64,000 nucleotides of DNA from Halorubrum sp. DM2 (GTDB lineage Archaea > Halobacteriota > Halobacteria > Halobacteriales > Haloferacaceae), in contig NZ_LR594487.1 of assembly GCF_901686465.1 (NCBI RefSeq), forward strand, positions 1,237,650 to 1,301,649. Reading direction: 5' to 3'. Shown here in pieces: positions 1 to 64,000 of the stretch. The notes beneath the pieces were generated by a model. That model had not been told where the DNA came from. It searched no databases and worked only from the letters and a program-made list of their open reading frames with translations. The translations under genes were made by a program, and so were the position numbers. Positions within the stretch are counted from its first letter, which is position 1; each line of letters starts with the position of its first letter.

Positions 1-513
1 AAGCCGGCGGATGAGCTCGCCAACGAGCCAGCCGTAGTTGAACGTGTGATAGGCCGGCTGCTCACTTGGTTCAAACACTGGCTCGATTGCCTCCATTGCT
101 TCCACCACGGCGTCCCAGTCGCCCCAGTCTTCGGCTTGGTCGTCGAACTCGCCGTAGGGGATTCCGGCCGTGTGGCTGAGGACGTGTCTGATCGTGATCT
201 CGGCTTTTGTGGTGCCGGGGTCAGCGAATTCTGGCCAGTGGTCGATAACTTGGTCGTCGTAGTCGGCTTCGCCCTCTTCGACGAGTTGGTGGAGCCCGAC
301 GCCGGCATAGGGTTTTGTACACGAGAAGATGAGATGGCGCGTCTCAGGGGTTGTCGCTTCGCCTTCGGGGGCTGTCGTCCCACCGGCGAAATCAACCACA
401 AGCTCGCCGTCGACGTAGACTGCGAGTTGGCTCCCGTGATGGAGTCCGACGTCGAGTTGGCGGTCAAATTCAGCACGAAGCTGCTCGCGATCTGTCTCGG
501 ACAGTGCTGGCAT
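1..513 (-). CDS. Serine hydrolase, beta-lactamase family (5' part, runs off window)
   Basis: The minus strand is open from an ATG at 513 to the window edge, giving the first 171 residues of a class C beta-lactamase/esterase-type hydrolase. The catalytic SxxK motif is visible as SCTK near residue 66, and a YGW near residue 163 fits the YxN/YGW region of the fold. The product begins MPALSETDREQL and has no signal peptide, so a cytoplasmic esterase or peptidase-like role is more likely than antibiotic resistance. The C-terminal part with the third active-site motif lies outside the window. Family assignment is strong; the substrate is unknown. Confidence 0.85.
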   Translation of the reverse strand, partial: MPALSETDREQLRAEFDRQLDVGLHHGSQLAVYVDGELVVDFAGGTTAPEGEATTPETRHLIFSCTKPYAGVGLHQLVEEGEADYDDQVIDHWPEFADPGTTKAEITIRHVLSHTAGIPYGEFDDQAEDWGDWDAVVEAMEAIEPVFEPSEQPAYHTFNYGWLVGELIRRL

Positions 514-648
514 GGTTGACACTACTGACAACAATCATTAAAGATTCGCCCCAACCGAGTTGATGTCCGCGGCATGGCGACCGTGTTACATCCTTCCCAG
601 TGACCGTTGTCGGCAGGTCTATGCGGAACAACTCAGTTTGTGACTGTA

Positions 649-933
649 TTAGTCGAGGTTGTTGCTCTGGCTGCGTTCACGGAACTCATGAAGGAGTTTG
701 GTAGCAGATTTGTCGGTTGACGCCTCCTTTTCTGCGGCGAATCCTCTCATCTCACTTGGTGAACGGACGGCTTCGACCACTACATCACCCGATTCTGTCT
801 CACAGAATATGATCCGCCCGGGAGCCTTGATGCCCAACTTCTCACGGATTCGTTTAGGAATCTGTGTTTGGCCGTCTTCAGAGACTACTACGGCCTCCTT
901 GTCTTGGCTCTGTGGATCTGTGTTCTCTTCCAT
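649..933 (-). CDS. AbrB/SpoVT-type DNA-binding protein
   Basis: A 94-residue protein with a central swapped-hairpin AbrB motif: VVVSEDGQTQIPKRIREKLG (residues about 15-34) followed by PGRIIFCETESGDVVVEAV. Such proteins act as antitoxins or autoregulators. It lies 24 bp downstream of the HTH gene at 958-1512 on the same strand, so the two probably form a bicistronic unit. No PIN or other toxin gene is adjacent, so a regulatory role is as likely as an antitoxin role. Confidence 0.85.
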   Translation of the reverse strand: MEENTDPQSQDKEAVVVSEDGQTQIPKRIREKLGIKAPGRIIFCETESGDVVVEAVRSPSEMRGFAAEKEASTDKSATKLLHEFRERSQSNNLD

Positions 934-957
934 GATTACTTACTGCGTGTTTGCTAC

Positions 958-1512
958 CTAATCATTTTCACGCGTATCGATGGGATCCTCAGAGTGGTTT
1001 GCTCCGGCCCTGTCTGGGTAGCGTTGATACGCGTCGAGTGCGGTATTCACGATCGAAATCCGGTGGCGGAGTGTTTCCCACTCATTAGCTCGGTCTCTGA
1101 CGTGCCGAGTTGTCGCTGCTGTCTCAGTGGTCGCAGCCTGCGCTCGGAGGTCGCTGGGTGAGTTTGCTGAACTGTCTTTGGCGAACTCTTCGATTCGCTG
1201 TTGTATGTCTGTCTTCAGTTCGACCAGCTCCTCGTAGCTCTCGTTTTCGATGAGTTCTCGAACTGCTTGGAATCGGGAATACAGCGGATCTGGCTCGTAC
1301 CGTGTCGCGCTCTCGCCAGCCACCGACTGAACGATATTTATTTCGACAAGGCGCTTGAGATGTCTACGGGCAGTGGATTCTGCGACCGCAGCCTCTGTCG
1401 CGATGTACGATACCGTTCGGGGTTGATCGAGCGTTTGTGTCACCGACTGAACTCGCTCGAAGGCGGTCGTGTGTTCTTTCCATGTCTCAACACCCCGACT
1501 CGTACTGTCCAT
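958..1512 (-). CDS. Winged-helix transcriptional regulator
   Basis: A 184-residue protein. Residues about 20-75 form a winged HTH (AVAESTARRHLKRLVEINIV), with a charged helical tail from about 80 onward (ELVELKTDIQQRIEEFAKDS) that probably dimerises. It resembles the haloarchaeal DUF7342-type regulators often encoded beside an AbrB gene, which is the arrangement here. The start MDSTSRG at 1512 is the only good ATG. DNA binding is inferred from the fold; the targets are unknown. Confidence 0.8.
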   Translation of the reverse strand: MDSTSRGVETWKEHTTAFERVQSVTQTLDQPRTVSYIATEAAVAESTARRHLKRLVEINIVQSVAGESATRYEPDPLYSRFQAVRELIENESYEELVELKTDIQQRIEEFAKDSSANSPSDLRAQAATTETAATTRHVRDRANEWETLRHRISIVNTALDAYQRYPDRAGANHSEDPIDTREND

Positions 1513-1715
1513 ACCGTCTTCGGGGATGTCGTCTCAATAAAACTACCTCCGAGGTGCTTGACACAGTGATCGGATGGTCAGGGTTCTAGTACGATATTAG
1601 TCACAATTGTGAGGAGAGCGTCCACCACCGCTATTACGGGTATCGCCGATAGCTAATCTAGTACAATGGGTTGCGGCCCACATGAGGCGGTCCCAACAGG
1701 AGGTGACCGACGTCA

Positions 1716-2168
1716 ATGACAGACGATTCCACCACAGCGGAACGCGATGGAGTAGAATATCCTGAAGTCCTCCGGGTCGAGGTCGGCTCCACCGAAGAAA
1801 TGTTTGCTGACGCGATCGCGACCGCAGAAGCGTTTGAGACTGGAGAGACTGAGTCACGAGGAGTTACTGAGGCAGTCCTGACGTTCGAAAGTATCGGCCA
1901 ACTCTGGAAGGTATTTACTGCTCGTCGAATCGAACTTCTTGAGTCCCTACTAGCCGCACCAACTGAAGGCATCACACAACTGGCTGAGCGAGTTGACCAG
2001 CCATACGCAGTGGTTCATGAGGATGTCGAGGTGTTGGTCAATGCTGGTATTATCAAGTGGCGGGAGGCCGAGACTACATCTCAATTGTTCGCTCCATATG
2101 ACAGAGTCGAGATTGGGATTGTGCTGTCCCCCGGTCGAGCGGGAGATAGCCAAGATCCCTCTCGCTAA
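1716..2168 (+). CDS. HVO_A0114-type HTH regulator
   Basis: A 150-residue protein with the layout of haloarchaeal HVO_A0114-like DNA-binding proteins: LRVEVGSTEEMFADAIATAE at the N-terminus, a VLTFESIGQLWKVFTARR linker, then a winged helix (ELLESLLAAPTEGITQLAER, HEDVEVLVNAGIIKWRE). The ATG at 1716 has a strong Shine-Dalgarno match (AGGAGGTGA, about 1698-1706), which supports this start. The family often acts as an antitoxin-like or autoregulatory partner; no partner gene follows. A long inverted repeat lies 76 bp downstream. Confidence 0.8.
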   Translation: MTDDSTTAERDGVEYPEVLRVEVGSTEEMFADAIATAEAFETGETESRGVTEAVLTFESIGQLWKVFTARRIELLESLLAAPTEGITQLAERVDQPYAVVHEDVEVLVNAGIIKWREAETTSQLFAPYDRVEIGIVLSPGRAGDSQDPSR

Positions 2169-2243
2169 CTGCCTCATCTTAAGATCTATCTCCGACACCC
2201 ATTGAGTCAGAGGTCCATAATGTCACGGCAAAGTGGAATCGCT

Positions 2244-2286
2244 CTTAACCAACAAACGCAAGGCATTCTGAATATTGTTGGTTAAG
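2244..2286. repeat. Long inverted repeat, copy 1 (TTAACCAAC type)
   Basis: A perfect 12-bp inverted repeat, CTTAACCAACAA and TTGTTGGTTAAG, separated by 19 bp. Three further sites with the same TTAACCAAC/GTTGGTTAA arms lie at 38215, 41574 and 47036. This copy lies between the 3' ends of a plus-strand HTH gene and a minus-strand VOC gene, so it is not in an obvious promoter. The wide spacing and AT-rich arms suggest an operator or recombination site rather than a terminator hairpin. Confidence 0.75.
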
Positions 2287-2391
2287 GCTGGTTAGACTGT
2301 ACTTCAGTGCTTGATGTTTGTATTGCTCGTATCTGCTTGCTAGCGGGAGCATTATTGTAGCGATTGACCACCGCTGGATTGCCCGCTGTGA

Positions 2392-3231
2392 TTACTCGTC
2401 CGTTACAACCAACCCGAAATACCGGTGGCCGACAGGATGGGTTACTGGGAGCCACTCAACTGACCGATCGGCGATTGACTCTGTAGTGAGATTCTCAAAT
2501 CCGTGGTTGGCGTCGCGTTCATATCCGATAAGATATGCGGCCGGCGATGTACCGATCCGGGAAACCCGTTCAGCAAGCCACCCGTCCCCGGTAGGCTCCG
2601 CAAGCACCACCGGCAGGTCAGGGAAAGATGCGATGTTAGCGTGGAGATCAGCGCTTGTGGTTCGCGTTGGTTCGTGGGTGTCGAAGGCAGTCGTGAACGC
2701 ATCAACCGCGGTCGCCAAGTCCGGTACACCGATGACTACTGTGTTGACTCCCCGTATTGGCGACGTAGCAAGGTCACCTGTGGGCTGAACGCGCCGTTTC
2801 CGTGGCGTACGGTCTTCGATCAGAAATGGGAGGCGAGTCCCGGGGTCACTGCCTTCAAGTGACGTGAGATCCCACTCAACGAGTGTTCCGTCTTCACGCT
2901 CTCGCTCGTAGGCTGTGGGACCATTGGCGGTAACGCCACGATCGCGAAGCGTTACGGTCGTTCTCTCGATATCGTCGACGCCGATAGCCCACGCACACGG
3001 GCCGGTGTTGTTATCAATCGCATTGTTCCACCACGGCGAGTGAGTGTTGGTGGTGTGTTTCGAGATGAGCTCGATATAGCTGCCATCTGGGAAGCCGACA
3101 ATCGCCATATGAGTGACCCCATTCGAGTGGTGACCGCCATATTCAACGGGGAGTCCGGCTGCCGAGAACGCCTCAGTGAGACGGTCGAGATCACGGCCTG
3201 CGACGGTTACGTGGTCGATTCTGTGATCCAT
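2392..3231 (-). CDS. VOC (glyoxalase-like) family protein
   Basis: A 279-residue protein starting MDHRIDHVTVAGRDLDRL, the typical opening of a vicinal-oxygen-chelate module. A second beta-alpha-beta repeat starts near NTVVIGVPDLATAVDAF (about residue 155). The N-terminal HV and the SYIEL segment supply likely metal or substrate contacts of the glyoxalase-like type. A longer frame exists to 3276, but ATG at 3231 begins the conserved domain and is preferred. It may be a dioxygenase, lyase or binding protein; the substrate is unknown. Confidence 0.85.
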   Translation of the reverse strand: MDHRIDHVTVAGRDLDRLTEAFSAAGLPVEYGGHHSNGVTHMAIVGFPDGSYIELISKHTTNTHSPWWNNAIDNNTGPCAWAIGVDDIERTTVTLRDRGVTANGPTAYEREREDGTLVEWDLTSLEGSDPGTRLPFLIEDRTPRKRRVQPTGDLATSPIRGVNTVVIGVPDLATAVDAFTTAFDTHEPTRTTSADLHANIASFPDLPVVLAEPTGDGWLAERVSRIGTSPAAYLIGYERDANHGFENLTTESIADRSVEWLPVTHPVGHRYFGLVVTDE

Positions 3232-3536
3232 GGCACAGGGCGTGTGCCGACAATCAAAGTGATTTCGACGACACAAGAGCCAATCAGCAAGCTCAGCGAT
3301 CCAAACACGACACTCGAGATCTACACCACTGATGCCAGCTCAACGTCGGTTTTCTTTGATATCGCTCTGTTGAAACCCTATTCTTCAGACAGTTTCTTGC
3401 CTGAAACGGCTGGTCGATGAAGACTGCGTGCTGACCGCACGTCCATCTGGTAGATTTGTATGCTAATCTGCGAGCGTACTAGATACGGGGATTAATTTAG
3501 TATCTGCCACTCATGATTCTAGAATAGCGATACAAA

Positions 3537-4031
3537 ATGGGCAAAGATAACGAAAATAGTCGTGAAAATCTGAGGCAGCAGGTGGTTGGGCAGAAACGAG
3601 ATATGCTCTTGGAGAGAGTCTACGACACCACAAAGTTCGCAGATCTCGACAAAAAGACACGCGAACGAGGATACGAAGGGACAGAACCCATCGTTCAGCG
3701 TGGCATACGTTCGGAGGATCCATTTGACTTCTATCAAGTTATCCGCCACTATACTAACGAGGACAACCGAGCGATAGCCACGTGGATCGGCCTAGACCCT
3801 GAAAAAGTCGACAGCGGTGAGGTATCGTATGATATGATAGAGGAGTTGGACGAGATTCAGGACCTAGAAATGGATATACATGAACTATACCCGCTTATTG
3901 TTGCTTTTCTAAATGATGAGGGAATCGGTTTTCGAGCAACCAGTACTAGTATTGAAGAAAATGAGTTAGATAACAGTATTCTTCGAAACGCACTCAAAGA
4001 ATCGTTCCAGACATCCAAAGAGGAGGAATAG
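3537..4031 (+). CDS. Cargo gene of cassette A, unknown function
   Basis: A 164-residue, highly charged soluble protein starting MGKDNENSREN. It is predicted to be mainly helical, with no membrane segment and no motif I recognise. The middle (FYQVIRHYTNEDNRAIATWI) looks like a compact helical domain, and the tail is Glu/Ser-rich (SFQTSKEEE). The stop codon uses the first base of the nested element at 4031, so the native C-terminus may have been trimmed. It is the only gene of the 886-bp cassette and the longest cargo among the cassettes here. Confidence 0.7.
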   Translation: MGKDNENSRENLRQQVVGQKRDMLLERVYDTTKFADLDKKTRERGYEGTEPIVQRGIRSEDPFDFYQVIRHYTNEDNRAIATWIGLDPEKVDSGEVSYDMIEELDEIQDLEMDIHELYPLIVAFLNDEGIGFRATSTSIEENELDNSILRNALKESFQTSKEEE

Positions 4032-4174
4032 GCTCTGTTGAAATCCCTTCTTTAGACAGATTCTCGCCTGAAGCAGCCGATCACTGAGGAGTGTATTTTG
4101 AGCGATTCGTGAGTTCCCTGTATTGAGCGCAACCGGGTCAACACGTATCACCTGTTGAGGATTTCAACAGAGCC
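4031..4174 (+). mobile_element. 144-bp MITE with the same ends, nested in cassette A
   Basis: It begins GGCTCTGTTGAAATCCC and ends GAGGATTTCAACAGAGCC, so it has both termini of the family but only about 110 bp between them and no gene. There is no matching 8-bp duplication (GAGGAATA before, AGCGATCT after). It is followed by a second right end of the outer cassette (about 4175-4248). A recombination between two elements explains this tandem right-end arrangement better than a simple nested insertion. Confidence 0.75.
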
Positions 4175-4583
4175 AGCGATCTGTAAGTCTCCTATACTGA
4201 CCGCAGGGGGAGGCAAACATATCACTCTCTGAGGATTTCAACAGAGCTTTTGATATCAATGGTGACCAAGCGTTCCAAATTGACGTTTATGACCAGCATA
4301 GCGGAGGTCAACGGCGCACAGGACTTAGAGCAGCATACCGTGTGCCTGTTCCGTAATCTGATGTGAGGGATATTGACGGAATAATTCGGTTATACTCTTA
4401 TATTATCTGGCCACAATCTCTACTTGGGGGTATGGCACACGACTCCCGTATTCGTGCGTTGAGTACCAACACGCCGGTCTCTACACTTTTCGTACGTCGG
4501 ATACCACCTGACAGTCTTGGTGAAGAAGTCTATTTGTGAGTTCTCACCGTCCCTATTGAGATTCGCTCTGACTGGTCTGGATC

Positions 4584-6860
4584 TCATCGCCCAAGTAACC
4601 GAGACAAGAACCCACTGGACTCGTCTTCCGGTTCGCTGGACTCCCTGTCGTTTGATTTGGAATCATCTTCGTCCATCTTGGATGCTGTCTCGTCACGCAG
4701 CAATTCTTCAACTGAGAATCCAACCCATTCCGCAAACTCCTCAGGGGCTCCAATATACACGCTCGTCGCTGATTTCTCTGACATGAATCGTTTTGGAAGT
4801 CGCTTTTCGTAGTCGTAGACCTCGTAGCCTTCTCGATCGAAATTGGCTGTGATCGCCCCTGGTTCTGACTCGAATGTGACACGGTCGCCCTGAATATCTC
4901 GCTGCCACATCAACCGGCCTGTATTGTATTCTTTTTCTGCTGGCTCATCAGCTGGGAAGTACTCAGGCGGATCCCGGCCTGCCTCCTCATAGAAGTCACA
5001 CATGATCTGGCGGACATCCTCAATCGTGCCGGTCCCATCGGTCCACGGCTTCTCGGTGACCATCCGGCGAGCGATGTAACTGAAGATAGGATTCTGCCGT
5101 TCCAATACCTCTGATAGGTCCTCCTGTGCGTCGCGGAATCCTGGGTCTTCAGGGTTCGAAGGGAACGACACGTCCATGCTGAGGATCTTCATCCGATTGC
5201 GGAACTCGGATTTGGGGAGCGCATCGTTCGTGGTGAAAATCAGGCATGGCTGATCTACACTCGTTGGCGTCCAGTCACCCCAGTAGTTGCGGATCGGACT
5301 CCACCGCTGGATTTTCTCTTTTTCTGCGTCGATGATAGCGTACGGGAAGCATGTATCCCACTCACGGATCCCACGAACCTCCTTGACGCCGATCTCGTCA
5401 GCATCGACGCCGGAGATGACCGTGTTATCGGAAATGAGCCGGAGGATATATTCTGTGAGTTTGTCCTTCCCCGCGTCGCTTTTGCCTTCGATGTAGAGGT
5501 GCTGGAGAACGTTATCAAGGGTTCGGGACGGCGATGACAATTCCTCAGCGTACTGGTTCGCAAATGGGGCCCAGAAGCCGTAGAGAAATGCCTCGTACAT
5601 CTGGGCCATCACCGCTTCTTCAGACTGCGTGTGGCCGTGCTTTTCCACTGTCTCGATGTAATCTTGAATCGTTTTGAGACAGTGATCGAGGACTTCGGAT
5701 GTTGGTTCATCGGTGGCAACGAGGATCATCTCATCGTCTTCGCCGATGACGACCTGTTCGGCCTCCGGGAGGACAGACATGGTCGGGATCGATGTCGACT
5801 CCTTGACTTGGTTGTTGTACGCGCTCATCGGGGCCGTGATACTGTGGTCCTCGATCGTCGCTCCGTTATCTCGAAGTCTCGATCCGAACCTGTCTGCGGT
5901 GTCTTTATCGACTTTGCTGGTCCCCATCCGGATCTTTTCGTCTGTGGTTCGGACGCGCGGTCGGTCAAGGGCGTCAGTCAGTCCCGTTTCGTGATCTGAC
6001 TCGACGAGTCCAACATCTGGTGACTCATCTGCTGTCTCTTCCTTCTCACCCTCTCGTTTGTCGACATCGTCGGGCTCCACGATGCTTCGGTCAGCGTTTT
6101 CAGGTTCCTCGACGAACGCGACGGTCTCGTCTGCCTCATTTGGGTCATCGACAACGGCGGTAACCTGATCAGCAACGTCTTTTAGATCCTCGACGGCGTC
6201 TTGGTTGAGTGCGGCTGTGTCACTGACATCGAGGTCACCAGCGCCGACCCAGTACTCAATCCGATTCTCCCGCTCTTCTGGCGAGTCGGCTTGCTCTAAT
6301 GCGTCGACTAACCCCTCTAGGAGTGTTTGATCGCTGTACCCCTCACGGTATTCGTCGATGAATCGCTTGAACTCCGAATCTAACTCCGTTCCCACCTCGG
6401 TCGTCAACACAGCGATCTGGTTTGTGTGGTATTCCCAGGAGTTTCGAGAGAGATTCGCTGACCCGTGAACGAGTTTTACCGTCTCGTCTGGCATGACGAT
6501 CCGGTAGATCTTCGAATGAACGGTCTTCTGGTTCTTCAATCGGACTGTGAGGCGATCGTCTTCCCGAAGTTGAACGAGTGACTTTGCGGTCGCCACTTCG
6601 TTCACCCGCTCTGCGTAGTCATCAGAATTGCCGATAAGCACATCCAAAGAGCCGATATCATACTCAGTCAGCATTTTCACCATCAGATCTGGAGTTTCTG
6701 CGTACGTGACCGCATCCACATGCTGAGCTCCTTCGAACAAATCTAAGAAGTCACTGCGGTCTTTCACCATCGCCAGACGATATTTTGCCGCGCCTGACCC
6801 GTAGAACTCAGGCATATCGGGGTACTTGTCGAATGACACGTTTGCCGTAACTTCGTCCAT
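4584..6860 (-). CDS. PLD-like nuclease fused to SF3-like helicase/ATPase
   Basis: A 758-residue protein with three parts. Residues 1-190 form a phospholipase D-type nuclease domain with one HKD-like motif, HSKIYRI (about 114) and GSANLSRNSWE (about 134); a single motif implies dimerisation. Residues 190-390 are an acidic linker. Residues 440-690 form an SF3-helicase-like P-loop module: Walker A GKSDAGKDK near 460, an acidic Walker B-like IIDAEKE, and a sensor-like FTTNDALPKSEFRNR near 541. No primase domain is present. It stands alone on this strand. Roles in plasmid replication or phage defence are both plausible; I know of no characterised protein with this fusion. Confidence 0.75.
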   Translation of the reverse strand: MDEVTANVSFDKYPDMPEFYGSGAAKYRLAMVKDRSDFLDLFEGAQHVDAVTYAETPDLMVKMLTEYDIGSLDVLIGNSDDYAERVNEVATAKSLVQLREDDRLTVRLKNQKTVHSKIYRIVMPDETVKLVHGSANLSRNSWEYHTNQIAVLTTEVGTELDSEFKRFIDEYREGYSDQTLLEGLVDALEQADSPEERENRIEYWVGAGDLDVSDTAALNQDAVEDLKDVADQVTAVVDDPNEADETVAFVEEPENADRSIVEPDDVDKREGEKEETADESPDVGLVESDHETGLTDALDRPRVRTTDEKIRMGTSKVDKDTADRFGSRLRDNGATIEDHSITAPMSAYNNQVKESTSIPTMSVLPEAEQVVIGEDDEMILVATDEPTSEVLDHCLKTIQDYIETVEKHGHTQSEEAVMAQMYEAFLYGFWAPFANQYAEELSSPSRTLDNVLQHLYIEGKSDAGKDKLTEYILRLISDNTVISGVDADEIGVKEVRGIREWDTCFPYAIIDAEKEKIQRWSPIRNYWGDWTPTSVDQPCLIFTTNDALPKSEFRNRMKILSMDVSFPSNPEDPGFRDAQEDLSEVLERQNPIFSYIARRMVTEKPWTDGTGTIEDVRQIMCDFYEEAGRDPPEYFPADEPAEKEYNTGRLMWQRDIQGDRVTFESEPGAITANFDREGYEVYDYEKRLPKRFMSEKSATSVYIGAPEEFAEWVGFSVEELLRDETASKMDEDDSKSNDRESSEPEDESSGFLSRLLGR

Positions 6861-7115
6861 AGTAGTGGCAACCGGCTAATATGAATAAAAACTGCGCCAA
6901 GGGCGGCGGAAGTGATCAGAGAGACTCTGTTGGAATTGTGTTCTTCAGCGAAAAAGAAACCAGCGTCTATGACACTACCACGGAACTATTCTGTGTAGGT
7001 GGAGCGAGACGGGACTGGGATGATCTCCCTGTGACCGTTGTCTGATAGACCTAATCTTTTCTCAACACCTCTCAGATACCTATCTATTAAGTATATGTAC
7101 GCAAAGTTACAGAAC

Positions 7116-7895
7116 ATGACCCAGCAACACATTTCCACTCAGATGATTCCCGAACGAGACGAGCCAGCACTGTATATCAATCCCAACTCTGAACAGATCG
7201 CAGCCTTCGCAGAGGAAGCAGTAACAGTTGAGGACCAGCCTAGGGTCCGGCTGCTCGCAGACTCAGATGAAATCAAAGACGCCCTCTACAGCTTCCTCAC
7301 GGCCTCGAAGATAGCTGAACTGATCCACCGAGATCAACTCAGTCTCCGAACACTTGCAGAGCCAGTCCAGAATACCATCTTCACAACCGAATCTGAGGCT
7401 GTAGTTCCTGTGATGGGCAAGTACAGTATTTCGAGCTCGGACCCCGAACTGGTCTCATCAGTTTACGGTGAGTTCGACTCCAGATTCGAAGCAGCCGAGC
7501 AGTATCACCTCCGGACACCTGCCCTCTCGGTAGTAAACCAGACTCTCCGGGAGGAGATCGGCGATGCTACCGCAGACGAACTCAACGAAGTCCTCGCACA
7601 CGCTGAAGAGATTTCCAACAGCAACGAATATCTCAGTATCGTTGAGATCATGCTCATCCTCGCAGCTCGCAACGAGGTCCTCCTCTACGATATCTCGAAA
7701 TGGGGCGAGGATACGGGGATCGCTTCGAAAGCAACCTTCTCGCGAGCCAAATCGGCACTTGAAGATACTGGCCTCATCAAGACTGAAAAAGTTCCACTCG
7801 ACGTCGGTCGGCCCCGCCTTCGGCTTCTCGCAACCGAAACGATCGCTACGGCAGACCTGAAAACGCTCTCTACCGAGATTTCCACCCCGTTTTGA
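7116..7895 (+). CDS. TbsP-like transcriptional regulator (DUF5821)
   Basis: About 259 residues resembling TbsP, a haloarchaeal regulator that acts with TrmB at gluconeogenic promoters. The signature C-terminal winged helix is clear: NEVLLYDISKWGEDTGIASK, ATFSRAKSALEDTGLI, EKVPLDVGRPRLRLL. The N-terminal half (ALYINPNSEQIAAF, RVRLLADSDEIKDAL) is the usual sensor-like domain. Upstream in-frame ATGs exist at 7095 and 7038; 7116 (MTQQHIST) best matches family length. The copy on this element may control a different target from the chromosomal one. Confidence 0.8.
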   Translation: MTQQHISTQMIPERDEPALYINPNSEQIAAFAEEAVTVEDQPRVRLLADSDEIKDALYSFLTASKIAELIHRDQLSLRTLAEPVQNTIFTTESEAVVPVMGKYSISSSDPELVSSVYGEFDSRFEAAEQYHLRTPALSVVNQTLREEIGDATADELNEVLAHAEEISNSNEYLSIVEIMLILAARNEVLLYDISKWGEDTGIASKATFSRAKSALEDTGLIKTEKVPLDVGRPRLRLLATETIATADLKTLSTEISTPF

Positions 7896-8031
7896 CATTC
7901 CTCCCGCTAAAAAGTGGGAATTCTCAGCCTCGCTGGAATATGAATCCAGACTGCGGTAAGTCCTGAACCCCTGTATCACCCCTGAAAATCGGAACTCAAT
8001 ATATAAAATCCCCATCCGGTTTCGACAAGAT

Positions 8032-9291
8032 ATGTATCCTGATAGACGGACATCGGAATACAGACGTCGCGGGTTGTTAGCCGCGGCAGCTGGGACCGCT
8101 ACCCTCGGACTCAGCGGTTGTCTCGGATCGAACACCGAACAGACCGAAGAGAGCCGCACGCCCCTCTCGGAGCGCACCCTCCGATACGGCGGCGTGATGG
8201 CGCTTTCCGGGGGGTTAGAGTCAGTCGGGACACCGATCGCTGACGCAGCCAAGCTTCCGGGGAAGCAGCTCGACACCTCAGACCTGGAAGCCGACGTAGA
8301 GTGGCAAATCGAGGACTCAGAGACAACAGCGCGTGGCGGGATCGACGCCATGCGGACACTCATCGATGCAGACTACCCGGCAATTGCCGGCCCCCTCGGT
8401 TCCGACGTGACACTTCAGGCTGTCCAACAGGCATCTATCCCCGAAGAGGTCGTCAACTGTTCGCCAGCAAGCACGACGCCGACCCTCTCCATTCTCAACG
8501 ACCGCGGGTTCAGCTTCCGGACCGCACCGTCCGACTCGCTACAGGCCGTCGTCGCCGCTAGACTCGCAAGCGACGAACACGACGCGTCATCAGCTGTAAC
8601 TCTGTACATCTCGGGCGACTACGGACGGCAGCTCTCGGGCGCGTTCGCCACATCGTTCGACGGCGAGATACAGCAACAGGTCTCCTTCTCAGACACCTAC
8701 GAGGAGCCGCTCGCAACCGCGCTCTCCGACAACCCCGACCTGCTCTTCGTGATCGGCTACCCGGAAGACGGCGTCGAGATATTCAGCCACTACTACGACA
8801 GCTACGCCGGCGACGAGACCGTGTTCACTACTGACGGGATGATGGATTCATCGCTCCCAGAACAGGTAGGCGAGTCGATGGAAGACGTATACGGGACAGC
8901 CCCATCCTCAAACGGGCCAGGATACGACGCCTTCACAGACCGTTACGAGTCTGAATACGGGCGACCACCGAGCATTTACACCGCAAACGGGTACGACGCC
9001 GCAGCAGTACTTCTCCTCGCGAACGCCGCCGCAGGCGAGAACGATGGCGGCGCGATCCGCGAGCAGATGCACTCTGTCGTCTCACAAGGCGGCACCGAAG
9101 TCACGCCCGACACCCTCGCCGAGGGGGTTCGACGCGCCGCCGCCGGCGACCCCGTCGAGTACCGGGGCGCGTCGAGTGAGGTTGCCTTCGACGAGAACGG
9201 CGATGTCTCCGGGATCGACTACGAGTACTTCCGGTACGAGACCGGCGGGATCAACGTCATCAAAGAGGTCTCCCCGGAGGTAGACGCATGA
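8032..9291 (+). CDS. Tat lipoprotein, BasB-like substrate-binding protein
   Basis: A 419-residue ABC-type substrate-binding protein of the branched-chain amino-acid (LivJ-like) class. The N-terminus has a twin-arginine signal (RRRGLLAAAAG) and a lipobox ending in Cys at LSGC, so it is exported folded and lipid-anchored. The body has the periplasmic-binding fold (LSGGLESVGTPIADAA, GPLGSDVTLQA, YISGDYGRQL). No permease or ATPase follows; the next gene is a chemotaxis transducer overlapping by 4 bp (ATGA). That pairing is like BasB/BasT of Halobacterium, where the lipoprotein presents ligand to the transducer. A TATA box (ATATATAAAA, about 7999) sits about 25 nt upstream. Confidence 0.88.
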   Translation: MYPDRRTSEYRRRGLLAAAAGTATLGLSGCLGSNTEQTEESRTPLSERTLRYGGVMALSGGLESVGTPIADAAKLPGKQLDTSDLEADVEWQIEDSETTARGGIDAMRTLIDADYPAIAGPLGSDVTLQAVQQASIPEEVVNCSPASTTPTLSILNDRGFSFRTAPSDSLQAVVAARLASDEHDASSAVTLYISGDYGRQLSGAFATSFDGEIQQQVSFSDTYEEPLATALSDNPDLLFVIGYPEDGVEIFSHYYDSYAGDETVFTTDGMMDSSLPEQVGESMEDVYGTAPSSNGPGYDAFTDRYESEYGRPPSIYTANGYDAAAVLLLANAAAGENDGGAIREQMHSVVSQGGTEVTPDTLAEGVRRAAAGDPVEYRGASSEVAFDENGDVSGIDYEYFRYETGGINVIKEVSPEVDA

Positions 9292-11663
9292 GCAGCGAGG
9301 AACCGCTGCGGCCTACCGACAACTCGAACAACGCACCACCCGATACCGAAGAGTCGGCGATCAGCCGCGTCGCGCAGCGGATCACACCAAGCGTGATCCG
9401 ACGCAACTACCGCGCGAAGTTCGTCATCTCGATCCTCCTTGTTGTGGTCGTCCTCGCGGCCGTCGGCGGTGTGAACTACGCGAGCGCCGAAGCCACAGTC
9501 GAGCAAGACGCAGAACAGCAGCTCACCTCGACCGTAGACATGCACGCCGACTCGATCAACGAGTGGGCAGTCTCGATGGAGACGCACACCAGATCCGTCT
9601 CGTCGACGCAAGCACTCTCCGGGACTGACGCCGGCACCGCCGAAGGAGAGTTGATACAGAAGCAGGCACAGCTCCCAGTAGACGTGCGAGCGATCCACCT
9701 CGTCGACACAGCCAGCGGGGAGGTCGTCACGAGTACGTCGCCCGCCCTTCGCGGTGAGTCGGTCAACGGGGTCGAGGCTCCGTGGAGCGATGTCGAGCCG
9801 GGCGTCGACCTCACCTCATCGAACGACGTGTGGAACTCGCCGACCGCCTACAAGTCAAGCGCCATGGGCGATCAGGTGATGGCGTTCGCCAGCCCGGTCG
9901 CCGGCGAAGAGTCGCGCATCGTTGTGCTGGTCGGGACCTTGGAGTACCGGGTCGATAACCTCCGACAGCTCCACGCCGACCAGGAGACGATGATCGTCGG
10001 CGCGGACGGCGAGACGATCCTCTCCAGCGGCGGTGACGCGCTGAACGCCGACGACGAGGTCGTCGCCGAGCTTGGCGCGTCCCGCGACGGGACCGCCTTC
10101 GACCGCGGCGACGACGAGGTGGCGGCGTACGCCTCGACTGGGGACAAGGAGTGGGTCGCTGTCACCACCGTCCCGACCGCGCAGGCCTTCGCCGCGAGCG
10201 ACGCGGTCGGCACGAGTGTCCTGACGGTGATCGGTGCCGGGCTGCTCGCGCTCGCCGTCGTCGGGCTCGCGCTGAGCCGCCAGACGGTCGGGCCGCTGCG
10301 CGACCTCCGCGACCGCGCGGAGCGCATGGAGAGCGGGGACCTCTCGGTTGATCTGGAAACGAACCGGATCGACGAGATCGGCCGGCTGTACGGGTCCTTC
10401 AGCGCAATGCGCGACTCTCTCAGCAGCAAGATCGACGAGGCTGAGACCGCACAGGAGGCCGCCGAGGCCGAGCGCGAGCGGATGGCGGAGCGGAACGACC
10501 GCTTACAGTCGACCGCCGACGACTACGGCGAGACGATGCGGGAGGCCGCCGACGGCGACCTCACCGCACGAATGCACACTGACGCAGACGACGAGGCGAT
10601 GACGGCGATCGCCGAAGAATTCAACGGAATGATCGCGGAGATCGAGCGGACGTACGCCCGTCTCACCGCGTTCGCTGACGAGGTTGCTGCCGCGTCAGAG
10701 CAGGCGACGGCCTCTGCCGAGGAGGTAGCCGAGACGGCTTCCGAGGTCGCCGGATCGGTCGACGAGATATCACAGGGAGCCGCAGACCAGAGCGAGTCGC
10801 TGGCCGAGGTGAGCGGCGAGATGAGCGACCTCTCCGCGACGATCGAGGAGGTCGCCTCCTCGTCCGACCAGGTCGCTGAGGCCGCCGCACGGACAGCGGA
10901 AGCGGGCAACCGCGGGCAGGATGCCGCCGAAGACGCCATCAACGAGATGGAAGCAACCGAGGAAACTGTCGAAGAAGCAGTTACAGCAATCCACGCGCTT
11001 GACAACGAGGTCAGCGAGGTAGACCAGTTGATAGACCGGATCACAGAGATTGCGGAACAGACGAACATCCTCGCGTTGAACGCCAACATCGAGGCAGCCC
11101 GCTCCGACGGCGAGGCCGGTAAGGGATTCGAGGTAGTGGCAGAAGAGATCAAGACGCTATCTGACGAGGTGAAAGATACGGCAGAGACCGCAGAGTCCCG
11201 CATCGACGCGATCCGAGAGCGGATGGATCAGTCGACATCCGAAGTCGAATCGACGAGCGAGCAGATCGATGATGCCGCAGAGCGCGTCGAGGCTGCCGTC
11301 AACGATCTTGAACACATTGCCGACTTGGCGGACGAGACCAACAACGGAGTCCAAGAAATCTCCGACGTGACCGAAGAGCAGGCCGCCTCCACCGAGGAAG
11401 TTGTCTCCATGGCCGACGAGGTAGCGACAATCAGCGAAGAGACGGCGTCCGAGGCAGACAATGTGGCCGCGGCCGCAGAGGAGCAGACCACCTCGCTCAC
11501 AGAGGTCTCGAAGTCCATCTCCTCACTCTCCGAACAGGCCACTCAGCTCTCGGCAACTCTCGACAGATTCGAGACAGACGCAGACTTAGATCAAGCAGTA
11601 AACACTGAATTGGGCTCTAACCAACCCATAGCCGCCGATGGAGGGAAAAGCGGACGCGGTTAA
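9288..11663 (+). CDS. BasT-like methyl-accepting chemotaxis transducer
   Basis: A 791-residue transducer. TM1 is at about 44-62, followed by an extracellular Cache-like sensor (about 65-300), TM2 at about 305-330, and a HAMP domain (GPLRDLRDRAERMESGDLSV). The long cytoplasmic coiled coil carries the conserved hairpin tip ITEIAEQTNILALNANIEAA near 585, which binds CheA/CheW, and flanking Glu/Gln-rich methylation helices. It overlaps the upstream lipoprotein gene by 4 bp, so signal from the binding protein is probably relayed through the extracellular domain. The ligand is likely an amino acid, by analogy with BasT. Confidence 0.92.
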   Translation: MSSEEPLRPTDNSNNAPPDTEESAISRVAQRITPSVIRRNYRAKFVISILLVVVVLAAVGGVNYASAEATVEQDAEQQLTSTVDMHADSINEWAVSMETHTRSVSSTQALSGTDAGTAEGELIQKQAQLPVDVRAIHLVDTASGEVVTSTSPALRGESVNGVEAPWSDVEPGVDLTSSNDVWNSPTAYKSSAMGDQVMAFASPVAGEESRIVVLVGTLEYRVDNLRQLHADQETMIVGADGETILSSGGDALNADDEVVAELGASRDGTAFDRGDDEVAAYASTGDKEWVAVTTVPTAQAFAASDAVGTSVLTVIGAGLLALAVVGLALSRQTVGPLRDLRDRAERMESGDLSVDLETNRIDEIGRLYGSFSAMRDSLSSKIDEAETAQEAAEAERERMAERNDRLQSTADDYGETMREAADGDLTARMHTDADDEAMTAIAEEFNGMIAEIERTYARLTAFADEVAAASEQATASAEEVAETASEVAGSVDEISQGAADQSESLAEVSGEMSDLSATIEEVASSSDQVAEAAARTAEAGNRGQDAAEDAINEMEATEETVEEAVTAIHALDNEVSEVDQLIDRITEIAEQTNILALNANIEAARSDGEAGKGFEVVAEEIKTLSDEVKDTAETAESRIDAIRERMDQSTSEVESTSEQIDDAAERVEAAVNDLEHIADLADETNNGVQEISDVTEEQAASTEEVVSMADEVATISEETASEADNVAAAAEEQTTSLTEVSKSISSLSEQATQLSATLDRFETDADLDQAVNTELGSNQPIAADGGKSGRG

Positions 11664-11709
11664 CTCCGCTATACACGTTGTGAACTACCCCAAGTAGTCA
11701 CTCCGCTTC

Positions 11710-12055
11710 GGCTTTGTTGAAATCATATTTTTCAGACATATATTTGTCTGGAACAGCCAGTCGATTGGAATTGCGTATGTAGCATCTTTATACTCAATAG
11801 AGAAATAACAGAAATCAAGCCAACTGATTATGGATAATCGAAAAATCCGAACTGCCGCATTCCTCATTCTTGGGTCAGGGCTGGTGCTTAGTGGGGTTAT
11901 CCAACGGTTAGGGTGGGTTGTGATTACGGTTCCTCCAGTCGTCTATGTCGTACTGGGAATTGGGATGCTCAGTTACGGTCTGTTTCTAGATACGTAACTC
12001 CAAGAAATATTCTCTGTATTGACCGATCCGACCTGCTAGTTTTCTGAAGAGCTCC
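11710..12055 (+). mobile_element. Cassette C, degraded right end
   Basis: It starts GGCTTTGTTGAAATCAT and continues with the family left subterminal pattern (TTTTTCAGACA, TCTGGAACAGCCAGTCGATT). The right part (CTGTATTGACCGATCC near 12014) matches the subterminal right region, but the terminal GGATTTCAACAGAGCC is not recognisable, so the right boundary is approximate and no target duplication can be shown. It lies 46 bp after the transducer gene and carries one small membrane-protein gene in the usual orientation. Confidence 0.65.
11830..11997 (+). CDS. Small membrane protein, cargo of cassette C
   Basis: A 55-residue protein beginning MDNRKIRTAAFLILG and ending SYGLFLDT. It has two hydrophobic helices, about residues 8-25 (TAAFLILGSGLVLSGVI) and 30-52 (VVITVPPVVYVVLGIGMLSY), separated by a short polar turn. 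Family assignment is not possible. Support comes from its hydrophobic pattern, a clean ATG, and its place inside a cassette whose relatives (21511, 24162) also carry small membrane proteins. It is too short to exclude a chance reading frame. Confidence 0.55.
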   Translation: MDNRKIRTAAFLILGSGLVLSGVIQRLGWVVITVPPVVYVVLGIGMLSYGLFLDT

Positions 12056-12160
12056 TATTCGAGATATGTGCGTTCGCTTCAGCACGCACTAGATTACCAT
12101 CTTAGAGTACTGTGAAACGCGGGATTTACGTACTTTAGTATCCTAATATACTGATACTTG

Positions 12161-12592
12161 ATGATCGAGATCTCCGATTCGCTTCGTACTCTGTTCAGTG
12201 CTCAAATCGAAGAACGTGACGGGTCATATGTCGTGGACGTTCCCGCGAGTGAAATCGAACATGATGCGCTTGCTGCCGACGAAACGTACCGCGTCGCGAT
12301 CTTGGCGTCAGAATCCTCGACAGGCCAGAAGACTCAGCAAGAGCAACACCACTCGGCTGCTCAAGAAACACCTCCGACGTCGGACGGTCCTCCTGTGGAT
12401 GAGGGTGAGGTCCGTGACGTGACGATCGAGACGACCGGCGATCAAGGAGACGGGATCGCGAAGGTTGAACGCGGCTACGTCGTGATCGTCCCTGGTGGAC
12501 AACCAGGTGATGAGCCAACGGTCGAGATCGATCAAGTCCAAGAGAACGTTGCGTTTGCCAGCATCGTCGAACACGACTCACGGGCGCTCTAA
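12161..12592 (+). CDS. TRAM domain protein, copy 1
   Basis: A 143-residue protein. The N-terminal third (LFSAQIEERDGSYVVDVP) is a haloarchaea-specific leader, the middle is a Gln/Ser-rich linker, and residues about 85-140 form a TRAM beta-barrel (VRDVTIETTGDQGDGIAKVE, GYVVIVPGG). Stand-alone TRAM proteins bind RNA and act as archaeal RNA chaperones or cold-response proteins. A closely similar paralogue lies at 57902-58333, and the motif CGCGGGATTTACGTA is conserved upstream of both, which suggests a shared promoter element. Confidence 0.85.
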   Translation: MIEISDSLRTLFSAQIEERDGSYVVDVPASEIEHDALAADETYRVAILASESSTGQKTQQEQHHSAAQETPPTSDGPPVDEGEVRDVTIETTGDQGDGIAKVERGYVVIVPGGQPGDEPTVEIDQVQENVAFASIVEHDSRAL

Positions 12593-12654
12593 CGTCGATT
12601 TATTAGCGACCGTCTGTAGGGCCGGCGTCGTTGAGACTCTGACCGCCTCTGCGA

Positions 12655-12810
12655 TTACTCAAGATCGTAGGCCGCAATCTCGTGAGAGCCACACTGTGGG
12701 CATTCATCGACATCCTTTTTGACGCTGTATCCACAGTGGCGGCATTCGTGGTGAACTGTCGATGACGGCTCAGGTCTGACGATCTGCTGGATGAACTGTT
12801 TACTGACCAT
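12655..12810 (-). CDS. Small zinc-ribbon protein 2, copy 1 (intact member)
   Basis: A 51-residue protein starting MVSKQFIQQIV with two CxxC pairs (CRHC, CPQC), so it is a four-cysteine zinc ribbon, probably binding nucleic acid or protein. Its ATG overlaps the native end of the upstream zinc-ribbon 1 gene. Because that gene carries a 1-bp deletion, both now read as one 103-residue frame from 12966 to 12655. Family resemblance is to the paired haloarchaeal small zinc-binding proteins (DUF7837/DUF7838 type); the function is unknown. Confidence 0.65.
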   Translation of the reverse strand: MVSKQFIQQIVRPEPSSTVHHECRHCGYSVKKDVDECPQCGSHEIAAYDLE

Positions 12811-12966
12811 TGATGGGATCGACAATCTCCCCACAGCCGGGGCATTCGGCCCACACGCCTGGTTCACTGTAGCTGTTTCATACTCGATGATCGCGTGTCG
12901 ATCGGTCACTGTCTCGCCGCAGAATGAGCAGGTTCCACGGACCACCTCTGGATTATCGGGGATCAT
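12800..12966 (-). pseudogene. Small zinc-ribbon protein 1, copy 1 (frameshifted)
   Basis: It starts MIPDNPEVVRGTCSFCGETV and matches the intact 54-residue paralogue at 58983-59147. A 1-bp deletion within 12861-12895 shifts the frame, so the second cysteine pair (CPSC in the paralogue) is lost and translation continues into zinc-ribbon 2. The product would be a fused protein with one orphan CxxC. Either this is a real decay event or a sequencing error; the paralogue is the reference for the call. Confidence 0.65.
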
Positions 12967-13084
12967 TCTCACGAAATTGGCAGGTCTTTTCAGGGGGAGA
13001 GGGAGCGTGTGACACTGTTTTGGAGCTGGTTCGGTCAGTGAGACCGATTCAGCTTTGCTCCCTCACCTCCACATTACAAACTCT

Positions 13085-13453
13085 ATGACTTATACTTCGG
13101 GCGACCGGGGCGAAAGTACTCCTCTAAAGAAGGACACCAGCCAGTGGGGAGCAATTTTCGATGCGCTCTCGAACCCATATCGGCATCAGCCCCTTGTTGC
13201 GCTTCTCCGGCACAACCCCCAAGACGACGAAGATCCTGACCCGCTGGATCTTGTTGGCGAAGCCGACGAAAACGTCGAACAGCTCCAGATGGGAATGTAC
13301 CACAGTCACCTCCCCAAACTGGCGGACCTCGGCTTCATCGAGTGGGACCCCGACGAGAACGAAATCAGGAAAGGTCCACGTTGGGACGATATCGCGCCAC
13401 TACTCCGCCTCATCGAGGACCACCAAGACGAACTTCCCGACGGCTGGCCGTAG
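13085..13453 (+). CDS. ArsR-like winged-helix regulator
   Basis: About 122 residues from MTYTSGDRGES. The core is a haloarchaeal winged helix: WGAIFDALSNPYRHQPLVAL, then MYHSHLPKLADLGFIEW and a wing with EIRKGPRWDDI. These regulators usually repress their own neighbourhood. It is divergent from the zinc-ribbon genes and part of the duplicated cluster; the second cluster retains only its first dozen codons (near 59266). A longer frame to 13055 is less likely because homology between the clusters begins at the 13085 start. Confidence 0.75.
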   Translation: MTYTSGDRGESTPLKKDTSQWGAIFDALSNPYRHQPLVALLRHNPQDDEDPDPLDLVGEADENVEQLQMGMYHSHLPKLADLGFIEWDPDENEIRKGPRWDDIAPLLRLIEDHQDELPDGWP

Positions 13454-13464
13454 GCGGCCACTGA

Positions 13465-13541
13465 CCCTGCTGATAACGTACTGTCTGTATTGACCGCAAT
13501 CGGGCCTGAATATGTCTCCTGCTGAGGATCTCAACAGAGCC
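13465..13541 (+). mobile_element. Solitary cassette right end (copy D)
   Basis: The sequence CTGTATTGACCGCAATCGGG followed by CTGAGGATCTCAACAGAGCC is the right-end signature of the cassette family. No left end is visible upstream within 1.5 kb other than cassette C, and the flanks do not give an 8-bp duplication with that one (TCCGCTTC versus AAACTAGA). It ends 3 bp before the stop codon of the helicase gene at 13545, so that gene may have lost or gained a terminator. Confidence 0.6.
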
Positions 13542-13544
13542 AAA

Positions 13545-15758
13545 CTAGAGGAAATCGTCGATTCCAGTGTCGACTAAGTCTTCCGTGTCTTCTTCGAGTT
13601 CATGATCTAAGTCCCGGCTCTCCGGAACTTCAAATGAGATCGTCGGTGAATCCTTCTGGACCTCCGCTAACACTGTCTCAACCTCCCTGTGGAACGGAGA
13701 CCCCGGATTTGTGCCAGTCACTGTACACCACGCACGCGACCGCGTCAGAGCTACGAAGAGCTGATTCCGCCGTTGTAGTTCGGAGCCACGCCATGTCTCC
13801 TCTGCCGTCGAATCGGCACCCATAACATAAACCGAAGCTGCCTCGTTGCCTTTCGCCCGATTGATGCCGGATAGTGTGACCTCGCCAGGCTGCTTGAACG
13901 CTTTTTCATCATCACTTGATGACGAGTCCTCCTCGGGCCAGGCTACGTTCAGTTCAATGTCGAACTCATCGAGTGCGTGTTCAAGCTCTGATTTACAGAA
14001 CTCTCGATTGCCCGTCCCGTTTCTCCGTTGACCGCTTAGTGGAATTACGAGCAGCTCCTCGGGATCCAGTCCGTTTTCGAAGATATCCCGACGGAGTTGC
14101 TCAGCGACCCACTCGATTTCATCTGCTTTTGATGCGAACGATCGGTGCGTGATATGCTTCTCTGGTGGGTACTCGTCTTGAAGAGGGTGTGGAGAGTTCT
14201 CTGGTGGCCTCGTCAGAACAGCTTCGCTCCCGATTTTACGGAAGTCACCGTCAATATCATAGCCGAGGTTCTCCCAACCATCTTGCCGAGTAATCATTTG
14301 GACCGGCCCATCGTCCCGCTTGAGCCCCATCCCCAGTGCGTGGGCAGTCATTAGAAGTTGATGGGGCGACCGGTACGCCTTCCGCATAATGTAGGTCTTC
14401 TGTGGGCCGTTCTTGTAGGTCCCACTCAGATCAAGAAGCGCATTCCCGTCGTCATCGGTCCCGAACAGGTTCTTCGGACTCGGTGCTTCCAAACTTCCGA
14501 GATCTTGGGCCTCATCATAGGCCCAAATGAGTCGATTAGCGTCTGTGAGCGATTCCAGACACAGATTCAGGAACTGTGGTCCGAAGTCTTGCGCTTCATC
14601 GACCAAAATCGCATCCCAGAGATCCGGGATCTCTCCTTCCGCTGCCTCAAGTATCTCTCCCGCAACAGCCTCTTGTTCATCGTCAGCGTCCGGGAATGCC
14701 GACTTGGCATCCGAATAGTTCCGATAGTGAACGCCATCAACCTCATTGACGACGCGATAGTAGACTCCATCCCCAGTTTGGCCGCCGCCCCACCCATGGA
14801 GGATATCGATCTCTGCGTCAGCCTCGTCGAGTGACTCACCACCGAAGCGCTGATAAAATCGTTCCGTGAGGGTGGTGATGTGGTTGTAAAGGCTTTTTGT
14901 ACTGAATGTCAGCGCGATCCGTGGTGTTTCGACGTTCGGTGCCCACTCATCGGGGTCGCTGAGCATCCGAGCTGCTTTCATCGCGACGAGAACCGTTTTT
15001 CCTGACCCAGCGATCCCTCGAATCTGTTGTGGGCCCGGCGGGATCCGCAGCCCGATCTCCTGTTGCCGCATATCTAATTCACGAATCCCGGTGGTCACCA
15101 TGTCGTAGTACTCGCCTCGCGTGGTGGGATCCTTTGGTGGACTGCCGTGAGAGCCGCTGATTGGCTGGCCACAACTGAGGACCGCTCTGGCGACCTCATA
15201 CTCCTCTTTACTTAGTGAATCGAAGCTCGGGAGCTCGTCGAGCCGCTCACGGAGGGTTTGGGCACCCAACTCGTCACCAGTAACGACTCTCGGCGCAGTC
15301 GGCCCGGTGAACCCTCGCTCTTCCCACTCAGACCGCTCAATGTTCGGCAGTAGGACGATCGGCGTCATCGAGACGATACATTCTCCGTCCGACCGAAGTT
15401 GGGATTCCCGCTGGAAATACGATTGTAGGTGGAACCCTTGATCGCGTGCTTGCTCAAGAGGGCTTGCGGTTTTCTGGGTAACACCTTCTAGAATCCACGT
15501 ATCACCCTCAATCCGATCGATCTGGTCTATCGTGTACCCCTTACATTCGAGTATAACTAGCCCCATATCCTCATGGAGCAGTACGAAATCCGGCTTGCGA
15601 TCGAATCGGTTCCCGCCTTTCTGGATAATCGGATACTGGTGGTAGAGGACGCCTCTCTCGTTCTTATCAAACGCTCGTTTGAGGCGGTTCCACACTTTGA
15701 GTTCAGCTTCGCCTCCAGGATCGGATTCAGAGACTGACGAGGCAGAGAGGTATTCCAT
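13545..15758 (-). CDS. NERD nuclease fused to UvrD-like helicase
   Basis: A 737-residue protein. Residues about 15-125 are a NERD (nuclease-related) domain with KPDFVLLHEDMGLVILECKG, i.e. the D...ExK catalytic pattern. From about 230 it is an SF1 helicase: Walker A GIAGSGKT, Walker B VDEAQDFG, and a C-terminal GNEAASVYV...RNQLFVALTRSR motif VI. It may unwind and cut DNA; similar nuclease-helicases occur in defence loci. It is divergent from another large UvrD protein at 16032 across a 273-bp gap, and the pair could be functionally linked. Confidence 0.88.
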   Translation of the reverse strand: MEYLSASSVSESDPGGEAELKVWNRLKRAFDKNERGVLYHQYPIIQKGGNRFDRKPDFVLLHEDMGLVILECKGYTIDQIDRIEGDTWILEGVTQKTASPLEQARDQGFHLQSYFQRESQLRSDGECIVSMTPIVLLPNIERSEWEERGFTGPTAPRVVTGDELGAQTLRERLDELPSFDSLSKEEYEVARAVLSCGQPISGSHGSPPKDPTTRGEYYDMVTTGIRELDMRQQEIGLRIPPGPQQIRGIAGSGKTVLVAMKAARMLSDPDEWAPNVETPRIALTFSTKSLYNHITTLTERFYQRFGGESLDEADAEIDILHGWGGGQTGDGVYYRVVNEVDGVHYRNYSDAKSAFPDADDEQEAVAGEILEAAEGEIPDLWDAILVDEAQDFGPQFLNLCLESLTDANRLIWAYDEAQDLGSLEAPSPKNLFGTDDDGNALLDLSGTYKNGPQKTYIMRKAYRSPHQLLMTAHALGMGLKRDDGPVQMITRQDGWENLGYDIDGDFRKIGSEAVLTRPPENSPHPLQDEYPPEKHITHRSFASKADEIEWVAEQLRRDIFENGLDPEELLVIPLSGQRRNGTGNREFCKSELEHALDEFDIELNVAWPEEDSSSSDDEKAFKQPGEVTLSGINRAKGNEAASVYVMGADSTAEETWRGSELQRRNQLFVALTRSRAWCTVTGTNPGSPFHREVETVLAEVQKDSPTISFEVPESRDLDHELEEDTEDLVDTGIDDFL

Positions 15759-16031
15759 ATTTGCTTACATTATACAGCATTTGATATAATTGGCGGATCA
15801 CCCGACTGTATTCCGCTATTTACAGTGAGATAGTGGGGAGGTTCATGAATCCGCTCGTGAGGCGCTGACGGAGCAAATTCCCTCGCTGTAATGGTGTTTG
15901 TGAGATTCCTCCAGATCAATATTTCACCTGCCTTCAACGTCGTACTCAGCTTCGCTTTTTCTTCCTCCACAACATATACAGTGAGTGAATAGTATGATAG
16001 TATATCACCCAGATAGGGTTGAAAATTCTCA
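15759..16031. promoter_or_regulatory. Divergent promoter region of the two helicase genes
   Basis: This 273-bp gap separates two divergent helicase genes. It has AT-rich stretches near both starts (ATTATACAGCATTTGATATA at 15769-15788; AATAGTATGATAGTATATCA at 15987-16006) that can serve as archaeal TATA elements. I see no strong palindrome. Shared placement suggests coordinated transcription of the pair. Confidence 0.5.
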
Positions 16032-19000
16032 GTGAATATGGACCCCGATCAAGCATCCTCATGGGACGAATACCAGCGTAGCCTTGAGTCGAAGCAAAAT
16101 GAGACACTGTTTTCGTTGTTGCCCGGTCCGCTGAAAACGGCCGTCTATGGAGACCTTGTCACTGAGATCGCGCACGCTGATGAACGGAGAACGAACGCCG
16201 AGCAGCGCTTCAAAGAGCTGAAACAGCAAACCCGATCTCTAACCTCGAATCTTGAGGAATCCCTTCGTGCGTGTCGCCACCGGGGTGAACCTCTCCCGGA
16301 AGAAGCACGGAATGCGGTCCCAGATATTCGGGATTCTCGTGCCCAGATAGGTGGCCTGCTGGAAGAGCACACACGATTTCTCACGGCGGCTGAGCAATCT
16401 ACACTGCGTGAGCTACAGGCTGATTTGGACGATCACGTCGCATATCTCCAATCGAAGAAGCAATTTGATGCGGGGGTGACCGAAGTTCGGGATAACCTGA
16501 CTACACTCGAAACCGACGTCGACGCAGCTTGCGATGGTAGTTCGATTTTGTCTGCTGATGCTGAGGAGGACCTCCTGAAACGGATTACTCAAACCCAACA
16601 ATTGCTTGCGCCGGTCAAGCCGGACTCGTCGGAGACACCGCTTACCGAACCGGATTTCCAAACGATTGGCAATATCGCTGATCGGCTTGACTCACTCCGG
16701 TCACAGGTTGAAGAGTACAATTCGGCGTACGTTTCGGACCGCTATGAAACGGTGTATCGGAAGGCTGTCCGGCTCTACAAGGATCTTCAGGAAGATGTAG
16801 CAGCGTCTCAAGAGCAGGGCGACCCACTCCCCGAACCCGGACCCGAACTACTCGATCGGGTTGGCGCTATGCTCCAATCGATTACAGAGCTTAGAGGGCC
16901 GCAAGCTGAAGCTGTGCTGACGAGTGAGCAGGTGGAGAACCTCGATTCTGTTCAGTCAGGTCTCCAGAGCTACCATAAGTTCATCAACTCAAAGCACACG
17001 TTTGATTCGCAGATCGACGACTTGGAAGCCCAGGTTACTGAGATAGACTCGGACGTGACAGACCCGGAGACACGGGAGTCGTATCTCACGACACTTGAGA
17101 AAGACGCACTCACCTCGTCGATAGAGGAGATTACAACAGCTATTCTCAGCTTCGACAAGCAAGTCTCCTTGGAGTTGCTCGCAGAACGTGAAATAACCCG
17201 TCTAAATAAGCTTAAGCGGCGGGTTTCGCGGTTAGAAGATCGGATCGAAACCGTCAACGAGCAATTTGTCGAGCGCAAGCGGGAGCAGTACGCGGACCTG
17301 TTTAGTGGCTTTGGCGAGGAGAATCTCGCCCTCAATTCGGAGCAGGAACTCGCCGTATACCGGAACGATATCCACAACCAAGTGATTGCCGGCGCGGGTA
17401 CTGGAAAGACGTTTTCGCTATCGTGTCGGGTCAAGTATCTCGTCAAAGAGGGTGTCTCCGAAGACGATATTCTCACGCTGACGTTCACGCGAAAGGCAGC
17501 CGATGAAATGGGAGAGCGGCTGGACGAGATGTTCGATATCACTGGTGTCGAGACATCGACGCTCCATTCGTTCGGTAATCGGACACTCAATGAAGTCGAC
17601 CCGACGCTCGTCCAGATCGAAGATCAGAGTCGACTCCGCGAAGTGAGTCGGTTCATCCGTGCGCTGCGGGCCAATGATGCTGAGTTCGAGTCTCACTATG
17701 AGGCATTTCTCGATATCTATGCCGAAGAGAATCTCAGCGATGAGTCCGATACACGGAAAGACTTCGTCGAGTCCATCCGGTATAGCTCTGGGACGACGCT
17801 TCGGGGGGAGGAAGTTGAATCTCGATTCGATGAAGAACAAGATGTCCACACCAGTATCGCCGACTGGCTGTTCAAACACGAGCTCGACTACCGATACCGT
17901 CAGTATGCGGCGTGGGCGGGGAATCCGAACAACGAAGCATATATTCCCGATTTCACACTGCCTAGCTTGGATCTCTACATCGAGTACATCCCCTCCGAAG
18001 CAACCCGACAGCGGAAGCGGTGGTACGAGCAATGCCCAACAGCCGATGAAATCTCGACCATCTTCGAAGGGACTGACAAAACTTATCTCGTAATCGATGG
18101 TGACGAGGTCGCACCGAACCAAGTTACCCGTTATCTTGCTGACCAACTCTCAGCGCGTGGGATTGATTCAGCGAGCCCGCTCAGTGGAGCGGAACTTCGA
18201 GATGCGGTCTACGAACACAACATTCTGACACGAGAAATCGAATCCCACTTCGCCGACTTCGTCAAGAAGGCCAAGACCAACCAACAGAATCCTCGTGACC
18301 ATCTTGAGGCGCTTGATCGCGAGCGTGACCCCGAGCTGTACCACTTTAGCCATGCTGCGACGCGGGTCCTCGAAGTGTACAACGACCGGTACGAGGAGTA
18401 CAACGCGTACGACTTCGTGGACATGATTGTGATGGCGACAGCGGCGATCGAAAGCGGAGAGGCGGGCGAGATGGCCCGGTTCAAGCACGTCATGGTCGAC
18501 GAGTTCCAGGACCTCAATCTCGTCCAGATTGAATTCATCCAAGCGCTGCTCACCCAACACGAGGATGCCAGGCTGTTCGCAGTCGGTGACGACTGGCAGA
18601 GTATCTACGGATTCAAAGGAGCGCGGCCCGACTACTTCATCGACTTTGAAGAACACTTCCCGCACGACACAAAGACCGAATTAGAAACGAACTATCGGTG
18701 CCCTCCGAGTGTTGTTCAGGCCGGCAACACCCTGATTCAGAACAACGACGCGAAGACGTCGAAGACAGTTAGAGCGAACAAGTCGCTGGAGACCACGCCG
18801 CAAGTACATCTTGTTCCCGGCTCTACTGAGTTCCAGTACAAGCAGAACGCTGTCACAAGGCTGGTCAAACTCGTGACTAACTCGATTCGTCGCAACCCAG
18901 ACCGTGATCCATCGGACATCATGGTCCTCGCCCGGAACGAGGAGGGCTCGCCGTTCATTCGGGATGTCTCAAGAGAGCTCCAGAAGCGTGATATCGAGCT

Positions 19001-19583
19001 CGGTGCGGGGTCCGGTGTTGAGGTAACCACCGCTCACCAATCAAAAGGGAAAGAGGCTGAACACGTCATCATCGCCAACGCTGCTGGCGATATGAGTGAC
19101 GGGTTCCCGCCAACGGAGGGCGACCGAAATCTGACGACGTTGGTTGAGATGAATACCGGATCGCACCTCGACGAGGAACGACGGTTATTCTATGTTGCGC
19201 TTACTCGCGCGGAAGAGCGGTTAGATATTCAATCACGGGCTGGACAGCAATCTCCGTTTTTGGGTGAGATTCAGGACCACGTCGCCGTGGAGTCTGCGGG
19301 TGCCGATTGGACTGCTGATCGGGAAACAGTCACTGTCACCGTTGCGGATGAACGTGAAGCCGAACCGTACTGGGAGACCCGGCAAGTTGGGGAAGTGACG
19401 ATCGACAAAGAGTATTCGGTCAACTTCGCCATCGCCGATGATGCGACGGAGCAACCTCTCCTTGACGATGGGGCTGAGTATCGATTAGAAGACGTGAAGA
19501 TCGGTGAGTACAACGGGCAACCTCAGCTTCAAATTGATTCAGAGACGACCGTTACGGCCCGGTCTGCGTCACAACATCGCTGA
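16032..19583 (+). CDS. Coiled-coil UvrD/HelD-like helicase with embedded nuclease-like domain
   Basis: An 1183-residue protein. Residues 1-420 are helical and rich in coiled coil (ERRTNAEQRFKELKQQTRSL and similar). The helicase begins near 435: Walker A GAGTGKT (about 454), FTRKAADEM, Walker B VDEFQDLN (about 822), GDDWQSIYGF, TNYRCP and motif VI YVALTRAEERL. Between motifs Ia and II, EAYIPDFTLPSLDLYIEY (about 640) looks like a PD-(D/E)xK nuclease core, as found in some UvrD relatives. Start GTG 16032 or ATG 16038 are both possible. Likely a DNA repair or defence helicase. Confidence 0.85.
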   Translation: MNMDPDQASSWDEYQRSLESKQNETLFSLLPGPLKTAVYGDLVTEIAHADERRTNAEQRFKELKQQTRSLTSNLEESLRACRHRGEPLPEEARNAVPDIRDSRAQIGGLLEEHTRFLTAAEQSTLRELQADLDDHVAYLQSKKQFDAGVTEVRDNLTTLETDVDAACDGSSILSADAEEDLLKRITQTQQLLAPVKPDSSETPLTEPDFQTIGNIADRLDSLRSQVEEYNSAYVSDRYETVYRKAVRLYKDLQEDVAASQEQGDPLPEPGPELLDRVGAMLQSITELRGPQAEAVLTSEQVENLDSVQSGLQSYHKFINSKHTFDSQIDDLEAQVTEIDSDVTDPETRESYLTTLEKDALTSSIEEITTAILSFDKQVSLELLAEREITRLNKLKRRVSRLEDRIETVNEQFVERKREQYADLFSGFGEENLALNSEQELAVYRNDIHNQVIAGAGTGKTFSLSCRVKYLVKEGVSEDDILTLTFTRKAADEMGERLDEMFDITGVETSTLHSFGNRTLNEVDPTLVQIEDQSRLREVSRFIRALRANDAEFESHYEAFLDIYAEENLSDESDTRKDFVESIRYSSGTTLRGEEVESRFDEEQDVHTSIADWLFKHELDYRYRQYAAWAGNPNNEAYIPDFTLPSLDLYIEYIPSEATRQRKRWYEQCPTADEISTIFEGTDKTYLVIDGDEVAPNQVTRYLADQLSARGIDSASPLSGAELRDAVYEHNILTREIESHFADFVKKAKTNQQNPRDHLEALDRERDPELYHFSHAATRVLEVYNDRYEEYNAYDFVDMIVMATAAIESGEAGEMARFKHVMVDEFQDLNLVQIEFIQALLTQHEDARLFAVGDDWQSIYGFKGARPDYFIDFEEHFPHDTKTELETNYRCPPSVVQAGNTLIQNNDAKTSKTVRANKSLETTPQVHLVPGSTEFQYKQNAVTRLVKLVTNSIRRNPDRDPSDIMVLARNEEGSPFIRDVSRELQKRDIELGAGSGVEVTTAHQSKGKEAEHVIIANAAGDMSDGFPPTEGDRNLTTLVEMNTGSHLDEERRLFYVALTRAEERLDIQSRAGQQSPFLGEIQDHVAVESAGADWTADRETVTVTVADEREAEPYWETRQVGEVTIDKEYSVNFAIADDATEQPLLDDGAEYRLEDVKIGEYNGQPQLQIDSETTVTARSASQHR

Positions 19584-19890
19584 TAGCAATCTCGTTCGGA
19601 AGACGAGTTTCGTACGATTACTGTGACCATGTCCACGAATTCCGTTTCGCCAAAACGTACTATTCAGATGTATTTTCGCTTGAAACGGCCAACGATTATC
19701 CAGTGTAACTTGACTGTTGTGAGTCCTAACAACTGCAGATAATACTAGGAGAGCCGTGTAAGGTACAGAGCGTATATTATGTAATCGTCCACTTACTCAT
19801 TTACGGGGTATTGGATGGTTTCTGTACGCAAATACCGCAGTTTGGTTGTGTACGGATAGTTTTACAATTATCAACGATCAATCTTGATTA
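19584..19890. other. Intergenic region with cassette left-end relic
   Basis: No gene is visible. At about 19656-19700, ACTATTCAGATGTATTTTCG and TTGAAACGGCCAACGATTAT resemble the left subterminal part of the cassette family, but the terminal CTCTGTTGAAA is gone. The rest is AT-rich and holds the promoter of the beta-propeller gene. Confidence 0.45.
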
Positions 19891-21108
19891 ATGCCCTCCA
19901 GACGGACGGTACTTGGCACCGGAGTAGTAGCCACCTTCTCTCTCGGGACGTTATTTACCGTTCGCAGTGGTCCGATCCAGACTCCCGACCAACCTGAAGA
20001 CTCGTGGCCACAACATCGCTACGATGCCTCCAACACTGCTCGCTCCGACCTCCCGGTCCCGAGCGAACCCACAGTCGCGTGGTCACGGAGTGCGGTCGGA
20101 CAATCTTTCCCCTCGCTCGTAGCTGGGACCCAAACCGTCTTCGCGGGTGGTGATGGGATCACGGCGCTTGACAAAAGCACCGGCCGCCAGCGATGGCACA
20201 AGGACGCTGACGGAAACAAACTGGCGCTCGTTGATACCGGATCCAATGAACCGACGCTGTACGTCGCTCACGGGATCGGATCGTACGATCATGACGGACG
20301 CTCCCCCACTCTCCGAGCATATGACGCTACCGACGGTACTGAACGCTGGCGACACGAGATTCCAACCCCCGCGTACGATCTCGTACCGACAGAGACTGGC
20401 GTCGTGGTTGGCTGTCACGGGGTGCTTCTGACTGTCGGACGGAACGGCCACCGCCACTGGACCGAAAGGGTGCCCGGGAGTGGAGATGTTTATCCGATGA
20501 TCCATGAAGGCAGGCTCTACGCAGGCCTCCCAGGATACGTCCGCCAGTATCGCCACCGCCGGCATCTTGATCTGCTTCTCGGCTTTCCGCCCGATGTCGG
20601 CTGGCGGGGAAGCGACACGAGCAGACCCAAACCACCTACCGTTGCGTGTAGCAATCTTGTGATGGGAACGGAGCAGGCAACGTTTGAGTCCGAGGATCCG
20701 GTCGTCCACGCTTTCGATCTCACTTCTGGAGAACGACAGTGGGGAGCTGGTCCAAGAACGGCCACTAGACGCCGGATGCTTACTCCTGTACAGTTCGGTA
20801 ATACTGGTCTTACTGCGATCCATGTCTCCGATGGCGACGACAACTCAGAAACGACGTTTATTGCCGGAATAAATCTACAAGACGGTAGCGTCGAGTTCAG
20901 ACAATCAGTCAACGATTGGTTCTGGCGGGTTGCTGCCGGAGCCAACTGTACTGTCTTCGGCGGGTACAGTGGTAACCTGCGGACGTACTGGCCCGATGGC
21001 CGCGAACGATGGCAAACCAAGGTGGGAGCCTCAGTAACTGATCTCGTAGTGCTTGACGGACGAATTATTACTGCTCAAGCTAACGGCGACATCACGGTTC
21101 TAGAATGA
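19891..21108 (+). CDS. Tat-exported PQQ-type beta-propeller protein
   Basis: A 405-residue protein with a twin-arginine signal (SRRTVLGTGVVATFSLG) and no lipobox. The body consists of PQQ-like repeats with ALDKSTGRQRW, AYDATDGTERW, AFDLTSGERQW and a terminal DITVLE, spaced as in seven-bladed WD/PQQ propellers. Haloarchaea have many such exported propellers, mostly of unknown function; cofactor residues of true quinoprotein dehydrogenases are not evident. It is transcribed alone. Confidence 0.85.
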   Translation: MPSRRTVLGTGVVATFSLGTLFTVRSGPIQTPDQPEDSWPQHRYDASNTARSDLPVPSEPTVAWSRSAVGQSFPSLVAGTQTVFAGGDGITALDKSTGRQRWHKDADGNKLALVDTGSNEPTLYVAHGIGSYDHDGRSPTLRAYDATDGTERWRHEIPTPAYDLVPTETGVVVGCHGVLLTVGRNGHRHWTERVPGSGDVYPMIHEGRLYAGLPGYVRQYRHRRHLDLLLGFPPDVGWRGSDTSRPKPPTVACSNLVMGTEQATFESEDPVVHAFDLTSGERQWGAGPRTATRRRMLTPVQFGNTGLTAIHVSDGDDNSETTFIAGINLQDGSVEFRQSVNDWFWRVAAGANCTVFGGYSGNLRTYWPDGRERWQTKVGASVTDLVVLDGRIITAQANGDITVLE

Positions 21109-21390
21109 GTTAGCCAGTACATATGAATCAAGTATAAAAAAACGGATACACTAGATCTGCCTCTCGAACGCGCCTCAACCGATTCAGCAGCCGCCAATTT
21201 TGAGTCTACATATTGGGAGATACATACTCTATATCTTGTACGCAGCACCTCCGATAGTCATGACAGGGGTGGTCTGTGTCGGTGTGAGACCCGCTGAATT
21301 CGACGGTTCTTGTGTTTTCTATACTGACTACAGGCGAGTTAGGAATCAGCCCTACCTGAGAGGCTCAACAACGCCACTACTCGGGGATCT

Positions 21391-21936
21391 GGCTCTGTTG
21401 AAATCCTATTCTTCAGACACATTCTCGCCTGAAACGGCTGGTCGATGAAGAGTGCGCATCTTATAATCAAATCCCGTAGCGTATTTCTTTCCAGCTGTAT
21501 AGATCAGCGTATGCGCCCTGCCCTCCGATACGCGATCTCGATAGGTGTTGGATTAGTGGTTTCAGCCCTCACATGGGAGTTCACCACAACAGACCGCTTG
21601 ATTACTTTTTCACTCCTTCCACTCTATGGTGTAGTAACGTCGATGATTCTGGCGTATAAACAGCAGTGGCTTTCCATTTCTCGTCGCAATACTAACTGGT
21701 CGGCAAGGAAGCGAGCGGCTGTTATTGGTGGTGTTGGAGCGTTCACTGGGTCTCTCCTTCTCCAGTCATCAGTTCCTGTGGGGGTTGCTGGGTATGGACT
21801 ACTGATTCTTGGCATGGCTGGAGCTATCGCAGAAGTAGAGCGGTTGTAGATCAATTGTGTTGAGCGATTCGTGACCTTCCTGTACTGAGCGATCCCGGCC
21901 GTGAAACTATCATCTGCTGAGGATTTCAACAGAGCC
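21391..21936 (+). mobile_element. Mobile insertion cassette E, intact
   Basis: A 546-bp element from GGCTCTGTTGAAATCC to GGATTTCAACAGAGCC, so the 16-bp ends are perfect inverted repeats. It is flanked by a perfect 8-bp duplication GGGGATCT (21383-21390, 21937-21944). It has one cargo gene in the left-to-right orientation and no transposase. It lies 3 bp beyond the stop codon of the HhH gene at 21948. The left 65 bp closely match those of cassettes A and F. Confidence 0.9.
21511..21849 (+). CDS. Four-helix small membrane protein, cargo of cassette E
   Basis: About 112 residues from MRPALRYAIS. Four hydrophobic segments can be drawn: ISIGVGLVVSALTW, ITFSLLPLYGVVTSMILA, AVIGGVGAFTGSLLL and VAGYGLLILGMAGAIA, with a basic loop (SRRNTNWSARKR) between the second and third. 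No family is recognised. An in-frame extension to 21445 overlaps the cassette end and is probably not coding. With 11830 and 24162 it suggests these cassettes preferentially carry small membrane proteins. Confidence 0.7.
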   Translation: MRPALRYAISIGVGLVVSALTWEFTTTDRLITFSLLPLYGVVTSMILAYKQQWLSISRRNTNWSARKRAAVIGGVGAFTGSLLLQSSVPVGVAGYGLLILGMAGAIAEVERL

Positions 21937-21947
21937 GGGGATCTCTA

Positions 21948-22964
21948 TTACAACTCAAGCATGGCATTGGCGGCGGTCTGGATATTCTCTGCCGTTGTCG
22001 CTCCGACCTGATACACGTCCGTTAGTTCTTCTTGGGACGCCTGTACAATATCGTACGGAGTCTCGTATCCGGCTTCATGGAGATAGTAGGCTTGTTGACC
22101 GGTGACGGCGTCGATATCAGCAACGGTCGGTCCGTACAACACCCGAAGTTTCGGGATCGCTTCGGAAGCTGGGACACCGGACGCCGCAAGCGACGCGAGG
22201 GCCGGATCGAACACGGGGTCTGAAACACCTGTTTGATCCCGAAGTCGCTCGTTAGCGGGCTTTGTTCGTCCAACAATCTCCCGAGCGCCCTCAACGCCGA
22301 CGGCAGCAACGCCCTCAGTGATGCCATCGATGTCAGCGAGATATCCTGGCCGGGAATCAGCAAGTGTTTCGATGGACTTCACACCGCCATCAACGAGTTG
22401 GCCCGCCCGCTTTGGTCCAATACCTGGAATGCGTTCTAATTCGGATGCGATCTCGGAAGTGGACCGCTCGGATTTCTCTGGTTCCGTGGTATCCGGCTCA
22501 ACCTCTCTGGCTTTGCCTGTCGATGACGTAGGCTCATCGGGCTTCAGTGAATCAGGTAGAGAGGGAAGGTCAACGACTTTGAGATCCTCCGAAGAAACAT
22601 CATCAGCAATCGGGGAATCTTCAAGCACTGATCGGACTCGCTCAGCGTTTCGTTCGGCGATATTAGATTCGGTGACGTACGATATCAACGCCGACCGTTC
22701 GCTGGAACTGAGTGTCTGATCGGATGAGAGATCCTCAATGATCGCATCTGCGTCACGCTGGTTCGGGAACCACGCATCTCCCATTGCCACGAAAAGCGGG
22801 ACAAACGGTTCGGGAACGATGTCACGTTCAGTGAGTCCCAACTTATCGGTAAGCACGATGATGGCCCTATCGTCCAGCGATAGTTGGTACCGCCCGCCAG
22901 GGAGAGAGACCTCTAACTTCAGCCGATCGACCGAGTCACGAATCAGCCTCGTTGGTTGCCGCAT
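21948..22964 (-). CDS. Helix-hairpin-helix domain protein
   Basis: A 338-residue protein. The N-terminal 110 residues are a haloarchaeal domain (VSLPGGRYQLSLDDRAIIVL). The middle is a Ser/Glu-rich linker. The C-terminal half has two or three HhH motifs: LERIPGIGPKRAGQLVDGGV near 190, ADIDGITEGVAAVG, and VYQVGATTAENIQTAA at the end. HhH domains bind DNA non-specifically. Its role could be repair or plasmid maintenance. The MRQPTRLIRD start is the only reasonable one. Confidence 0.8.
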   Translation of the reverse strand: MRQPTRLIRDSVDRLKLEVSLPGGRYQLSLDDRAIIVLTDKLGLTERDIVPEPFVPLFVAMGDAWFPNQRDADAIIEDLSSDQTLSSSERSALISYVTESNIAERNAERVRSVLEDSPIADDVSSEDLKVVDLPSLPDSLKPDEPTSSTGKAREVEPDTTEPEKSERSTSEIASELERIPGIGPKRAGQLVDGGVKSIETLADSRPGYLADIDGITEGVAAVGVEGAREIVGRTKPANERLRDQTGVSDPVFDPALASLAASGVPASEAIPKLRVLYGPTVADIDAVTGQQAYYLHEAGYETPYDIVQASQEELTDVYQVGATTAENIQTAANAMLEL

Positions 22965-23096
22965 ACCATCCCATTTCCACCAACCATGATAAGATTATGA
23001 CTAGAAGAAAAATAGACATAAACGGAGCTACTGAGCGCGGTGAGTTGAGTCCTGAAGGCGGAACACCCAAATTAGTAACTGTTGAAACCAAGACCA

Positions 23097-24038
23097 ATGC
23101 CACTGTCAATAGACGGACCGTCAACGCCACCTCAATTTCGGGATGGGATATCTGGCCTTGCGAAGCAGTCTGAGACCCCACCACCCATCGTGAGTCTCAG
23201 CGATATTCATGGATACCTCACCGAAGCGAAAAGTGCTCTCTTAACGCTCACAGATCATCCTGAGTTTGATCCTGTCGTTAGCCAAGACGATGATGGGCGC
23301 TTACACTGGGCTGGGAACAATTATGTTCTCGTCTTCAATGGGGACCTCGTTGATCGGGGGCCAGCGAACGAGGGAGTCCTCGCACTGGTACGTCGCCTCA
23401 TTGAGGAAGCACCCCCTGGCCGTGTGAGAGTGACATTGGGGAATCACGAGGCGTTTATCCTTTCTCCAGATCACTTCAACTTCGAGCGATGGTTTGCGGG
23501 GCAGGTATCGACTGCTGATCGGCTCACGTTTTTCGACGCAATTGCTGATGGGCATGTCATCGCGGCGTATGAGGGGTACAACTACACCTACGCACACGCA
23601 GGCTCCCCTGATCCGTACGAGACTGACGCCGTCAACACGACACTCATCGATGCCGTCGACGTTCTTACGGCGACCGCAGGCACCCCTGACGATGCTGCGT
23701 CACAGCGGACGGTCCTCGATACACACAGTCGGGTTCTTGGAGTCGGAGACGCCCATCCAAAAGGTCCCGAAGCGGGCCTAGTCTGGTTGGATTTCGAGTA
23801 TCTACCAAGTGATGCGCCGCCGCAAATCGTCGGTCATACGCGACATGACGAACCGCAGCAGAACGGAAACGTGTTCTGCCAGAATGTGCTCCGGAATAAT
23901 CTCGCGAGCCCCGGAGGCGAGGGGGTCTTCATCGAAACCCCAACCTCGCTATCAGCGCTCATCCGTCACGGCGACAGTGAGATGACTGAGCTTTCGCTCG
24001 TGACTCCCGAGGAGAGTAGGACGCGCGAGGGAGCCTAA
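23097..24038 (+). CDS. Calcineurin-like metallophosphoesterase
   Basis: About 313 residues from MPLSIDGPST. It contains the metal-binding motifs of PPP-like phosphoesterases in order: SDIHGYL, NGDLVDRGP, TLGNHEAF, HAGSPD and VGHTRH. These match Ser/Thr protein phosphatases and diadenosine tetraphosphatases; the specificity cannot be decided. The gene is flanked by cassettes E and F but intact. A TTG at 23082 could extend it by five codons. Confidence 0.88.
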   Translation: MPLSIDGPSTPPQFRDGISGLAKQSETPPPIVSLSDIHGYLTEAKSALLTLTDHPEFDPVVSQDDDGRLHWAGNNYVLVFNGDLVDRGPANEGVLALVRRLIEEAPPGRVRVTLGNHEAFILSPDHFNFERWFAGQVSTADRLTFFDAIADGHVIAAYEGYNYTYAHAGSPDPYETDAVNTTLIDAVDVLTATAGTPDDAASQRTVLDTHSRVLGVGDAHPKGPEAGLVWLDFEYLPSDAPPQIVGHTRHDEPQQNGNVFCQNVLRNNLASPGGEGVFIETPTSLSALIRHGDSEMTELSLVTPEESRTREGA

Positions 24039-24063
24039 CAGCGGCGGCGCGTTGGTAACTTAT

Positions 24064-24537
24064 GGCTTTGTTGAAATCCTCAGAAGTTGATAGTTTTATA
24101 CCCCTAATCGCTCAGTACAATACACACACCTATTGGTTGTTTCAGTAGCGATAGTGTCAAATCAAGGAGGTTCTTGTCTATCAAGATATTCATTAATCAA
24201 CGTCGGAGCGACCACTCCAACACCGAGTACCACAGCAGACATAACCCACAATGGGGGTTGTACTATGCTGAGAGGCACAAGTAACAGCAATGTCAACGCG
24301 ATGAAACCGACAATAACCTTGTTTTCACGGGAAACCATAAAGTAATTTTATATACGAGTTCATTTATCTGTATCGTTCAGTCAGTTGTGATTTCCTGAAA
24401 GATACGCGCCCTACATCTTACACGGTACTCTGAACATCGTCTCAAACGGATAGAATTCTCACCAGTCAACTCGCAGTCTTCATCGACCGGCTGTTTCACA
24501 TGGTCTTATGTCTGAAGAATAGGATTTCAACAGAGCC
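24064..24537 (-). mobile_element. Mobile insertion cassette F, intact, inverted
   Basis: A 474-bp element with ends GGCTTTGTTGAAATCC and GGATTTCAACAGAGCC and a perfect 8-bp duplication TAACTTAT (24056-24063, 24538-24545). Its family left end (CTCTGTTGAAATCCTATTC on the minus strand) is at 24537, so the element is inverted relative to A and E, and its cargo gene is correspondingly on the minus strand. The duplication covers the stop codon of the nuclease-like gene at 24542, which is preserved. Confidence 0.9.
24162..24338 (-). CDS. Small membrane protein, cargo of cassette F
   Basis: A 58-residue protein starting MVSRENKVIVGFIALTLLLL and ending NEYLDRQEPP. It has two transmembrane helices, about 8-26 and 31-48 (WVMSAVVLGVGVVAP), with a positively charged N-terminus and an acidic C-terminal tail. 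No family is recognised. A plus-strand frame overlaps it (24133-24345), but the hydrophobic pattern and conserved cassette polarity favour this strand. Confidence 0.65.
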   Translation of the reverse strand: MVSRENKVIVGFIALTLLLLVPLSIVQPPLWVMSAVVLGVGVVAPTLINEYLDRQEPP

Positions 24538-24541
24538 TAAC

Positions 24542-25150
24542 TTATCTATTAGGCTCGTACTCGCTTACCTCCCACTCACGTTTGGCGATCTCACCGTTAA
24601 TCGTGTCGAGATCTGCTTGGGTCACAGTCTCAGGGTCGCGTAGCGGAATACAGTATTCCAGCTGCTTTCCGAAGCAAATAGCCTCTCGGTGACGTGAAAC
24701 CATCCCGAGTTTGAGCTCAGCAAGTGTCCGCCGGAACATATTCCGCACCTGCTTCTTGCGTTTACTAGCGCTGGCATCAAATCCTGGTGCTAAGGCCCAA
24801 TAATCGATATCATGATCACTGTACGTGTAAGACCGATAGTTCAGTATCTGTCCGAATCCCTCAGCGATATGTTTCGTGTTGCATCTGTATGTTCGTTTGA
24901 TTTCGATCCCAACACACCCGACAGACGGGTGCTCTGCCACGATATCAATACGACCGTTCCGGTCATCATCGAACACCTCTGTTTCGACATTCCAGTCGTG
25001 TGCTTCAAGCAGTGCGATGAGGTGTGATTTGAATTCCCGCTCTTTCCGGTATTCGACCGCAGTGAGGTCGGGAACTCCATTGATCACTTCACTGTCGTCG
25101 TACTCTGCGCCTTCCCATACGGGGCCGTCACCGATGTGGCTTCTAATCAT
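24542..25150 (-). CDS. Restriction-endonuclease-like protein (PD-(D/E)xK)
   Basis: About 202 residues from MIRSHIGDG. The core FKSHLIALLEAHDWNVETEV, then DDRNGRIDIVAEHPSVG and GIEIKRTYRC gives the D...ExK pattern of PD-(D/E)xK nucleases. The start ATG overlaps the stop of the large gene upstream, so it is the last gene of the 25-30 kb operon. It may process DNA for that operon's element or act against foreign DNA. Cassette F abuts its stop codon. Confidence 0.7.
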   Translation of the reverse strand: MIRSHIGDGPVWEGAEYDDSEVINGVPDLTAVEYRKEREFKSHLIALLEAHDWNVETEVFDDDRNGRIDIVAEHPSVGCVGIEIKRTYRCNTKHIAEGFGQILNYRSYTYSDHDIDYWALAPGFDASASKRKKQVRNMFRRTLAELKLGMVSRHREAICFGKQLEYCIPLRDPETVTQADLDTINGEIAKREWEVSEYEPNR

Positions 25151-28097
25151 TGGTTGCGTGGTGTGTAGCTGCCTGATTGACAATTGTGTGAGCGATGCTT
25201 CTCTCACCGAGCGTCGTGGACCCTGTTTGTAGGATTACGGCGGCTGGTGCTCTCAGGTCATGTCTGAGACTAATTGGCGGACATACAGTCGGCACTGCGT
25301 GCGGTTCTCGTTGCGATCTGCTGCTGTGGCCTCTCAGTTGCCAACTGGCACTCCAGCGTCGTTGGCACCTACTGTGCCGATGTATCCTCAGACCCGACCT
25401 AGGAGTGGCCTGGACCGCTACTGCCTGCTCGCTGGATAGTTGAGCCGCTATCGGGAAGTCGATCGCAACTGTCGATGCGATGCTGCGATTCCCTATTGAG
25501 CGCGGATTGCTGGGGATTCGTCGAGAGACCTGTAGCGACGGCGGACTATCGTCCCCAGTCGTTTGGATCACAGCGTTCCACTTCCGGTGGCCGTCTACCG
25601 TTGTCGGCCGGACTCGGGGGAGATCACCGACTGTCCCAATACGACGGTCGTAGCTACTCGCCGAAATGTCGGCGCGGTCGATGAGCGCTTCTCGACCAAG
25701 CGGCTCAGGCGCAGTCAACAGCGTCGTGTAGAGCTTCGTGGCCGTTGGCGAGAGGTCCGGGCGGAAGCGCTTGCTTGGCAGCGTTGCGGCCGCCTGATCG
25801 ACTGCTGGCCGCCACCCGCTGGTGGGTGACTCCTCACAGGCGCGGACGAGACAGGTGACCGCATCGTACGGGTTACTCCGGTGTGGCACGTCACGACCGA
25901 ACGACTGGAGACAATACCTTACGATCTCGCGCCGATCGCTGGGCAACCACTCGGTCTCGTACTCCGCGGCGATCTCGTCGACGACCGCACGGACCGACGC
26001 GTAGGTCGTGCCATCACGAACTGGAACGGTTAGCGTCGGTGCTGACTCAGTCCCAGATTCAATAGCTTCGCGGAGGTCGCCCAATTCGGCTGAGAGCGCC
26101 TCTGCGATGTCGGCTTGGAGTGTTGTCGCCGTTGGGCCCGCAAGGACCCACGACGCCGTCAGGTCCATCGAAGCGCCTGTCTCGACATCGTACGGCAACC
26201 GTCGCTTGAGCTTCGGCGGCCGATCCTCGAACAACATTCGATAGCCCGAATGGATCCCGTACACCGACTGTTTCGGCACCGTGTATCGGATGAAGTCACA
26301 CAGGTCGGCCCGCCGTGACTCGTCACGAGCAAGGGACTCGGTGTCCGGCAGCCGGACAGTAAGCGTCAGATCGACGCCAGCGGCGTGATACAGCTGTGTT
26401 GCTGTCGCGATGAGTCCGTGGAGGTCTTCGAACAACTCGCCACGAGCAGCACTGTCGTCGCTTGTGACGAGCTCGCTGAGTTGCGCGAGGTGATCGTCAC
26501 GGACGATCTCGATCCGGTCACGCCATGCGGTGTAGGCTTCCTCATCGTCGCTGAACCAGCCAACTTGCTGACCGCGTCGGAGAATCCGGCCCGGATCTGT
26601 TGTGAATTCGCCGGTCCCGTCGTGGATGTTCGCGAACTCCGGGCCAAGCCGTGACGGCGTGAGGATCTCGTCGAGTGCCTGATCGCTGAGTAAGGAACCC
26701 GCGAGACGTCCCAAGGTGGCCAGCGGGCCACCCCACTCGACGATCGCGAGACACTCCCCGTCGACGTGGCTCAAGTAACTCACCCGGCCGTCGTCGAACG
26801 GCTTGACTGGGTCATCGACGAGTGTGACGGCTCCAGTGGTCGCTGGAACCGTGAACCGCCGGTGAAGCGCCGCCGCATCGTGGGTGTCGATCCATCGGAC
26901 GTACTCCTCGTCAACGTCCCCTGTCGCTGCGAGCCATGGCTCCACCGTCGTCGGGGTGGGAGCTGTGGCCTCTCGCGGGGGCGACACTGTACTTGATGAA
27001 TCGTGAGTGGTCGCGGTAAGACGGTCCGACAGTTGGGCCTGAGCCGGATGCTGAAGTTCGCCTGCTGCCGTGAGACACTCACTAACGGCTGTTTCACCGA
27101 GGGTAGTGAGTGTCACTGTGTTGTGTCGGCCACGGCGGTCAATTGTGACGAGCCCGCGGGACTCCAAATCGAGCACGTATCTGCCGACCGTCCCGCGCTC
27201 GATATCGAGTGTGGGATCGTCGGCAAGCTCGCTGTAGTGGCAGCCCGAATTCTGCGGGATCGCCCCAAGCAGGCGGCGTTTTCCGGGTTCGGTTTCGAGA
27301 CCGTCGAGTGCCGCCCAAGCCGCCTGTGTCGGACTCGGCTGCCCAGCTGTTTCATCGGAACTGCGGTGTCCTGACGGGTGGGACCGATCCCGGTCAGCAG
27401 TAAGACCGAGATGGACCTCACTCCACTGGGGATACCGACGTGTGAGTTCCCCTTGGAGCCGCGGCGTTGCGACGACTCGAACATCGAACCCGTTCGCAAG
27501 CACCGCAATCGCAGCGAGCACGCGGACCCCAGTGCGCCGGTCGGTCAATTTGGTCCACGCAGGCCCGTCGAGAAGCAACGTGACCGACCGCGGCTGGTCA
27601 TCGAGTTCGCGATGGAGTGCGACCGGGCCCTTCGCGAGTGCGCCGAGATTGGCGTTAACGGCACCGCGACCGGTTCCAACAGATTCGACGGTGTCGACCA
27701 ACGAGGCTCGACGCTGGTCGTGATACGTCGACAGGTCCTGCTCGTCATCGTACGTGAGTGCGAGCGTGCCGATCGCCCGGGTGTACGCAACGGCTTCGGC
27801 TGTCGCATCGTCCCAGGTGTCATCAAGGGTGTTCCACTCAGGGATGGTGTCGTCGAGTATCGCGGCGCTTGCTCGCCACGGACCGGTGTGTGACGTGTAG
27901 GTTTGAACCGACTCGACAGTCATCTCACGGAGCGACGCGAGTAGCTCAGGCATCCACTCCGTGAGGCGTGGCGTCACCTCCGGACAGACGAGTCCATCGG
28001 TATCGATGGTACTTGTGGGAGTAACGAGGTGGACACCTCGCTCGCGACCTGCTGGCGGTGCTGTGGAACGGGCGTCTCGTGTACTGGGTGCAGCCAT
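25143..28097 (-). CDS. Large operon protein with internal winged helix, unknown function
   Basis: About 984 residues from MAAPSTRDARS. A winged-helix segment is visible near 300-360 (LLGAIPQNSGCHYSELADDP, GRYVLDLESRGLVTI). Another HTH-like part (EALIDRADISASSYDRRIGT) lies near 825. The rest is acidic, globular and not recognised; size and operon context recall haloarchaeal plasmid replication or regulatory proteins, but I cannot assign it. The last 120 residues are basic and poor in Asp/Glu, unlike the rest, which suggests a frameshift and run-on. It overlaps its neighbours by a TGATG start and an 8-bp stop overlap. Confidence 0.65.
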   Translation of the reverse strand: MAAPSTRDARSTAPPAGRERGVHLVTPTSTIDTDGLVCPEVTPRLTEWMPELLASLREMTVESVQTYTSHTGPWRASAAILDDTIPEWNTLDDTWDDATAEAVAYTRAIGTLALTYDDEQDLSTYHDQRRASLVDTVESVGTGRGAVNANLGALAKGPVALHRELDDQPRSVTLLLDGPAWTKLTDRRTGVRVLAAIAVLANGFDVRVVATPRLQGELTRRYPQWSEVHLGLTADRDRSHPSGHRSSDETAGQPSPTQAAWAALDGLETEPGKRRLLGAIPQNSGCHYSELADDPTLDIERGTVGRYVLDLESRGLVTIDRRGRHNTVTLTTLGETAVSECLTAAGELQHPAQAQLSDRLTATTHDSSSTVSPPREATAPTPTTVEPWLAATGDVDEEYVRWIDTHDAAALHRRFTVPATTGAVTLVDDPVKPFDDGRVSYLSHVDGECLAIVEWGGPLATLGRLAGSLLSDQALDEILTPSRLGPEFANIHDGTGEFTTDPGRILRRGQQVGWFSDDEEAYTAWRDRIEIVRDDHLAQLSELVTSDDSAARGELFEDLHGLIATATQLYHAAGVDLTLTVRLPDTESLARDESRRADLCDFIRYTVPKQSVYGIHSGYRMLFEDRPPKLKRRLPYDVETGASMDLTASWVLAGPTATTLQADIAEALSAELGDLREAIESGTESAPTLTVPVRDGTTYASVRAVVDEIAAEYETEWLPSDRREIVRYCLQSFGRDVPHRSNPYDAVTCLVRACEESPTSGWRPAVDQAAATLPSKRFRPDLSPTATKLYTTLLTAPEPLGREALIDRADISASSYDRRIGTVGDLPRVRPTTVDGHRKWNAVIQTTGDDSPPSLQVSRRIPSNPRSIGNRSIASTVAIDFPIAAQLSSEQAVAVQATPRSGLRIHRHSRCQRRWSASWQLRGHSSRSQREPHAVPTVCPPISLRHDLRAPAAVILQTGSTTLGERSIAHTIVNQAATHHATND

Positions 28098-28444
28098 CAC
28101 TCGGTCGCCTCCCAGAGATTCACCACTGCGACAAGTCGCTGGATCGTCCGCCGAATGTAGCACCGTATCGTCGTCGAGAGTGGGTCAACGCCGCGGGCAA
28201 TTCGGATCGTTGCCGCAATCTCTGGGTGACAGCTTTCGTCGATCGCCATCGCTGCCCGGGTGAGTGTAGCGCGGACTGCCGACGCCGCATCGGCACGGCT
28301 GGCGACAAGTACGCGTCGGAGATGGTCGATTGTCGAGCGAACGCCCCGTTGCTCGGATGACGGATCCGGAGATGTCGTGGCCCGTCGCTTGTGACCGCTC
28401 GGTGACGCGTCCCGTTGATCTCTGTGCGGGGCTGGCGACTCCAT
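28097..28444 (-). CDS. Operon protein of unknown function (115 aa)
   Basis: It starts MESPAPHRDQRD at 28444. The body is basic and helical (TIDHLRRVLVASRADAASAV, ATIRIARGVDPLSTTIRCYI). No family is recognised. Start and stop overlap both neighbours by TGATG junctions, so it should be translated by coupling with the 28444-28965 gene upstream and the 984-residue gene downstream. The conserved overlap pattern is the main support. Confidence 0.6.
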   Translation of the reverse strand: MESPAPHRDQRDASPSGHKRRATTSPDPSSEQRGVRSTIDHLRRVLVASRADAASAVRATLTRAAMAIDESCHPEIAATIRIARGVDPLSTTIRCYIRRTIQRLVAVVNLWEATE

Positions 28445-28965
28445 CAATCGTCACCTCCCGAGACTGCCGGATGATCGCCGACCGTTACCTGGCTCCGGGT
28501 GACGTGCCGCTGTCGGTGCTGTGTGGACGTTGGGGTGACGCGTTCGGCGACCGGCGTATCGGCCGGCAGCCATCGAAGCGTCGTCGTGGCGGCGGCGCTG
28601 ACGCCGACTGGAACCGGGTCAACGAGGATTGACCACGTTGACTGGGTCGCGGCATCGGCAGCGCTCCCAATCCGGCCAACGACGAGGAGTTCGCGGACAC
28701 CCAGCGTGAACACCTCCCGCTGGCGGTGGTCTGGACGAGCGCACACGCAGTCACCGATTTGGTAGGTACACTCGTCGGCGGGTTTGGAAACGTGTACGAC
28801 GACATCGTCACCCTCGGTGAGCGACCGGCCGCAGTGTTGACACTCTATGCTGGTTTCCGCCAGCGACATGTGGTCGAGCTCGCTGACAGTGGTGACTAAC
28901 TGGACATCGGCAGCGCTGTGGGCCCCTGCGTTGCTACGGGACGCAGAGTCTGAATCTTGATTCAT
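28444..28965 (-). CDS. Zinc-binding operon protein (173 aa)
   Basis: It starts MNQDSDSASRSNAG. A zinc-like module occupies about residues 40-80: ECQHCGRSLTEGDDVVVHVS, then YQIGDCVCARPDH. The rest is beta-rich (FTLGVRELLVVGRIGS, WSILVDPVPVGV). It resembles small haloarchaeal plasmid proteins with a treble-clef-like finger, but I cannot name the family with certainty. The start overlaps the upstream zinc-ribbon gene by ATGA, and the tail is coupled to the next gene. Confidence 0.65.
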   Translation of the reverse strand: MNQDSDSASRSNAGAHSAADVQLVTTVSELDHMSLAETSIECQHCGRSLTEGDDVVVHVSKPADECTYQIGDCVCARPDHRQREVFTLGVRELLVVGRIGSAADAATQSTWSILVDPVPVGVSAAATTTLRWLPADTPVAERVTPTSTQHRQRHVTRSQVTVGDHPAVSGGDD

Positions 28966-29090
28966 GGACCCCGATTCACCGTTGCGATGGTCCGACCACA
29001 GTACCACCCGCAGCGTGGACAGGTCCAGCCGTTCACGAAGCGGTTGACGAGCCGCTCGCAGTTGCGACATCGCCAGAGCTTCTTCGTCAC
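28962..29090 (-). CDS. 42-residue zinc-ribbon protein
   Basis: It starts at a GTG (VTKKLWRCRNCERLV) and has cysteine pairs CRNC and CPRC followed by GWYCGR, so it is a rubredoxin-like zinc ribbon. An in-frame TGA just upstream fixes the start to this GTG, which overlaps the stop of the 34-residue gene upstream. It ends ATGA over the next start. Tiny coupled zinc proteins like this are typical of haloarchaeal virus and plasmid operons. Confidence 0.6.
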   Translation of the reverse strand: MTKKLWRCRNCERLVNRFVNGWTCPRCGWYCGRTIATVNRGP

Positions 29091-29191
29091 GCGTCAGCCT
29101 CCACTGCTTGGCGGACGGTCACATCGTCGAGTGCGCCTTGGAGGGTGGTACGGGCGTCAAAGCGAACGTGACGGTGGCGTGGGTGGGTCAC
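29087..29191 (-). CDS. 34-residue coupled reading frame
   Basis: It begins at a GTG overlapping the stop of the PadR-like gene and ends with a GTGA overlap with the zinc-ribbon start. The predicted peptide starts VTHPRHRHVRFDARTT and ends VEADA. No domain is recognised. It is supported only by the exact overlap at both ends, which fits the operon pattern, so it may be a real mini-protein or a translational-coupling spacer. Confidence 0.4.
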   Translation of the reverse strand: MTHPRHRHVRFDARTTLQGALDDVTVRQAVEADA

Positions 29192-29487
29192 TCGGTATCA
29201 CCCGCGACCCAAGCGTCACGGTTCGTGAGTGCGGTGTGTGCCTTGTCGGTGAGCGCGTACTCGTTGGTACGCTGATCGCGAGGATGTTTGTCGACAAGAC
29301 CGCTGTCGACAAGCTCGTCGAGATTCTGGTAGAGCCGACTATGGGTGATCTCTTCGCCGTAGTAGTCGGCGAGGTCCACCATCACTGCGAGGCCCTTAGG
29401 GTTGTCCGCCTTCGCAAGAACGCGGAGAATATCACGCTGAAAAGCCGTTAGGCCAGCGACAATGTTGCTGTCGGTGGTCGCGCTCAT
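29188..29487 (-). CDS. PadR-like winged-helix regulator
   Basis: A 99-residue protein matching haloarchaeal PadR-family regulators: FQRDILRVLAKADNPKGLAV, then SRLYQNLDELVDSGLVDKHP and RTNEYALTDKAHTALTNRDA. It probably controls the operon in which it lies. It overlaps the zinc-finger gene upstream (ATGA) and the next frame downstream (GTGA). Such PadR proteins are common on haloarchaeal proviruses and plasmids. Confidence 0.85.
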   Translation of the reverse strand: MSATTDSNIVAGLTAFQRDILRVLAKADNPKGLAVMVDLADYYGEEITHSRLYQNLDELVDSGLVDKHPRDQRTNEYALTDKAHTALTNRDAWVAGDTE

Positions 29488-29648
29488 GCGTCACCCCCCG
29501 TCGCACAGTCGCGGCAGATCGGTTTACCGGTGGTTGCGTCGATGCCATCGGCACTGGCGTGACAGCAGACGCAGTCGCTGGCGTTTTTACTGGGCGGTTC
29601 CTCTCCCGTCGTGCGGGGCTGTATCCCCGCAATTGCCATCATTGGCAT
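29484..29648 (-). CDS. 54-residue zinc-finger protein, first gene of operon
   Basis: It starts MPMMAIAGIQ at 29648 with nearby in-frame ATGs at 29642 and 29639. Cysteine pairs CVCC and CRDC separated by 14 residues indicate a small zinc finger. It overlaps the PadR-like gene by ATGA. As the first gene of the coupled operon, its translation may set that of the genes downstream. Confidence 0.6.
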   Translation of the reverse strand: MPMMAIAGIQPRTTGEEPPSKNASDCVCCHASADGIDATTGKPICRDCATGGDA

Positions 29649-29778
29649 GGTTCTGTGTCAGGTCACAGAACCCGACCCGGCTGGGTGCTCCAACACCGTG
29701 GCCGGGATTCCTACAGTTTCATCGCGAGCCGAGAGTTCGTCACTCGGGCTCCGTATCTCATCAATACGCTCTTAGTCA

Positions 29779-29804
29779 CATATAGTTTACGGGAAGACTA
29801 TATG
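29779..29804. promoter_or_regulatory. Palindromic operator candidate between divergent units
   Basis: A perfect 8-bp inverted repeat, CATATAGT and ACTATATG, with a 10-bp spacer. It lies between the minus-strand coupled operon (first start 29648) and the plus-strand repressor-like gene (29872). A weaker repeat (ATATAC...GTATAT, about 29842-29864) overlaps the TATA region of the repressor gene. Position and symmetry suit binding by that repressor or by the PadR-like protein. Confidence 0.6.
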
Positions 29805-29871
29805 GGAGCTTTATTTGACTAAAAAGTGCTATCCGACCGTAATATACACCACGATATTGTATATGTGCTAC

Positions 29872-30174
29872 ATGAGACACTCGGGAAAGTGGATGACTTC
29901 TCTTGACGATCGGATTCTCGAATTTCTACATGAAAATAAGCCGACAACGCCGACGAAGATGACGGAAGAAGCACCGATGCGCTACTCTCGGCAGCATGTT
30001 GATCGGAGGTGTAAGAGATTAGATGAAGAGGGGTTGCTTGAACACCTCGGAAATGGAGTCTACATGATTACTGATGAGGGTGAGGCGTATCTTGACGGCC
30101 GTCTCGATACAGAAAACTGGCAATACATCGAGGAGAACACCGACAGTGTGGACCTCGACGAGTCAACGGACTGA
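29872..30174 (+). CDS. Phage phiH1 repressor-like winged-helix protein
   Basis: About 100 residues from MRHSGKWMTSLDDRILEFLH. The layout (short N-terminus, DDRILEFLHENKPTTPTKMT, then YSRQHVDRRCKRLDEEGLLE and VYMITDEGEAYLDG) is that of haloarchaeal phiH1-repressor-type regulators. It faces the coupled operon across a palindrome, resembling a phage immunity switch. The earlier in-frame start at 29815 overlaps the operator region and is less likely. Confidence 0.8.
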   Translation: MRHSGKWMTSLDDRILEFLHENKPTTPTKMTEEAPMRYSRQHVDRRCKRLDEEGLLEHLGNGVYMITDEGEAYLDGRLDTENWQYIEENTDSVDLDESTD

Positions 30175-30213
30175 GTTCGTGATTAGCGCAATAATCACAA
30201 CCACGGAAACTAC

Positions 30214-30402
30214 TTATTCGGTAGTAGCTTCCTCCGTTATCTCGATCTCCTCGTCGGTGGGTCCGTACAGCTCGTACTCAATTTCGTCGATCAGCGTGTC
30301 TGTCTGCTCTATCTTCTCGTCAAGCTCCTCAACGCGCTCGACAGTTTCAAGGTAGTTTTCGGGATCGTCGGCCACGTCGTTGACGATCGAGACAGACAGA
30401 CC
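30214..30402 (-). pseudogene. Type IIG enzyme C-terminal fragment (second copy)
   Basis: The minus strand encodes NDVADDPENYLETVERVEEL, then DEKIEQTDTLIDEIEYELYG and DEEIEITEEATTE before a stop. This closely matches the last 55 residues of the half-gene ending at 31729 (DVADDLENYLLTVERAEELD). Only the coiled-coil tail remains; upstream sequence belongs to the promoter of the 30441 gene. It is a leftover C-terminal cassette of a related restriction-modification gene. Confidence 0.75.
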
Positions 30403-30440
30403 TTCTTGTTTTACTATGGTTGAGGGACCAGTGATACGGA

Positions 30441-30959
30441 ATGCTACAGAGAAACCTGACCTTTGGCTCTATTAATGATCTACCTCACAAGGAGAAAGGA
30501 ACATTTGGAGAAGTACTCAGTGGCACCTATCTAAAAAGTCAAATCAGAGAAAATCCGACGCTCACTGTTGGTTCTAATATCGATGATTCGGATCCAAGAG
30601 TCTGGATTTCACACGTTAATGGACCGACTGTAGTCCAAAAAATAACGTTTAATGATGATTCACATACCAATAAAACCGATTCTGAAAGAGTACAGTGGAA
30701 GCCAGATTTTAGCTTTGAGGTGACGCTGCCTGACCACAAAATTCGGCAGCGTATCTTCATTGAAACAAAAACGGGCGATTCCCGGCCTGAAGGGAGCCAA
30801 CTCGCGGCGATGAAATTGGCAGCAGAACAGGTAAATCCGGAGAGTACGACGGGATTGTCTCAGCCGACAACTCCGGACAAGAGGGTCGTTATTCTTTGCC
30901 AAGTGAAATATAATAAATCAGATACGAGCCTTAATTATGAACGCTTCAAAGGAAAGTGA
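30441..30959 (+). CDS. PD-(D/E)xK nuclease-like protein
   Basis: A 172-residue protein. QWKPDFSFEVTLPDH followed by RIFIETKTGDSRP gives a PD...ExK active-site pattern. The C-terminal part (KRVVILCQVKYNKSD) fits a core strand. The codon use is AT-rich compared with neighbours. It may be a type II restriction endonuclease or the effector of an incomplete system. It lies between two type IIG C-terminal fragments, consistent with gene turnover at a restriction hotspot. Confidence 0.6.
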   Translation: MLQRNLTFGSINDLPHKEKGTFGEVLSGTYLKSQIRENPTLTVGSNIDDSDPRVWISHVNGPTVVQKITFNDDSHTNKTDSERVQWKPDFSFEVTLPDHKIRQRIFIETKTGDSRPEGSQLAAMKLAAEQVNPESTTGLSQPTTPDKRVVILCQVKYNKSDTSLNYERFKGK

Positions 30960-31007
30960 CCAAAGAAATCTCTTTCCGAAACAATCTGACGAGATAGGAC
31001 TGTCAAA

Positions 31008-31673
31008 ATGAATGAGAATGGCCGAGAAACTGGTGAAAATATGGGGCAGTCTGCTTTTGACAGACCACAGAACGATCCACGTGCTCAACGGGTTATACGG
31101 TCGATCGAACGATTCGCCACCGAGTTCGATAGACGTGTCCCGAGAGAACACGCCAATGAGGTCCTCTACGAGTCTGTACCGCTCGAAGGAGCCGTGATCC
31201 GACAGGGGCCGGAACGATTCATTGAGGAACATCTAATCCGCGACGTTGCTGAGGCTCTCGGATATCAGTATCGTCCACAACCGAAGGGATTCGAGGGACT
31301 CGATGACGACACTCCCGACTTCACGATTACGAACGTCGGCGTGACAGTAATCGGTGAACTCAAAGCCCCAAATAAGATTGAGAAAGCACAATCTGAGTCC
31401 ATCAGTTACCTTCATCGGGCAGAAAACCGCCCTCTCGTGGGAATCGCCTCTGATGGGTGGACATGGATCAAATATACGGCACCGATGGATGGAAAGCCGA
31501 CATTCAGCGATCATTGTTCCCTCCGTAAGGTTATCAGAGATATCACCCGCGAACAGGCTAAAGACAGATCGTCACGTCGCGATCGGTCAGAGTTGCGAAA
31601 GCGTTGTTACGATTTTGTGACCGCGTTCGGTGCCGAAGAGATTGGGAGGTCAGTTGAATCAGAACAAAGTTAG
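31008..31673 (+). CDS. HsdR-N/type I-like nuclease-fold protein
   Basis: A 221-residue protein. Residues about 70-160 carry EEHLIRDVAEALGYQYRPQP, then DDTPDFTITNVGVTVIGELK and a YLHRAENRPLVGIASDGWTW strand, as in type I restriction HsdR N-terminal domains (D...ExK). It has no helicase domain, so it is either a stand-alone nuclease or a fragment that kept its frame. It follows 30441 on the same strand with a 48-bp gap, so they may be co-transcribed. Confidence 0.65.
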   Translation: MNENGRETGENMGQSAFDRPQNDPRAQRVIRSIERFATEFDRRVPREHANEVLYESVPLEGAVIRQGPERFIEEHLIRDVAEALGYQYRPQPKGFEGLDDDTPDFTITNVGVTVIGELKAPNKIEKAQSESISYLHRAENRPLVGIASDGWTWIKYTAPMDGKPTFSDHCSLRKVIRDITREQAKDRSSRRDRSELRKRCYDFVTAFGAEEIGRSVESEQS

Positions 31674-31728
31674 ATAGCTCCGTTCTAAGGCACTAAACCG
31701 CCTACGCCGCGACGAATTCTTCCATACT

Positions 31729-33825
31729 CTATTCCCCTACAGCCTTTTCGACTATCTCGATCTCCTCCTCTGTGAGGTCGTACAGCTCGTAGACAATCTC
31801 GTCGATCAGGTCGTCGGTCTTCTCGATCTTGTCGTCGAGCTCTTCGGCGCGTTCGACTGTCAGGAGGTAGTTCTCCAAGTCGTCGGCCACGTCGTCGACG
31901 TCGGGCAATTCGATCGCCTTCAGCCGATCGACGAGCGAGTTCGTCTTCGTGGCCATCTCGCGGAAGTTCGCGAAGCCGCTGGCCACGTCGACAGCGACCG
32001 GTACGAAGTGCTCGATCAGGTCCGCCTCCGTCTCTGTGAGATCCGTGATCCGGAACGCGGGCAGGAGGTCCGTCTCGGTGTAGCCCCACTGGTCCGTTTC
32101 GTGAGCATCCTCGTCGCCAGGTTTGTAGCGCGCGGTCGCCTCAATCAGGACCGTATTCGGGGACTCCCGCTTAACGCGAGCAGTTCCGACGCGGGAGTTA
32201 GAACGTTCTTCACTGGTCTCAGAAAGAACATTTGTAGAAGTTGGCTGCCATAGTCCAGCATCTTCGATCGCTGGGCCGTCATCGTAGTTTACAAAGTAGT
32301 CGAGGAGATTGAGATTGAGTGATTGGCGTGCCTTCCGGGCCTCAATAGCTGTTTCAACTTCGTCTGGTAACCTTTCTTGAATGGGCTGCCCGTTTAATTT
32401 CGTATTAAAATCGGATTTATTTGGAATACCAAACGAAGAGAGATAGTCCGTTTTGAATGTGAAATAACCGCCGCGAAGTACGTATCCTGTATTCTTCAGA
32501 TAGTACCAGAGAAGGTCACTATTCAAAATTGCTAGTAGCGACTTTTCGAGGTCATTCCAGCCGTCCTGGAACAGAAGCCCGTATACCTTCGATTTATGGA
32601 ACATTCTAGACGAATCATACGTGAAATTACCCCCATAGCTTATTTCGGGTGTTACTATTTTCTCTTTACCAAATTCGGCCATATTTTGATTCCGTGTTAG
32701 ATCATACCACCGATCGGAATCCATCGATCCTCCGTCTCGTTTTCTCAACTCTTTTTCATATGTGCTAAAGTAGTCGTACGCTTCGGGAAAATTACTTCTC
32801 AGGTCTTCTTCTTCTATGAAATCTGGCTCAGAACCATCTGAGACTCTGTACGGTAAAAGGATTGACTGTGGTGGATTGAGCGGAGCATACCGTTTCACAT
32901 CTTGACCCTTTAAAAATGGTTGGAGAAGATATGATTCCACCTCATGCGTTTCGCCCTTTCCGTTCTCTATGAGGCTCTTCTCACCATTTTTCTCTTTAAC
33001 ACTTACAAGATAAATGTCGTCAGCACTAGTGACGACACCTTGGTATATTTTGGAAGTGATCTGACCGAGATCTTGCTTTGAATCGTTGATCTTTTCCAGT
33101 ACTTGAAGATCATCCGGTGAGCGAAAGACCCAGGGCTCTTGTGTATAATTAGCGTCCAACGTGTGATATTTCAGATTTTCACTGTTTGAGAGGACATTCG
33201 GGTCTTCTTCCGCATACTCAAATGATTCACGTTTGGCTTTCTCAAGTATTAGAACACATGTGTAAACAGATGCTCCCTCAAACACTTGATGCCGTCCAAA
33301 TGAGAGTACCCTTCGAAGACTCTTATGTCGTGATATGAATCTGCGAATGCCTTCACCAAAGTCATTCTGGAAGAATTTATGCGACTCAATGTATCCGAGT
33401 ATGCCGTCCTCGGAGAGGAGTCGGTACCCCTTCTCAGTGAAGTTCACGTAGATATCGAAGTTCCGCTGAGCAGACTCGTACTCTTGAAGCAAATAATCCG
33501 ACTGGGTAGGGTTTGAACCACGGAGCTCTTGAATACGAATATACGGCGGATTCCCGACCACCGCATCGAACCCGGATCCGGCCAGCTTCTCACCGTCACG
33601 ATCGAAGAAGACTTCGGGATATTCCAGTTCCCAATGGAGGAACACCTTAGGATTGTGTACCCCGACGGGATCTTCTGGTATGAATAGACTCGGTATAAGT
33701 GGGCGGAATGTGGCTAACATCAACATCTCTGGGATACCAGAGCAAGAAAAGGCGAAGTACACTAGTTTGGCAGAGGAATCAGGGGCAGAATCTCGTTCAG
33801 AATGGCTCCGCTGGCGTTTGCGCAC
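31729..33825 (-). pseudogene. Type IIG restriction-modification enzyme, C-terminal half
   Basis: The 698-residue frame holds methyltransferase motif IV (VVGNPPYIRIQEL, about residue 90), catalytic-domain sequence after it, a target-recognition region and the coiled-coil C-terminus. It lacks motif I and the nuclease domain, both of which are in the plus-strand gene at 35430. Homology to full-length type IIG enzymes begins near NPKVFLHWELEYPEVFF; the first about 60 residues run antisense to the RHH gene and are probably not native. Alone it should be inactive unless joined to, or complemented by, the N-terminal half. Confidence 0.75.
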
Positions 33826-34108
33826 TGGGATTCACCTATGGGACTGTAACGGACGAATTGATCTTGAATCAGTAAATGAACTTGTAGAGAATAGCGAGCA
33901 GTCAGAGAATACTGTACCGAGGTCGGATTCCGAGATTAAACGTTGTATAGTATACCACCTGTCTACTCATGATATCGCTACTCTAGACGAATTACAAGAA
34001 GCCGTATTTGAGGAGTTAGTTATCGATGCTCTCTATGAATTACTACAGGACGAGAAGGTAGAGAATGTCCCTGGTAGTGGTTATCGGACCTCTGAAAATG
34101 GCAGATAA
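33680..34108 (+). CDS. Ribbon-helix-helix-like protein beside recombinase
   Basis: A protein of about 142 residues from ATG 33680 (MNRLGISG), or about 132 from GTG 33710. The N-terminal part NINISGIPEQEKAKYTSLAE followed by SRSEWLRWRLRTGIHLW has the RHH-like pattern seen in small haloarchaeal regulators. The C-terminal part (HDIATLDELQEAVFEELVID) looks like a winged helix. It overlaps the recombinase gene by 11 bp, so the two are co-translated. Its 5' end overlaps, antisense, the truncated start of the type IIG half-gene. Confidence 0.65.
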   Translation: MNRLGISGRNVANINISGIPEQEKAKYTSLAEESGAESRSEWLRWRLRTGIHLWDCNGRIDLESVNELVENSEQSENTVPRSDSEIKRCIVYHLSTHDIATLDELQEAVFEELVIDALYELLQDEKVENVPGSGYRTSENGR

Positions 34109-35351
34109 AAGTACCTCTCAAATATGGTCTGATGAGCAAATCCTCGAAATGGACACTAGTACCTCAACAAATATACTCGAACTCAAGCGGGAACCGATCC
34201 GGGAGTACATCGGGCGAAAACGTCGGTATGGGAAAAATGCGGAGTATATCAAGAAGACACGTGCGATTTTACGGGAGTTTGAGACTTTCCTGTTCAAAGA
34301 CTTTGGGTCCCATCTGTGCGACATCGATGATACTCATGTTGCGGCATTTAATGAGCATCTCCGTACAGGAGGGCAATACTATACGATCACAGGGGCACAG
34401 TCAAAAAAACCGAAGCAAATTGATCTGATAGACCGGACGAGACACGAATACCTCCGTGAGCTTGTCGGATTTTACAACTGGCTCGTTGAGGACGAAGGTG
34501 TACTCACTCAGAACCCCGCAAAGAAGGCGTTGAATGACCTCCCTGAGTCGGAATTCGATCTATCACCACCGGGGCGTCCGCGTATTGAGATGCCGGAAAT
34601 GCGAGCATTTGTACAATGGCTATCGACACCGATCCACAGAGCGATCATTCTGTTTCTCCTGAAAACCGGAGCAAGGATCGGCGAAATGGTGAACTTAGAT
34701 TTGTGCTGTCTCAATCTATCACATCCAATTTACCAATCCCTACTTGAGAGACGTGGAATCTCGCTTGATTCTGCTATTCGATCATCCCCAGATACCGTTT
34801 TTTTACAGGGTGGATATCAATCGAACACAGAAATCCGCGGTGAGGCAAGAACAGTAGGAAATAAGCGTCAACGACCGAGTGGGACCCTTGTTCCGATAGA
34901 TGATGAACTCAAGACAGCACTACTAGAGTATCTGCTTACTCGACGATGTGCTTATTCTCATCCTCAACAGGCCCGACCGGTATTTCTCAACCGCCAAGGA
35001 TCAGGAGATAACGACCGTCTCACACGGCAGTCGGTCTATGGGATTCTCACAAAAAACGGTGCCTCAGAAGGCGTGTTGAAACAGTACGGCTGGTGGTCTA
35101 GGGGATTACCAACAGAAGAGAAAGTTACTCCACACTACTTCCGCCACTACTTCACTCACAATCATCGGCATAACCAAGGTGTACATGATCAGTACATGCC
35201 GGAGGGTGTCATCGCGTATATTCGTGGTGACGCTCCAGAAGGTGATTCGGTCAGAGAACAGACGTATCGACATGATGATTGGAACGTCTGGGAACGCTAC
35301 ATCAAACGGCCGTACTTAGAAGGGATTTACGAGTTCAATCTGTACGACTAG
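34098..35351 (+). CDS. Tyrosine recombinase/integrase
   Basis: About 417 residues from MADKSTSQIW. The N-terminal SAM-like domain (IREYIGRKRRYGKNAEYIKK) is followed by the catalytic domain with the first Arg in LLKTGARIGEMVNLD, the HxxR box in TPHYFRHYFTHNH, and a probable Tyr near TYRHDDWNVWERYIK. It lies between the two opposite-strand halves of the type IIG gene with an RHH partner, as expected of an invertase or of an element that inserted there. No tRNA target is visible nearby. Confidence 0.85.
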   Translation: MADKSTSQIWSDEQILEMDTSTSTNILELKREPIREYIGRKRRYGKNAEYIKKTRAILREFETFLFKDFGSHLCDIDDTHVAAFNEHLRTGGQYYTITGAQSKKPKQIDLIDRTRHEYLRELVGFYNWLVEDEGVLTQNPAKKALNDLPESEFDLSPPGRPRIEMPEMRAFVQWLSTPIHRAIILFLLKTGARIGEMVNLDLCCLNLSHPIYQSLLERRGISLDSAIRSSPDTVFLQGGYQSNTEIRGEARTVGNKRQRPSGTLVPIDDELKTALLEYLLTRRCAYSHPQQARPVFLNRQGSGDNDRLTRQSVYGILTKNGASEGVLKQYGWWSRGLPTEEKVTPHYFRHYFTHNHRHNQGVHDQYMPEGVIAYIRGDAPEGDSVREQTYRHDDWNVWERYIKRPYLEGIYEFNLYD

Positions 35352-35429
35352 ACCCATATCTTAGGTAACTCGCTCTCACGACTTCACATCAGGTTTTTAT
35401 ACAGTCACAGGGATTTTGTATATCATTCA

Positions 35430-37358
35430 ATGAGTCAGGCAACTCTCGGGGACGCACCCTACCGGAATTCCGATCTTTTCTCCGGCTATTACCTTGATGA
35501 ACGCGTCAACGACCTCGAAGACTGGGAGCGCGACGACGAAGCCGAGGCGGCCTTCGAGGTCCTCAGTGAGTTGTGGGCTCTCGAAAAGGACCTCGTTGGC
35601 TCCTACAACGAGGATGAGCTTCTCGACCAGTGGATCACCGAGGTATGCTCAGTTCTTGGATTCGACACGATTTCCGAGGGAACGCTCCCCGACAGCGGCG
35701 GGTACGTCGACCGCCTGCTGTACGAGTCCGATGAGAAACGCCGAGAGGCCGCCGAGCGCAAACTCCAAGACGACACCGAAGGAATGTTCGCGAAGGCCGC
35801 TGCGCTCGTTGAGGCCAAACAGTGGGGACATGACTTTGACCAGCGATTCAGCGAGGATCGGTCATACCGGGATGCCTCTCATCAAGTCAAGTACTATCTC
35901 GAACGCACTCCTCCCGATCTCAAATGGGGCATCCTCACTAATGGTCGGAAATGGCGGCTCTATGGTACCAAAGACTACGAGACGCAAACTTACTATGAAG
36001 TTGACCTTCCGGAGCTACTAGAGTCGGGCGACCTTGAGCAGTTCAAATACTTCTACTGCTTTTTCCGGCCGGAAGCGTTCGTCGAGATCGCCGGAACCTC
36101 ATTCCTCGAAACAGTATGGAACGAGTCGGAGACAGCCGCACAAGAACTCGGTGAGGATCTTCAAGATAACGTCTTCACTGCGCTTCGGGTCCTCGGCGAG
36201 GGGTTCGTTGAGTCGAACGACCTCGACATCGATCCGGACGACGAGGCTGCGCGTGACGAACTCAAAGAGCAGTCGCTCGTCTTGTTGTACCGGCTCATGT
36301 TCGTGTTGTACGCGGAGTCCCGCGGGCTGATCGATCCAGACGACCCCAAACGGAATGCCGAATACCACGAAAACTTCAGTCTCGACGCCAAGCGGTCGGA
36401 GATACTCGATGACTTGGAAGGTGAGGATGTCACTGGCGGAGATGCGTTCCACCGTGAGTACAGCGAGTATTCGACAACCATCTGGAACCGACTCACTCGA
36501 CTGTTCGATCTCGTTGACGAAGGTGAGGAAGACCTCGACATCCCACCGTATAACGGCGGATTGTTTGACACAGACGACCACACATTCCTCGCCGACAATG
36601 AGGTGTCGGATCCGTACATCGCCGAGGTGATCTTCCGACTCTCGACAACACTTAACGAGGAGGGTGAGCACGTCCTCGCGGATTACGCTGACCTCGACAC
36701 GCGCCACCTCGGGACCATATACGAGGGTCTCCTCGAACACGAGTTCCGTATCGCTCCAAATGAGGGGATGGCTGCTGTCTCAGAGGACGGCGGACAGGTG
36801 TGGAAGCAAGGAGACGAGGTATCGGTCGCTGACGCTGTCGAGACGGTCGACGCCGGCGGACTCTACGTTGTCAACGATGAGGGCGAGCGAAAAGCGACCG
36901 GTGCGTACTACACCCCCGACTATGTTGTCACCTACATTGTCGAGGAGACGGTCGATCCGTTGATAGATGAGATTGATGAGGACCTCAAAGCTGATGGACT
37001 TGAGGCAACCGACTCGGAGTACTTCCGGCGCTTCTACGACCGTGTGACCGATCTAAAAGTGCTCGACCCCGCCATGGGGAGTGGTCACTTCCTCACGAAG
37101 GCGACGGGATACCTCACGGAGCAGGTGATGGCCGTCGTACGCGAACAAGAAATTCAGTCGTACGATGAGCAGGACATCCGACGTGAGATCTCGAAGGAGA
37201 GTATCTACGGCGTGGATCTCAACGACATGGCCGTCGAACTGGCAAAGTTGTCGATGTGGCTGGAGACACTCGCTGCAGATCAGCCACTCGCGTTTCTCGA
37301 CCACCATCTCAAAGCTGGTAACTCGCTCGTCGATGCGGCGGCTGCGTCGCCGATGTAG
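35430..37358 (+). CDS. Type IIG restriction-modification enzyme, N-terminal half
   Basis: A 642-residue protein with a nuclease-like domain (FAKAAALVEAKQWGHDFDQR, near residue 125), a long helical region, then methyltransferase start KATGAYYTPDYVVTYIVEE and motif I VLDPAMGSGHFLTKATGYL (about 545) with SIYGVDLNDMAVELAKLSM. It stops just after LKAGNSLV, where intact enzymes continue to motif IV NPPY; that part lies on the other strand at 31729-33825. A TATA element (TTTTTATAC, about 35394) lies 25-30 nt upstream. The truncated protein can still contain an intact nuclease domain, so a possible toxic role without modification deserves thought. Confidence 0.82.
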   Translation: MSQATLGDAPYRNSDLFSGYYLDERVNDLEDWERDDEAEAAFEVLSELWALEKDLVGSYNEDELLDQWITEVCSVLGFDTISEGTLPDSGGYVDRLLYESDEKRREAAERKLQDDTEGMFAKAAALVEAKQWGHDFDQRFSEDRSYRDASHQVKYYLERTPPDLKWGILTNGRKWRLYGTKDYETQTYYEVDLPELLESGDLEQFKYFYCFFRPEAFVEIAGTSFLETVWNESETAAQELGEDLQDNVFTALRVLGEGFVESNDLDIDPDDEAARDELKEQSLVLLYRLMFVLYAESRGLIDPDDPKRNAEYHENFSLDAKRSEILDDLEGEDVTGGDAFHREYSEYSTTIWNRLTRLFDLVDEGEEDLDIPPYNGGLFDTDDHTFLADNEVSDPYIAEVIFRLSTTLNEEGEHVLADYADLDTRHLGTIYEGLLEHEFRIAPNEGMAAVSEDGGQVWKQGDEVSVADAVETVDAGGLYVVNDEGERKATGAYYTPDYVVTYIVEETVDPLIDEIDEDLKADGLEATDSEYFRRFYDRVTDLKVLDPAMGSGHFLTKATGYLTEQVMAVVREQEIQSYDEQDIRREISKESIYGVDLNDMAVELAKLSMWLETLAADQPLAFLDHHLKAGNSLVDAAAASPM

Positions 37359-37450
37359 TAGCCGATCTAGGCAGAATTTCTATATTTTAGTATCTTCTTA
37401 GAGATAATTGGAAGCGAGACTACTACCGTGGTCAAGAGGCGATTCAGACA

Positions 37451-38122
37451 ATGATCGAGTTCATGGACCCCACAGCTGCTAAGATTGTCTTAGCGACTCA
37501 ACGTGGGGATTCGATTAACCGCATCGCGAGCAAAATCGACGTCTCGTACTCATGGGTATACGACTGGATCGAGCGGTTAGAAAACGCGGAGATTATCGTT
37601 AATACCGATAATGGACTCCAGATCGTTGACCACGAGATGCGCCAGCAGTACGCTGAGATGATGGCTGCGTTGTACAGCCGCGACCCCATTTCCCAAGAAG
37701 ACGCGTATGTCATCCCACACTTCGCTGGGATGGAGTTCGCGTACACGGAGATTGACGCGGCGTACGTCTGGACGCACGGCGGCTATCAGATCGCACGGAG
37801 TCACGACGACTATCCGGTGTTTATCGAAGTTCACGACCGCGATGTCGAACGGTGGATTGCGTTCTTCCAGCAGTTTGGCATCAACACAACGATCAGCGAA
37901 CGCCCGGATGCCAGTGATGTCAATGGGAACACCCACTACGTGTTGTTCCCGAAGACCAACAATATCGAGGTCGAGTGGGTCGACGGCAGTCCCGTCATCC
38001 CGTTGGATACCGCCGTCGACCAGATGATGGAGAATCGCCCAGCGTACGAGCCCGCCTTAGAGATTATCGCTAACGAGTACGACAGGGACATCGACGCGTC
38101 ACACCACAGTGCGACAGAATGA
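37451..38122 (+). CDS. HTH-domain regulator
   Basis: A 223-residue protein (a start at 37463, MDPTAAK, is also good). The N-terminal HTH is clear: IVLATQRGDSINRIASKIDV, then SYSWVYDWIERLENAEII. The C-terminal 120 residues (AYVIPHFAGMEFAYTEIDAA, DYPVFIEVHDRDVERWIAFF) form a conserved haloarchaeal domain of unknown role. The same HTH layout (SGLATKLDYSESYLSRGVGD) opens the 47160 protein. A TTAACCAAC inverted repeat lies about 90 bp downstream, so this protein is one candidate to bind it. Confidence 0.75.
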   Translation: MIEFMDPTAAKIVLATQRGDSINRIASKIDVSYSWVYDWIERLENAEIIVNTDNGLQIVDHEMRQQYAEMMAALYSRDPISQEDAYVIPHFAGMEFAYTEIDAAYVWTHGGYQIARSHDDYPVFIEVHDRDVERWIAFFQQFGINTTISERPDASDVNGNTHYVLFPKTNNIEVEWVDGSPVIPLDTAVDQMMENRPAYEPALEIIANEYDRDIDASHHSATE

Positions 38123-38214
38123 GTCTTCGCGAGCGACAGTCCGAGTTTATCAGCAAACACGGTTGACAATCTCATGTCGGTCCCGTCCGAGCAGCGAAGA
38201 ACGATGGTGAGATA

Positions 38215-38253
38215 TTAACCAACAGACTACGTACAACGTCACCTGTTGGTTAA
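38215..38253. repeat. Long inverted repeat, copy 2 (TTAACCAAC type)
   Basis: Perfect 11-bp arms TTAACCAACAG and CTGTTGGTTAA with a 17-bp spacer. It lies about 165 bp upstream of the RecA-like gene that opens the replication operon, after the stop of the HTH gene 37451. Its promoter position favours an operator role. Confidence 0.75.
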
Positions 38254-38416
38254 ATAGCCACTGCGAGTCGGATGGGATTCTGGAAGCGTTCTCGGAAGCA
38301 GTCGGACAGTCACAGAAATCCAGCCAGTCGTAGAGGTCACCATGTGCCTCGTGTCTTTCCTGAAACGCGGAAGCGCCACGCCGCGGCTTATCGGAGCTGT
38401 GGACAACTAGTTGAGT

Positions 38417-39346
38417 ATGAGAGAACACTCACCGGCGAACCGATTGGTGGTGGACCAGCCGACACGAGGGGCTGACCACAATCGGTCCCTCGCCGATCAA
38501 GCTGATCCAGCTACGGATGAGATGCTATTACCGAAGCTTGACAACGGCATCACGCTGCTCGACGTGGACGGCGGCCGTGGTGTCCCGCTCCTACAGTCGC
38601 TCGTGCTCGATCATCTCCTCCTCCATGACGGCCCTGCCTTCTGGGTCGACGCAAACGGACACGCGACGACGACAACACTCGCCCAGATCGCTCCGAGCCG
38701 GAGATTACTCGATCGAATCCACGTCGCACGTGGGTTCACGGCCTACCAGCACTACGGCGCTGTCTGCGATCTCCCGGCGGCGGTGAATCAGTCCATCCAG
38801 GAGTCGACGGCAAACAACCACGCACAAGATGGGCAGCCAGCGGATGGCAATGGTGAATCACCATACACTCCCTCGCTCATCGTCGCGCCGGCTGTCGACG
38901 CCCAGTACCGCGCCAACGACACTCTCGGGGACAGGCACGCCAACACCCTCCAGGCCCGAACGCTCGCTCGGTTGGCAACGTACGCCGACGGGTACGACAT
39001 CCCAGTACTCGTTACTCGGCGTACAATCGACGAATTCACCGAGTCCGTCGCGACGGTCGCTGCCCACCACCTCGAGTGTGAGCAAACACGGATGGGACCG
39101 CGAATCCGTGGCGAGGAGTTCGAGACGCTCGTGTACCCTGTCGACGACGGCGCGTACTACCAGACAACCTTCGCCTACTGGCGGCAGCTGCTCGCGGCAC
39201 GCGCTACGCAGGTCGGCGTCGAACCGACGACGCCGGCATCGGCGACACCCAAGGGTGTCGGAACGGGCGTCACAGCGAAGGGAGAGACGCTCGCAGCCAC
39301 CACAGATCCCCTACTAGATGCGTGGACAGCAACTGGGGGTCGGTAA
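38417..39346 (+). CDS. RecA/KaiC-like P-loop-derived protein of the replication operon
   Basis: A 309-residue protein from MREHSPANRL. Residues about 45-220 read as a RecA-fold core (GITLLDVDGGRGVPLLQSLV, AFWVDANGHATTTTLAQIAP, LIVAPAVDAQYRANDTLG). The Walker A is degenerate (DGGRGVPLL rather than GxxGxGKT), so ATP hydrolysis is doubtful. The protein is followed after 2 bp by the 105-residue gene and then the exonuclease, and precedes PolB. It may be a strand-exchange mediator or clamp-like accessory to the polymerase. Confidence 0.65.
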   Translation: MREHSPANRLVVDQPTRGADHNRSLADQADPATDEMLLPKLDNGITLLDVDGGRGVPLLQSLVLDHLLLHDGPAFWVDANGHATTTTLAQIAPSRRLLDRIHVARGFTAYQHYGAVCDLPAAVNQSIQESTANNHAQDGQPADGNGESPYTPSLIVAPAVDAQYRANDTLGDRHANTLQARTLARLATYADGYDIPVLVTRRTIDEFTESVATVAAHHLECEQTRMGPRIRGEEFETLVYPVDDGAYYQTTFAYWRQLLAARATQVGVEPTTPASATPKGVGTGVTAKGETLAATTDPLLDAWTATGGR

Positions 39347-39348
39347 CG

Positions 39349-39666
39349 ATGGGGCGTACGAACCCGACGTACCGAGATGCGCTCCGGGCCATCGAAGAGC
39401 GCTGGACGGAGTTCCGGCTGGCGCTCCGTCGTCGCGACCAGCCGCGATTCGATCGACTGTTCGAGTACGCTCGTGAGCACGCCGACGCGAGCGGGCTGTT
39501 GAACCACCAGAACCCGATCCTCCCGGCGCTGTTCAGTATCGATCTCGAACAGGAGGCCAAGCTAGAAGATCACGAAGACCGCCTCGAAACACTCGAACAT
39601 CGCCTCAACGAACAGAGCAACATCGAACAGTCACCCGACGAGGGGACCAGCGAGACAACCCGATGA
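39349..39666 (+). CDS. Small helical replication-operon protein
   Basis: A 105-residue protein beginning MGRTNPTYRDALRAIEERW. The sequence WTEFRLALRRRDQPRFDRLF and EYAREHADASGLLNHQNPIL matches a widespread, uncharacterised haloarchaeal family (DUF8156-like). The C-terminus is a coiled coil (KLEDHEDRLETLEHRLNE). It starts 2 bp after the RecA-like gene and overlaps the exonuclease start (ATGA), so all three are one unit. Function unknown, probably structural or an adaptor. Confidence 0.75.
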   Translation: MGRTNPTYRDALRAIEERWTEFRLALRRRDQPRFDRLFEYAREHADASGLLNHQNPILPALFSIDLEQEAKLEDHEDRLETLEHRLNEQSNIEQSPDEGTSETTR

Positions 39667-40319
39667 GCACACTCGCCACGATCGCATTCGATATCGAGAC
39701 GACAGGGTTTTCGACTACTGACCAGCTGACCGTCGTCGGCTTCGACGCCGAGATTGGTTCGCGGGTTTTCCTCAACACAGACGGCAGCACCTGTGCTCCA
39801 ACCATCGAACAGTGCGTGAACGAGCGCCTCACGACGCCGGTAACGCTCTCCGTTCATGACGATGAGGGCGCGTTGTTAGATGCCGTCAAGAAATTCGTCG
39901 ACGCCACGATCGCACAGCGCGATGCCAAACTCGTGGCCTACAACGGGGAAACCTGGAAGGGCGGGTTCGATCTACCGTTTTTTCGGACACGGCTCAGTCA
40001 TCACGAACGCGAGTGGCCGTTCGCTGAGCTGCCGTACATCGATGTAATGGAGGTCTTCACCTCACGCTTCAATACGAGCGAAAACAGCCTCACTGGAGTA
40101 TACGACGAGCTCGTGGCCTCCGGTCATGGCACAGTCGATCCGTTTACAGATAGCAGCCAAGCTGTCGACGCATGGCAGACTGGTGATTTTGAAGCCGTAA
40201 TACTCCACAACGTTGCCGACATTCGGCGCACACGAGCGCTGATGAACGTCGCCGAACGGTACTGCTCGAAGTCAGATTTTTCGATGAAATCGCTCGAACC
40301 AGTGAGTAATGGAAGATAG
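39663..40319 (+). CDS. Stand-alone PolB-type 3'-5' exonuclease (DnaQ fold)
   Basis: A 218-residue protein with the exonuclease motifs of family B polymerases: Exo I IAFDIETTGFST (residues 7-18), Exo II YNGETWKGGFDLPFF near 97, and a terminal NVADIRRTRALMNVAE near 183 supplying the last carboxylate. The PolB protein 1.5 kb downstream lacks these motifs. The likely role is proofreading in trans for that polymerase. The start overlaps the preceding gene by 4 bp. Confidence 0.85.
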   Translation: MSTLATIAFDIETTGFSTTDQLTVVGFDAEIGSRVFLNTDGSTCAPTIEQCVNERLTTPVTLSVHDDEGALLDAVKKFVDATIAQRDAKLVAYNGETWKGGFDLPFFRTRLSHHEREWPFAELPYIDVMEVFTSRFNTSENSLTGVYDELVASGHGTVDPFTDSSQAVDAWQTGDFEAVILHNVADIRRTRALMNVAERYCSKSDFSMKSLEPVSNGR

Positions 40320-40351
40320 ATCGGAGAAACTGTCGAGGGGCTCGGTCACAA

Positions 40352-40807
40352 TTACTTGCTGTATTTGTCTTCGAGAGCAGCTTCTTGTCGAGCCAGTATT
40401 CGGACACCCTCGCGGATCCCCTCGGTCAACACGATCCGTCCGAGCTCCGTCAGTTCGTAGTACGAATAGGTCTCTTCAGTCCCCGTATTCGGATCGCGTC
40501 GGTTCTTGATGAGTGCGACATCCTTGAGCGTCCGGAGAGGATAGTGGAGCGCATTATCCTCCTCACCAAGTACCATTGACAGTTCGCTGGTACTGAGTTG
40601 ATTATTCTCCGCAAGCGCCTCAAGGATCAGATATTGCTTGGGCTTCGACGCCACTTCGTACATCTCCAAGTAATCTTCAAGATCGAACAGGCTGTCTTCA
40701 GGGAGTTCGACATCAAGGTCGAACTCGTTATCACCCTCATTAGAGTCATCACGCCGTCGGAGTGACCCACCGTCAGGAATTGACGTGTGGTCGGGTGAGT
40801 TGGTCAT
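40352..40807 (-). CDS. Winged-helix regulator
   Basis: A 151-residue protein with an acidic N-terminal 50 residues and a winged helix (YEVASKPKQYLILEALAENN, STSELSMVLGEEDNALHYPL, YYELTELGRIVLTEGIREG). It belongs to the broad haloarchaeal ArsR/MarR-like group. It is convergent with the exonuclease gene and divergent from 40902, so it may repress the polymerase region. The start at 40807 is the only good ATG. Confidence 0.78.
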   Translation of the reverse strand: MTNSPDHTSIPDGGSLRRRDDSNEGDNEFDLDVELPEDSLFDLEDYLEMYEVASKPKQYLILEALAENNQLSTSELSMVLGEEDNALHYPLRTLKDVALIKNRRDPNTGTEETYSYYELTELGRIVLTEGIREGVRILARQEAALEDKYSK

Positions 40808-40901
40808 ATAAGTTAGTTGGTCCCCAACCGTCTTAAGATTTTTTACTATGGTTGCGGCAAGACCATCCAGCTATTTGGTCCACCGAGTTGAGTAACAAAT
40901 A

Positions 40902-41504
40902 ATGGAAGAGCGGTTGATCGAGGCACTCGAAACAAGCCCCTACATCAGCGAGACAGAGATCTCCAAACCCAGACTCCTCGTCTATTTGATGGGGCCCTAC
41001 AAGTCCTATCCACCCTACGAGTCACTCTCTGCGGATCGGGGCGTAGCAACGACGCGAACGACACTTGACGAAGCAGTCAAAAACCTCCAAGCTACTGAAA
41101 CTGACTTTGACGCGGATGAGGCACTCTGGCTCCTCATCGAACTCCGCCGACGACTCCGAAGAGAGCGAGGCGTCAATGCCTTCCTCGCGACAGATCCTGA
41201 AATTCCGCTCTACGAAATGGACGCTGCCACCCAGAGTATCGAATTCACCAAGGCATCCGTTACAACTGTCTTTATTGCTCCAGCGATGGGTGACAACCTC
41301 GGTGTCGGTATCGAGATCGGGTCTGTATGTGAACATCTCTCGTCACAGGAACTCCGTGAAGAAGTGCTGTTTCTTGGCGAACAGAACGTCGAAAGTTCGA
41401 TGATCGATGCGATTTCGGAGCGTTGGCACGTTACAGTAGACGAGTTCGATGATTTTGATGGGCTCTATCAAGCTATCAAAGCTCACATCCGCCAAGTTGC
41501 CTAG
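40902..41504 (+). CDS. DUF7509-like protein of unknown function
   Basis: A 200-residue protein starting MEERLIEALETSPYISETEI. It has the strands and helices of a Rossmann-like or nucleoside-deoxyribosyltransferase-like fold (RLLVYLMGPYKSYPPYE, KASVTTVFIAPAMGDNLGVG, EVLFLGEQNVESSMIDAISE). Similar proteins are frequent in haloarchaea without a known role. It lies between the exonuclease and polymerase genes but is separated from PolB by a 288-bp gap containing an inverted repeat. Confidence 0.7.
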   Translation: MEERLIEALETSPYISETEISKPRLLVYLMGPYKSYPPYESLSADRGVATTRTTLDEAVKNLQATETDFDADEALWLLIELRRRLRRERGVNAFLATDPEIPLYEMDAATQSIEFTKASVTTVFIAPAMGDNLGVGIEIGSVCEHLSSQELREEVLFLGEQNVESSMIDAISERWHVTVDEFDDFDGLYQAIKAHIRQVA

Positions 41505-41573
41505 CGAGAGACTCCGTTTTGGTTGTCAGAGCGTGTTGAAACCCCCAGCGAACGAGAATCCAAATAGGTCTAT

Positions 41574-41615
41574 TTAACCAACGAATATCAGTAGTACAGG
41601 CAGTTTGTTGGTTAA
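41574..41615. repeat. Long inverted repeat, copy 3, upstream of polB
   Basis: Arms TTAACCAAC and GTTGGTTAA (9 bp perfect) with a 24-bp spacer. It lies about 180 bp upstream of the PolB start and 70 bp after the preceding gene, i.e. in the polymerase promoter region. The match to copies at 38215 and 47036 supports common control of replication genes. Confidence 0.75.
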
Positions 41616-41792
41616 CACAGATACGGAGATCCGGATACAAACTCGGAAATGATTCCGGAAAGTGGAATAGAGGAGTGAATCCACGAGAACACGCTACTTC
41701 TATCGAGACGATCCTCGTTTCCCGAAATCCGGAATAGACACGCCGGCGATTATGCGAGATTTCGGTGTAGAGGAAGTAGGTGACTTACGCAA

Positions 41793-43943
41793 ATGCCGTT
41801 CACTATCGACTTCCTAGACGACGGGCGCGTCCTCGAGTGGGACGCCACCGCCGACGGTGCCGTTGCGACCGAACGCGACGACTATACTCCACGGTTCTAC
41901 GTCGGTGCTCGCGATCCGGATGCCGACATCGATTTCACAGCACTTCGGTCGCTCTACGACCAACATCCCCACATCGCTGGAACCGAGATAGTGACGCAGC
42001 ATCCTGGATTCCGTCGCAACGAGGAACCAGTCCTCGCCGTCGACGTCACCCACATCGACCGCGTTGCCCCGCTCGCACAGCAGGCACGGCAGGTGGACGC
42101 GTATCCGGTTGGGGACCTCGCCTGTTTCAACGTCGACTTCTCGCGAGAGTTTCGGTACTGCCTCGAGGAAGACGTGGATCCGACGCCGGCGGGCGAGCTG
42201 TCGACACTCCGACTCAGCGTCCCAGTGACCGAAACGGGAGCCAATACCTACACCGAATTGTCCATTGACGGCGACACCGTCACCGGTTCGTCAACGGACA
42301 TCCTGACAGCAGTCCAGGCAGCACTCGAAAATCAGAACCCCGATATCCTGGTCTGCTCAACGAGTGAGATCATCCCGACGTTGTACGAGATGGCTACGGC
42401 CGCCGGCGTCGACGAGTTCACGTTGAGCCGGTGGCCCGACATCGACTACCAGCAACTCGCGGGCCAGTCGACGTATGCGAGTTACGGTCGTGTTGCCCAC
42501 TCGCCGGCGCGGTACAACGTGCCTGGCCGAGCGATCATCGACGAGTCGAACACGTTCTTCTACGGGGAGACAAACCTCGACGGTGTCCTCGATCTCGTCT
42601 CGCGCTCAAAGAAACCCGTCCAAGAGCTAGCATGGGCATCGATCGGCAACGTGTTGACCGCGATTCAGATCTGTAAGGCCCACGACCGCAACGTGCTCGT
42701 CCCATGGAACTCCTGGCGGCACGAGTTCTACAAACCGATGGGAACGCTCCACGACGCCGACCGTGGCGGCTTCATCTTCGCACCCGAGGTCGGCGTCCAT
42801 GAGGACGTCCACGAACTCGACTTCTCAAGTCTGTATCCGAACATCATCTGTACCCGGAACGTCTCGCCAGACGTTATCCGGTGTGACTGCCATAGCGACC
42901 GCGAGGACGTCCCCGGCCTCGGGTACTCGATCTGCGACGAACGTGGCTATCTCGTCGATGTCCTCCAACCCATCATCGACGCTCGCGACGAGATCAAGGC
43001 GGCCATCCGTCGCGAACAGCTACAGGACGATCCTGACGAGGACCGACTGGTGGAGCTCGAGGGACGGTCGGGTGCGCTGAAATGGATCCTCGTCGCCTGC
43101 TTCGGGTATCAGGGGTTCAGCAACGCGAAGTTCGGGCGGATCGAGTGCCACGAGGCGATCAACGCGTTTGCTCGCGAGATTCTGTTGACGGCAAAACAAC
43201 GCTTGGAGGCCGGTGGCTGGCGTGTCGTTCATGGCATCGTTGACTCCATCTGGGTGACGCCCGATCCCGACGTCGACAACGATGCCCGCGAGGACCTCGA
43301 GGCGCTCGCGACAGAGATCACGGAGGACGTCGAGATTCGGCTTGAACACGAAGCCCACTACGACTGGGTCGCCTTCGTTCCACAGCGCGAGAGCGACGCC
43401 GGCGCATTGACGAAGTACTTCGGGAAAGTCGCTGGCGCCGACGAGTTCAAAGTAAGAGGTATCGAAGCACGGCAACGCTCAACGCCACCGTTCATCGAGG
43501 CTGTCCAGTTGGACTGTCTCGAGCGATTTGATGCGACCTGGTCGCCTGACGCGGTACTCGATCGTCTTCGGGACGCCGTCACGCGCCTCTATGCTGGAAC
43601 AGTCCCAGTCAAGGACCTCGTCGAACGGAATCGCGTCTCCAAGCCGTTGGAGGGGTACACGCAGAACACCCAGAACGTGGCGGCTCTGAAACGGGCTCAC
43701 GACCAGGACCTCGCCGTACACCCTGGGCAGGAGATTGAGTATGTGGTCGTCGACGACGAGAAGAACTCACGAGAGCGGGTCGCCCTCGCCCACGAGGAGA
43801 TCGAGACCTACGACGCCTCGTACTATGAGACGCAGCTGGTCCGAGCTGTCGAGAGCATATTGGCACCTCTTGACTGGGATCGGGACGACATCCGACGAGA
43901 ACTCAACGAAACACGTGTGGTCAGTATCACGGACTGGACCTGA
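41793..43943 (+). CDS. Family B DNA polymerase without exonuclease motifs
   Basis: A 716-residue polymerase. Motif A ELDFSSLYPNIIC (about 343-355) has the catalytic Asp. Motif B is KWILVACFGYQGF (about 430) and motif C is GIVDSIWVTP (about 481), where the usual DTDS reads IVDS; the metal-binding Asp is kept. The N-terminal domain keeps the polymerase-B layout but no FDIET, NxxxFD or YxxxD exonuclease residues can be found. This fits division of labour with the separate exonuclease at 39663. It is shorter than the chromosomal PolB and belongs to plasmid-type polymerases. Confidence 0.9.
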   Translation: MPFTIDFLDDGRVLEWDATADGAVATERDDYTPRFYVGARDPDADIDFTALRSLYDQHPHIAGTEIVTQHPGFRRNEEPVLAVDVTHIDRVAPLAQQARQVDAYPVGDLACFNVDFSREFRYCLEEDVDPTPAGELSTLRLSVPVTETGANTYTELSIDGDTVTGSSTDILTAVQAALENQNPDILVCSTSEIIPTLYEMATAAGVDEFTLSRWPDIDYQQLAGQSTYASYGRVAHSPARYNVPGRAIIDESNTFFYGETNLDGVLDLVSRSKKPVQELAWASIGNVLTAIQICKAHDRNVLVPWNSWRHEFYKPMGTLHDADRGGFIFAPEVGVHEDVHELDFSSLYPNIICTRNVSPDVIRCDCHSDREDVPGLGYSICDERGYLVDVLQPIIDARDEIKAAIRREQLQDDPDEDRLVELEGRSGALKWILVACFGYQGFSNAKFGRIECHEAINAFAREILLTAKQRLEAGGWRVVHGIVDSIWVTPDPDVDNDAREDLEALATEITEDVEIRLEHEAHYDWVAFVPQRESDAGALTKYFGKVAGADEFKVRGIEARQRSTPPFIEAVQLDCLERFDATWSPDAVLDRLRDAVTRLYAGTVPVKDLVERNRVSKPLEGYTQNTQNVAALKRAHDQDLAVHPGQEIEYVVVDDEKNSRERVALAHEEIETYDASYYETQLVRAVESILAPLDWDRDDIRRELNETRVVSITDWT

Positions 43944-43953
43944 CGAACCCCCT

Positions 43954-44821
43954 CCCCCCTTTTTCGAGTTGTAAACTCATGGCACCGGGGAGGGGGCGAA
44001 TAGTAAGAGGAACTGTAAAACGGCCAATTATGGCGTATACACATGATAGAGAGCCTGAAGATCTAATTCGCTAACTTGTAACTAAAAATACGAAGATTTA
44101 TATAATATATTACCTAACCATAGCCGTACTAGAGAGAAAGATAATATATCGTCTAGCTTAGCTAGAGGATTGAGATATCTGAGTGTAAATAAGCTCTTCA
44201 TGTTATCCATAGTTCTAATACCGTGTACTATCTTATTTCGCCGCCTCTATACCCACTTTAGTCACCTCACCTCTCGCTACACTACATCTAGGGTAGCCTG
44301 TTCCTAGCGACTTACAACTCGAAAAAGGGGGGAGAGGGTAAAACATTCGAGATCACTAAAGCAGCTCACCAATTATTCTTCTCATTCGTGAACAGGTCCT
44401 ACGAGTCTCATTCTTTCGCGACCGATCTGGGGCTTACTACTCGAAAACGGGGTGTATGAGAAAGACCGTATCATTCAGGAAATCCGGATTATGAGGATTT
44501 TGCTCTGAGACCACCTTGGCTCACTTCTCCTTACAACGCGAAAACGGGGTGGGTGGGAGGTAGATGGAAGAATCAAGCGAGGTGTGTTACCGCTCCTTAA
44601 CGCCTTACAACTCGAAAATGGGGGGTCTGGGTCATCGAGGCAATCGACGATAGATCTTCGTCGAACCGTTACAACTCGACAACGGTGGGTGATAGATTCC
44701 GAAAACGGTCTCTGACTCATACAGAAGATACGAGGCTGTTGTCGTTGGATTGCCTGTTTTCGACCGGATACAACTCCACAAGGGTCCATATTTTTATACC
44801 CAGAGTTCGAGGGGGTTCATA
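43954..44821. other. Replication origin: left iterons and AT-rich unwinding region
   Basis: No gene is present. ORB-like repeats with consensus TTACAACTCGAAAACGGGG occur at 43954-43974 (minus orientation) and in plus orientation at 44312, 44434, 44531, 44605 and 44669, with a weak copy at 44768. Between the inverted outer copies lies an AT-rich stretch (about 44030-44240, e.g. ATTTATATAATATATTACC), a good unwinding element. The T-rich G-tract form resembles archaeal origin recognition boxes. A TATA element (TTTTTATACC) at about 44790 serves the Orc1 gene. Confidence 0.85.
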
Positions 44822-46321
44822 ATGGGACGAGAGGGACGTAGAGCAGGATCGAATAAGCCAGAAGGTGAGGGAGATCGTGAATCTTCTTCTGCTGATCCTG
44901 AAAATCTTGAATCGATGGATGAGGAGGTCGCATCTCCTGATACGTCACAAACGACGTTCGAAAACGGATCAGATTCTGCCGATTCGTCTCAGGAGGCAAC
45001 CAATGGCGACGGTGGCGGCATCTCAATTCGTGATCGGCTACAAACTGAGTCGTCCGGTGGTGTTTTCACAAACAAAGACCTCGTCCGGTCAGATACTATC
45101 ATCGACGAGGATCGTATCGTCGGTCGTGACGACCAACTGGGCCGTGTCGTCGACAATCTAAAACCGGTCCTCCAGAATGAGGGGATCCCCGATATGCTCC
45201 TGAGCGGACCATCTGGAACGGGGAAATCGCTCATCATTCATGCAGTGTGTAAACAGATCATCGAACTATGTGAATCCCAAGACAAGACCTTCGGGGTCCT
45301 CTCTATCAACTGCGAGGGACCGAAGACTGCAGATCGGGCCGTCTACCGGTTAGTTAAAGCTGCTGCCGACGACCTCGGTGTCGATCCTGGCGTTCCCCAA
45401 ACCGGCGTCTCAACGGATCAGAAACTCGAGCGACTGTACGAACTCATGCGAGAGTATTACGATGGTGTCATCTTCATCCTCGATGAGATCGATATGCTCG
45501 AGGGGCCGTATCAGGAAGCAGAGTACAATTCTCTTATCTACCAGCTTTCACGAGCTCGCAAACTCGCCGACTTTGATGGTCCTATATCGCTCACAACGAT
45601 TACGAACTACGCCGACTTCATGAAGGATCTCAACAGCCGCGCACAGAGTTCTTACAACCCTGACGACATCTTCTTCGATGATTACGATGCGAACCAACTC
45701 CGTAGTATTCTCCGCAATCGGCGGGACGCTTTCAAGCCAGACTCACTTACAGATGACGTTGTTCCGCTTGTTGCTGCGTTCGGATCCCAAACACACGGGG
45801 ATGCGCGGAAAGCGATTGATCTCCTTAGATGGGCTGGCGAATTAGCCGAGCGGCGTGGGGCTGACACGGTCACCGAGACTGATGTTCGTGATGCTCAGGA
45901 GAAATATACCGAAAACCGCAAGCTCCGCCATATCAGCGGTATTTCGACTCAAAAGAAACTCTCTATCTATGCCGTGGCGGCGACGGCCAGCTACGCAAGA
46001 GAACATCCTGAGTGGATCCCTGCTGGACCTGCGTTCAAGACGTACCAGTTCATTGCTGATACGATGGATGCGGACCAGTATAGTCGCGAGACGTTCGTCA
46101 ATCACGTCACCGAGCAAAGCACGTACGGTGTGTTGGACTTCGAGCGACGGGGTAAAGGCCGAGGCAGAGGAGTGCATATGTATTTCTCCCTCTCTGAAGA
46201 TCCGGAAACGATCATGGAGACGATTCGGGAGGATTCCCGGTTCGAGGATCTAGCTCAGGAGGAGGCGACTATCAGCGCGGTTGTCCGCGAACGGCTGAAC
46301 CAGTTCCGGAGTAAGAACTAA
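44822..46321 (+). CDS. Orc1/Cdc6 replication initiator
   Basis: A 499-residue protein from MGREGRRAGSN. The N-terminal 90 residues are acidic and disordered. The AAA+ core has Walker A LLSGPSGTGKSLI (about 127), Walker B VIFILDEIDMLEG (about 217), a sensor-like TTITNYADFMKDLNSR, and FGSQTHGDARKAIDLL before the C-terminal winged helix. It binds the flanking ORB-like iterons to open the origin. Start 44822 is about 25 nt from a TATA element, typical of leaderless transcripts. Confidence 0.93.
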   Translation: MGREGRRAGSNKPEGEGDRESSSADPENLESMDEEVASPDTSQTTFENGSDSADSSQEATNGDGGGISIRDRLQTESSGGVFTNKDLVRSDTIIDEDRIVGRDDQLGRVVDNLKPVLQNEGIPDMLLSGPSGTGKSLIIHAVCKQIIELCESQDKTFGVLSINCEGPKTADRAVYRLVKAAADDLGVDPGVPQTGVSTDQKLERLYELMREYYDGVIFILDEIDMLEGPYQEAEYNSLIYQLSRARKLADFDGPISLTTITNYADFMKDLNSRAQSSYNPDDIFFDDYDANQLRSILRNRRDAFKPDSLTDDVVPLVAAFGSQTHGDARKAIDLLRWAGELAERRGADTVTETDVRDAQEKYTENRKLRHISGISTQKKLSIYAVAATASYAREHPEWIPAGPAFKTYQFIADTMDADQYSRETFVNHVTEQSTYGVLDFERRGKGRGRGVHMYFSLSEDPETIMETIREDSRFEDLAQEEATISAVVRERLNQFRSKN

Positions 46322-46344
46322 TCTTACCCGTATTCTCTCCGCAC

Positions 46345-46678
46345 TTACTTCTCGAAAACGGGGAGTGTTCATACATCGAGTGATGCGTTACAACTCGAAA
46401 ATGGGGGGTGTCAGTCGCAGGGATATCTCGTTACTACTCGAAAACGGGGGGTGGGTGAGTCGAGAATTCGACGGCTCGGTAGATCAACTGTGTTATCACT
46501 TAGCCCTCTCCCATATACAACTCGACAACGGGGGGTGCCCTGCGATTTTTCTCTCGTCGGTACTATTGATGATGCGGAGACCGTAGAGAAACGACAGAAA
46601 TGCGGGGGGTGGGGATCCTTCGGAATCTTCCTCACCCCCTTCCCTCAACATCCAGTTACGACGGAAACGTGGGGTGGG
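46345..46678 (+). repeat. Right-hand ORB-like iterons
   Basis: Four clear copies of the ORB-like repeat (46345, 46388, 46431, 46515) and one degenerate copy near 46655 (GTTACGACGGAAACGTGGGG), all in the same orientation as the plus-strand left-hand copies. Together with the left set they bracket the Orc1 gene. No coding sequence is seen in this 376-bp gap. Confidence 0.8.
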
Positions 46679-46697
46679 TGTCTTCCCTCCTCGAGTT

Positions 46698-47021
46698 TTA
46701 CTCGTCCGGGTTAACCGGCCCTTTGTACTGTGAGCGAATTTTCTCTCCTTCCCGCCACTGCCAGTAGTAGTAGAGATTGTCGTTGATCTCTTTGATCGTG
46801 ATCGTTGCCTTGGCAGGGACGTCGTCCGGAAGGTCGTCTGGTCGCTCCTCTACTGCTTTCTCGTCAGCCGACTCCTTGAGACGGGCCTCACGTTCCTTGT
46901 GCTCGGCGAGTGCTTCGGCGTACGTCGCAATCTCTCGGAGCTGCTCCGGGGTCGACTCGTTGAGCGTGTTGACGATCTCCGTCGTAAGGGTCGCGGGTGG
47001 GGTCGGGGGTTCGTAAGACAT
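46698..47021 (-). CDS. DUF6788-like protein
   Basis: A 107-residue protein with a helical N-terminal half (PEQLREIATYAEALAEHKER) and a C-terminal conserved module NDNLYYYWQWREGEKIRSQY that closes with GPV. The same module appears in the protein at 58399. Its role is unknown; the family is common on haloarchaeal plasmids. An inverted repeat begins 15 bp upstream of its start, which places that repeat over or beside its promoter. Confidence 0.75.
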   Translation of the reverse strand: MSYEPPTPPATLTTEIVNTLNESTPEQLREIATYAEALAEHKEREARLKESADEKAVEERPDDLPDDVPAKATITIKEINDNLYYYWQWREGEKIRSQYKGPVNPDE

Positions 47022-47035
47022 CGACTGTTCACGTG

Positions 47036-47076
47036 TTAACCAACATAACCCACTAAACCATAGTCATGTTGGTTAA
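47036..47076. repeat. Long inverted repeat, copy 4 (divergent promoter)
   Basis: Perfect 11-bp arms TTAACCAACAT and ATGTTGGTTAA with a 19-bp spacer. It sits between the divergent 46698 and 47160 genes; the latter has a TATA element (CTTTATAAG, about 47131). This is the copy with the clearest operator position. Confidence 0.78.
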
Positions 47077-47159
47077 ACCGATGAGATCGGCTCCCGCGCC
47101 TGCTGGCTGCAACACCACTCAAAATTTCTTTATAAGTTAGTTTCAAATCATGTTACACT

Positions 47160-48077
47160 ATGCTACGGCGCATCGAACTTGAGATCCTCGCGACGGTCGA
47201 TCGTGGCGACACGATCTCCGGGCTCGCGACGAAGCTCGACTACAGCGAGAGCTACCTCTCTCGTGGCGTCGGCGACCTCGTCGAGAAGAGACTCATCTAC
47301 ACGGAACGCGACGGCCGCCGAAAGCGGGTCGTTCTGTCAGCTGCCCGCGCCGTCGAACTCTACCAGGACCTCGTCCGCCAGTACTCCCATATCGACTTCC
47401 CCGAGCTGTTGACCGGGAAGACACTTGAGGTGCTCTACTACCTTGACCAGCCGCGAACTGTCGCCGAGATCGCTGACCGGAGCGACAACTACCGCAATAC
47501 GGTCAACCGTGTCCTCAAGCGGTTTCGCGACCGCGGCCTCGTCGGGGTGGACGACGGCCGCTATGACTTCAACGCCGACTTCGACCGCCTCCACAAGTTC
47601 GCCCGTCAACTCACACACCATCTCCATCGCCAACGTCTCGAAACCGTCGCCTCGAAGGGCACGATTCTCTGGGAGGACTACAACGTGTTCCTCGCCCAGA
47701 CCAGGACCGAGATCGGCATAGAGGCATTCCACGAAACCGGGCTCGCTCGATTTACGGCCTTCGACCTTCAATTTCTGCTCACCGACCACCGCTACTACTT
47801 CTATTCCGAGGAACTCGATATCCTCTCCCCAGCGGACCTCTGCTGTCACACGCTACTGATCGACGACGGCAGCCGCTACCGTTCGTACTGTCTCCTCTTG
47901 CTCAGACAGGTTGACGTCGACGAGGGCGACCTCCGAACGCAAGCTGTAAAGTATGACCTCGAAGACGAAATCAACGCCTTGCTCCGCTACCTTGAGACCC
48001 ACGGCGATGTTACGGACGATCGCCTCCTCGAGTGGGACGAGTTCCAGAAGCTGGCGGCCGAGTACGAAATCGACTAG
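47160..48077 (+). CDS. Tandem winged-helix regulator
   Basis: A 305-residue protein with two HTH domains: LEILATVDRGDTISGLATKL, SYLSRGVGDLVEKRLIY, and a second ELLTGKTLEVLYYLDQPRTV, YRNTVNRVLKRFRDRGLVGV. The C-terminal half (ILWEDYNVFLAQTRTEIGIE, YYFYSEELDILSPADLCCHT) is a conserved domain found with nucleotidyltransferase loci in haloarchaea. It probably regulates the nucleotidyltransferase gene downstream and itself through the inverted repeat at 47036. Confidence 0.8.
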   Translation: MLRRIELEILATVDRGDTISGLATKLDYSESYLSRGVGDLVEKRLIYTERDGRRKRVVLSAARAVELYQDLVRQYSHIDFPELLTGKTLEVLYYLDQPRTVAEIADRSDNYRNTVNRVLKRFRDRGLVGVDDGRYDFNADFDRLHKFARQLTHHLHRQRLETVASKGTILWEDYNVFLAQTRTEIGIEAFHETGLARFTAFDLQFLLTDHRYYFYSEELDILSPADLCCHTLLIDDGSRYRSYCLLLLRQVDVDEGDLRTQAVKYDLEDEINALLRYLETHGDVTDDRLLEWDEFQKLAAEYEID

Positions 48078-48201
48078 TGACCAATTTCCGATTTCATAAG
48101 GACTCAGAGGGATTTCTTGTCCTGGATGCCACACCACTCGAAATTGGTGAGAACTCAAAAAGGAATTAGGTTGAAGTAGTAACGCTAAGAATTACTTTAC
48201 A

Positions 48202-48888
48202 ATGAAAACAGATTCGAACGGTACTCTCGCTGATGGTATCCAGATATCCATCGACTTACCACTCCAAGACGACCGGTTACTCAGTGGAGATGCGACAGCC
48301 GAGATTCTTTTCTTTTTAACCCGACATCACGACGAGTCGTTTTCGATGACAGACCTTGCTGACGCAATTAGCTACACGCGACCGACGATCACCAAGACGG
48401 TTGACACACTCTCTCGGAACGATCTCGTTGTCGAAGAACACGACGGAGCCCGTCGACTTGTCCAGATCAACCGTGACCGGCTCACTATCCCAGACGATCC
48501 GTTCCTCGGAATTCCCCAGTCGGAGTTCCACGTGCCGGTACAGGACGCGACCGATCAACTTCGTACCAAACTTGATGACGTCCTCGCTGTCGTTTTGTAT
48601 GGAAGCGTTGCTCGCGGTGAGGCTGACCGTCGCAGCGATATTGATCTTTGGGTGTTGGTTCGCGACGACCGACCGAGCAATCAACGACAGGCGAACCACA
48701 TCAGGCAATCACTTGAGGAAGACACGTTTGGCGGGGATCGATACGCATTCGATATTGATATTGAGGCTCTCCAAGGGATCCCGACGTATACTGAGGAGCT
48801 CCAAGAAATTCTTCGCGATGGCATCGCAGTCTATCACACAGATGAGTTTGATACCGTCCGTAGTATGGTTCTTCACGGTGATGGGTGA
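48202..48888 (+). CDS. HTH-nucleotidyltransferase (MNT-like)
   Basis: A 228-residue protein. Residues about 25-85 form a winged helix (TAEILFFLTRHHDESFSMTD, RPTITKTVDTLSRND). The C-terminal half is a minimal nucleotidyltransferase: VLYGSVARGEADRRSDIDLW (about 135) with a third carboxylate in FDIDIEAL. Such MNT proteins AMPylate or otherwise modify HEPN-type partners in toxin-antitoxin modules. The next frame (48881) overlaps by 8 bp but is too short for a typical HEPN protein. Confidence 0.85.
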   Translation: MKTDSNGTLADGIQISIDLPLQDDRLLSGDATAEILFFLTRHHDESFSMTDLADAISYTRPTITKTVDTLSRNDLVVEEHDGARRLVQINRDRLTIPDDPFLGIPQSEFHVPVQDATDQLRTKLDDVLAVVLYGSVARGEADRRSDIDLWVLVRDDRPSNQRQANHIRQSLEEDTFGGDRYAFDIDIEALQGIPTYTEELQEILRDGIAVYHTDEFDTVRSMVLHGDG

Positions 48889-49039
48889 TCTGGGGGCGCT
48901 CAGAGAGGCCGTTGATGTGGTTGTCGAGGCCGCCAACAAGGCGGGATATGAACACTTGGCACGGGAGCACTACTCTATCGAAATCGATGAGCTCTCTGGC
49001 GCTCACCAATGTATTTGGTTGTGGCGAGATAAAATCTAG
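48881..49039 (+). CDS. 52-residue protein coupled to nucleotidyltransferase
   Basis: It starts MGDLGALREAVDVVVEAANK and ends IWLWRDKI. The first 25 residues are helical; the rest is mixed. It overlaps the nucleotidyltransferase gene by 8 bp and ends 9 bp before the Mrr-like gene. It could be a truncated partner, a regulator, or a stand-alone small antitoxin. No family is recognised; overlap is the main support. Confidence 0.55.
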   Translation: MGDLGALREAVDVVVEAANKAGYEHLAREHYSIEIDELSGAHQCIWLWRDKI

Positions 49040-49048
49040 ATACATCGA

Positions 49049-50413
49049 ATGGCCGTTCTAGACGATCTTTCCGGGTTCGAATTTGAGGATCTGATCGAGG
49101 ATGTCTTTCGGAACCTCGGCTACGAGAACGTCCGTCAGGCTGAGAAGACGGCAGACGAGGGCCGAGATGTCATCATGGAGGAGGTCGTCGACGGCACCCG
49201 ACGCGCGGTCATCGTCGAATGTGAACATACGGCGACGGTTGGGCGGCCAGTCGTTCAGAAGCTCCATTCGGCGATCTCGACGTTCGACTTCGACGGTCCC
49301 AAACGCGGGATGGTTGTCACGACCGGGCGGTTCACGAGTCCCGCGAGGGAGTATGCCGGCCGCCTCCAACAGAACGATGATCCGTATCCTATCGAGTTGC
49401 TTGACGGCCAAGACCTTCGGGAGATAGCCGATGAGATCGGCCTAGATCTCTACAATGGTCGCATCGAGATTCTCTGTGACGAGACTCTGCGGCCGTACGA
49501 CCCAGCGGCAGACGTCGACGCACCCGTTGTGGAGGCGTTCCGCGATATCGAGAATATCGAGGCGGCCGACCTTCCAGACTCATATTCGGCGGTGACGTTT
49601 CGCCCGGTCGTGGCAGTCACTGCGGACACGAACGCTGTCTTCGAGACATCGGTCGGCGTCATCCACCGGATAAACGACCGGACGCAGTTCGTGGTTCACG
49701 CTGAACGTGGAACCCCACAGGTCGTCGACGGAGATGTCGCGACACTGGTCACCGAGAATCTCCATACGAGGATCGAACTCGACTCTGAACAATTTGGCGA
49801 GGTGTTTGATGATGTTGAGGAGCACCGATTCGGGCAGACTCAGACCGAGTACAAGGAGTGGGCTGTCGAGCGGCTTCAAGACCACCACACGACGACGGTT
49901 ACCTACACCGGCGACAACAACGTCACGTACAACAAGACCTGCGAGCCGAACCGCTCGGACATCTCCGTCCAGTCGATCGAGCCAGTCTACCTCCCCGAGG
50001 TTCGGCACACGACCGACATTCAGGAGTACACCTACCCCTACGAGTACTACGCGGCAGGCCCCTCTCGAGTTACTACCGAGGACGGTATCCATCGCTGTGT
50101 CCACTGTGAGGCCAGCGGCGTCGACGAGCCGTACACGTACTGCCCCAACTGCGGGGCGATCGCCTGCGACAGCCACATCAAAACCGAGCGGCTTGACCAG
50201 GAGCCGGTTTGTACAGGCTGTGCGGTTACCGAGCGGTTCGCACTGAAGACGAAGTACTTCTACGACGAGGAGAACCTAGAGGCGTTCCGCGATGAGTACG
50301 CCGCTATGCCGCTCCACGAGAAGGCGATGGAGAACAAGATACTGGCCGGTGGGGGCGTGGTCGCGACGCTGCTGCTCGTCGTTGGACTACTCGTCATCAG
50401 CGGCATCATTTAG
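49049..50413 (+). CDS. Mrr-like restriction endonuclease with zinc finger and C-terminal TM
   Basis: A 454-residue protein. The N-terminal 110 residues are an Mrr-type nuclease domain (LSGFEFEDLIEDVFRNLGYE, DEGRDVIMEEVVDG, VIVECEHTATVGRPVVQKLH); the usual QxK Lys is replaced (ECE), which also occurs in haloarchaeal relatives. A zinc finger lies near 350-395 (CVHCEASG, CPNCGAIACDSH, CTGC). A C-terminal helix (GGGVVATLLLVVGLLVISGI) anchors it to the membrane. Membrane-tethered Mrr suggests a role against incoming DNA. Confidence 0.8.
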   Translation: MAVLDDLSGFEFEDLIEDVFRNLGYENVRQAEKTADEGRDVIMEEVVDGTRRAVIVECEHTATVGRPVVQKLHSAISTFDFDGPKRGMVVTTGRFTSPAREYAGRLQQNDDPYPIELLDGQDLREIADEIGLDLYNGRIEILCDETLRPYDPAADVDAPVVEAFRDIENIEAADLPDSYSAVTFRPVVAVTADTNAVFETSVGVIHRINDRTQFVVHAERGTPQVVDGDVATLVTENLHTRIELDSEQFGEVFDDVEEHRFGQTQTEYKEWAVERLQDHHTTTVTYTGDNNVTYNKTCEPNRSDISVQSIEPVYLPEVRHTTDIQEYTYPYEYYAAGPSRVTTEDGIHRCVHCEASGVDEPYTYCPNCGAIACDSHIKTERLDQEPVCTGCAVTERFALKTKYFYDEENLEAFRDEYAAMPLHEKAMENKILAGGGVVATLLLVVGLLVISGII

Positions 50414-50585
50414 AATCAGTTGTGACCTCACGCCTGCTCAGCAACCATTAAACCCGACTCCGTTCGTAGCAGTAATCGGTCATCCCTCGAAGTATCTCTA
50501 CATCAATGGCGGTCAATTCTCATGAACCAACTGTGGAGACGCGAAAGTCAATTAGTATTATAATACAGACTGTCAATATGATAGT

Positions 50586-51047
50586 ATGGGAACAGCAACC
50601 CGGAACCGATCCGGGGCCTCCAACGCTGACTATGAAAATGCGAAACGTGATTTAGCTGGTGCTGCGGGTGATAAAGATGCCGCCAAGGCCAGTGAAATCT
50701 ATTTCAAGATGATTCTGGCTGCTCAACCGAACGGCGCAGCTAAAGTTCCAGCTTACTTAGCGGTCCGATATGGCTCTGAATTCATTATCAAAAGCCACCA
50801 GAACGGTATTGAGTCCGCTACCAAGGATGTCGGTTCCTCAGTGGTAAAGGAGGTCGTTGCAGCTGGTGCCTCTGAAGCTGTCATTGAGCAAACTTCAAAA
50901 GAAGCGGCCACGCGGGGACTTGCAGAGGGATCTCAAGGCACAGACCGGGCCTTCTCAGGGTCCGCAGAACGAGCAATGGAGAGTGCGATGGGTGACATCA
51001 TGACTGAAGGAGCTGATGCTCTTGAACGACACCGAGATTCAAAATAA
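50586..51047 (+). CDS. QatB-like N-terminal component (starts Met-Gly-Thr)
   Basis: A 153-residue protein beginning MGTATRNRSGAS. The N-terminal MG(T)x pattern and Gly/Ser/Asn-rich opening resemble QatB proteins of the Qat defence system. The body is alanine-rich and helical (AAKVPAYLAVRYGSEFIIKS). It overlaps the next gene by 32 bp and is followed by a QatC-like enzyme. It lacks the second half expected for full-length QatB, which may be the next gene. The Qat link is inferred from context and N-terminal pattern, not from full-length homology. Confidence 0.55.
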   Translation: MGTATRNRSGASNADYENAKRDLAGAAGDKDAAKASEIYFKMILAAQPNGAAKVPAYLAVRYGSEFIIKSHQNGIESATKDVGSSVVKEVVAAGASEAVIEQTSKEAATRGLAEGSQGTDRAFSGSAERAMESAMGDIMTEGADALERHRDSK

Positions 51048-51426
51048 CATTGACGAATTTGTAGAGGCGCATGGTGTTGAAGGATTCTTCCGTGTGTATC
51101 TTCGGGAGTATCTGTTTCAACTGCTCAACAAAGAGATTGAAGCAGCTACAAACGATCCCGAGTCAGACTCCGCCCTCCAACTCCACTTCAGCCAAAACGT
51201 CGAGACTGATCAAGAGATAGAAGAATTTGAAGAGCAACTACGAGATCAGTGTGCTAATCGGGCAGATGAGCTCGTCGAAAAAATACAGGACCAGCCGGAA
51301 CTGGCTCCAATTTTCGAAGATGCCGATGTGGAGCTACTAGAACACGAGGATGTAGAGGAGATGATTCGGAATACCATGCACGAGATGATTAAGACATGGG
51401 GGGATGAAGATCTTGAAGGGAACTAA
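51016..51426 (+). CDS. QatB-like C-terminal component or accessory
   Basis: A 136-residue acidic, helical protein (FFRVYLREYLFQLLNKEIEA, EEFEEQLRDQCANRADELVE). No family is recognised with certainty, but the position between the MGT-starting gene and the QatC-like gene, and the helical type of sequence, fit the C-terminal part of QatB split off as a separate protein. It overlaps 50586-51047 by 32 bp and the QatC-like gene by 23 bp. Confidence 0.5.
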   Translation: MLLNDTEIQNNIDEFVEAHGVEGFFRVYLREYLFQLLNKEIEAATNDPESDSALQLHFSQNVETDQEIEEFEEQLRDQCANRADELVEKIQDQPELAPIFEDADVELLEHEDVEEMIRNTMHEMIKTWGDEDLEGN

Positions 51427-52855
51427 GCGATTCCTGATTAAGTCCGGAACTGGGTCGAATCTTAGCGAAGCAGACTCGGACTACACGATTGTCATCGACG
51501 ATTACCGAACTAAGACTGAAACGGAAGGCAGTCGTCTAATTAAGTATGAGAAGAAGGTTCTCAGCAACTTGTTCGGACAAAACCCTCCTCCAACAGTCAC
51601 GGCGTTGGTTGAGCTCGCACTCGGTACGTATGCTGCGGACCGTTTGGTGAAGCGAGGGCCTACTGGTGCGAAGGATGACGGCGAGGAAATGCTGAAATCA
51701 CGGCAGATTCAGATCCTGTACCCTGTTGTCGACGTAAAGAAATGGCAACCACTAGAGTCTGAATTGAACCACGCTGTTAGCTTCATCTCGCGTGACAACT
51801 TCCAGTATCGGTTCATTGATGCTATAGACGAGAATCAGTCTGTTAATGAGAACGATGGTATGCCTCGTGGTCAACTGCCTGAGGCTGATTCTGTCGTACT
51901 CTTTTCAGGCGGATTAGATAGTTTGGGTGGACGATTTCATCTCGCTGATGAAGGGCACAATCCACATTTTGTCAGCGTGGATCATGGCCGAAACGTCGGC
52001 CATCTAGTGCGGAATTTTGACCATCTCTTTGATGCTAATCTTACCTCAATAGGTGTCGACGAGGGGTTCTCTGCCTATGAAAATACGCAGTTTACTCGGT
52101 CATTCATGTACTTTGCTTTCGCCGCCGCTGTCGCGGTAGCACTCGATGTTGATGATATCTATGTTCCCGAGAATGGTGTCCTGTCGCGTTTCTCCTCGTT
52201 GGAAACTGGCTGGACAACGACTCGTACAGTACACCCATTGTTCATTAAAAGCTTGAACAGAATTTTTGAGGAACTATTACCGGACCGTCAAGTGAAAATC
52301 AGCAATCCCTTCATTGATTACACAAAGGGAGAAGTGGTCAACTGTATCCCAAATAAAGAGGATATTTTCTTTACTCGAACTTGTCCACATCCACGTGAAT
52401 TGTCACAAGGAAAGGACGCTGTGGGACACCCCTATAACTGCGGCGAGTGTATTCCTTGTCTTATCCGTATCATTGGTCTAGTGAACAGCGAACACGATAT
52501 ACAGCCAGACAGGTTGCTATTAGACAAGAACCATTTCATGGATCTTGACTTCTCGACCGTGAGTACAAAAACGATTGCTCAATCCGATCAGAATCGACAG
52601 TCCAGTTTGTCGGTGTTTTTGTTGGGCTTGAACGCTCAACTTTCGTTCGCGTACCGTATCCAGACTTTGACCCAAAAAGAACTGGCGTCATCCAACCCTG
52701 AGCTTCTTGACCCTGATATCTACGGGCTCTATGAGCGGTTTAGTAAAGAGATGTTCCGGACTGTTGAGTTCTTCGCCGCTGAAAACCCGACGCTGGAAGA
52801 CTACGTTACAGAGTTTCTTTCCTTAGACGAGGGGGAACTCGTCAGCCTAAGTTAG
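51404..52855 (+). CDS. QueC-like/QatC-like PP-loop enzyme
   Basis: A 483-residue protein. The PP-loop motif VVLFSGGLDSLGG is at about 165-177. The N-terminal 150 residues are an extra domain not found in housekeeping QueC. A zinc site as in QueC is seen in RTCPHPRELSQG and NCGECIPCLIR (about 325-355). Defence-linked QueC homologues (QatC, type IV CBASS Cap9) use a PP-loop reaction to modify a protein N-terminus, so the MGT-starting neighbour is the obvious substrate. QatA and QatD genes are absent here. Confidence 0.8.
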   Translation: MKILKGTKRFLIKSGTGSNLSEADSDYTIVIDDYRTKTETEGSRLIKYEKKVLSNLFGQNPPPTVTALVELALGTYAADRLVKRGPTGAKDDGEEMLKSRQIQILYPVVDVKKWQPLESELNHAVSFISRDNFQYRFIDAIDENQSVNENDGMPRGQLPEADSVVLFSGGLDSLGGRFHLADEGHNPHFVSVDHGRNVGHLVRNFDHLFDANLTSIGVDEGFSAYENTQFTRSFMYFAFAAAVAVALDVDDIYVPENGVLSRFSSLETGWTTTRTVHPLFIKSLNRIFEELLPDRQVKISNPFIDYTKGEVVNCIPNKEDIFFTRTCPHPRELSQGKDAVGHPYNCGECIPCLIRIIGLVNSEHDIQPDRLLLDKNHFMDLDFSTVSTKTIAQSDQNRQSSLSVFLLGLNAQLSFAYRIQTLTQKELASSNPELLDPDIYGLYERFSKEMFRTVEFFAAENPTLEDYVTEFLSLDEGELVSLS

Positions 52856-53046
52856 CTTGTGGGCAATAAATATCCGATATTTCTGAGGCATATCGTTCGA
52901 GAATCAGATCGAGCACCACTTCTCATAGACGCGTTTTAGATATTCGTCAGATTATAGTAAATATGAAATGGTGTGTGGTCAATGGAGATGCTTAAAACCG
53001 CAGATATATGCCAGTTGAATATTATATCTAAATCAAGAGAATAGTC

Positions 53047-53538
53047 ATGGTCAGGAGAGTATTTTTCAGCTTTCACTATGAGCGCGATCATTGGCGAACC
53101 AATCCGGTACGGAACAGTTGGGTGACCCACGACAACCGAGAGGGAGCAGGGTATATTGATGCTGCTGAATGGGAAGAAATCAAGCGAGGGGGAGAAGATG
53201 CAATCGAACGATGGATCGATGAGCAGATTCACAACACTTCCGTCACTGTCGTCTTGATCGGCAGTGAAACCTACAACCGTGATTGGGTAAACCGCGAAAT
53301 TGAAAAAAGCTACAACCAGGGTAACGGCCTGCTCGGTATCTATATCCATAATATCGAAGACAAGAACGGAAGAACCGCTCGAAAAGAGAAAAATCCGCTT
53401 GATAAGTGGCACATCACCGAAAACGGACGGAAGAAGTATCTCTCTGACATCTTTGAAACCTATCATTGGAAACGTGACGACGGCTACAACAATATCGGAG
53501 GTTGGGTTGAGAAAGCTGCTCAATTAGCAGACCGGTAA
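53047..53538 (+). CDS. ThsB-like TIR domain protein 1
   Basis: A 163-residue TIR protein of the Thoeris ThsB type: VRRVFFSFHYERDHWRTNPV, the SVTVVLIGSETYNRDWVNRE segment with the likely catalytic Glu in NREIEKS, and IFETYHWKRDDGYNNIGGW near the C-terminus. Such TIR proteins make NAD-derived signals that activate an effector. No ThsA effector follows; instead a membrane protein starts 3 bp after the stop. An AT-rich promoter region precedes it (about 52950-53040). Confidence 0.85.
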   Translation: MVRRVFFSFHYERDHWRTNPVRNSWVTHDNREGAGYIDAAEWEEIKRGGEDAIERWIDEQIHNTSVTVVLIGSETYNRDWVNREIEKSYNQGNGLLGIYIHNIEDKNGRTARKEKNPLDKWHITENGRKKYLSDIFETYHWKRDDGYNNIGGWVEKAAQLADR

Positions 53539-53541
53539 TCT

Positions 53542-53973
53542 ATGTCGTCTGATAATGGCTTCCACCAAGAATTGGAGCACATACAGAACATTATCGATAG
53601 GCAGGCATCCAACTCATTCAAAATTAAGGGCTGGACAGTTACCTTGGTGGTTGTCGCACTTCTATTCCGGACGAATAACTTCCAACTATTCGCCGCTTTC
53701 ATTCCTCTCATTGGATTCTGGTACCTCGACGCCTATTACCTGAGACAGGAGCGGAAATTCCGGAAACTATTCGACTGGGTCCGGCTTAACCGGGACGATA
53801 CTGACGACTACCTATTCGACATGGATCCATCCCGGTTTGAGGACGATGTCGATGGAACAGTACAGCTGATGGCCACAAAATCCATGCTCACGTTCTACGG
53901 TACCATCGGAGGGCTACTGATTGTCTACACAGTAATCCTGATCTGTATCAACGGAGGAACCATCTTTGGCTAG
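53542..53973 (+). CDS. Three-TM membrane protein between two TIR genes
   Basis: A 143-residue protein. TM segments: about 30-45 (GWTVTLVVVALLF), 50-70 (LFAAFIPLIGFWYLDAYYL) and 118-138 (FYGTIGGLLIVYTVILICI). The loop LRQERKFRKLFDWVRLNRDD is basic and cytoplasmic. Similar proteins occur beside TIR or nucleotide-signal genes in prokaryotic defence loci, though none with this exact partner set is known to me. It overlaps the second TIR gene by 8 bp. A role as membrane effector or anchor is inferred. Confidence 0.75.
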   Translation: MSSDNGFHQELEHIQNIIDRQASNSFKIKGWTVTLVVVALLFRTNNFQLFAAFIPLIGFWYLDAYYLRQERKFRKLFDWVRLNRDDTDDYLFDMDPSRFEDDVDGTVQLMATKSMLTFYGTIGGLLIVYTVILICINGGTIFG

Positions 53974-54664
53974 AAGAGTCTTCTTCAGTTTCCACTACGG
54001 CCGAGATGTCTGGCGAGCGAACCAGGTTCGGCATAGCTGGGTGACCAGCAAAGACCGTGAAGCGGCTGGATTCTTCGATGCCGCAGAGCAGGAGACAATC
54101 AAACGGGCAACTGACGAAAAAATTCGCCATTGGATTAACGAACAACTTCAGGGAACATCTGTCACAGTCGTACTAATCGGTAATGAGACTGCGGAGAGGG
54201 ATTGGATTCACTACGAAATCAAGAAAAGCATCGAAAGAGGGAACGGTATCGTCGGTGTAAAAATACACTCTCTTAATGACAAAGAATCGAACACTGACTT
54301 CAGCGGGACAAACCCGTTGAAAAAGTTCGTTGTTGAGGAGGGCGACAAGGTGCGTACGCTATCCAGTATTTTTCCCACCTACGACTGGAAACGAGACAAC
54401 GGCAGAGAGAATATCGGCGAGTGGGCTGAGGAAGCAGCACAGACCGCTGAGAGTCTTTCCCGTGATCAGCAGAATTCGGTCCGACGCCGGGAGACAATCA
54501 GTGAAGGACTTAATCCAGACGCAGGAACTGTCATTTTCGTCCTCATCATCACTGCCATTCTAATTGACAAATACACCGATATTAACTTACGGGAGACGAT
54601 TGACCTCTCACAGCTCCAACAGCAGAATGACCAATCTGACCCGTTCTCAAAGTACGAGTTCTAG
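53966..54664 (+). CDS. ThsB-like TIR protein 2 with C-terminal TM helix
   Basis: A 232-residue TIR protein similar to 53047 (ARRVFFSFHYGRDVWRANQV, VTVVLIGNETAERDWIHYEI with the candidate catalytic Glu in YEIKKS). The start is TTG at 53966, preceded by an SD match GGAGGA (53953-53958); homology of the N-terminus to 53047 supports this choice. A C-terminal TM helix (GTVIFVLIITAILIDKY) is followed by a short tail. It may tether signalling to the membrane or be the effector. Confidence 0.82.
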   Translation: MARRVFFSFHYGRDVWRANQVRHSWVTSKDREAAGFFDAAEQETIKRATDEKIRHWINEQLQGTSVTVVLIGNETAERDWIHYEIKKSIERGNGIVGVKIHSLNDKESNTDFSGTNPLKKFVVEEGDKVRTLSSIFPTYDWKRDNGRENIGEWAEEAAQTAESLSRDQQNSVRRRETISEGLNPDAGTVIFVLIITAILIDKYTDINLRETIDLSQLQQQNDQSDPFSKYEF

Positions 54665-54700
54665 ACCAGGACGTGGTTTTCGAGAGTACCTGATGAAAGG

Positions 54701-55162
54701 CTAATATCCGCACTCCTCACATTCCCACCGGAACCCCTCGTTACGCCTCTTATCACTGACCGGCAATTGTAGAGAACCACACCGAAAGCACTCATTAAAG
54801 TTGTCGTCGGGGAACGCTTTCTCGAACTCTTCGATACACTTTTCGAGTTGATGCCTGGTGATGTTTGACCGGAACCACTCTTGGGAATCATATATCCTCT
54901 TATCAAGTTTGTCGGCTTCCTTCCGCCAATCTGCCAACGCTTCTAGCATATCGTCAGTTGTGGTACTCTCTTCAAGATCGTCGATACAGCCTTGTATTGC
55001 CTTCCGTCTTAGCTCTGGTTCGGCGCGTTCACGGGCTGCATCCCAACTTCCCTTGTAGAAGCTATCCTGCTGTTCCTTGATCTCTTCTGGCCTGTCTTTC
55101 AGCACATTAGCTTTCTCATGCCACTCTTGGAGAAGAGCATCTACAGCGTCTGATTTGCTCAT
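54701..55162 (-). CDS. Coiled-coil protein with C-terminal zinc ribbon
   Basis: A 153-residue protein. The first 110 residues are helical and charged (ALLQEWHEKANVLKDRPEEI, ALADWRKEADKLDKRIYD). The C-terminus has a zinc ribbon (CFRCGSL, WECEECGY). It is convergent with the TIR operon, 36 bp from its end. No family is recognised. It could be the last component of the defence island or an unrelated accessory gene. Confidence 0.7.
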   Translation of the reverse strand: MSKSDAVDALLQEWHEKANVLKDRPEEIKEQQDSFYKGSWDAARERAEPELRRKAIQGCIDDLEESTTTDDMLEALADWRKEADKLDKRIYDSQEWFRSNITRHQLEKCIEEFEKAFPDDNFNECFRCGSLQLPVSDKRRNEGFRWECEECGY

Positions 55163-55682
55163 AGCCGCAACTGTGTTTTCAACTAAAATAAGAATCCGGG
55201 TGAGGTTTCATCGTTGCTGTCGTATCGGATGTAGCGGAGGATGTGTAGGGGCATTCCTTACTCTATTGTGTTGGCATAAACCGATGTTTTCTATCGCTTC
55301 AGTCCACATCTATGTTGCTGGATTTGCTCTGGCAGCCCGACTTTTCTACAGACGGGACATTCCCGTTGGGGTGTCGGCGGCAGGTCATTCAAGCATTCAG
55401 TGGGGTGTGAGCTGTGCTTCCATGATTGGTGATTGGTCGTCCGCCGAGCTTCACGGAGGTGAATGCGAAGCCTCTCACGAGCTGTGTCTCCTCAAGGAGG
55501 TCTCCGATCGAGGGGAAGTCCTAGACGATGTCGCCGTTGGCGCGGTTTGAGATACGCGACACAACTGTTTCTAATTTCAGTTACAGTGAAACAGTAAGGA
55601 GTGTTCGTGGAGCCTGCTCTACTCAGGCAATACCCCTGTCTGACATAGTATTATAATGCTCGCGTTTCTCTCGTTTCACTAC
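55163..55682. other. 520-bp gap before parA, no confident gene
   Basis: Frames on both strands run through this gap but none is convincing: the plus frame to 55550 overlaps 54701-55162 antisense, and the minus strand has stops. The end of the plus frame (SHELCLLKEVSDRGEVLDDV) has coding-like composition, so a decayed gene is possible. A TATA-like element (GTATTATAATG, about 55648) lies 25-30 nt before the ParA start. Confidence 0.45.
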
Positions 55683-56525
55683 ATGACTGAAACGACTGAA
55701 ACGGCTGAAACGATCGAAGCGCCCCCAGCGATCGTGGCGATGCTCAACCAGAAAGGGGGGGTTGGAAAAACGACACTCACAATCCACGTTGCCGGCGCAC
55801 TCGCCGACCGTGGGCTTGACGTCCTCGTGGTCGACCTTGCCCCTGAGGGGGCACTCACGTCGATCCTCGGCTACGACGAGGCGTACAGCGACCTTGACCG
55901 GGAGGTGTCACTCCACGAGTTGCTGCTCGATCCCAGCCGCGCAGACGACGTCGACGACATCATCATCACTGGCGAAGAGTTTGATCTCCTCCCCGCGAAC
56001 GAGCGGATGGTCGATCGCACTGGCGGCGAACTCAATGGCGAACCCCGCGCTCGAGAACGGCTGAAGATGGTTCTCGACGAGCTCGCAACCGGGTATGATG
56101 TCGTTCTCGTCGACAACATGCCGAGCATCAACGTGCTCACGGACAATGCGCTGGTTGCCAGCGATGGTGTGTTGATTCCTGCCTACGCAGAGGCCCTCTC
56201 TGTCCAGGGCCTTGATCGACTCCAGAAGCAGATCGACAGCGTTCGAGAGTACTTTGGAACGGTACGAATTCTCGGTATCATCGCGAACCGCGTCGAGCAT
56301 AACAAACAGGCCGACGCCATGCTCGAACAGTTACATTCCGAGTTTGAGGATGGACTCGAGATTCCAGTGTTCGACGTGTACAAGCGAGTCGATCTTCAGC
56401 GTGCGATCGCCGCCCAGGAGCGCTCTATCTTTGCGGCTGATGAACTCGACAGCGACATGGCCGAAGTACTCGCCGACGTGGCGGCACTCGTCGAGGCCGA
56501 ACTCGTGAGGGAAGCAAATGAGTGA
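55683..56525 (+). CDS. ParA family partition ATPase
   Basis: About 280 residues from MTETTETAETIEAPP. The deviant Walker A is NQKGGVGKTTL (about 22-32), with VLVVDLAPEGALTSIL and VVLVDNMPSINVLTDNALVA typical of Soj/ParA. It drives segregation of the replicon. The first dozen codons repeat TGAAACGACT, a motif also present in the partner gene. The partner overlaps the stop by 8 bp. Confidence 0.92.
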   Translation: MTETTETAETIEAPPAIVAMLNQKGGVGKTTLTIHVAGALADRGLDVLVVDLAPEGALTSILGYDEAYSDLDREVSLHELLLDPSRADDVDDIIITGEEFDLLPANERMVDRTGGELNGEPRARERLKMVLDELATGYDVVLVDNMPSINVLTDNALVASDGVLIPAYAEALSVQGLDRLQKQIDSVREYFGTVRILGIIANRVEHNKQADAMLEQLHSEFEDGLEIPVFDVYKRVDLQRAIAAQERSIFAADELDSDMAEVLADVAALVEAELVREANE

Positions 56526-56976
56526 CGATAAAGACGACGCCAGCGAGGAGCTGGGAAAGACCGGCGAGAAGATGGGTGGTATCGCTGACCGTTTCGGTGC
56601 GACGACTGAGGCGTCTGAAACAATCGATACGACCGAAACGGACGAAACGACTGACACAACAGAAACGACCGAAACGACTGAAACGATCGATGGGGCTAAG
56701 CAGACCTCCACGCCATCGTCTGAAATGACTGAAACGACTGACACGCTCGGGCCGGGCGATGAGGGATTCGTGCTGCGCGAAGATTGGAACGGGCGGACGA
56801 TCTATCTCCCTGACGACGTCGTCGACGATCTCGACATCCGGTACTCGGAGGTCAACGTCGAATGGCAGCGTGAGCATGGCGAGCAGCTTCCGAAGAATGA
56901 GCGGTTCTATCCGGCGTTGATCCGGGCGGCAATCAATGAGACGTCTATCGAGGAAGAGCTCGGTCTCGACGGGTAG
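56518..56976 (+). CDS. ParA partner protein (ParB-like role)
   Basis: A 152-residue protein. The first 75 residues are acidic and low in complexity, with a Thr-Glu repeat (TETDETTDTTETTETTE). The C-terminal part (VLREDWNGRTIYLPDDVVDD, LDIRYSEVNVEWQREHG, NERFYPALIRAAINETSI) is a compact domain common to haloarchaeal ParA partners and may bind the centromere. It overlaps the ParA gene by 8 bp. DNA binding is inferred from position. Confidence 0.78.
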   Translation: MSDDKDDASEELGKTGEKMGGIADRFGATTEASETIDTTETDETTDTTETTETTETIDGAKQTSTPSSEMTETTDTLGPGDEGFVLREDWNGRTIYLPDDVVDDLDIRYSEVNVEWQREHGEQLPKNERFYPALIRAAINETSIEEELGLDG

Positions 56977-57373
56977 CGTCTTTCGATCTATTGTTCTTCT
57001 GTTACTCCCGTTCTAAATTCCTTTACATAGGTTAGCACGCACGTGGAAGGAGAGTGTTTTATAAGGAAATTGTAAAAACTTATTTTGTATCCTCCGAGGC
57101 GAGATAGAACCACATCTACCGCTGAAAGCTCCAGAACCGGTGGAGGGTCCTTACTTATTTCTACTGAATCCTATTGTACAAACATATTCCAGCCTGAAAC
57201 AGCTGGTCGCTGAGAACTGTAAGCTGGGACTCCAACCGATTTTAGACGACATAACGTGGCAAAAGATGAGGGCTGATTTGAAAGATGAGCTCGGCTTACA
57301 CGGCCGTGCGATTCAGCACAACAGCACATAGCACAGCAGTATACTCTTACAATAGTACACCTAACACGTGACT
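56977..57373. other. Intergenic region with cassette left-end relic
   Basis: No gene is seen. At about 57150-57210, CTACTGAATCCTATTGTACA and CAGCCTGAAACAGCTGGTCG match the family left subterminal sequence with changes, so a decayed cassette was here. The rest is AT-rich, with a TATA-like stretch before the HTH gene. Confidence 0.5.
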
Positions 57374-57805
57374 ATGACAATGGACATGGAAGAGTTTGAG
57401 GCTGCGGGGAACGGGGAGGAGAGATTATCCACTAGCGAGGCACTTGTGAAGTTCCTCCTCGAGAATAGGGATCGAGCGTGGAAGCGCAGCGAGATCGCAG
57501 ACGAAATCAACCGTGACCCGAACACCGTAGGAACGAACCTGAGCCGATTGAAAGATCGCGGTCTCGTTCGCCACCGCAAGAATCATTGGGCGATCACAGA
57601 CGATCACCATCGACTCGTCGAAGCGACCCGGTTCTCAAAGGCATTCTCAACGCTCAACAAGTCGTTTGGATCGATTATCCAGAGCGAGGAGGAAGCAAAA
57701 GCGTGGAGCGACGCACAACCGGATCGGCCGCATCCGAGTGTTGTTGACGGTGAAGAAACCACCCAAACTATTGAACCTGAAGGAGACAACGGCGACGATC
57801 AGTGA
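57374..57805 (+). CDS. MarR-like HTH regulator
   Basis: About 143 residues from MTMDMEEFEAAG. The winged helix is clear: STSEALVKFLLENRDRAWKR, SEIADEINRDPNTVGTNLSR and LKDRGLVRHRKNHWAITDD. The tail is acidic. In many haloarchaea this family precedes a PemK/MazF-type toxin, but here the next gene is the TRAM paralogue, so it may be a solitary antitoxin-like regulator. Confidence 0.78.
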   Translation: MTMDMEEFEAAGNGEERLSTSEALVKFLLENRDRAWKRSEIADEINRDPNTVGTNLSRLKDRGLVRHRKNHWAITDDHHRLVEATRFSKAFSTLNKSFGSIIQSEEEAKAWSDAQPDRPHPSVVDGEETTQTIEPEGDNGDDQ

Positions 57806-57901
57806 GTTCGTACTGGCGGCATGAATTGGAGAGATAGCCGAGAACGGGTGGTATAACACGCGGGATTTACGTATAGCGCCTTCATTACTCTACGATACTC
57901 G

Positions 57902-58333
57902 ATGACTGAAATTTCTGATTCGCTTCGCTCTCTGTTCAGTGCTCAAATCGAAGAACATGATGGGTCATATGTCGTGGACATCCCGGCGAGTGAAATCGAG
58001 CATGACGCGCTCGCTGCTGAGGAAACGTATCGCATCGCAATCCTGGCGTCGGAATCCTCGACAGAACAGAAGGCCCAGCAAGACCAACACCAATCGACTG
58101 CCCAAGAAACGACTACGACATCACAGGGTCCCCCCGTGGATGAAGGTGAGGTTCGCGACGTGACGATTGAGACGACGGGTGATCAAGGCGATGGCATCGC
58201 GAAGGTTGAGCGGGGGTACGTCGTGATCGTCCCCGGCGGACAACCAGGTGATGAACCGACGGTCGAGATCGAGCAAGTTCAAGAGAACGTCGCGTTTGCC
58301 AGCATCGTCGAACAAGACTCACGGGCGCTCTAA
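57902..58333 (+). CDS. TRAM domain protein, copy 2
   Basis: A 143-residue paralogue of 12161-12592, nearly identical through VRDVTIETTGDQGDGIAKVE and GYVVIVPGGQPGDEPTVE. The Gln/Ser linker differs most. The upstream motif CGCGGGATTTACGTA (57857-57871) is shared. The duplicated cluster continues downstream with the zinc-ribbon pair, but here a DUF6788-like gene lies between them, so the two clusters have diverged by insertion or loss. Confidence 0.85.
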   Translation: MTEISDSLRSLFSAQIEEHDGSYVVDIPASEIEHDALAAEETYRIAILASESSTEQKAQQDQHQSTAQETTTTSQGPPVDEGEVRDVTIETTGDQGDGIAKVERGYVVIVPGGQPGDEPTVEIEQVQENVAFASIVEQDSRAL

Positions 58334-58398
58334 CGTCGTTTTACTGGCAACCGTCTGTTTGGCCGGCGTCGTCGGGATCCTGACCACCTCGATCTACC

Positions 58399-58746
58399 CT
58401 ACTCACTTCCTGGCTTTCCGACGTACTCCGATTTCATCGTCCCGTTCTCACGATAGTAGCGATAGAGATACGGGCCGTGCATATCTGCGGGATCCCCGCT
58501 GGCGCACTTACAGCTGTGGTCGCCACAGGTAACTTTCTCTTTGACGACGGTCGAGCTTCCGGCGCTATCGGAGTCGTCGACGGGCTCGGCAGTCTCGGGA
58601 AGTTCGTCAGTGTCAACCGACTGGTCGCGGTACTCGATGAGCGCCTCTATGTAACTCTGTACCTCCTGAAGTGTCTCCGTATCCTGTTTAGGGAGTCCTT
58701 CTGCGAGATACTTCGGAAGAGAGGTGGGTGATGACGGCTGCTCCAT
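58399..58746 (-). CDS. DUF6788-like protein
   Basis: A 115-residue protein: helical N-terminus (LQEVQSYIEALIEYRDQSVD), cysteine-rich centre (CGDHSCKC), and the module HGPYLYRYYRENGTMKSEYV, as in DUF6788-type plasmid proteins and the 46698 gene. The function is unknown. It lies between the two members of the duplicated TRAM/zinc-ribbon cluster and is absent from the first copy. Confidence 0.78.
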   Translation of the reverse strand: MEQPSSPTSLPKYLAEGLPKQDTETLQEVQSYIEALIEYRDQSVDTDELPETAEPVDDSDSAGSSTVVKEKVTCGDHSCKCASGDPADMHGPYLYRYYRENGTMKSEYVGKPGSE

Positions 58747-58833
58747 ACCTTATGTAACAATCGAATCCACTTTAGCGCTCGGATGATACATAAGGTATTG
58801 AACCATCTCTACCAACTGTGTACTCTTCAGCGA

Positions 58834-58990
58834 TCACTCGAGATCGTAGGCCGCAATCTCGTGAGAATCACACTGTGGGCATTCATCGACGCCCTTCTTC
58901 ACGCTGTATCCACAGTGGCGGCATTTCGTGGTGCGTTATCGATGTCGGTTCGAGCCTGACGATCTGCCGAATGAACTGTTTACTAAGCAT
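58834..58990 (-). pseudogene. Small zinc-ribbon protein 2, copy 2 (frameshifted)
   Basis: It starts MLSKQFIRQIVRLEPTSITH and matches the intact copy at 12655-12810. One extra T (about 58924) in GCATTTCGTGG shifts the frame after the HHE residues, so the CRHC and CPQC pairs are lost; the shifted frame ends after REEGRR. Its start lies within the last codons of zinc-ribbon 1, the native overlap. Confidence 0.65.
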
Positions 58991-59147
58991 TGATGGGATC
59001 GACAATCTCGCCACAGCTTGGACATTCGGCCCACACGCCTGGGTCACCGCCAGCGGCCTCATAGTGGATGATCGCGTGTCGATCAGTAACTGTCTCGCCA
59101 CAGAACGAGCAGGTACCACGGACTGTCTCTGGGTCATCGGGAGTCAT
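58983..59147 (-). CDS. Small zinc-ribbon protein 1, copy 2 (intact member)
   Basis: A 54-residue protein starting MTPDDPETVRGTCSFCGETV with a second pair in ECPSCGEIVDPINA, i.e. a four-cysteine zinc ribbon. It is the reference for the frameshifted copy at 12800-12966. The ending overlaps the start of zinc-ribbon 2. Function unknown; it likely worked with zinc-ribbon 2 as a coupled pair. Confidence 0.7.
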   Translation of the reverse strand: MTPDDPETVRGTCSFCGETVTDRHAIIHYEAAGGDPGVWAECPSCGEIVDPINA

Positions 59148-60050
59148 TCACACGATCTCGGGAGTTCAGGGGGAAAGGGAGCGTGTGACACTCTCTTTGA
59201 GCTGGTCCGGTCAGTGAGACTGACCCAGCTTTGCTCCTTCGCCTCAAAATTAGAGACTCTGTGACTTATACTTCGGGCGAGCGGAGTGAAAGTACTGTTC
59301 AATGCTGCTTGGCCGTGCTTCTCAAGTGAACATTGTGTAGTTGTGGTCGCCAGCATTGATAAGTGTTCGAACTCTGTTGAGCGACTTTGTTGGCGAAAAC
59401 AGCATCCATTTTGAATTGAGATTCGCGGTGTATTGACGTGCCAATTGTTCCAAAAAATATACTCTTTCTCCGTTCTCGTCTACAGTACTCGGTTCCGGAA
59501 TCGGATGTTGGTATAGGAGGGGGAGAGGGGGGGTCTATGAATAATGGAAGCAGCCCAAAAGGTGGGGGTGGGGGGTCGCCAGAATCTTCCGTTAGACCCC
59601 GTTAAACGCCAATGCCTCGCTCTATGACATCCCAAACCCTCATATCCAAGATCCTATCTTTAAAACTGAGAGTTTTATATAGGATACACGCTAATTATAT
59701 CCTCAATGGGAAATAATTAAGTTGTATAGTAGACAACGAGATTAGTGTTTGACAGGACTGGCTTTCCGTGAGATCGGCTTCTGTCTTCTCCCGTGGTTTG
59801 TAGCTACGGTGTCTCTCCCGTGGTATCTCCCGTGTTTTCTGGTTGTAATCTCCCGTGAGGGGGACACCTTCTCAGCCCGTTCCATTATTCATAGATCCCC
59901 TCCCCCTACCCTTACCGATAATATTCGATATTGTGTGTAGGTTCTCCGTGCTTGGATGGTCGATATTTATTTCAAAACATCTATGTTTTCTGCCTTACAA
60001 CGCAATTCCGATCTCTCGATACCTGCTCCAGTCAACGCTCCCGCGCTCAC
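59148..60050. other. 900-bp gap: cluster remnant, G-tracts, direct repeats
   Basis: The first 150 bp match the region between zinc-ribbon and HTH genes at 12967-13120; at 59266 a start-like GTGACTTATACTTCGGGCGA reproduces the first codons of the HTH gene (VTYTSGERSEST) and then diverges, so that gene is lost here. G-rich runs follow (59515-59575), then an AT-rich part (59650-59735) and four TCTCCCGTG repeats. No convincing gene is seen. Confidence 0.55.
59787..59857 (+). repeat. Four direct repeats TCTCCCGTG
   Basis: TCTCCCGTG occurs at 59787, 59814, 59826 and 59849, always in the same direction, with spacing of 27, 12 and 23 bp. An AT-rich stretch lies 60-140 bp upstream. The pattern is iteron-like, but no initiator or repressor gene is adjacent, so it could be a centromere, a second origin fragment, or an operator. 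Confidence 0.55.
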
Positions 60051-61094
60051 TTAGTGCCCAGCAGCTGGGTGGGTATCGTCATCTCGGTCGTCGTCGATCG
60101 GTTTGTAGTCACTCTCCATGCCGACGGGACGAAAACCGGGTACGTAGCTGAAGCGTTTGCCAGGCTCGCCGTAGAACATGACCGGGAGCGTCCCCCGATC
60201 GTCTCGTGCCCCGTAATGTGGGGGCCACGTGTGGAGTTCAGCCGTCGGCTTGTACACCTGCGGCCCAGGAAGCGCTGCGCGTTCCAGATCGGTGAGATCG
60301 AGTACCCGAACCTCAAAGCGACGAGCGAGTTCTTTGGCGTTGGATGTGATCTCGGTTGTATGACACAGAACCGGCATTGCCCGGCAGGCAAACGCGATCG
60401 TACACAACCGGAAGATCGTCGACGGCGTGATCGTGTCGCTCGTCCAGTCTTTACACTGCGCAACGATCCAATCTGTCGGCTGCTGTTGTTTTGGCTTCCG
60501 AACAGCCACGACGTCGACCTCGAGACCGAACAGGCGCTGGCGGGTCTCTGCTTGGTACCCCCACCGCTTCAACGCGCGATGGAGTTGATACTCAAGCCAC
60601 CGTCCATCGCCAATCCCACGGCCAGCCACATCTGCATAGGCCGATCGGTGACTGGAGAGTTGCTCGGGCAGCGTGGAGTCGTCCGTTGGCCCCTCAGAAA
60701 GTGCGTCCTGAAGGATGACGATATGGTCTCGAATTATCTCGAGTGTTTGCTCGATCGAATACTCCTGTGAGGAGCGGTCGTACCCCTCAATAGAGAGATC
60801 CTCAAGCAGCCGACCGAGACGTAGTTGAATGTGATAGAGTGCTTCGTCGGAGTCGTCCCAGGTCACAACGTCACGATCTGCGTGAGACAGAACACCCTCT
60901 GAATCTGCAAGCTGTCGGCGGATCGTCTTGAGCGGGTAGAGCGCGAGGAACAACCGTCGCCGTACGGTGACGTTTTCGACGGTCGTGAGTGTCTCCTCCT
61001 CAGTCAGGGCAACCCGGAACGTCTCAATAGCGTCGATGAGCTGGGTGAGCTCGCGGGCGAACCCCGGTGGAACCGAGAGTGTTTCATCTGTCAT
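60051..61094 (-). CDS. Mrr-like restriction endonuclease
   Basis: About 347 residues from MTDETLSVPPG. The N-terminal 170 residues are helical. The nuclease core is near 190-265: WLEYQLHRALKRWGYQAETR, GLEVDVVAVRKPKQQQPTDW and IVAQCKDWTS, i.e. the E...D...QxK pattern of Mrr-type enzymes. Its start overlaps the upstream gene by ATGA. With the HTH gene at 61777 it forms a three-gene unit that may be a restriction or abortive system; no methyltransferase is present. Confidence 0.78.
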   Translation of the reverse strand: MTDETLSVPPGFARELTQLIDAIETFRVALTEEETLTTVENVTVRRRLFLALYPLKTIRRQLADSEGVLSHADRDVVTWDDSDEALYHIQLRLGRLLEDLSIEGYDRSSQEYSIEQTLEIIRDHIVILQDALSEGPTDDSTLPEQLSSHRSAYADVAGRGIGDGRWLEYQLHRALKRWGYQAETRQRLFGLEVDVVAVRKPKQQQPTDWIVAQCKDWTSDTITPSTIFRLCTIAFACRAMPVLCHTTEITSNAKELARRFEVRVLDLTDLERAALPGPQVYKPTAELHTWPPHYGARDDRGTLPVMFYGEPGKRFSYVPGFRPVGMESDYKPIDDDRDDDTHPAAGH

Positions 61095-61777
61095 CGGGAG
61101 AGCGGACTTGGCGTGAAGTCTTGGCGAGTTAGTGCGGTCGCTGAGAGCGGTTGGAGCGTTGGCTGCCCGTGGGTGCGGAGGTGGTGGTAGAACTCGTCTG
61201 TCGTCGCAGGATACCACTGTGGGCTATCACGCTCGCGGTAGCGGAGATCGCCGTCGACGGAGGCGACCACCCCCTGTTCGGTCGTGGCCGTCTTCGCGAA
61301 TACGAGCACGGGCGGATCCGGACGCGCCCAACAGTCACGGATCCACTCGAGCATCGTTTCGAGCGGTGTGGGATCGACCGGGTCAGGATACCGTGCGGCT
61401 GCCGGCGCGCGTATCGCGACATCGTCGACGCGGTCGCTACCACAGGAGCGCCACTCGGTGCCAGTCCACTCGAGTTCACGGCGTGTCCAGGACTCGCCAG
61501 TGCTGTCGGGGTCGAAGCGGAGGCGGCGCGGTGGCGCACCCGGTGGGTTCCACTGAAGCAGGCACGCACCGTCGTCGGCGAGCGTGGCGTCATCGCGACG
61601 GCGACGAGACGCGAACAGTGTAGCGTCGATCTGTTCCCGTGCCCGCCTTAGGGTCGCGGGTGGATCGCCGCCCGGCATCGAAACGACGTCGTCACCGTCG
61701 TTGACCGCCTCGAACAGCCGGTGGAAATTGGAGTCGACGTCTCTGAGTGTCTCCAGTTCGGGCTGGTAGTCAGCCAT
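61091..61777 (-). CDS. Conserved protein of the Mrr-like operon
   Basis: About 228 residues from MADYQPELETLRD. It has a helical N-terminal part (NFHRLFEAVNDGDDVVSMPG) and a beta-rich middle (RRLRFDPDSTGESWTRRELE). No family is recognised. It overlaps the nuclease gene (ATGA) and the HTH gene (TAATG-like junction at 61777), so it is co-translated with both. It could be an inhibitor or DNA-recognition subunit of the nuclease. Confidence 0.7.
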   Translation of the reverse strand: MADYQPELETLRDVDSNFHRLFEAVNDGDDVVSMPGGDPPATLRRAREQIDATLFASRRRRDDATLADDGACLLQWNPPGAPPRRLRFDPDSTGESWTRRELEWTGTEWRSCGSDRVDDVAIRAPAAARYPDPVDPTPLETMLEWIRDCWARPDPPVLVFAKTATTEQGVVASVDGDLRYRERDSPQWYPATTDEFYHHLRTHGQPTLQPLSATALTRQDFTPSPLSR

Positions 61778-62160
61778 TAGGCGTCCTCCGAGTCCGGTTT
61801 GTAACATGCAGTCTGAAGCCGGCGGATGTATTCGGCAAGCGGTTCGGTGGCGTCTGTCGGTGTCACAGTTTTTGACCGGTCATCATACGCGACGGCACCG
61901 CTCTGATCGAGCGTCTCGAGATGTGTTTGGATCAGCGAGACGTATACCGAGGTCCGTTTGTTACTGCCGACCTTGCTGGGATCTATTGCATGTTCGATGG
62001 CCGCGATCTCAACGGCCAGATCACCGGCAGAAATCTCTGTGTGTGACTGTGAGAGAGAGAGTAAGACGCGCCGGCGCCGACTGTTCGCGATTGAGGTGAA
62101 CGCTCTCTGTGGGTCCATCGGAATGGCGAGTGAGGACGGCTCGTCGGGAGCGTCGGTCAC
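61777..62160 (-). CDS. DUF7344-type winged-helix regulator
   Basis: A 127-residue protein starting at GTG 62160 (VTDAPDEPSS). The DUF7344 pattern is clear: SRRRRVLLSLSQSHTEISAG, DLAVEIAAIE, TSVYVSLIQTHLETLDQSGA. It is the first gene of the operon and likely its regulator. An internal Met (MDPQRAFTSI, residue 15) is an alternative start. Confidence 0.82.
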   Translation of the reverse strand: MTDAPDEPSSLAIPMDPQRAFTSIANSRRRRVLLSLSQSHTEISAGDLAVEIAAIEHAIDPSKVGSNKRTSVYVSLIQTHLETLDQSGAVAYDDRSKTVTPTDATEPLAEYIRRLQTACYKPDSEDA

Positions 62161-62807
62161 TCAGATCGCCCCGTAGATGGACGGCTATTGGTGGTTCGGT
62201 AGCGAGGGCTCGGGGAGCCATCGCGGGTGTACGGTACAACGTGGAGTGTCAGAAGGCCAGTGTCGAGAGCGACACGCTGAGACACAGAGTTATCACTCCT
62301 GGCCCTGTTCGGGTTGCTTGCTGTCATTGGGTGGCAGCACGACTCCTCCGGCGGTAGGACGCCGGAGGGTTCCGTCAGGAATCGTGCGTGTACTGTTGAG
62401 AACTGATTGTAACTTTTATATGGGTGTCACAAAACGCAGATTGTGAATTTAGTCCTTTGAACGCTTCTACCGTGTATATCTGGGTGTGTTCTTAATCACC
62501 TCTTAATTCACGCACCACCCACATCCGGTAGCTAAAAACAATACTCACATGACGTCCAGCCATCGTTGTCAGGGGCTTGGTTGATGAGATACATCTGGAC
62601 GGACACGATGTCGCGGCCACCATCAACGTCACTGAGCATGACGCCATCGTCGAACTCGTTGCGGCCAGCGCCAGCGCAAGTCCGCGTTTTAACCGCAGTA
62701 CAGTGTCATGGTAGTAGCTCTTTCAGCCGGAGAGCATTTCGATCCGGAACGAAAGAGAGATCGACGTATCGACTTTTCCGTCTCCCGACAGAACACCGCT
62801 CACGCCC
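62161..62807. other. 650-bp gap with possible gene remnant
   Basis: Mostly without a convincing gene. The plus strand 62551-62712 reads RPAIVVRGLVDEIHLDGHDV, then AATINVTEHDAIVELVAASA to a stop, with the acidic composition of haloarchaeal proteins but no start codon, so it may be the 3' end of a lost gene. The rest holds the promoters of the HTH operon and the SWIM gene. Confidence 0.4.
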
Positions 62808-63629
62808 ATGGACGTGACTGAGGAGGCCGTTCGGAATATCTGCACGAACGCGGTCTTCGAGCGCGGCGAGAACTATCTCGATGAGGGCCGTATCGGCGAG
62901 ATACACCGCATCGAAACCACCGTCACCGCCGTCGTGAGCGGGAGCCGCCAGTACGACGTGCGTATCGACCTCACGGCCGACGAGTTCGACCCGTGGTGTG
63001 ACTGTCCGTATAACGGAGCGGGGGCGTGTAAGCACGTCGTCGCCGTGCTGCTTCGGTGTGTTGACAAGCTTCCTCCTGACGAGGGTGACCGGCTCAACGC
63101 CGCACTCGAGGCTGCCGACGCCGACGACCTGCGAGCGTTCCTTTATGAAACGCTGGCTGGCGACGCTGCTCTCCGCGAGCGCTTCGTCGCCCGGTTCGGT
63201 GAAGATTCGACACGGTCGGTCGACGAACTGCGCGCCGCGATCGACCGGCAGTTCGAGGAGACGAACTCCGACTACTTCGTCGTCTTCGAACCGATCGACT
63301 TCTCGGAGTGGTTCGATCTTGCGGCGGAGTATCGCGAGCAGGAGCAATACGCCCCGGCAGCAGTGGTCTACCGGGCGCTCGTCGAATCACTCGACGACAA
63401 CATGGAGCGCGTCGACGGTGCGTACGACCACTTCTCACAGGCATTCTCGCAGGCACTCGACGGGTACGTTGACTGCGTTGGGGCCACGGACCGTGAGGGC
63501 GACGCCGCTGCGGACGCTGTCGCGTTCCTCAACGAGCGGGCTTCGTCGGGCACGTCGTTCCTCGCGGAACACTTCGAACGGGCAGCAGCTGAGCTCCAGG
63601 AGGGAGTGGGTGAGGGATCTCCCGAATAG
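62808..63629 (+). CDS. SWIM zinc-finger protein
   Basis: A 273-residue protein. Residues about 15-90 form a SWIM domain with the CxCx(n)CxH pattern CDCPYNGAGACKHVVAVLL. The remaining part is helical and acidic (FEPIDFSEWFDLAAEYREQE, AYDHFSQAFSQALDGYVDCV). SWIM domains bind DNA or protein and occur in recombination mediators and SWI2/SNF2-associated proteins. No helicase partner is adjacent. The start MDVTEEAVRN fits the domain edge. Confidence 0.85.
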   Translation: MDVTEEAVRNICTNAVFERGENYLDEGRIGEIHRIETTVTAVVSGSRQYDVRIDLTADEFDPWCDCPYNGAGACKHVVAVLLRCVDKLPPDEGDRLNAALEAADADDLRAFLYETLAGDAALRERFVARFGEDSTRSVDELRAAIDRQFEETNSDYFVVFEPIDFSEWFDLAAEYREQEQYAPAAVVYRALVESLDDNMERVDGAYDHFSQAFSQALDGYVDCVGATDREGDAAADAVAFLNERASSGTSFLAEHFERAAAELQEGVGEGSPE

Positions 63630-63943
63630 CTCATCCGACGTCGACTACGCCCGGAGCGAACCGACGTACGACACTCCCAGAGCGCAACAGTTCTGGATCG
63701 CGAACGCGATTTGGACGAGCATTGCGGACGCCACGTCGGCGACTCATCACTGCTAGTCGATAAAAAAAGAGACGGACGAGGCTCTTCTGGAAACTGGTGA
63801 TGAGTGAGGTGGAAGCCTGCGGACGCTAGCGCCCGTCGTCGCGCTTCTGGGGGGTAATACACTACCCTGCGGCTCCAAAGCCTTTGCGCGGCGCAGAGAC
63901 TCGTCTGTGGGTCGTCTGTGTTGTGCCGTCTCCATTCCCCGTT
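63630..63943. other. Intergenic region, nothing recognised
   Basis: No gene is supported. A minus-strand frame passes through (ending in SLFLSTSSDE), but it overlaps the SWIM gene antisense further on and lacks a domain. The part near 63760-63830 contains an AT-rich run (GATAAAAAAAGAG). Confidence 0.4.
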
Positions 63944-64000
63944 ATGTCGGGGGACGATCCGAACGTCGTACGTTGCGGACTGGCCCTCGCGAACGACGAT
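63944..64000 (+). CDS. Possible gene start at window edge (partial)
   Basis: An ATG at 63944 opens a frame MSGDDPNVVRCGLALANDD that runs off the window. Composition is acidic and haloarchaeal in type, but 19 codons are too few to judge, and the minus strand is also open (IVVREGQSATYDVRIVPRH). Treat the strand as unresolved. Confidence 0.25.
   Translation, partial: MSGDDPNVVRCGLALANDD

Follow-up and report, generated by a model that had tools for sequence, protein, structure and literature searches.

Bacterial QatB and QatC alone defend against some phages, lambda among them (PMC13279940). The tail of QatB enters the active site of QatC, the N-terminal MGTS and Gly2 of QatB are essential, and the reaction of bacterial QatC is not yet reconstituted (PMC13279940). 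QatC has T278 and T280 in place of the Tyr and Asp residues with which QueC and Cap9 bind 7-carboxy-7-deazaguanine (CDG) (PMC13279940), and Asp63 of QatC is called catalytic (PMC13329287). The identity of the group that QatC attaches to QatB is debated. Three archaea-restricted clusters of the QueC family are left aside in PMC13329287.

The window, which is the whole stretch of 64,000 nucleotides analysed here, is derived from the salt-loving archaeon Halorubrum sp. DM2 and contains three overlapping open reading frames, O1, O2 and a gene for a QatC-like enzyme, at 50586-52855 (Table 1). O1 and O2 overlap by 32 nt, and O2 and the QatC-like gene by 23 nt. Neither QatA nor QatD is detected by tblastn in the window or in 17 related loci, and the positive controls of this search are matched. 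This result bears out the sequence-only reading of the locus as a trio without these two genes. The trio therefore falls outside the four-gene definition of qatABCD.

Table 1. Features of the trio locus and its surroundings, in positions of the window
Feature	Position	Strand	Description
Conserved upstream element, 36 bp	50550-50585	+	Onset of similarity to seven relatives
TATA-like box TTATAATA	50558-50565	+	-28 to -21 from the O1 ATG; conserved
O1	50586-51047	+	153 aa, Met-Gly-Thr start (MGTATRNRSGASN...); proposed glycine acceptor and analogue of the N-terminal half of QatB
O2	51016-51426	+	136 aa, helical; proposed analogue of the C-terminal half of QatB, docking on QatC
QatC-like enzyme	51404-52855	+	483 aa; QueC-family core with N- and C-terminal extensions
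PP-loop SGGLDS, S168-S173	51905-51922	+	Corresponds to S156-S161 of P. aeruginosa QatC by alignment
T273-R274-T275	52220-52228	+	Corresponds to T278/T280 of QatC
Zinc site Cys327, Cys346, Cys349, Cys352	52382-52459	+	Aligned with C334/C354/C357/C360 of QatC
TIR / 2-helix / TIR operon	53047-54664	+	PADLOC candidate PDC-M50A/B, Pfam matches; outside the cassette

The order O1-O2-QatC is found in 17 of 17 archaeal loci, never with QatA or QatD nearby. The trio is not a chance arrangement of open reading frames, because both the order and the overlaps are kept in the haloarchaeal, GTDB-contig and methanogen-side loci. Among 391 genomes of the class, 16 give a match of any strength, and 11 of these 16 carry the complete trio, one of them twice. 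GTDB contigs provide two further trio loci (Halapricum sp. CBA1109 and Halosimplex salinum) and also name Haloarcula vallismortis, Haloferax gibbonsii and Halorhabdus salina, in the last of which the QatC-like gene sits at a contig end. The plasmid records are those of Halolamina sp. CBA1230, Halobiforma lacisalsi and Natrinema sp. DC36. This architecture is shared by three methanogen-side genomes, whose O1 and O2 have diverged strongly. Identity is ~30% between haloarchaeal clades, and there is little detectable similarity to the methanogen-side O1 and O2. In a tree of 34 sequences, a moderately supported branch (76) sets the archaeal trio enzymes apart from the bacterial QatCs, and the support for the haloarchaeal group is 100. 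No relative is found in the viral contigs searched, and the phage records searched give just two distant Listeria phage records.

The similarity of the window to seven close relatives at the DNA level begins at -36 from the O1 ATG in six of them and at -37 in one, and in all seven pairwise comparisons it breaks off no more than 16 bp before or after the QatC stop. These borders indicate that the trio is a discrete cassette. The position of the TATA-like box, judged by haloarchaeal promoter spacing, suggests that a leaderless transcript starts at the O1 ATG, which would support the Met-Gly start of O1. The distribution of the trio is patchy, several copies are located on plasmids, and defence neighbours are frequent. 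Thus the trio is a real, conserved and mobile archaeal variant of the QatBC core, which moves between genomes as a unit. Two plasmids of the single strain Natrinema sp. DC36 carry near-identical trio copies (L024 and L025) with different neighbours. One close relative (L022, in G143:C2) has an in-frame stop in O2 with O1 and QatC intact. This stop suggests decay of that copy, and counts against the reading of the trio as a QatBC-type module.

The QatC-like enzyme matches the PADLOC QatC model (5.8e-42), the solved QatC chains 9zee_B (2.9e-22) and 9vlk_A (1.5e-19), and the NCBIfam QatC model NF041925 (3.3e-45), the last with 154.7 bits, which is under the model's own cut-off of 280. The Ser, Asp and Ser residues of its PP-loop are invariant across the 34 QatCs compared, and the PP-loop and the zinc-site cysteines are conserved among the archaeal relatives. 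By these matches and residues, the 483-aa enzyme is a genuine QatC relative, in line with the sequence-only reading, which had noted its PP-loop and zinc site. The Tyr/Asp motif with which canonical QueC binds CDG is not present in the window enzyme, which has Thr273 and Thr275 instead, and both threonines are present in 14 of 14 archaeal trio QatCs. The equivalent of Asp63 is Ala (codon 67, 51602-51604) throughout the clade of the window, whereas Asp63 is invariant in 20 of 20 bacterial QatCs and in all more distant archaeal enzymes compared. From the alignment, this alanine is a discordant point, which counts against QatBC-type modification in this clade.

O1 begins with Met-Gly in all 17 complete loci. 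In the 12 aligned haloarchaeal sequences, the start MG[ST]A (MGTA or MGSA) is invariant, and 8 of the first 20 residues are invariant as compared with 17 of the other 133, indicating that the N-terminal tail is the most conserved part of O1. The methanogen-side O1s start with MGSQ or MGG. The idea that the Met-Gly start would suit a substrate of N-terminal modification remains plausible, given its conservation in 17/17 loci and the published precedent of QatB Gly2. O1 is without the conserved Pro16 and Trp18 of the QatB tail, which counts against the reading of the trio as a QatBC-type module, as does the want of detectable QatB homology in O1.

Neither O1 nor O2 matches any model of Pfam, PADLOC or NCBIfam above chance, and phmmer searches of the PDB with O1 and O2 do not retrieve QatB. 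For profile comparison, QatBs were gathered from 19 bacterial plasmid loci, of which 18 were used after start correction. By hhalign, O2 is collinear with positions 194-279 of the 282 of QatB (the last ~85 positions) with a score of 24.5, which rises to 27.5 when the methanogen O2s are added. The O2-QatB score is above all column shuffles and the reversal, and block shuffles reach it in 1/80 and 0/80 cases. The similarity is nevertheless downgraded, because 3 of 117 unrelated real haloarchaeal proteins score above 24.5 against QatB. The hhalign score of O1 against QatB is not above shuffles. When the haloarchaeal and methanogen O1s, which align only weakly with each other, are merged into one profile, its score against QatB is reached by 0/100 column shuffles and 7/80 block shuffles, and so exceeds the former but not clearly the latter.

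The AlphaFold2 model of O2 is all-helical with moderate confidence (pLDDT 73), in support of its earlier description as a small helical protein. Foldseek finds no match of this model in the PDB at E<=0.001, in a library that may be without QatB structures. The model of O1 has a pLDDT of 44 and is unusable. Of the earlier proposal that QatB is split into two subunits (153 + 136 aa), the O2 part thus receives weak support from its modest C-terminal alignment, and the O1 part receives none from profile comparison. The gene order, the Met-Gly start and the O2 alignment together suggest, weakly and short of demonstrated homology, that O1 and O2 correspond to a split QatB.

By analogy with the bacterial pair, the trio is fairly probably a mobile, self-contained anti-virus module of QatBC type in archaea, which modifies an N-terminal glycine. 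We infer a defence function, modification of glycine and a docking role for O2. The trio is likely to work like QatBC, and most likely modifies the N-terminal glycine of O1, if the analogy holds. Removal of the initiator Met would free the N-terminal glycine of O1 for presentation to the QatC-like enzyme, and O2 would provide the docking half of a QatB-like partner made of two chains. With ATP, the enzyme would activate a small molecule that bears a carboxylate and would join it to the O1 glycine, and the modified complex may sense infection or serve as an effector.

A somewhat unlikely alternative is that the trio is a switch, which senses infection and licenses whatever effector adjoins it: a CD-NTase, a TIR pair, a restriction-endonuclease-like protein, an AAA+/DUF6414 pair or a membrane protein. 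The gene that follows QatC varies among loci, as this alternative would have it. It is a CD-NTase on the same strand, 61-68 bp away, in four loci (PADLOC Cyclase 9.6e-82 for the one scanned). In two loci, 19 bp away, it is a gene annotated in RefSeq as 'restriction endonuclease' (one) or its homologue (the other), and in Haloferax gibbonsii, at a distance of 96 bp, it codes for a membrane protein of 1034 aa. Immediately upstream of the trio, two distant loci (Halosimplex and one Natrinema plasmid) encode an IetA-like AAA+ ATPase together with a DUF6414 protein. However, ordinary clustering in defence islands would look the same, and independent events are few, because the islands of three of the four loci with a CD-NTase share ~95% identity. 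Moreover, Halolamina has no same-strand neighbour after QatC, and bacterial QatBC acts alone against some phages. The trio may still cooperate with an effector encoded beside it, because other defence genes fill this slot elsewhere. It is unlikely that a two-chain QatB-like acceptor, a carboxylate other than CDG on its glycine, and an interchangeable activation module for effectors including CD-NTases are all combined in the trio.

A dedicated system, in which modified O1 activates the TIR proteins encoded downstream, is very improbable. The TIR operon is adjacent to the trio in the window, on the same strand, and starts 191 bp past the cassette. However, DNA conservation does not extend past the QatC stop and leaves the TIR genes outside the conserved unit. 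The TIR operon matches PDC-M50 in its own right and has relatives on 80 plasmid records. The co-occurrence of trio and TIR genes that the sequence-only reading had put forward as a check is not seen, since TIR genes are beside no other trio copy among the loci compared. The TIR operon as dedicated effector was therefore rejected. In this operon, two TIR genes flank a gene for a small membrane-like protein, and both parts match the PADLOC candidate.

Other defence-related genes are located around the trio. Upstream of it in the window, 49049-50413 encodes a restriction endonuclease of Mrr type, which has a hydrophobic C-terminus and a part resembling a zinc ribbon. In two further loci, relatives of this endonuclease lie at a distance of 7-9 kb from the trio. 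In L018, L019 and L035, a second CD-NTase gene (313 aa, scanned in L018) is present on the opposite strand, convergent with the trio-linked one, and in L019 a gene for a Cap15-type receptor is beside it.

Canonical QueC, QueD and QueE are all undetected in six trio-carrying genomes: G000, which is the genome of the window (99.9% complete, one contig), G126, G074, G317, G145 and G093. G318 has neither QueD nor QueE, and its QueC-like protein is divergent. The searches for QueD and QueE used single Haloferax proteins as queries. tRNA transglycosylase (TGT) and a COG1738-type preQ0 transporter are present in all seven hosts without QueD and QueE, and the pathway is intact in G112, G051, G143, G085 and G375. 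CDG synthesis is improbable in the seven hosts, because QueD and QueE (and canonical QueC) are absent and the preQ0 transporter and TGT are kept. On this basis, import of preQ0 probably sustains seven of the 12 haloarchaeal carriers, which are probably unable to make CDG themselves.

This pattern also bears on the proposal that the QatC-like protein replaces the missing QueC as a metabolic enzyme and makes preQ0 for archaeosine. The genome of the window, with TGT and without canonical QueC, would suit such a role. However, canonical QueC is also present in five other trio-carrying haloarchaea, such an enzyme would find no CDG where QueD and QueE are absent too, a preQ0 transporter is present, and bacterial QatC does not complement queC (PMC13329287). 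This proposal, hardly credible on these grounds, was rejected. The least probable explanation, an ordinary Qat system whose QatA and QatD act in trans, has in its favour one KAP NTPase gene elsewhere in the genome of the window. But this gene is ~410 kb away, no KAP match is found in 8 of the 12 haloarchaea with the trio or in the two methanogen-side genomes tested, and neither QatA nor QatD lies near any trio.

If the trio modifies the O1 glycine as proposed, the substrate of its enzyme is probably not CDG made by the cell, because the pathway is absent and Thr-Thr replaces the CDG-binding residues (PMC13279940). Conversion of imported preQ0 may be an alternative source of CDG, and the substrate is possibly other than CDG. 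The presence of an intact QatC-type module in hosts without QueC, QueD and QueE speaks directly, on genomic grounds, against CDG of the cell's own making as the substrate. Such carriers thus address the debated identity of the group attached to QatB and provide a practical test system for the substrate of QatC. If the acceptor does consist of two chains, docking would be separated from modification, and the reaction could become easier to reconstitute. The shifting neighbours serve as natural experiments on the coupling partners of the QatBC core.

The trio resembles QatB-QatC of qatABCD from P. aeruginosa and E. coli in its QatC-type QueC enzyme with extensions and with the ATP, zinc and Thr-Thr residues, and in the small partner genes directly upstream with a Met-Gly-Thr/Ser start. 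Unlike qatABCD, it is archaeal and lacks QatA and QatD, its partner, which is made of two chains, resembles QatB weakly at best and is without the long Pro/Trp tail, and the enzyme of the window clade has Ala for Asp63. A plasmid of Bradyrhizobium japonicum USDA 123 (L112:2264-4891) has a gene for a hypothetical protein in the QatB position and a QatC-like gene. An ASCH-domain gene takes the position of QatD there, and the large first gene is unannotated. One haloarchaeal operon (L110:8217-11087; G318:C1, ~388-391 kb) encodes a 357-aa protein starting with MGGGGGGYDRPSDN, a PfkB/nucleoside deoxyribosyltransferase fusion and a 213-aa QueC-like protein. It matches the PfkB-linked 'Cluster 4' of PMC13329287, which suggests another N-terminal-glycine substrate. 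The PADLOC candidate PDC-M50, or ThsB-like (Thoeris) TIR operon, matches the genes adjacent to the trio and is a separate unit. As compared with type IV CBASS (Cap9 and CD-NTase), the trio enzyme is of QatC type (Thr-Thr) whereas Cap9 has Tyr/Asp, no CD-NTase is found beside the trio in the window, and the trio-adjacent CD-NTase of the relatives starts with MISRAKLN rather than MGGS, with no Cap10 identified. The trio shares with type IV CBASS a QueC-family enzyme that probably acts on the N-terminal glycine of a partner, and in four relatives it is likewise accompanied by a CD-NTase.
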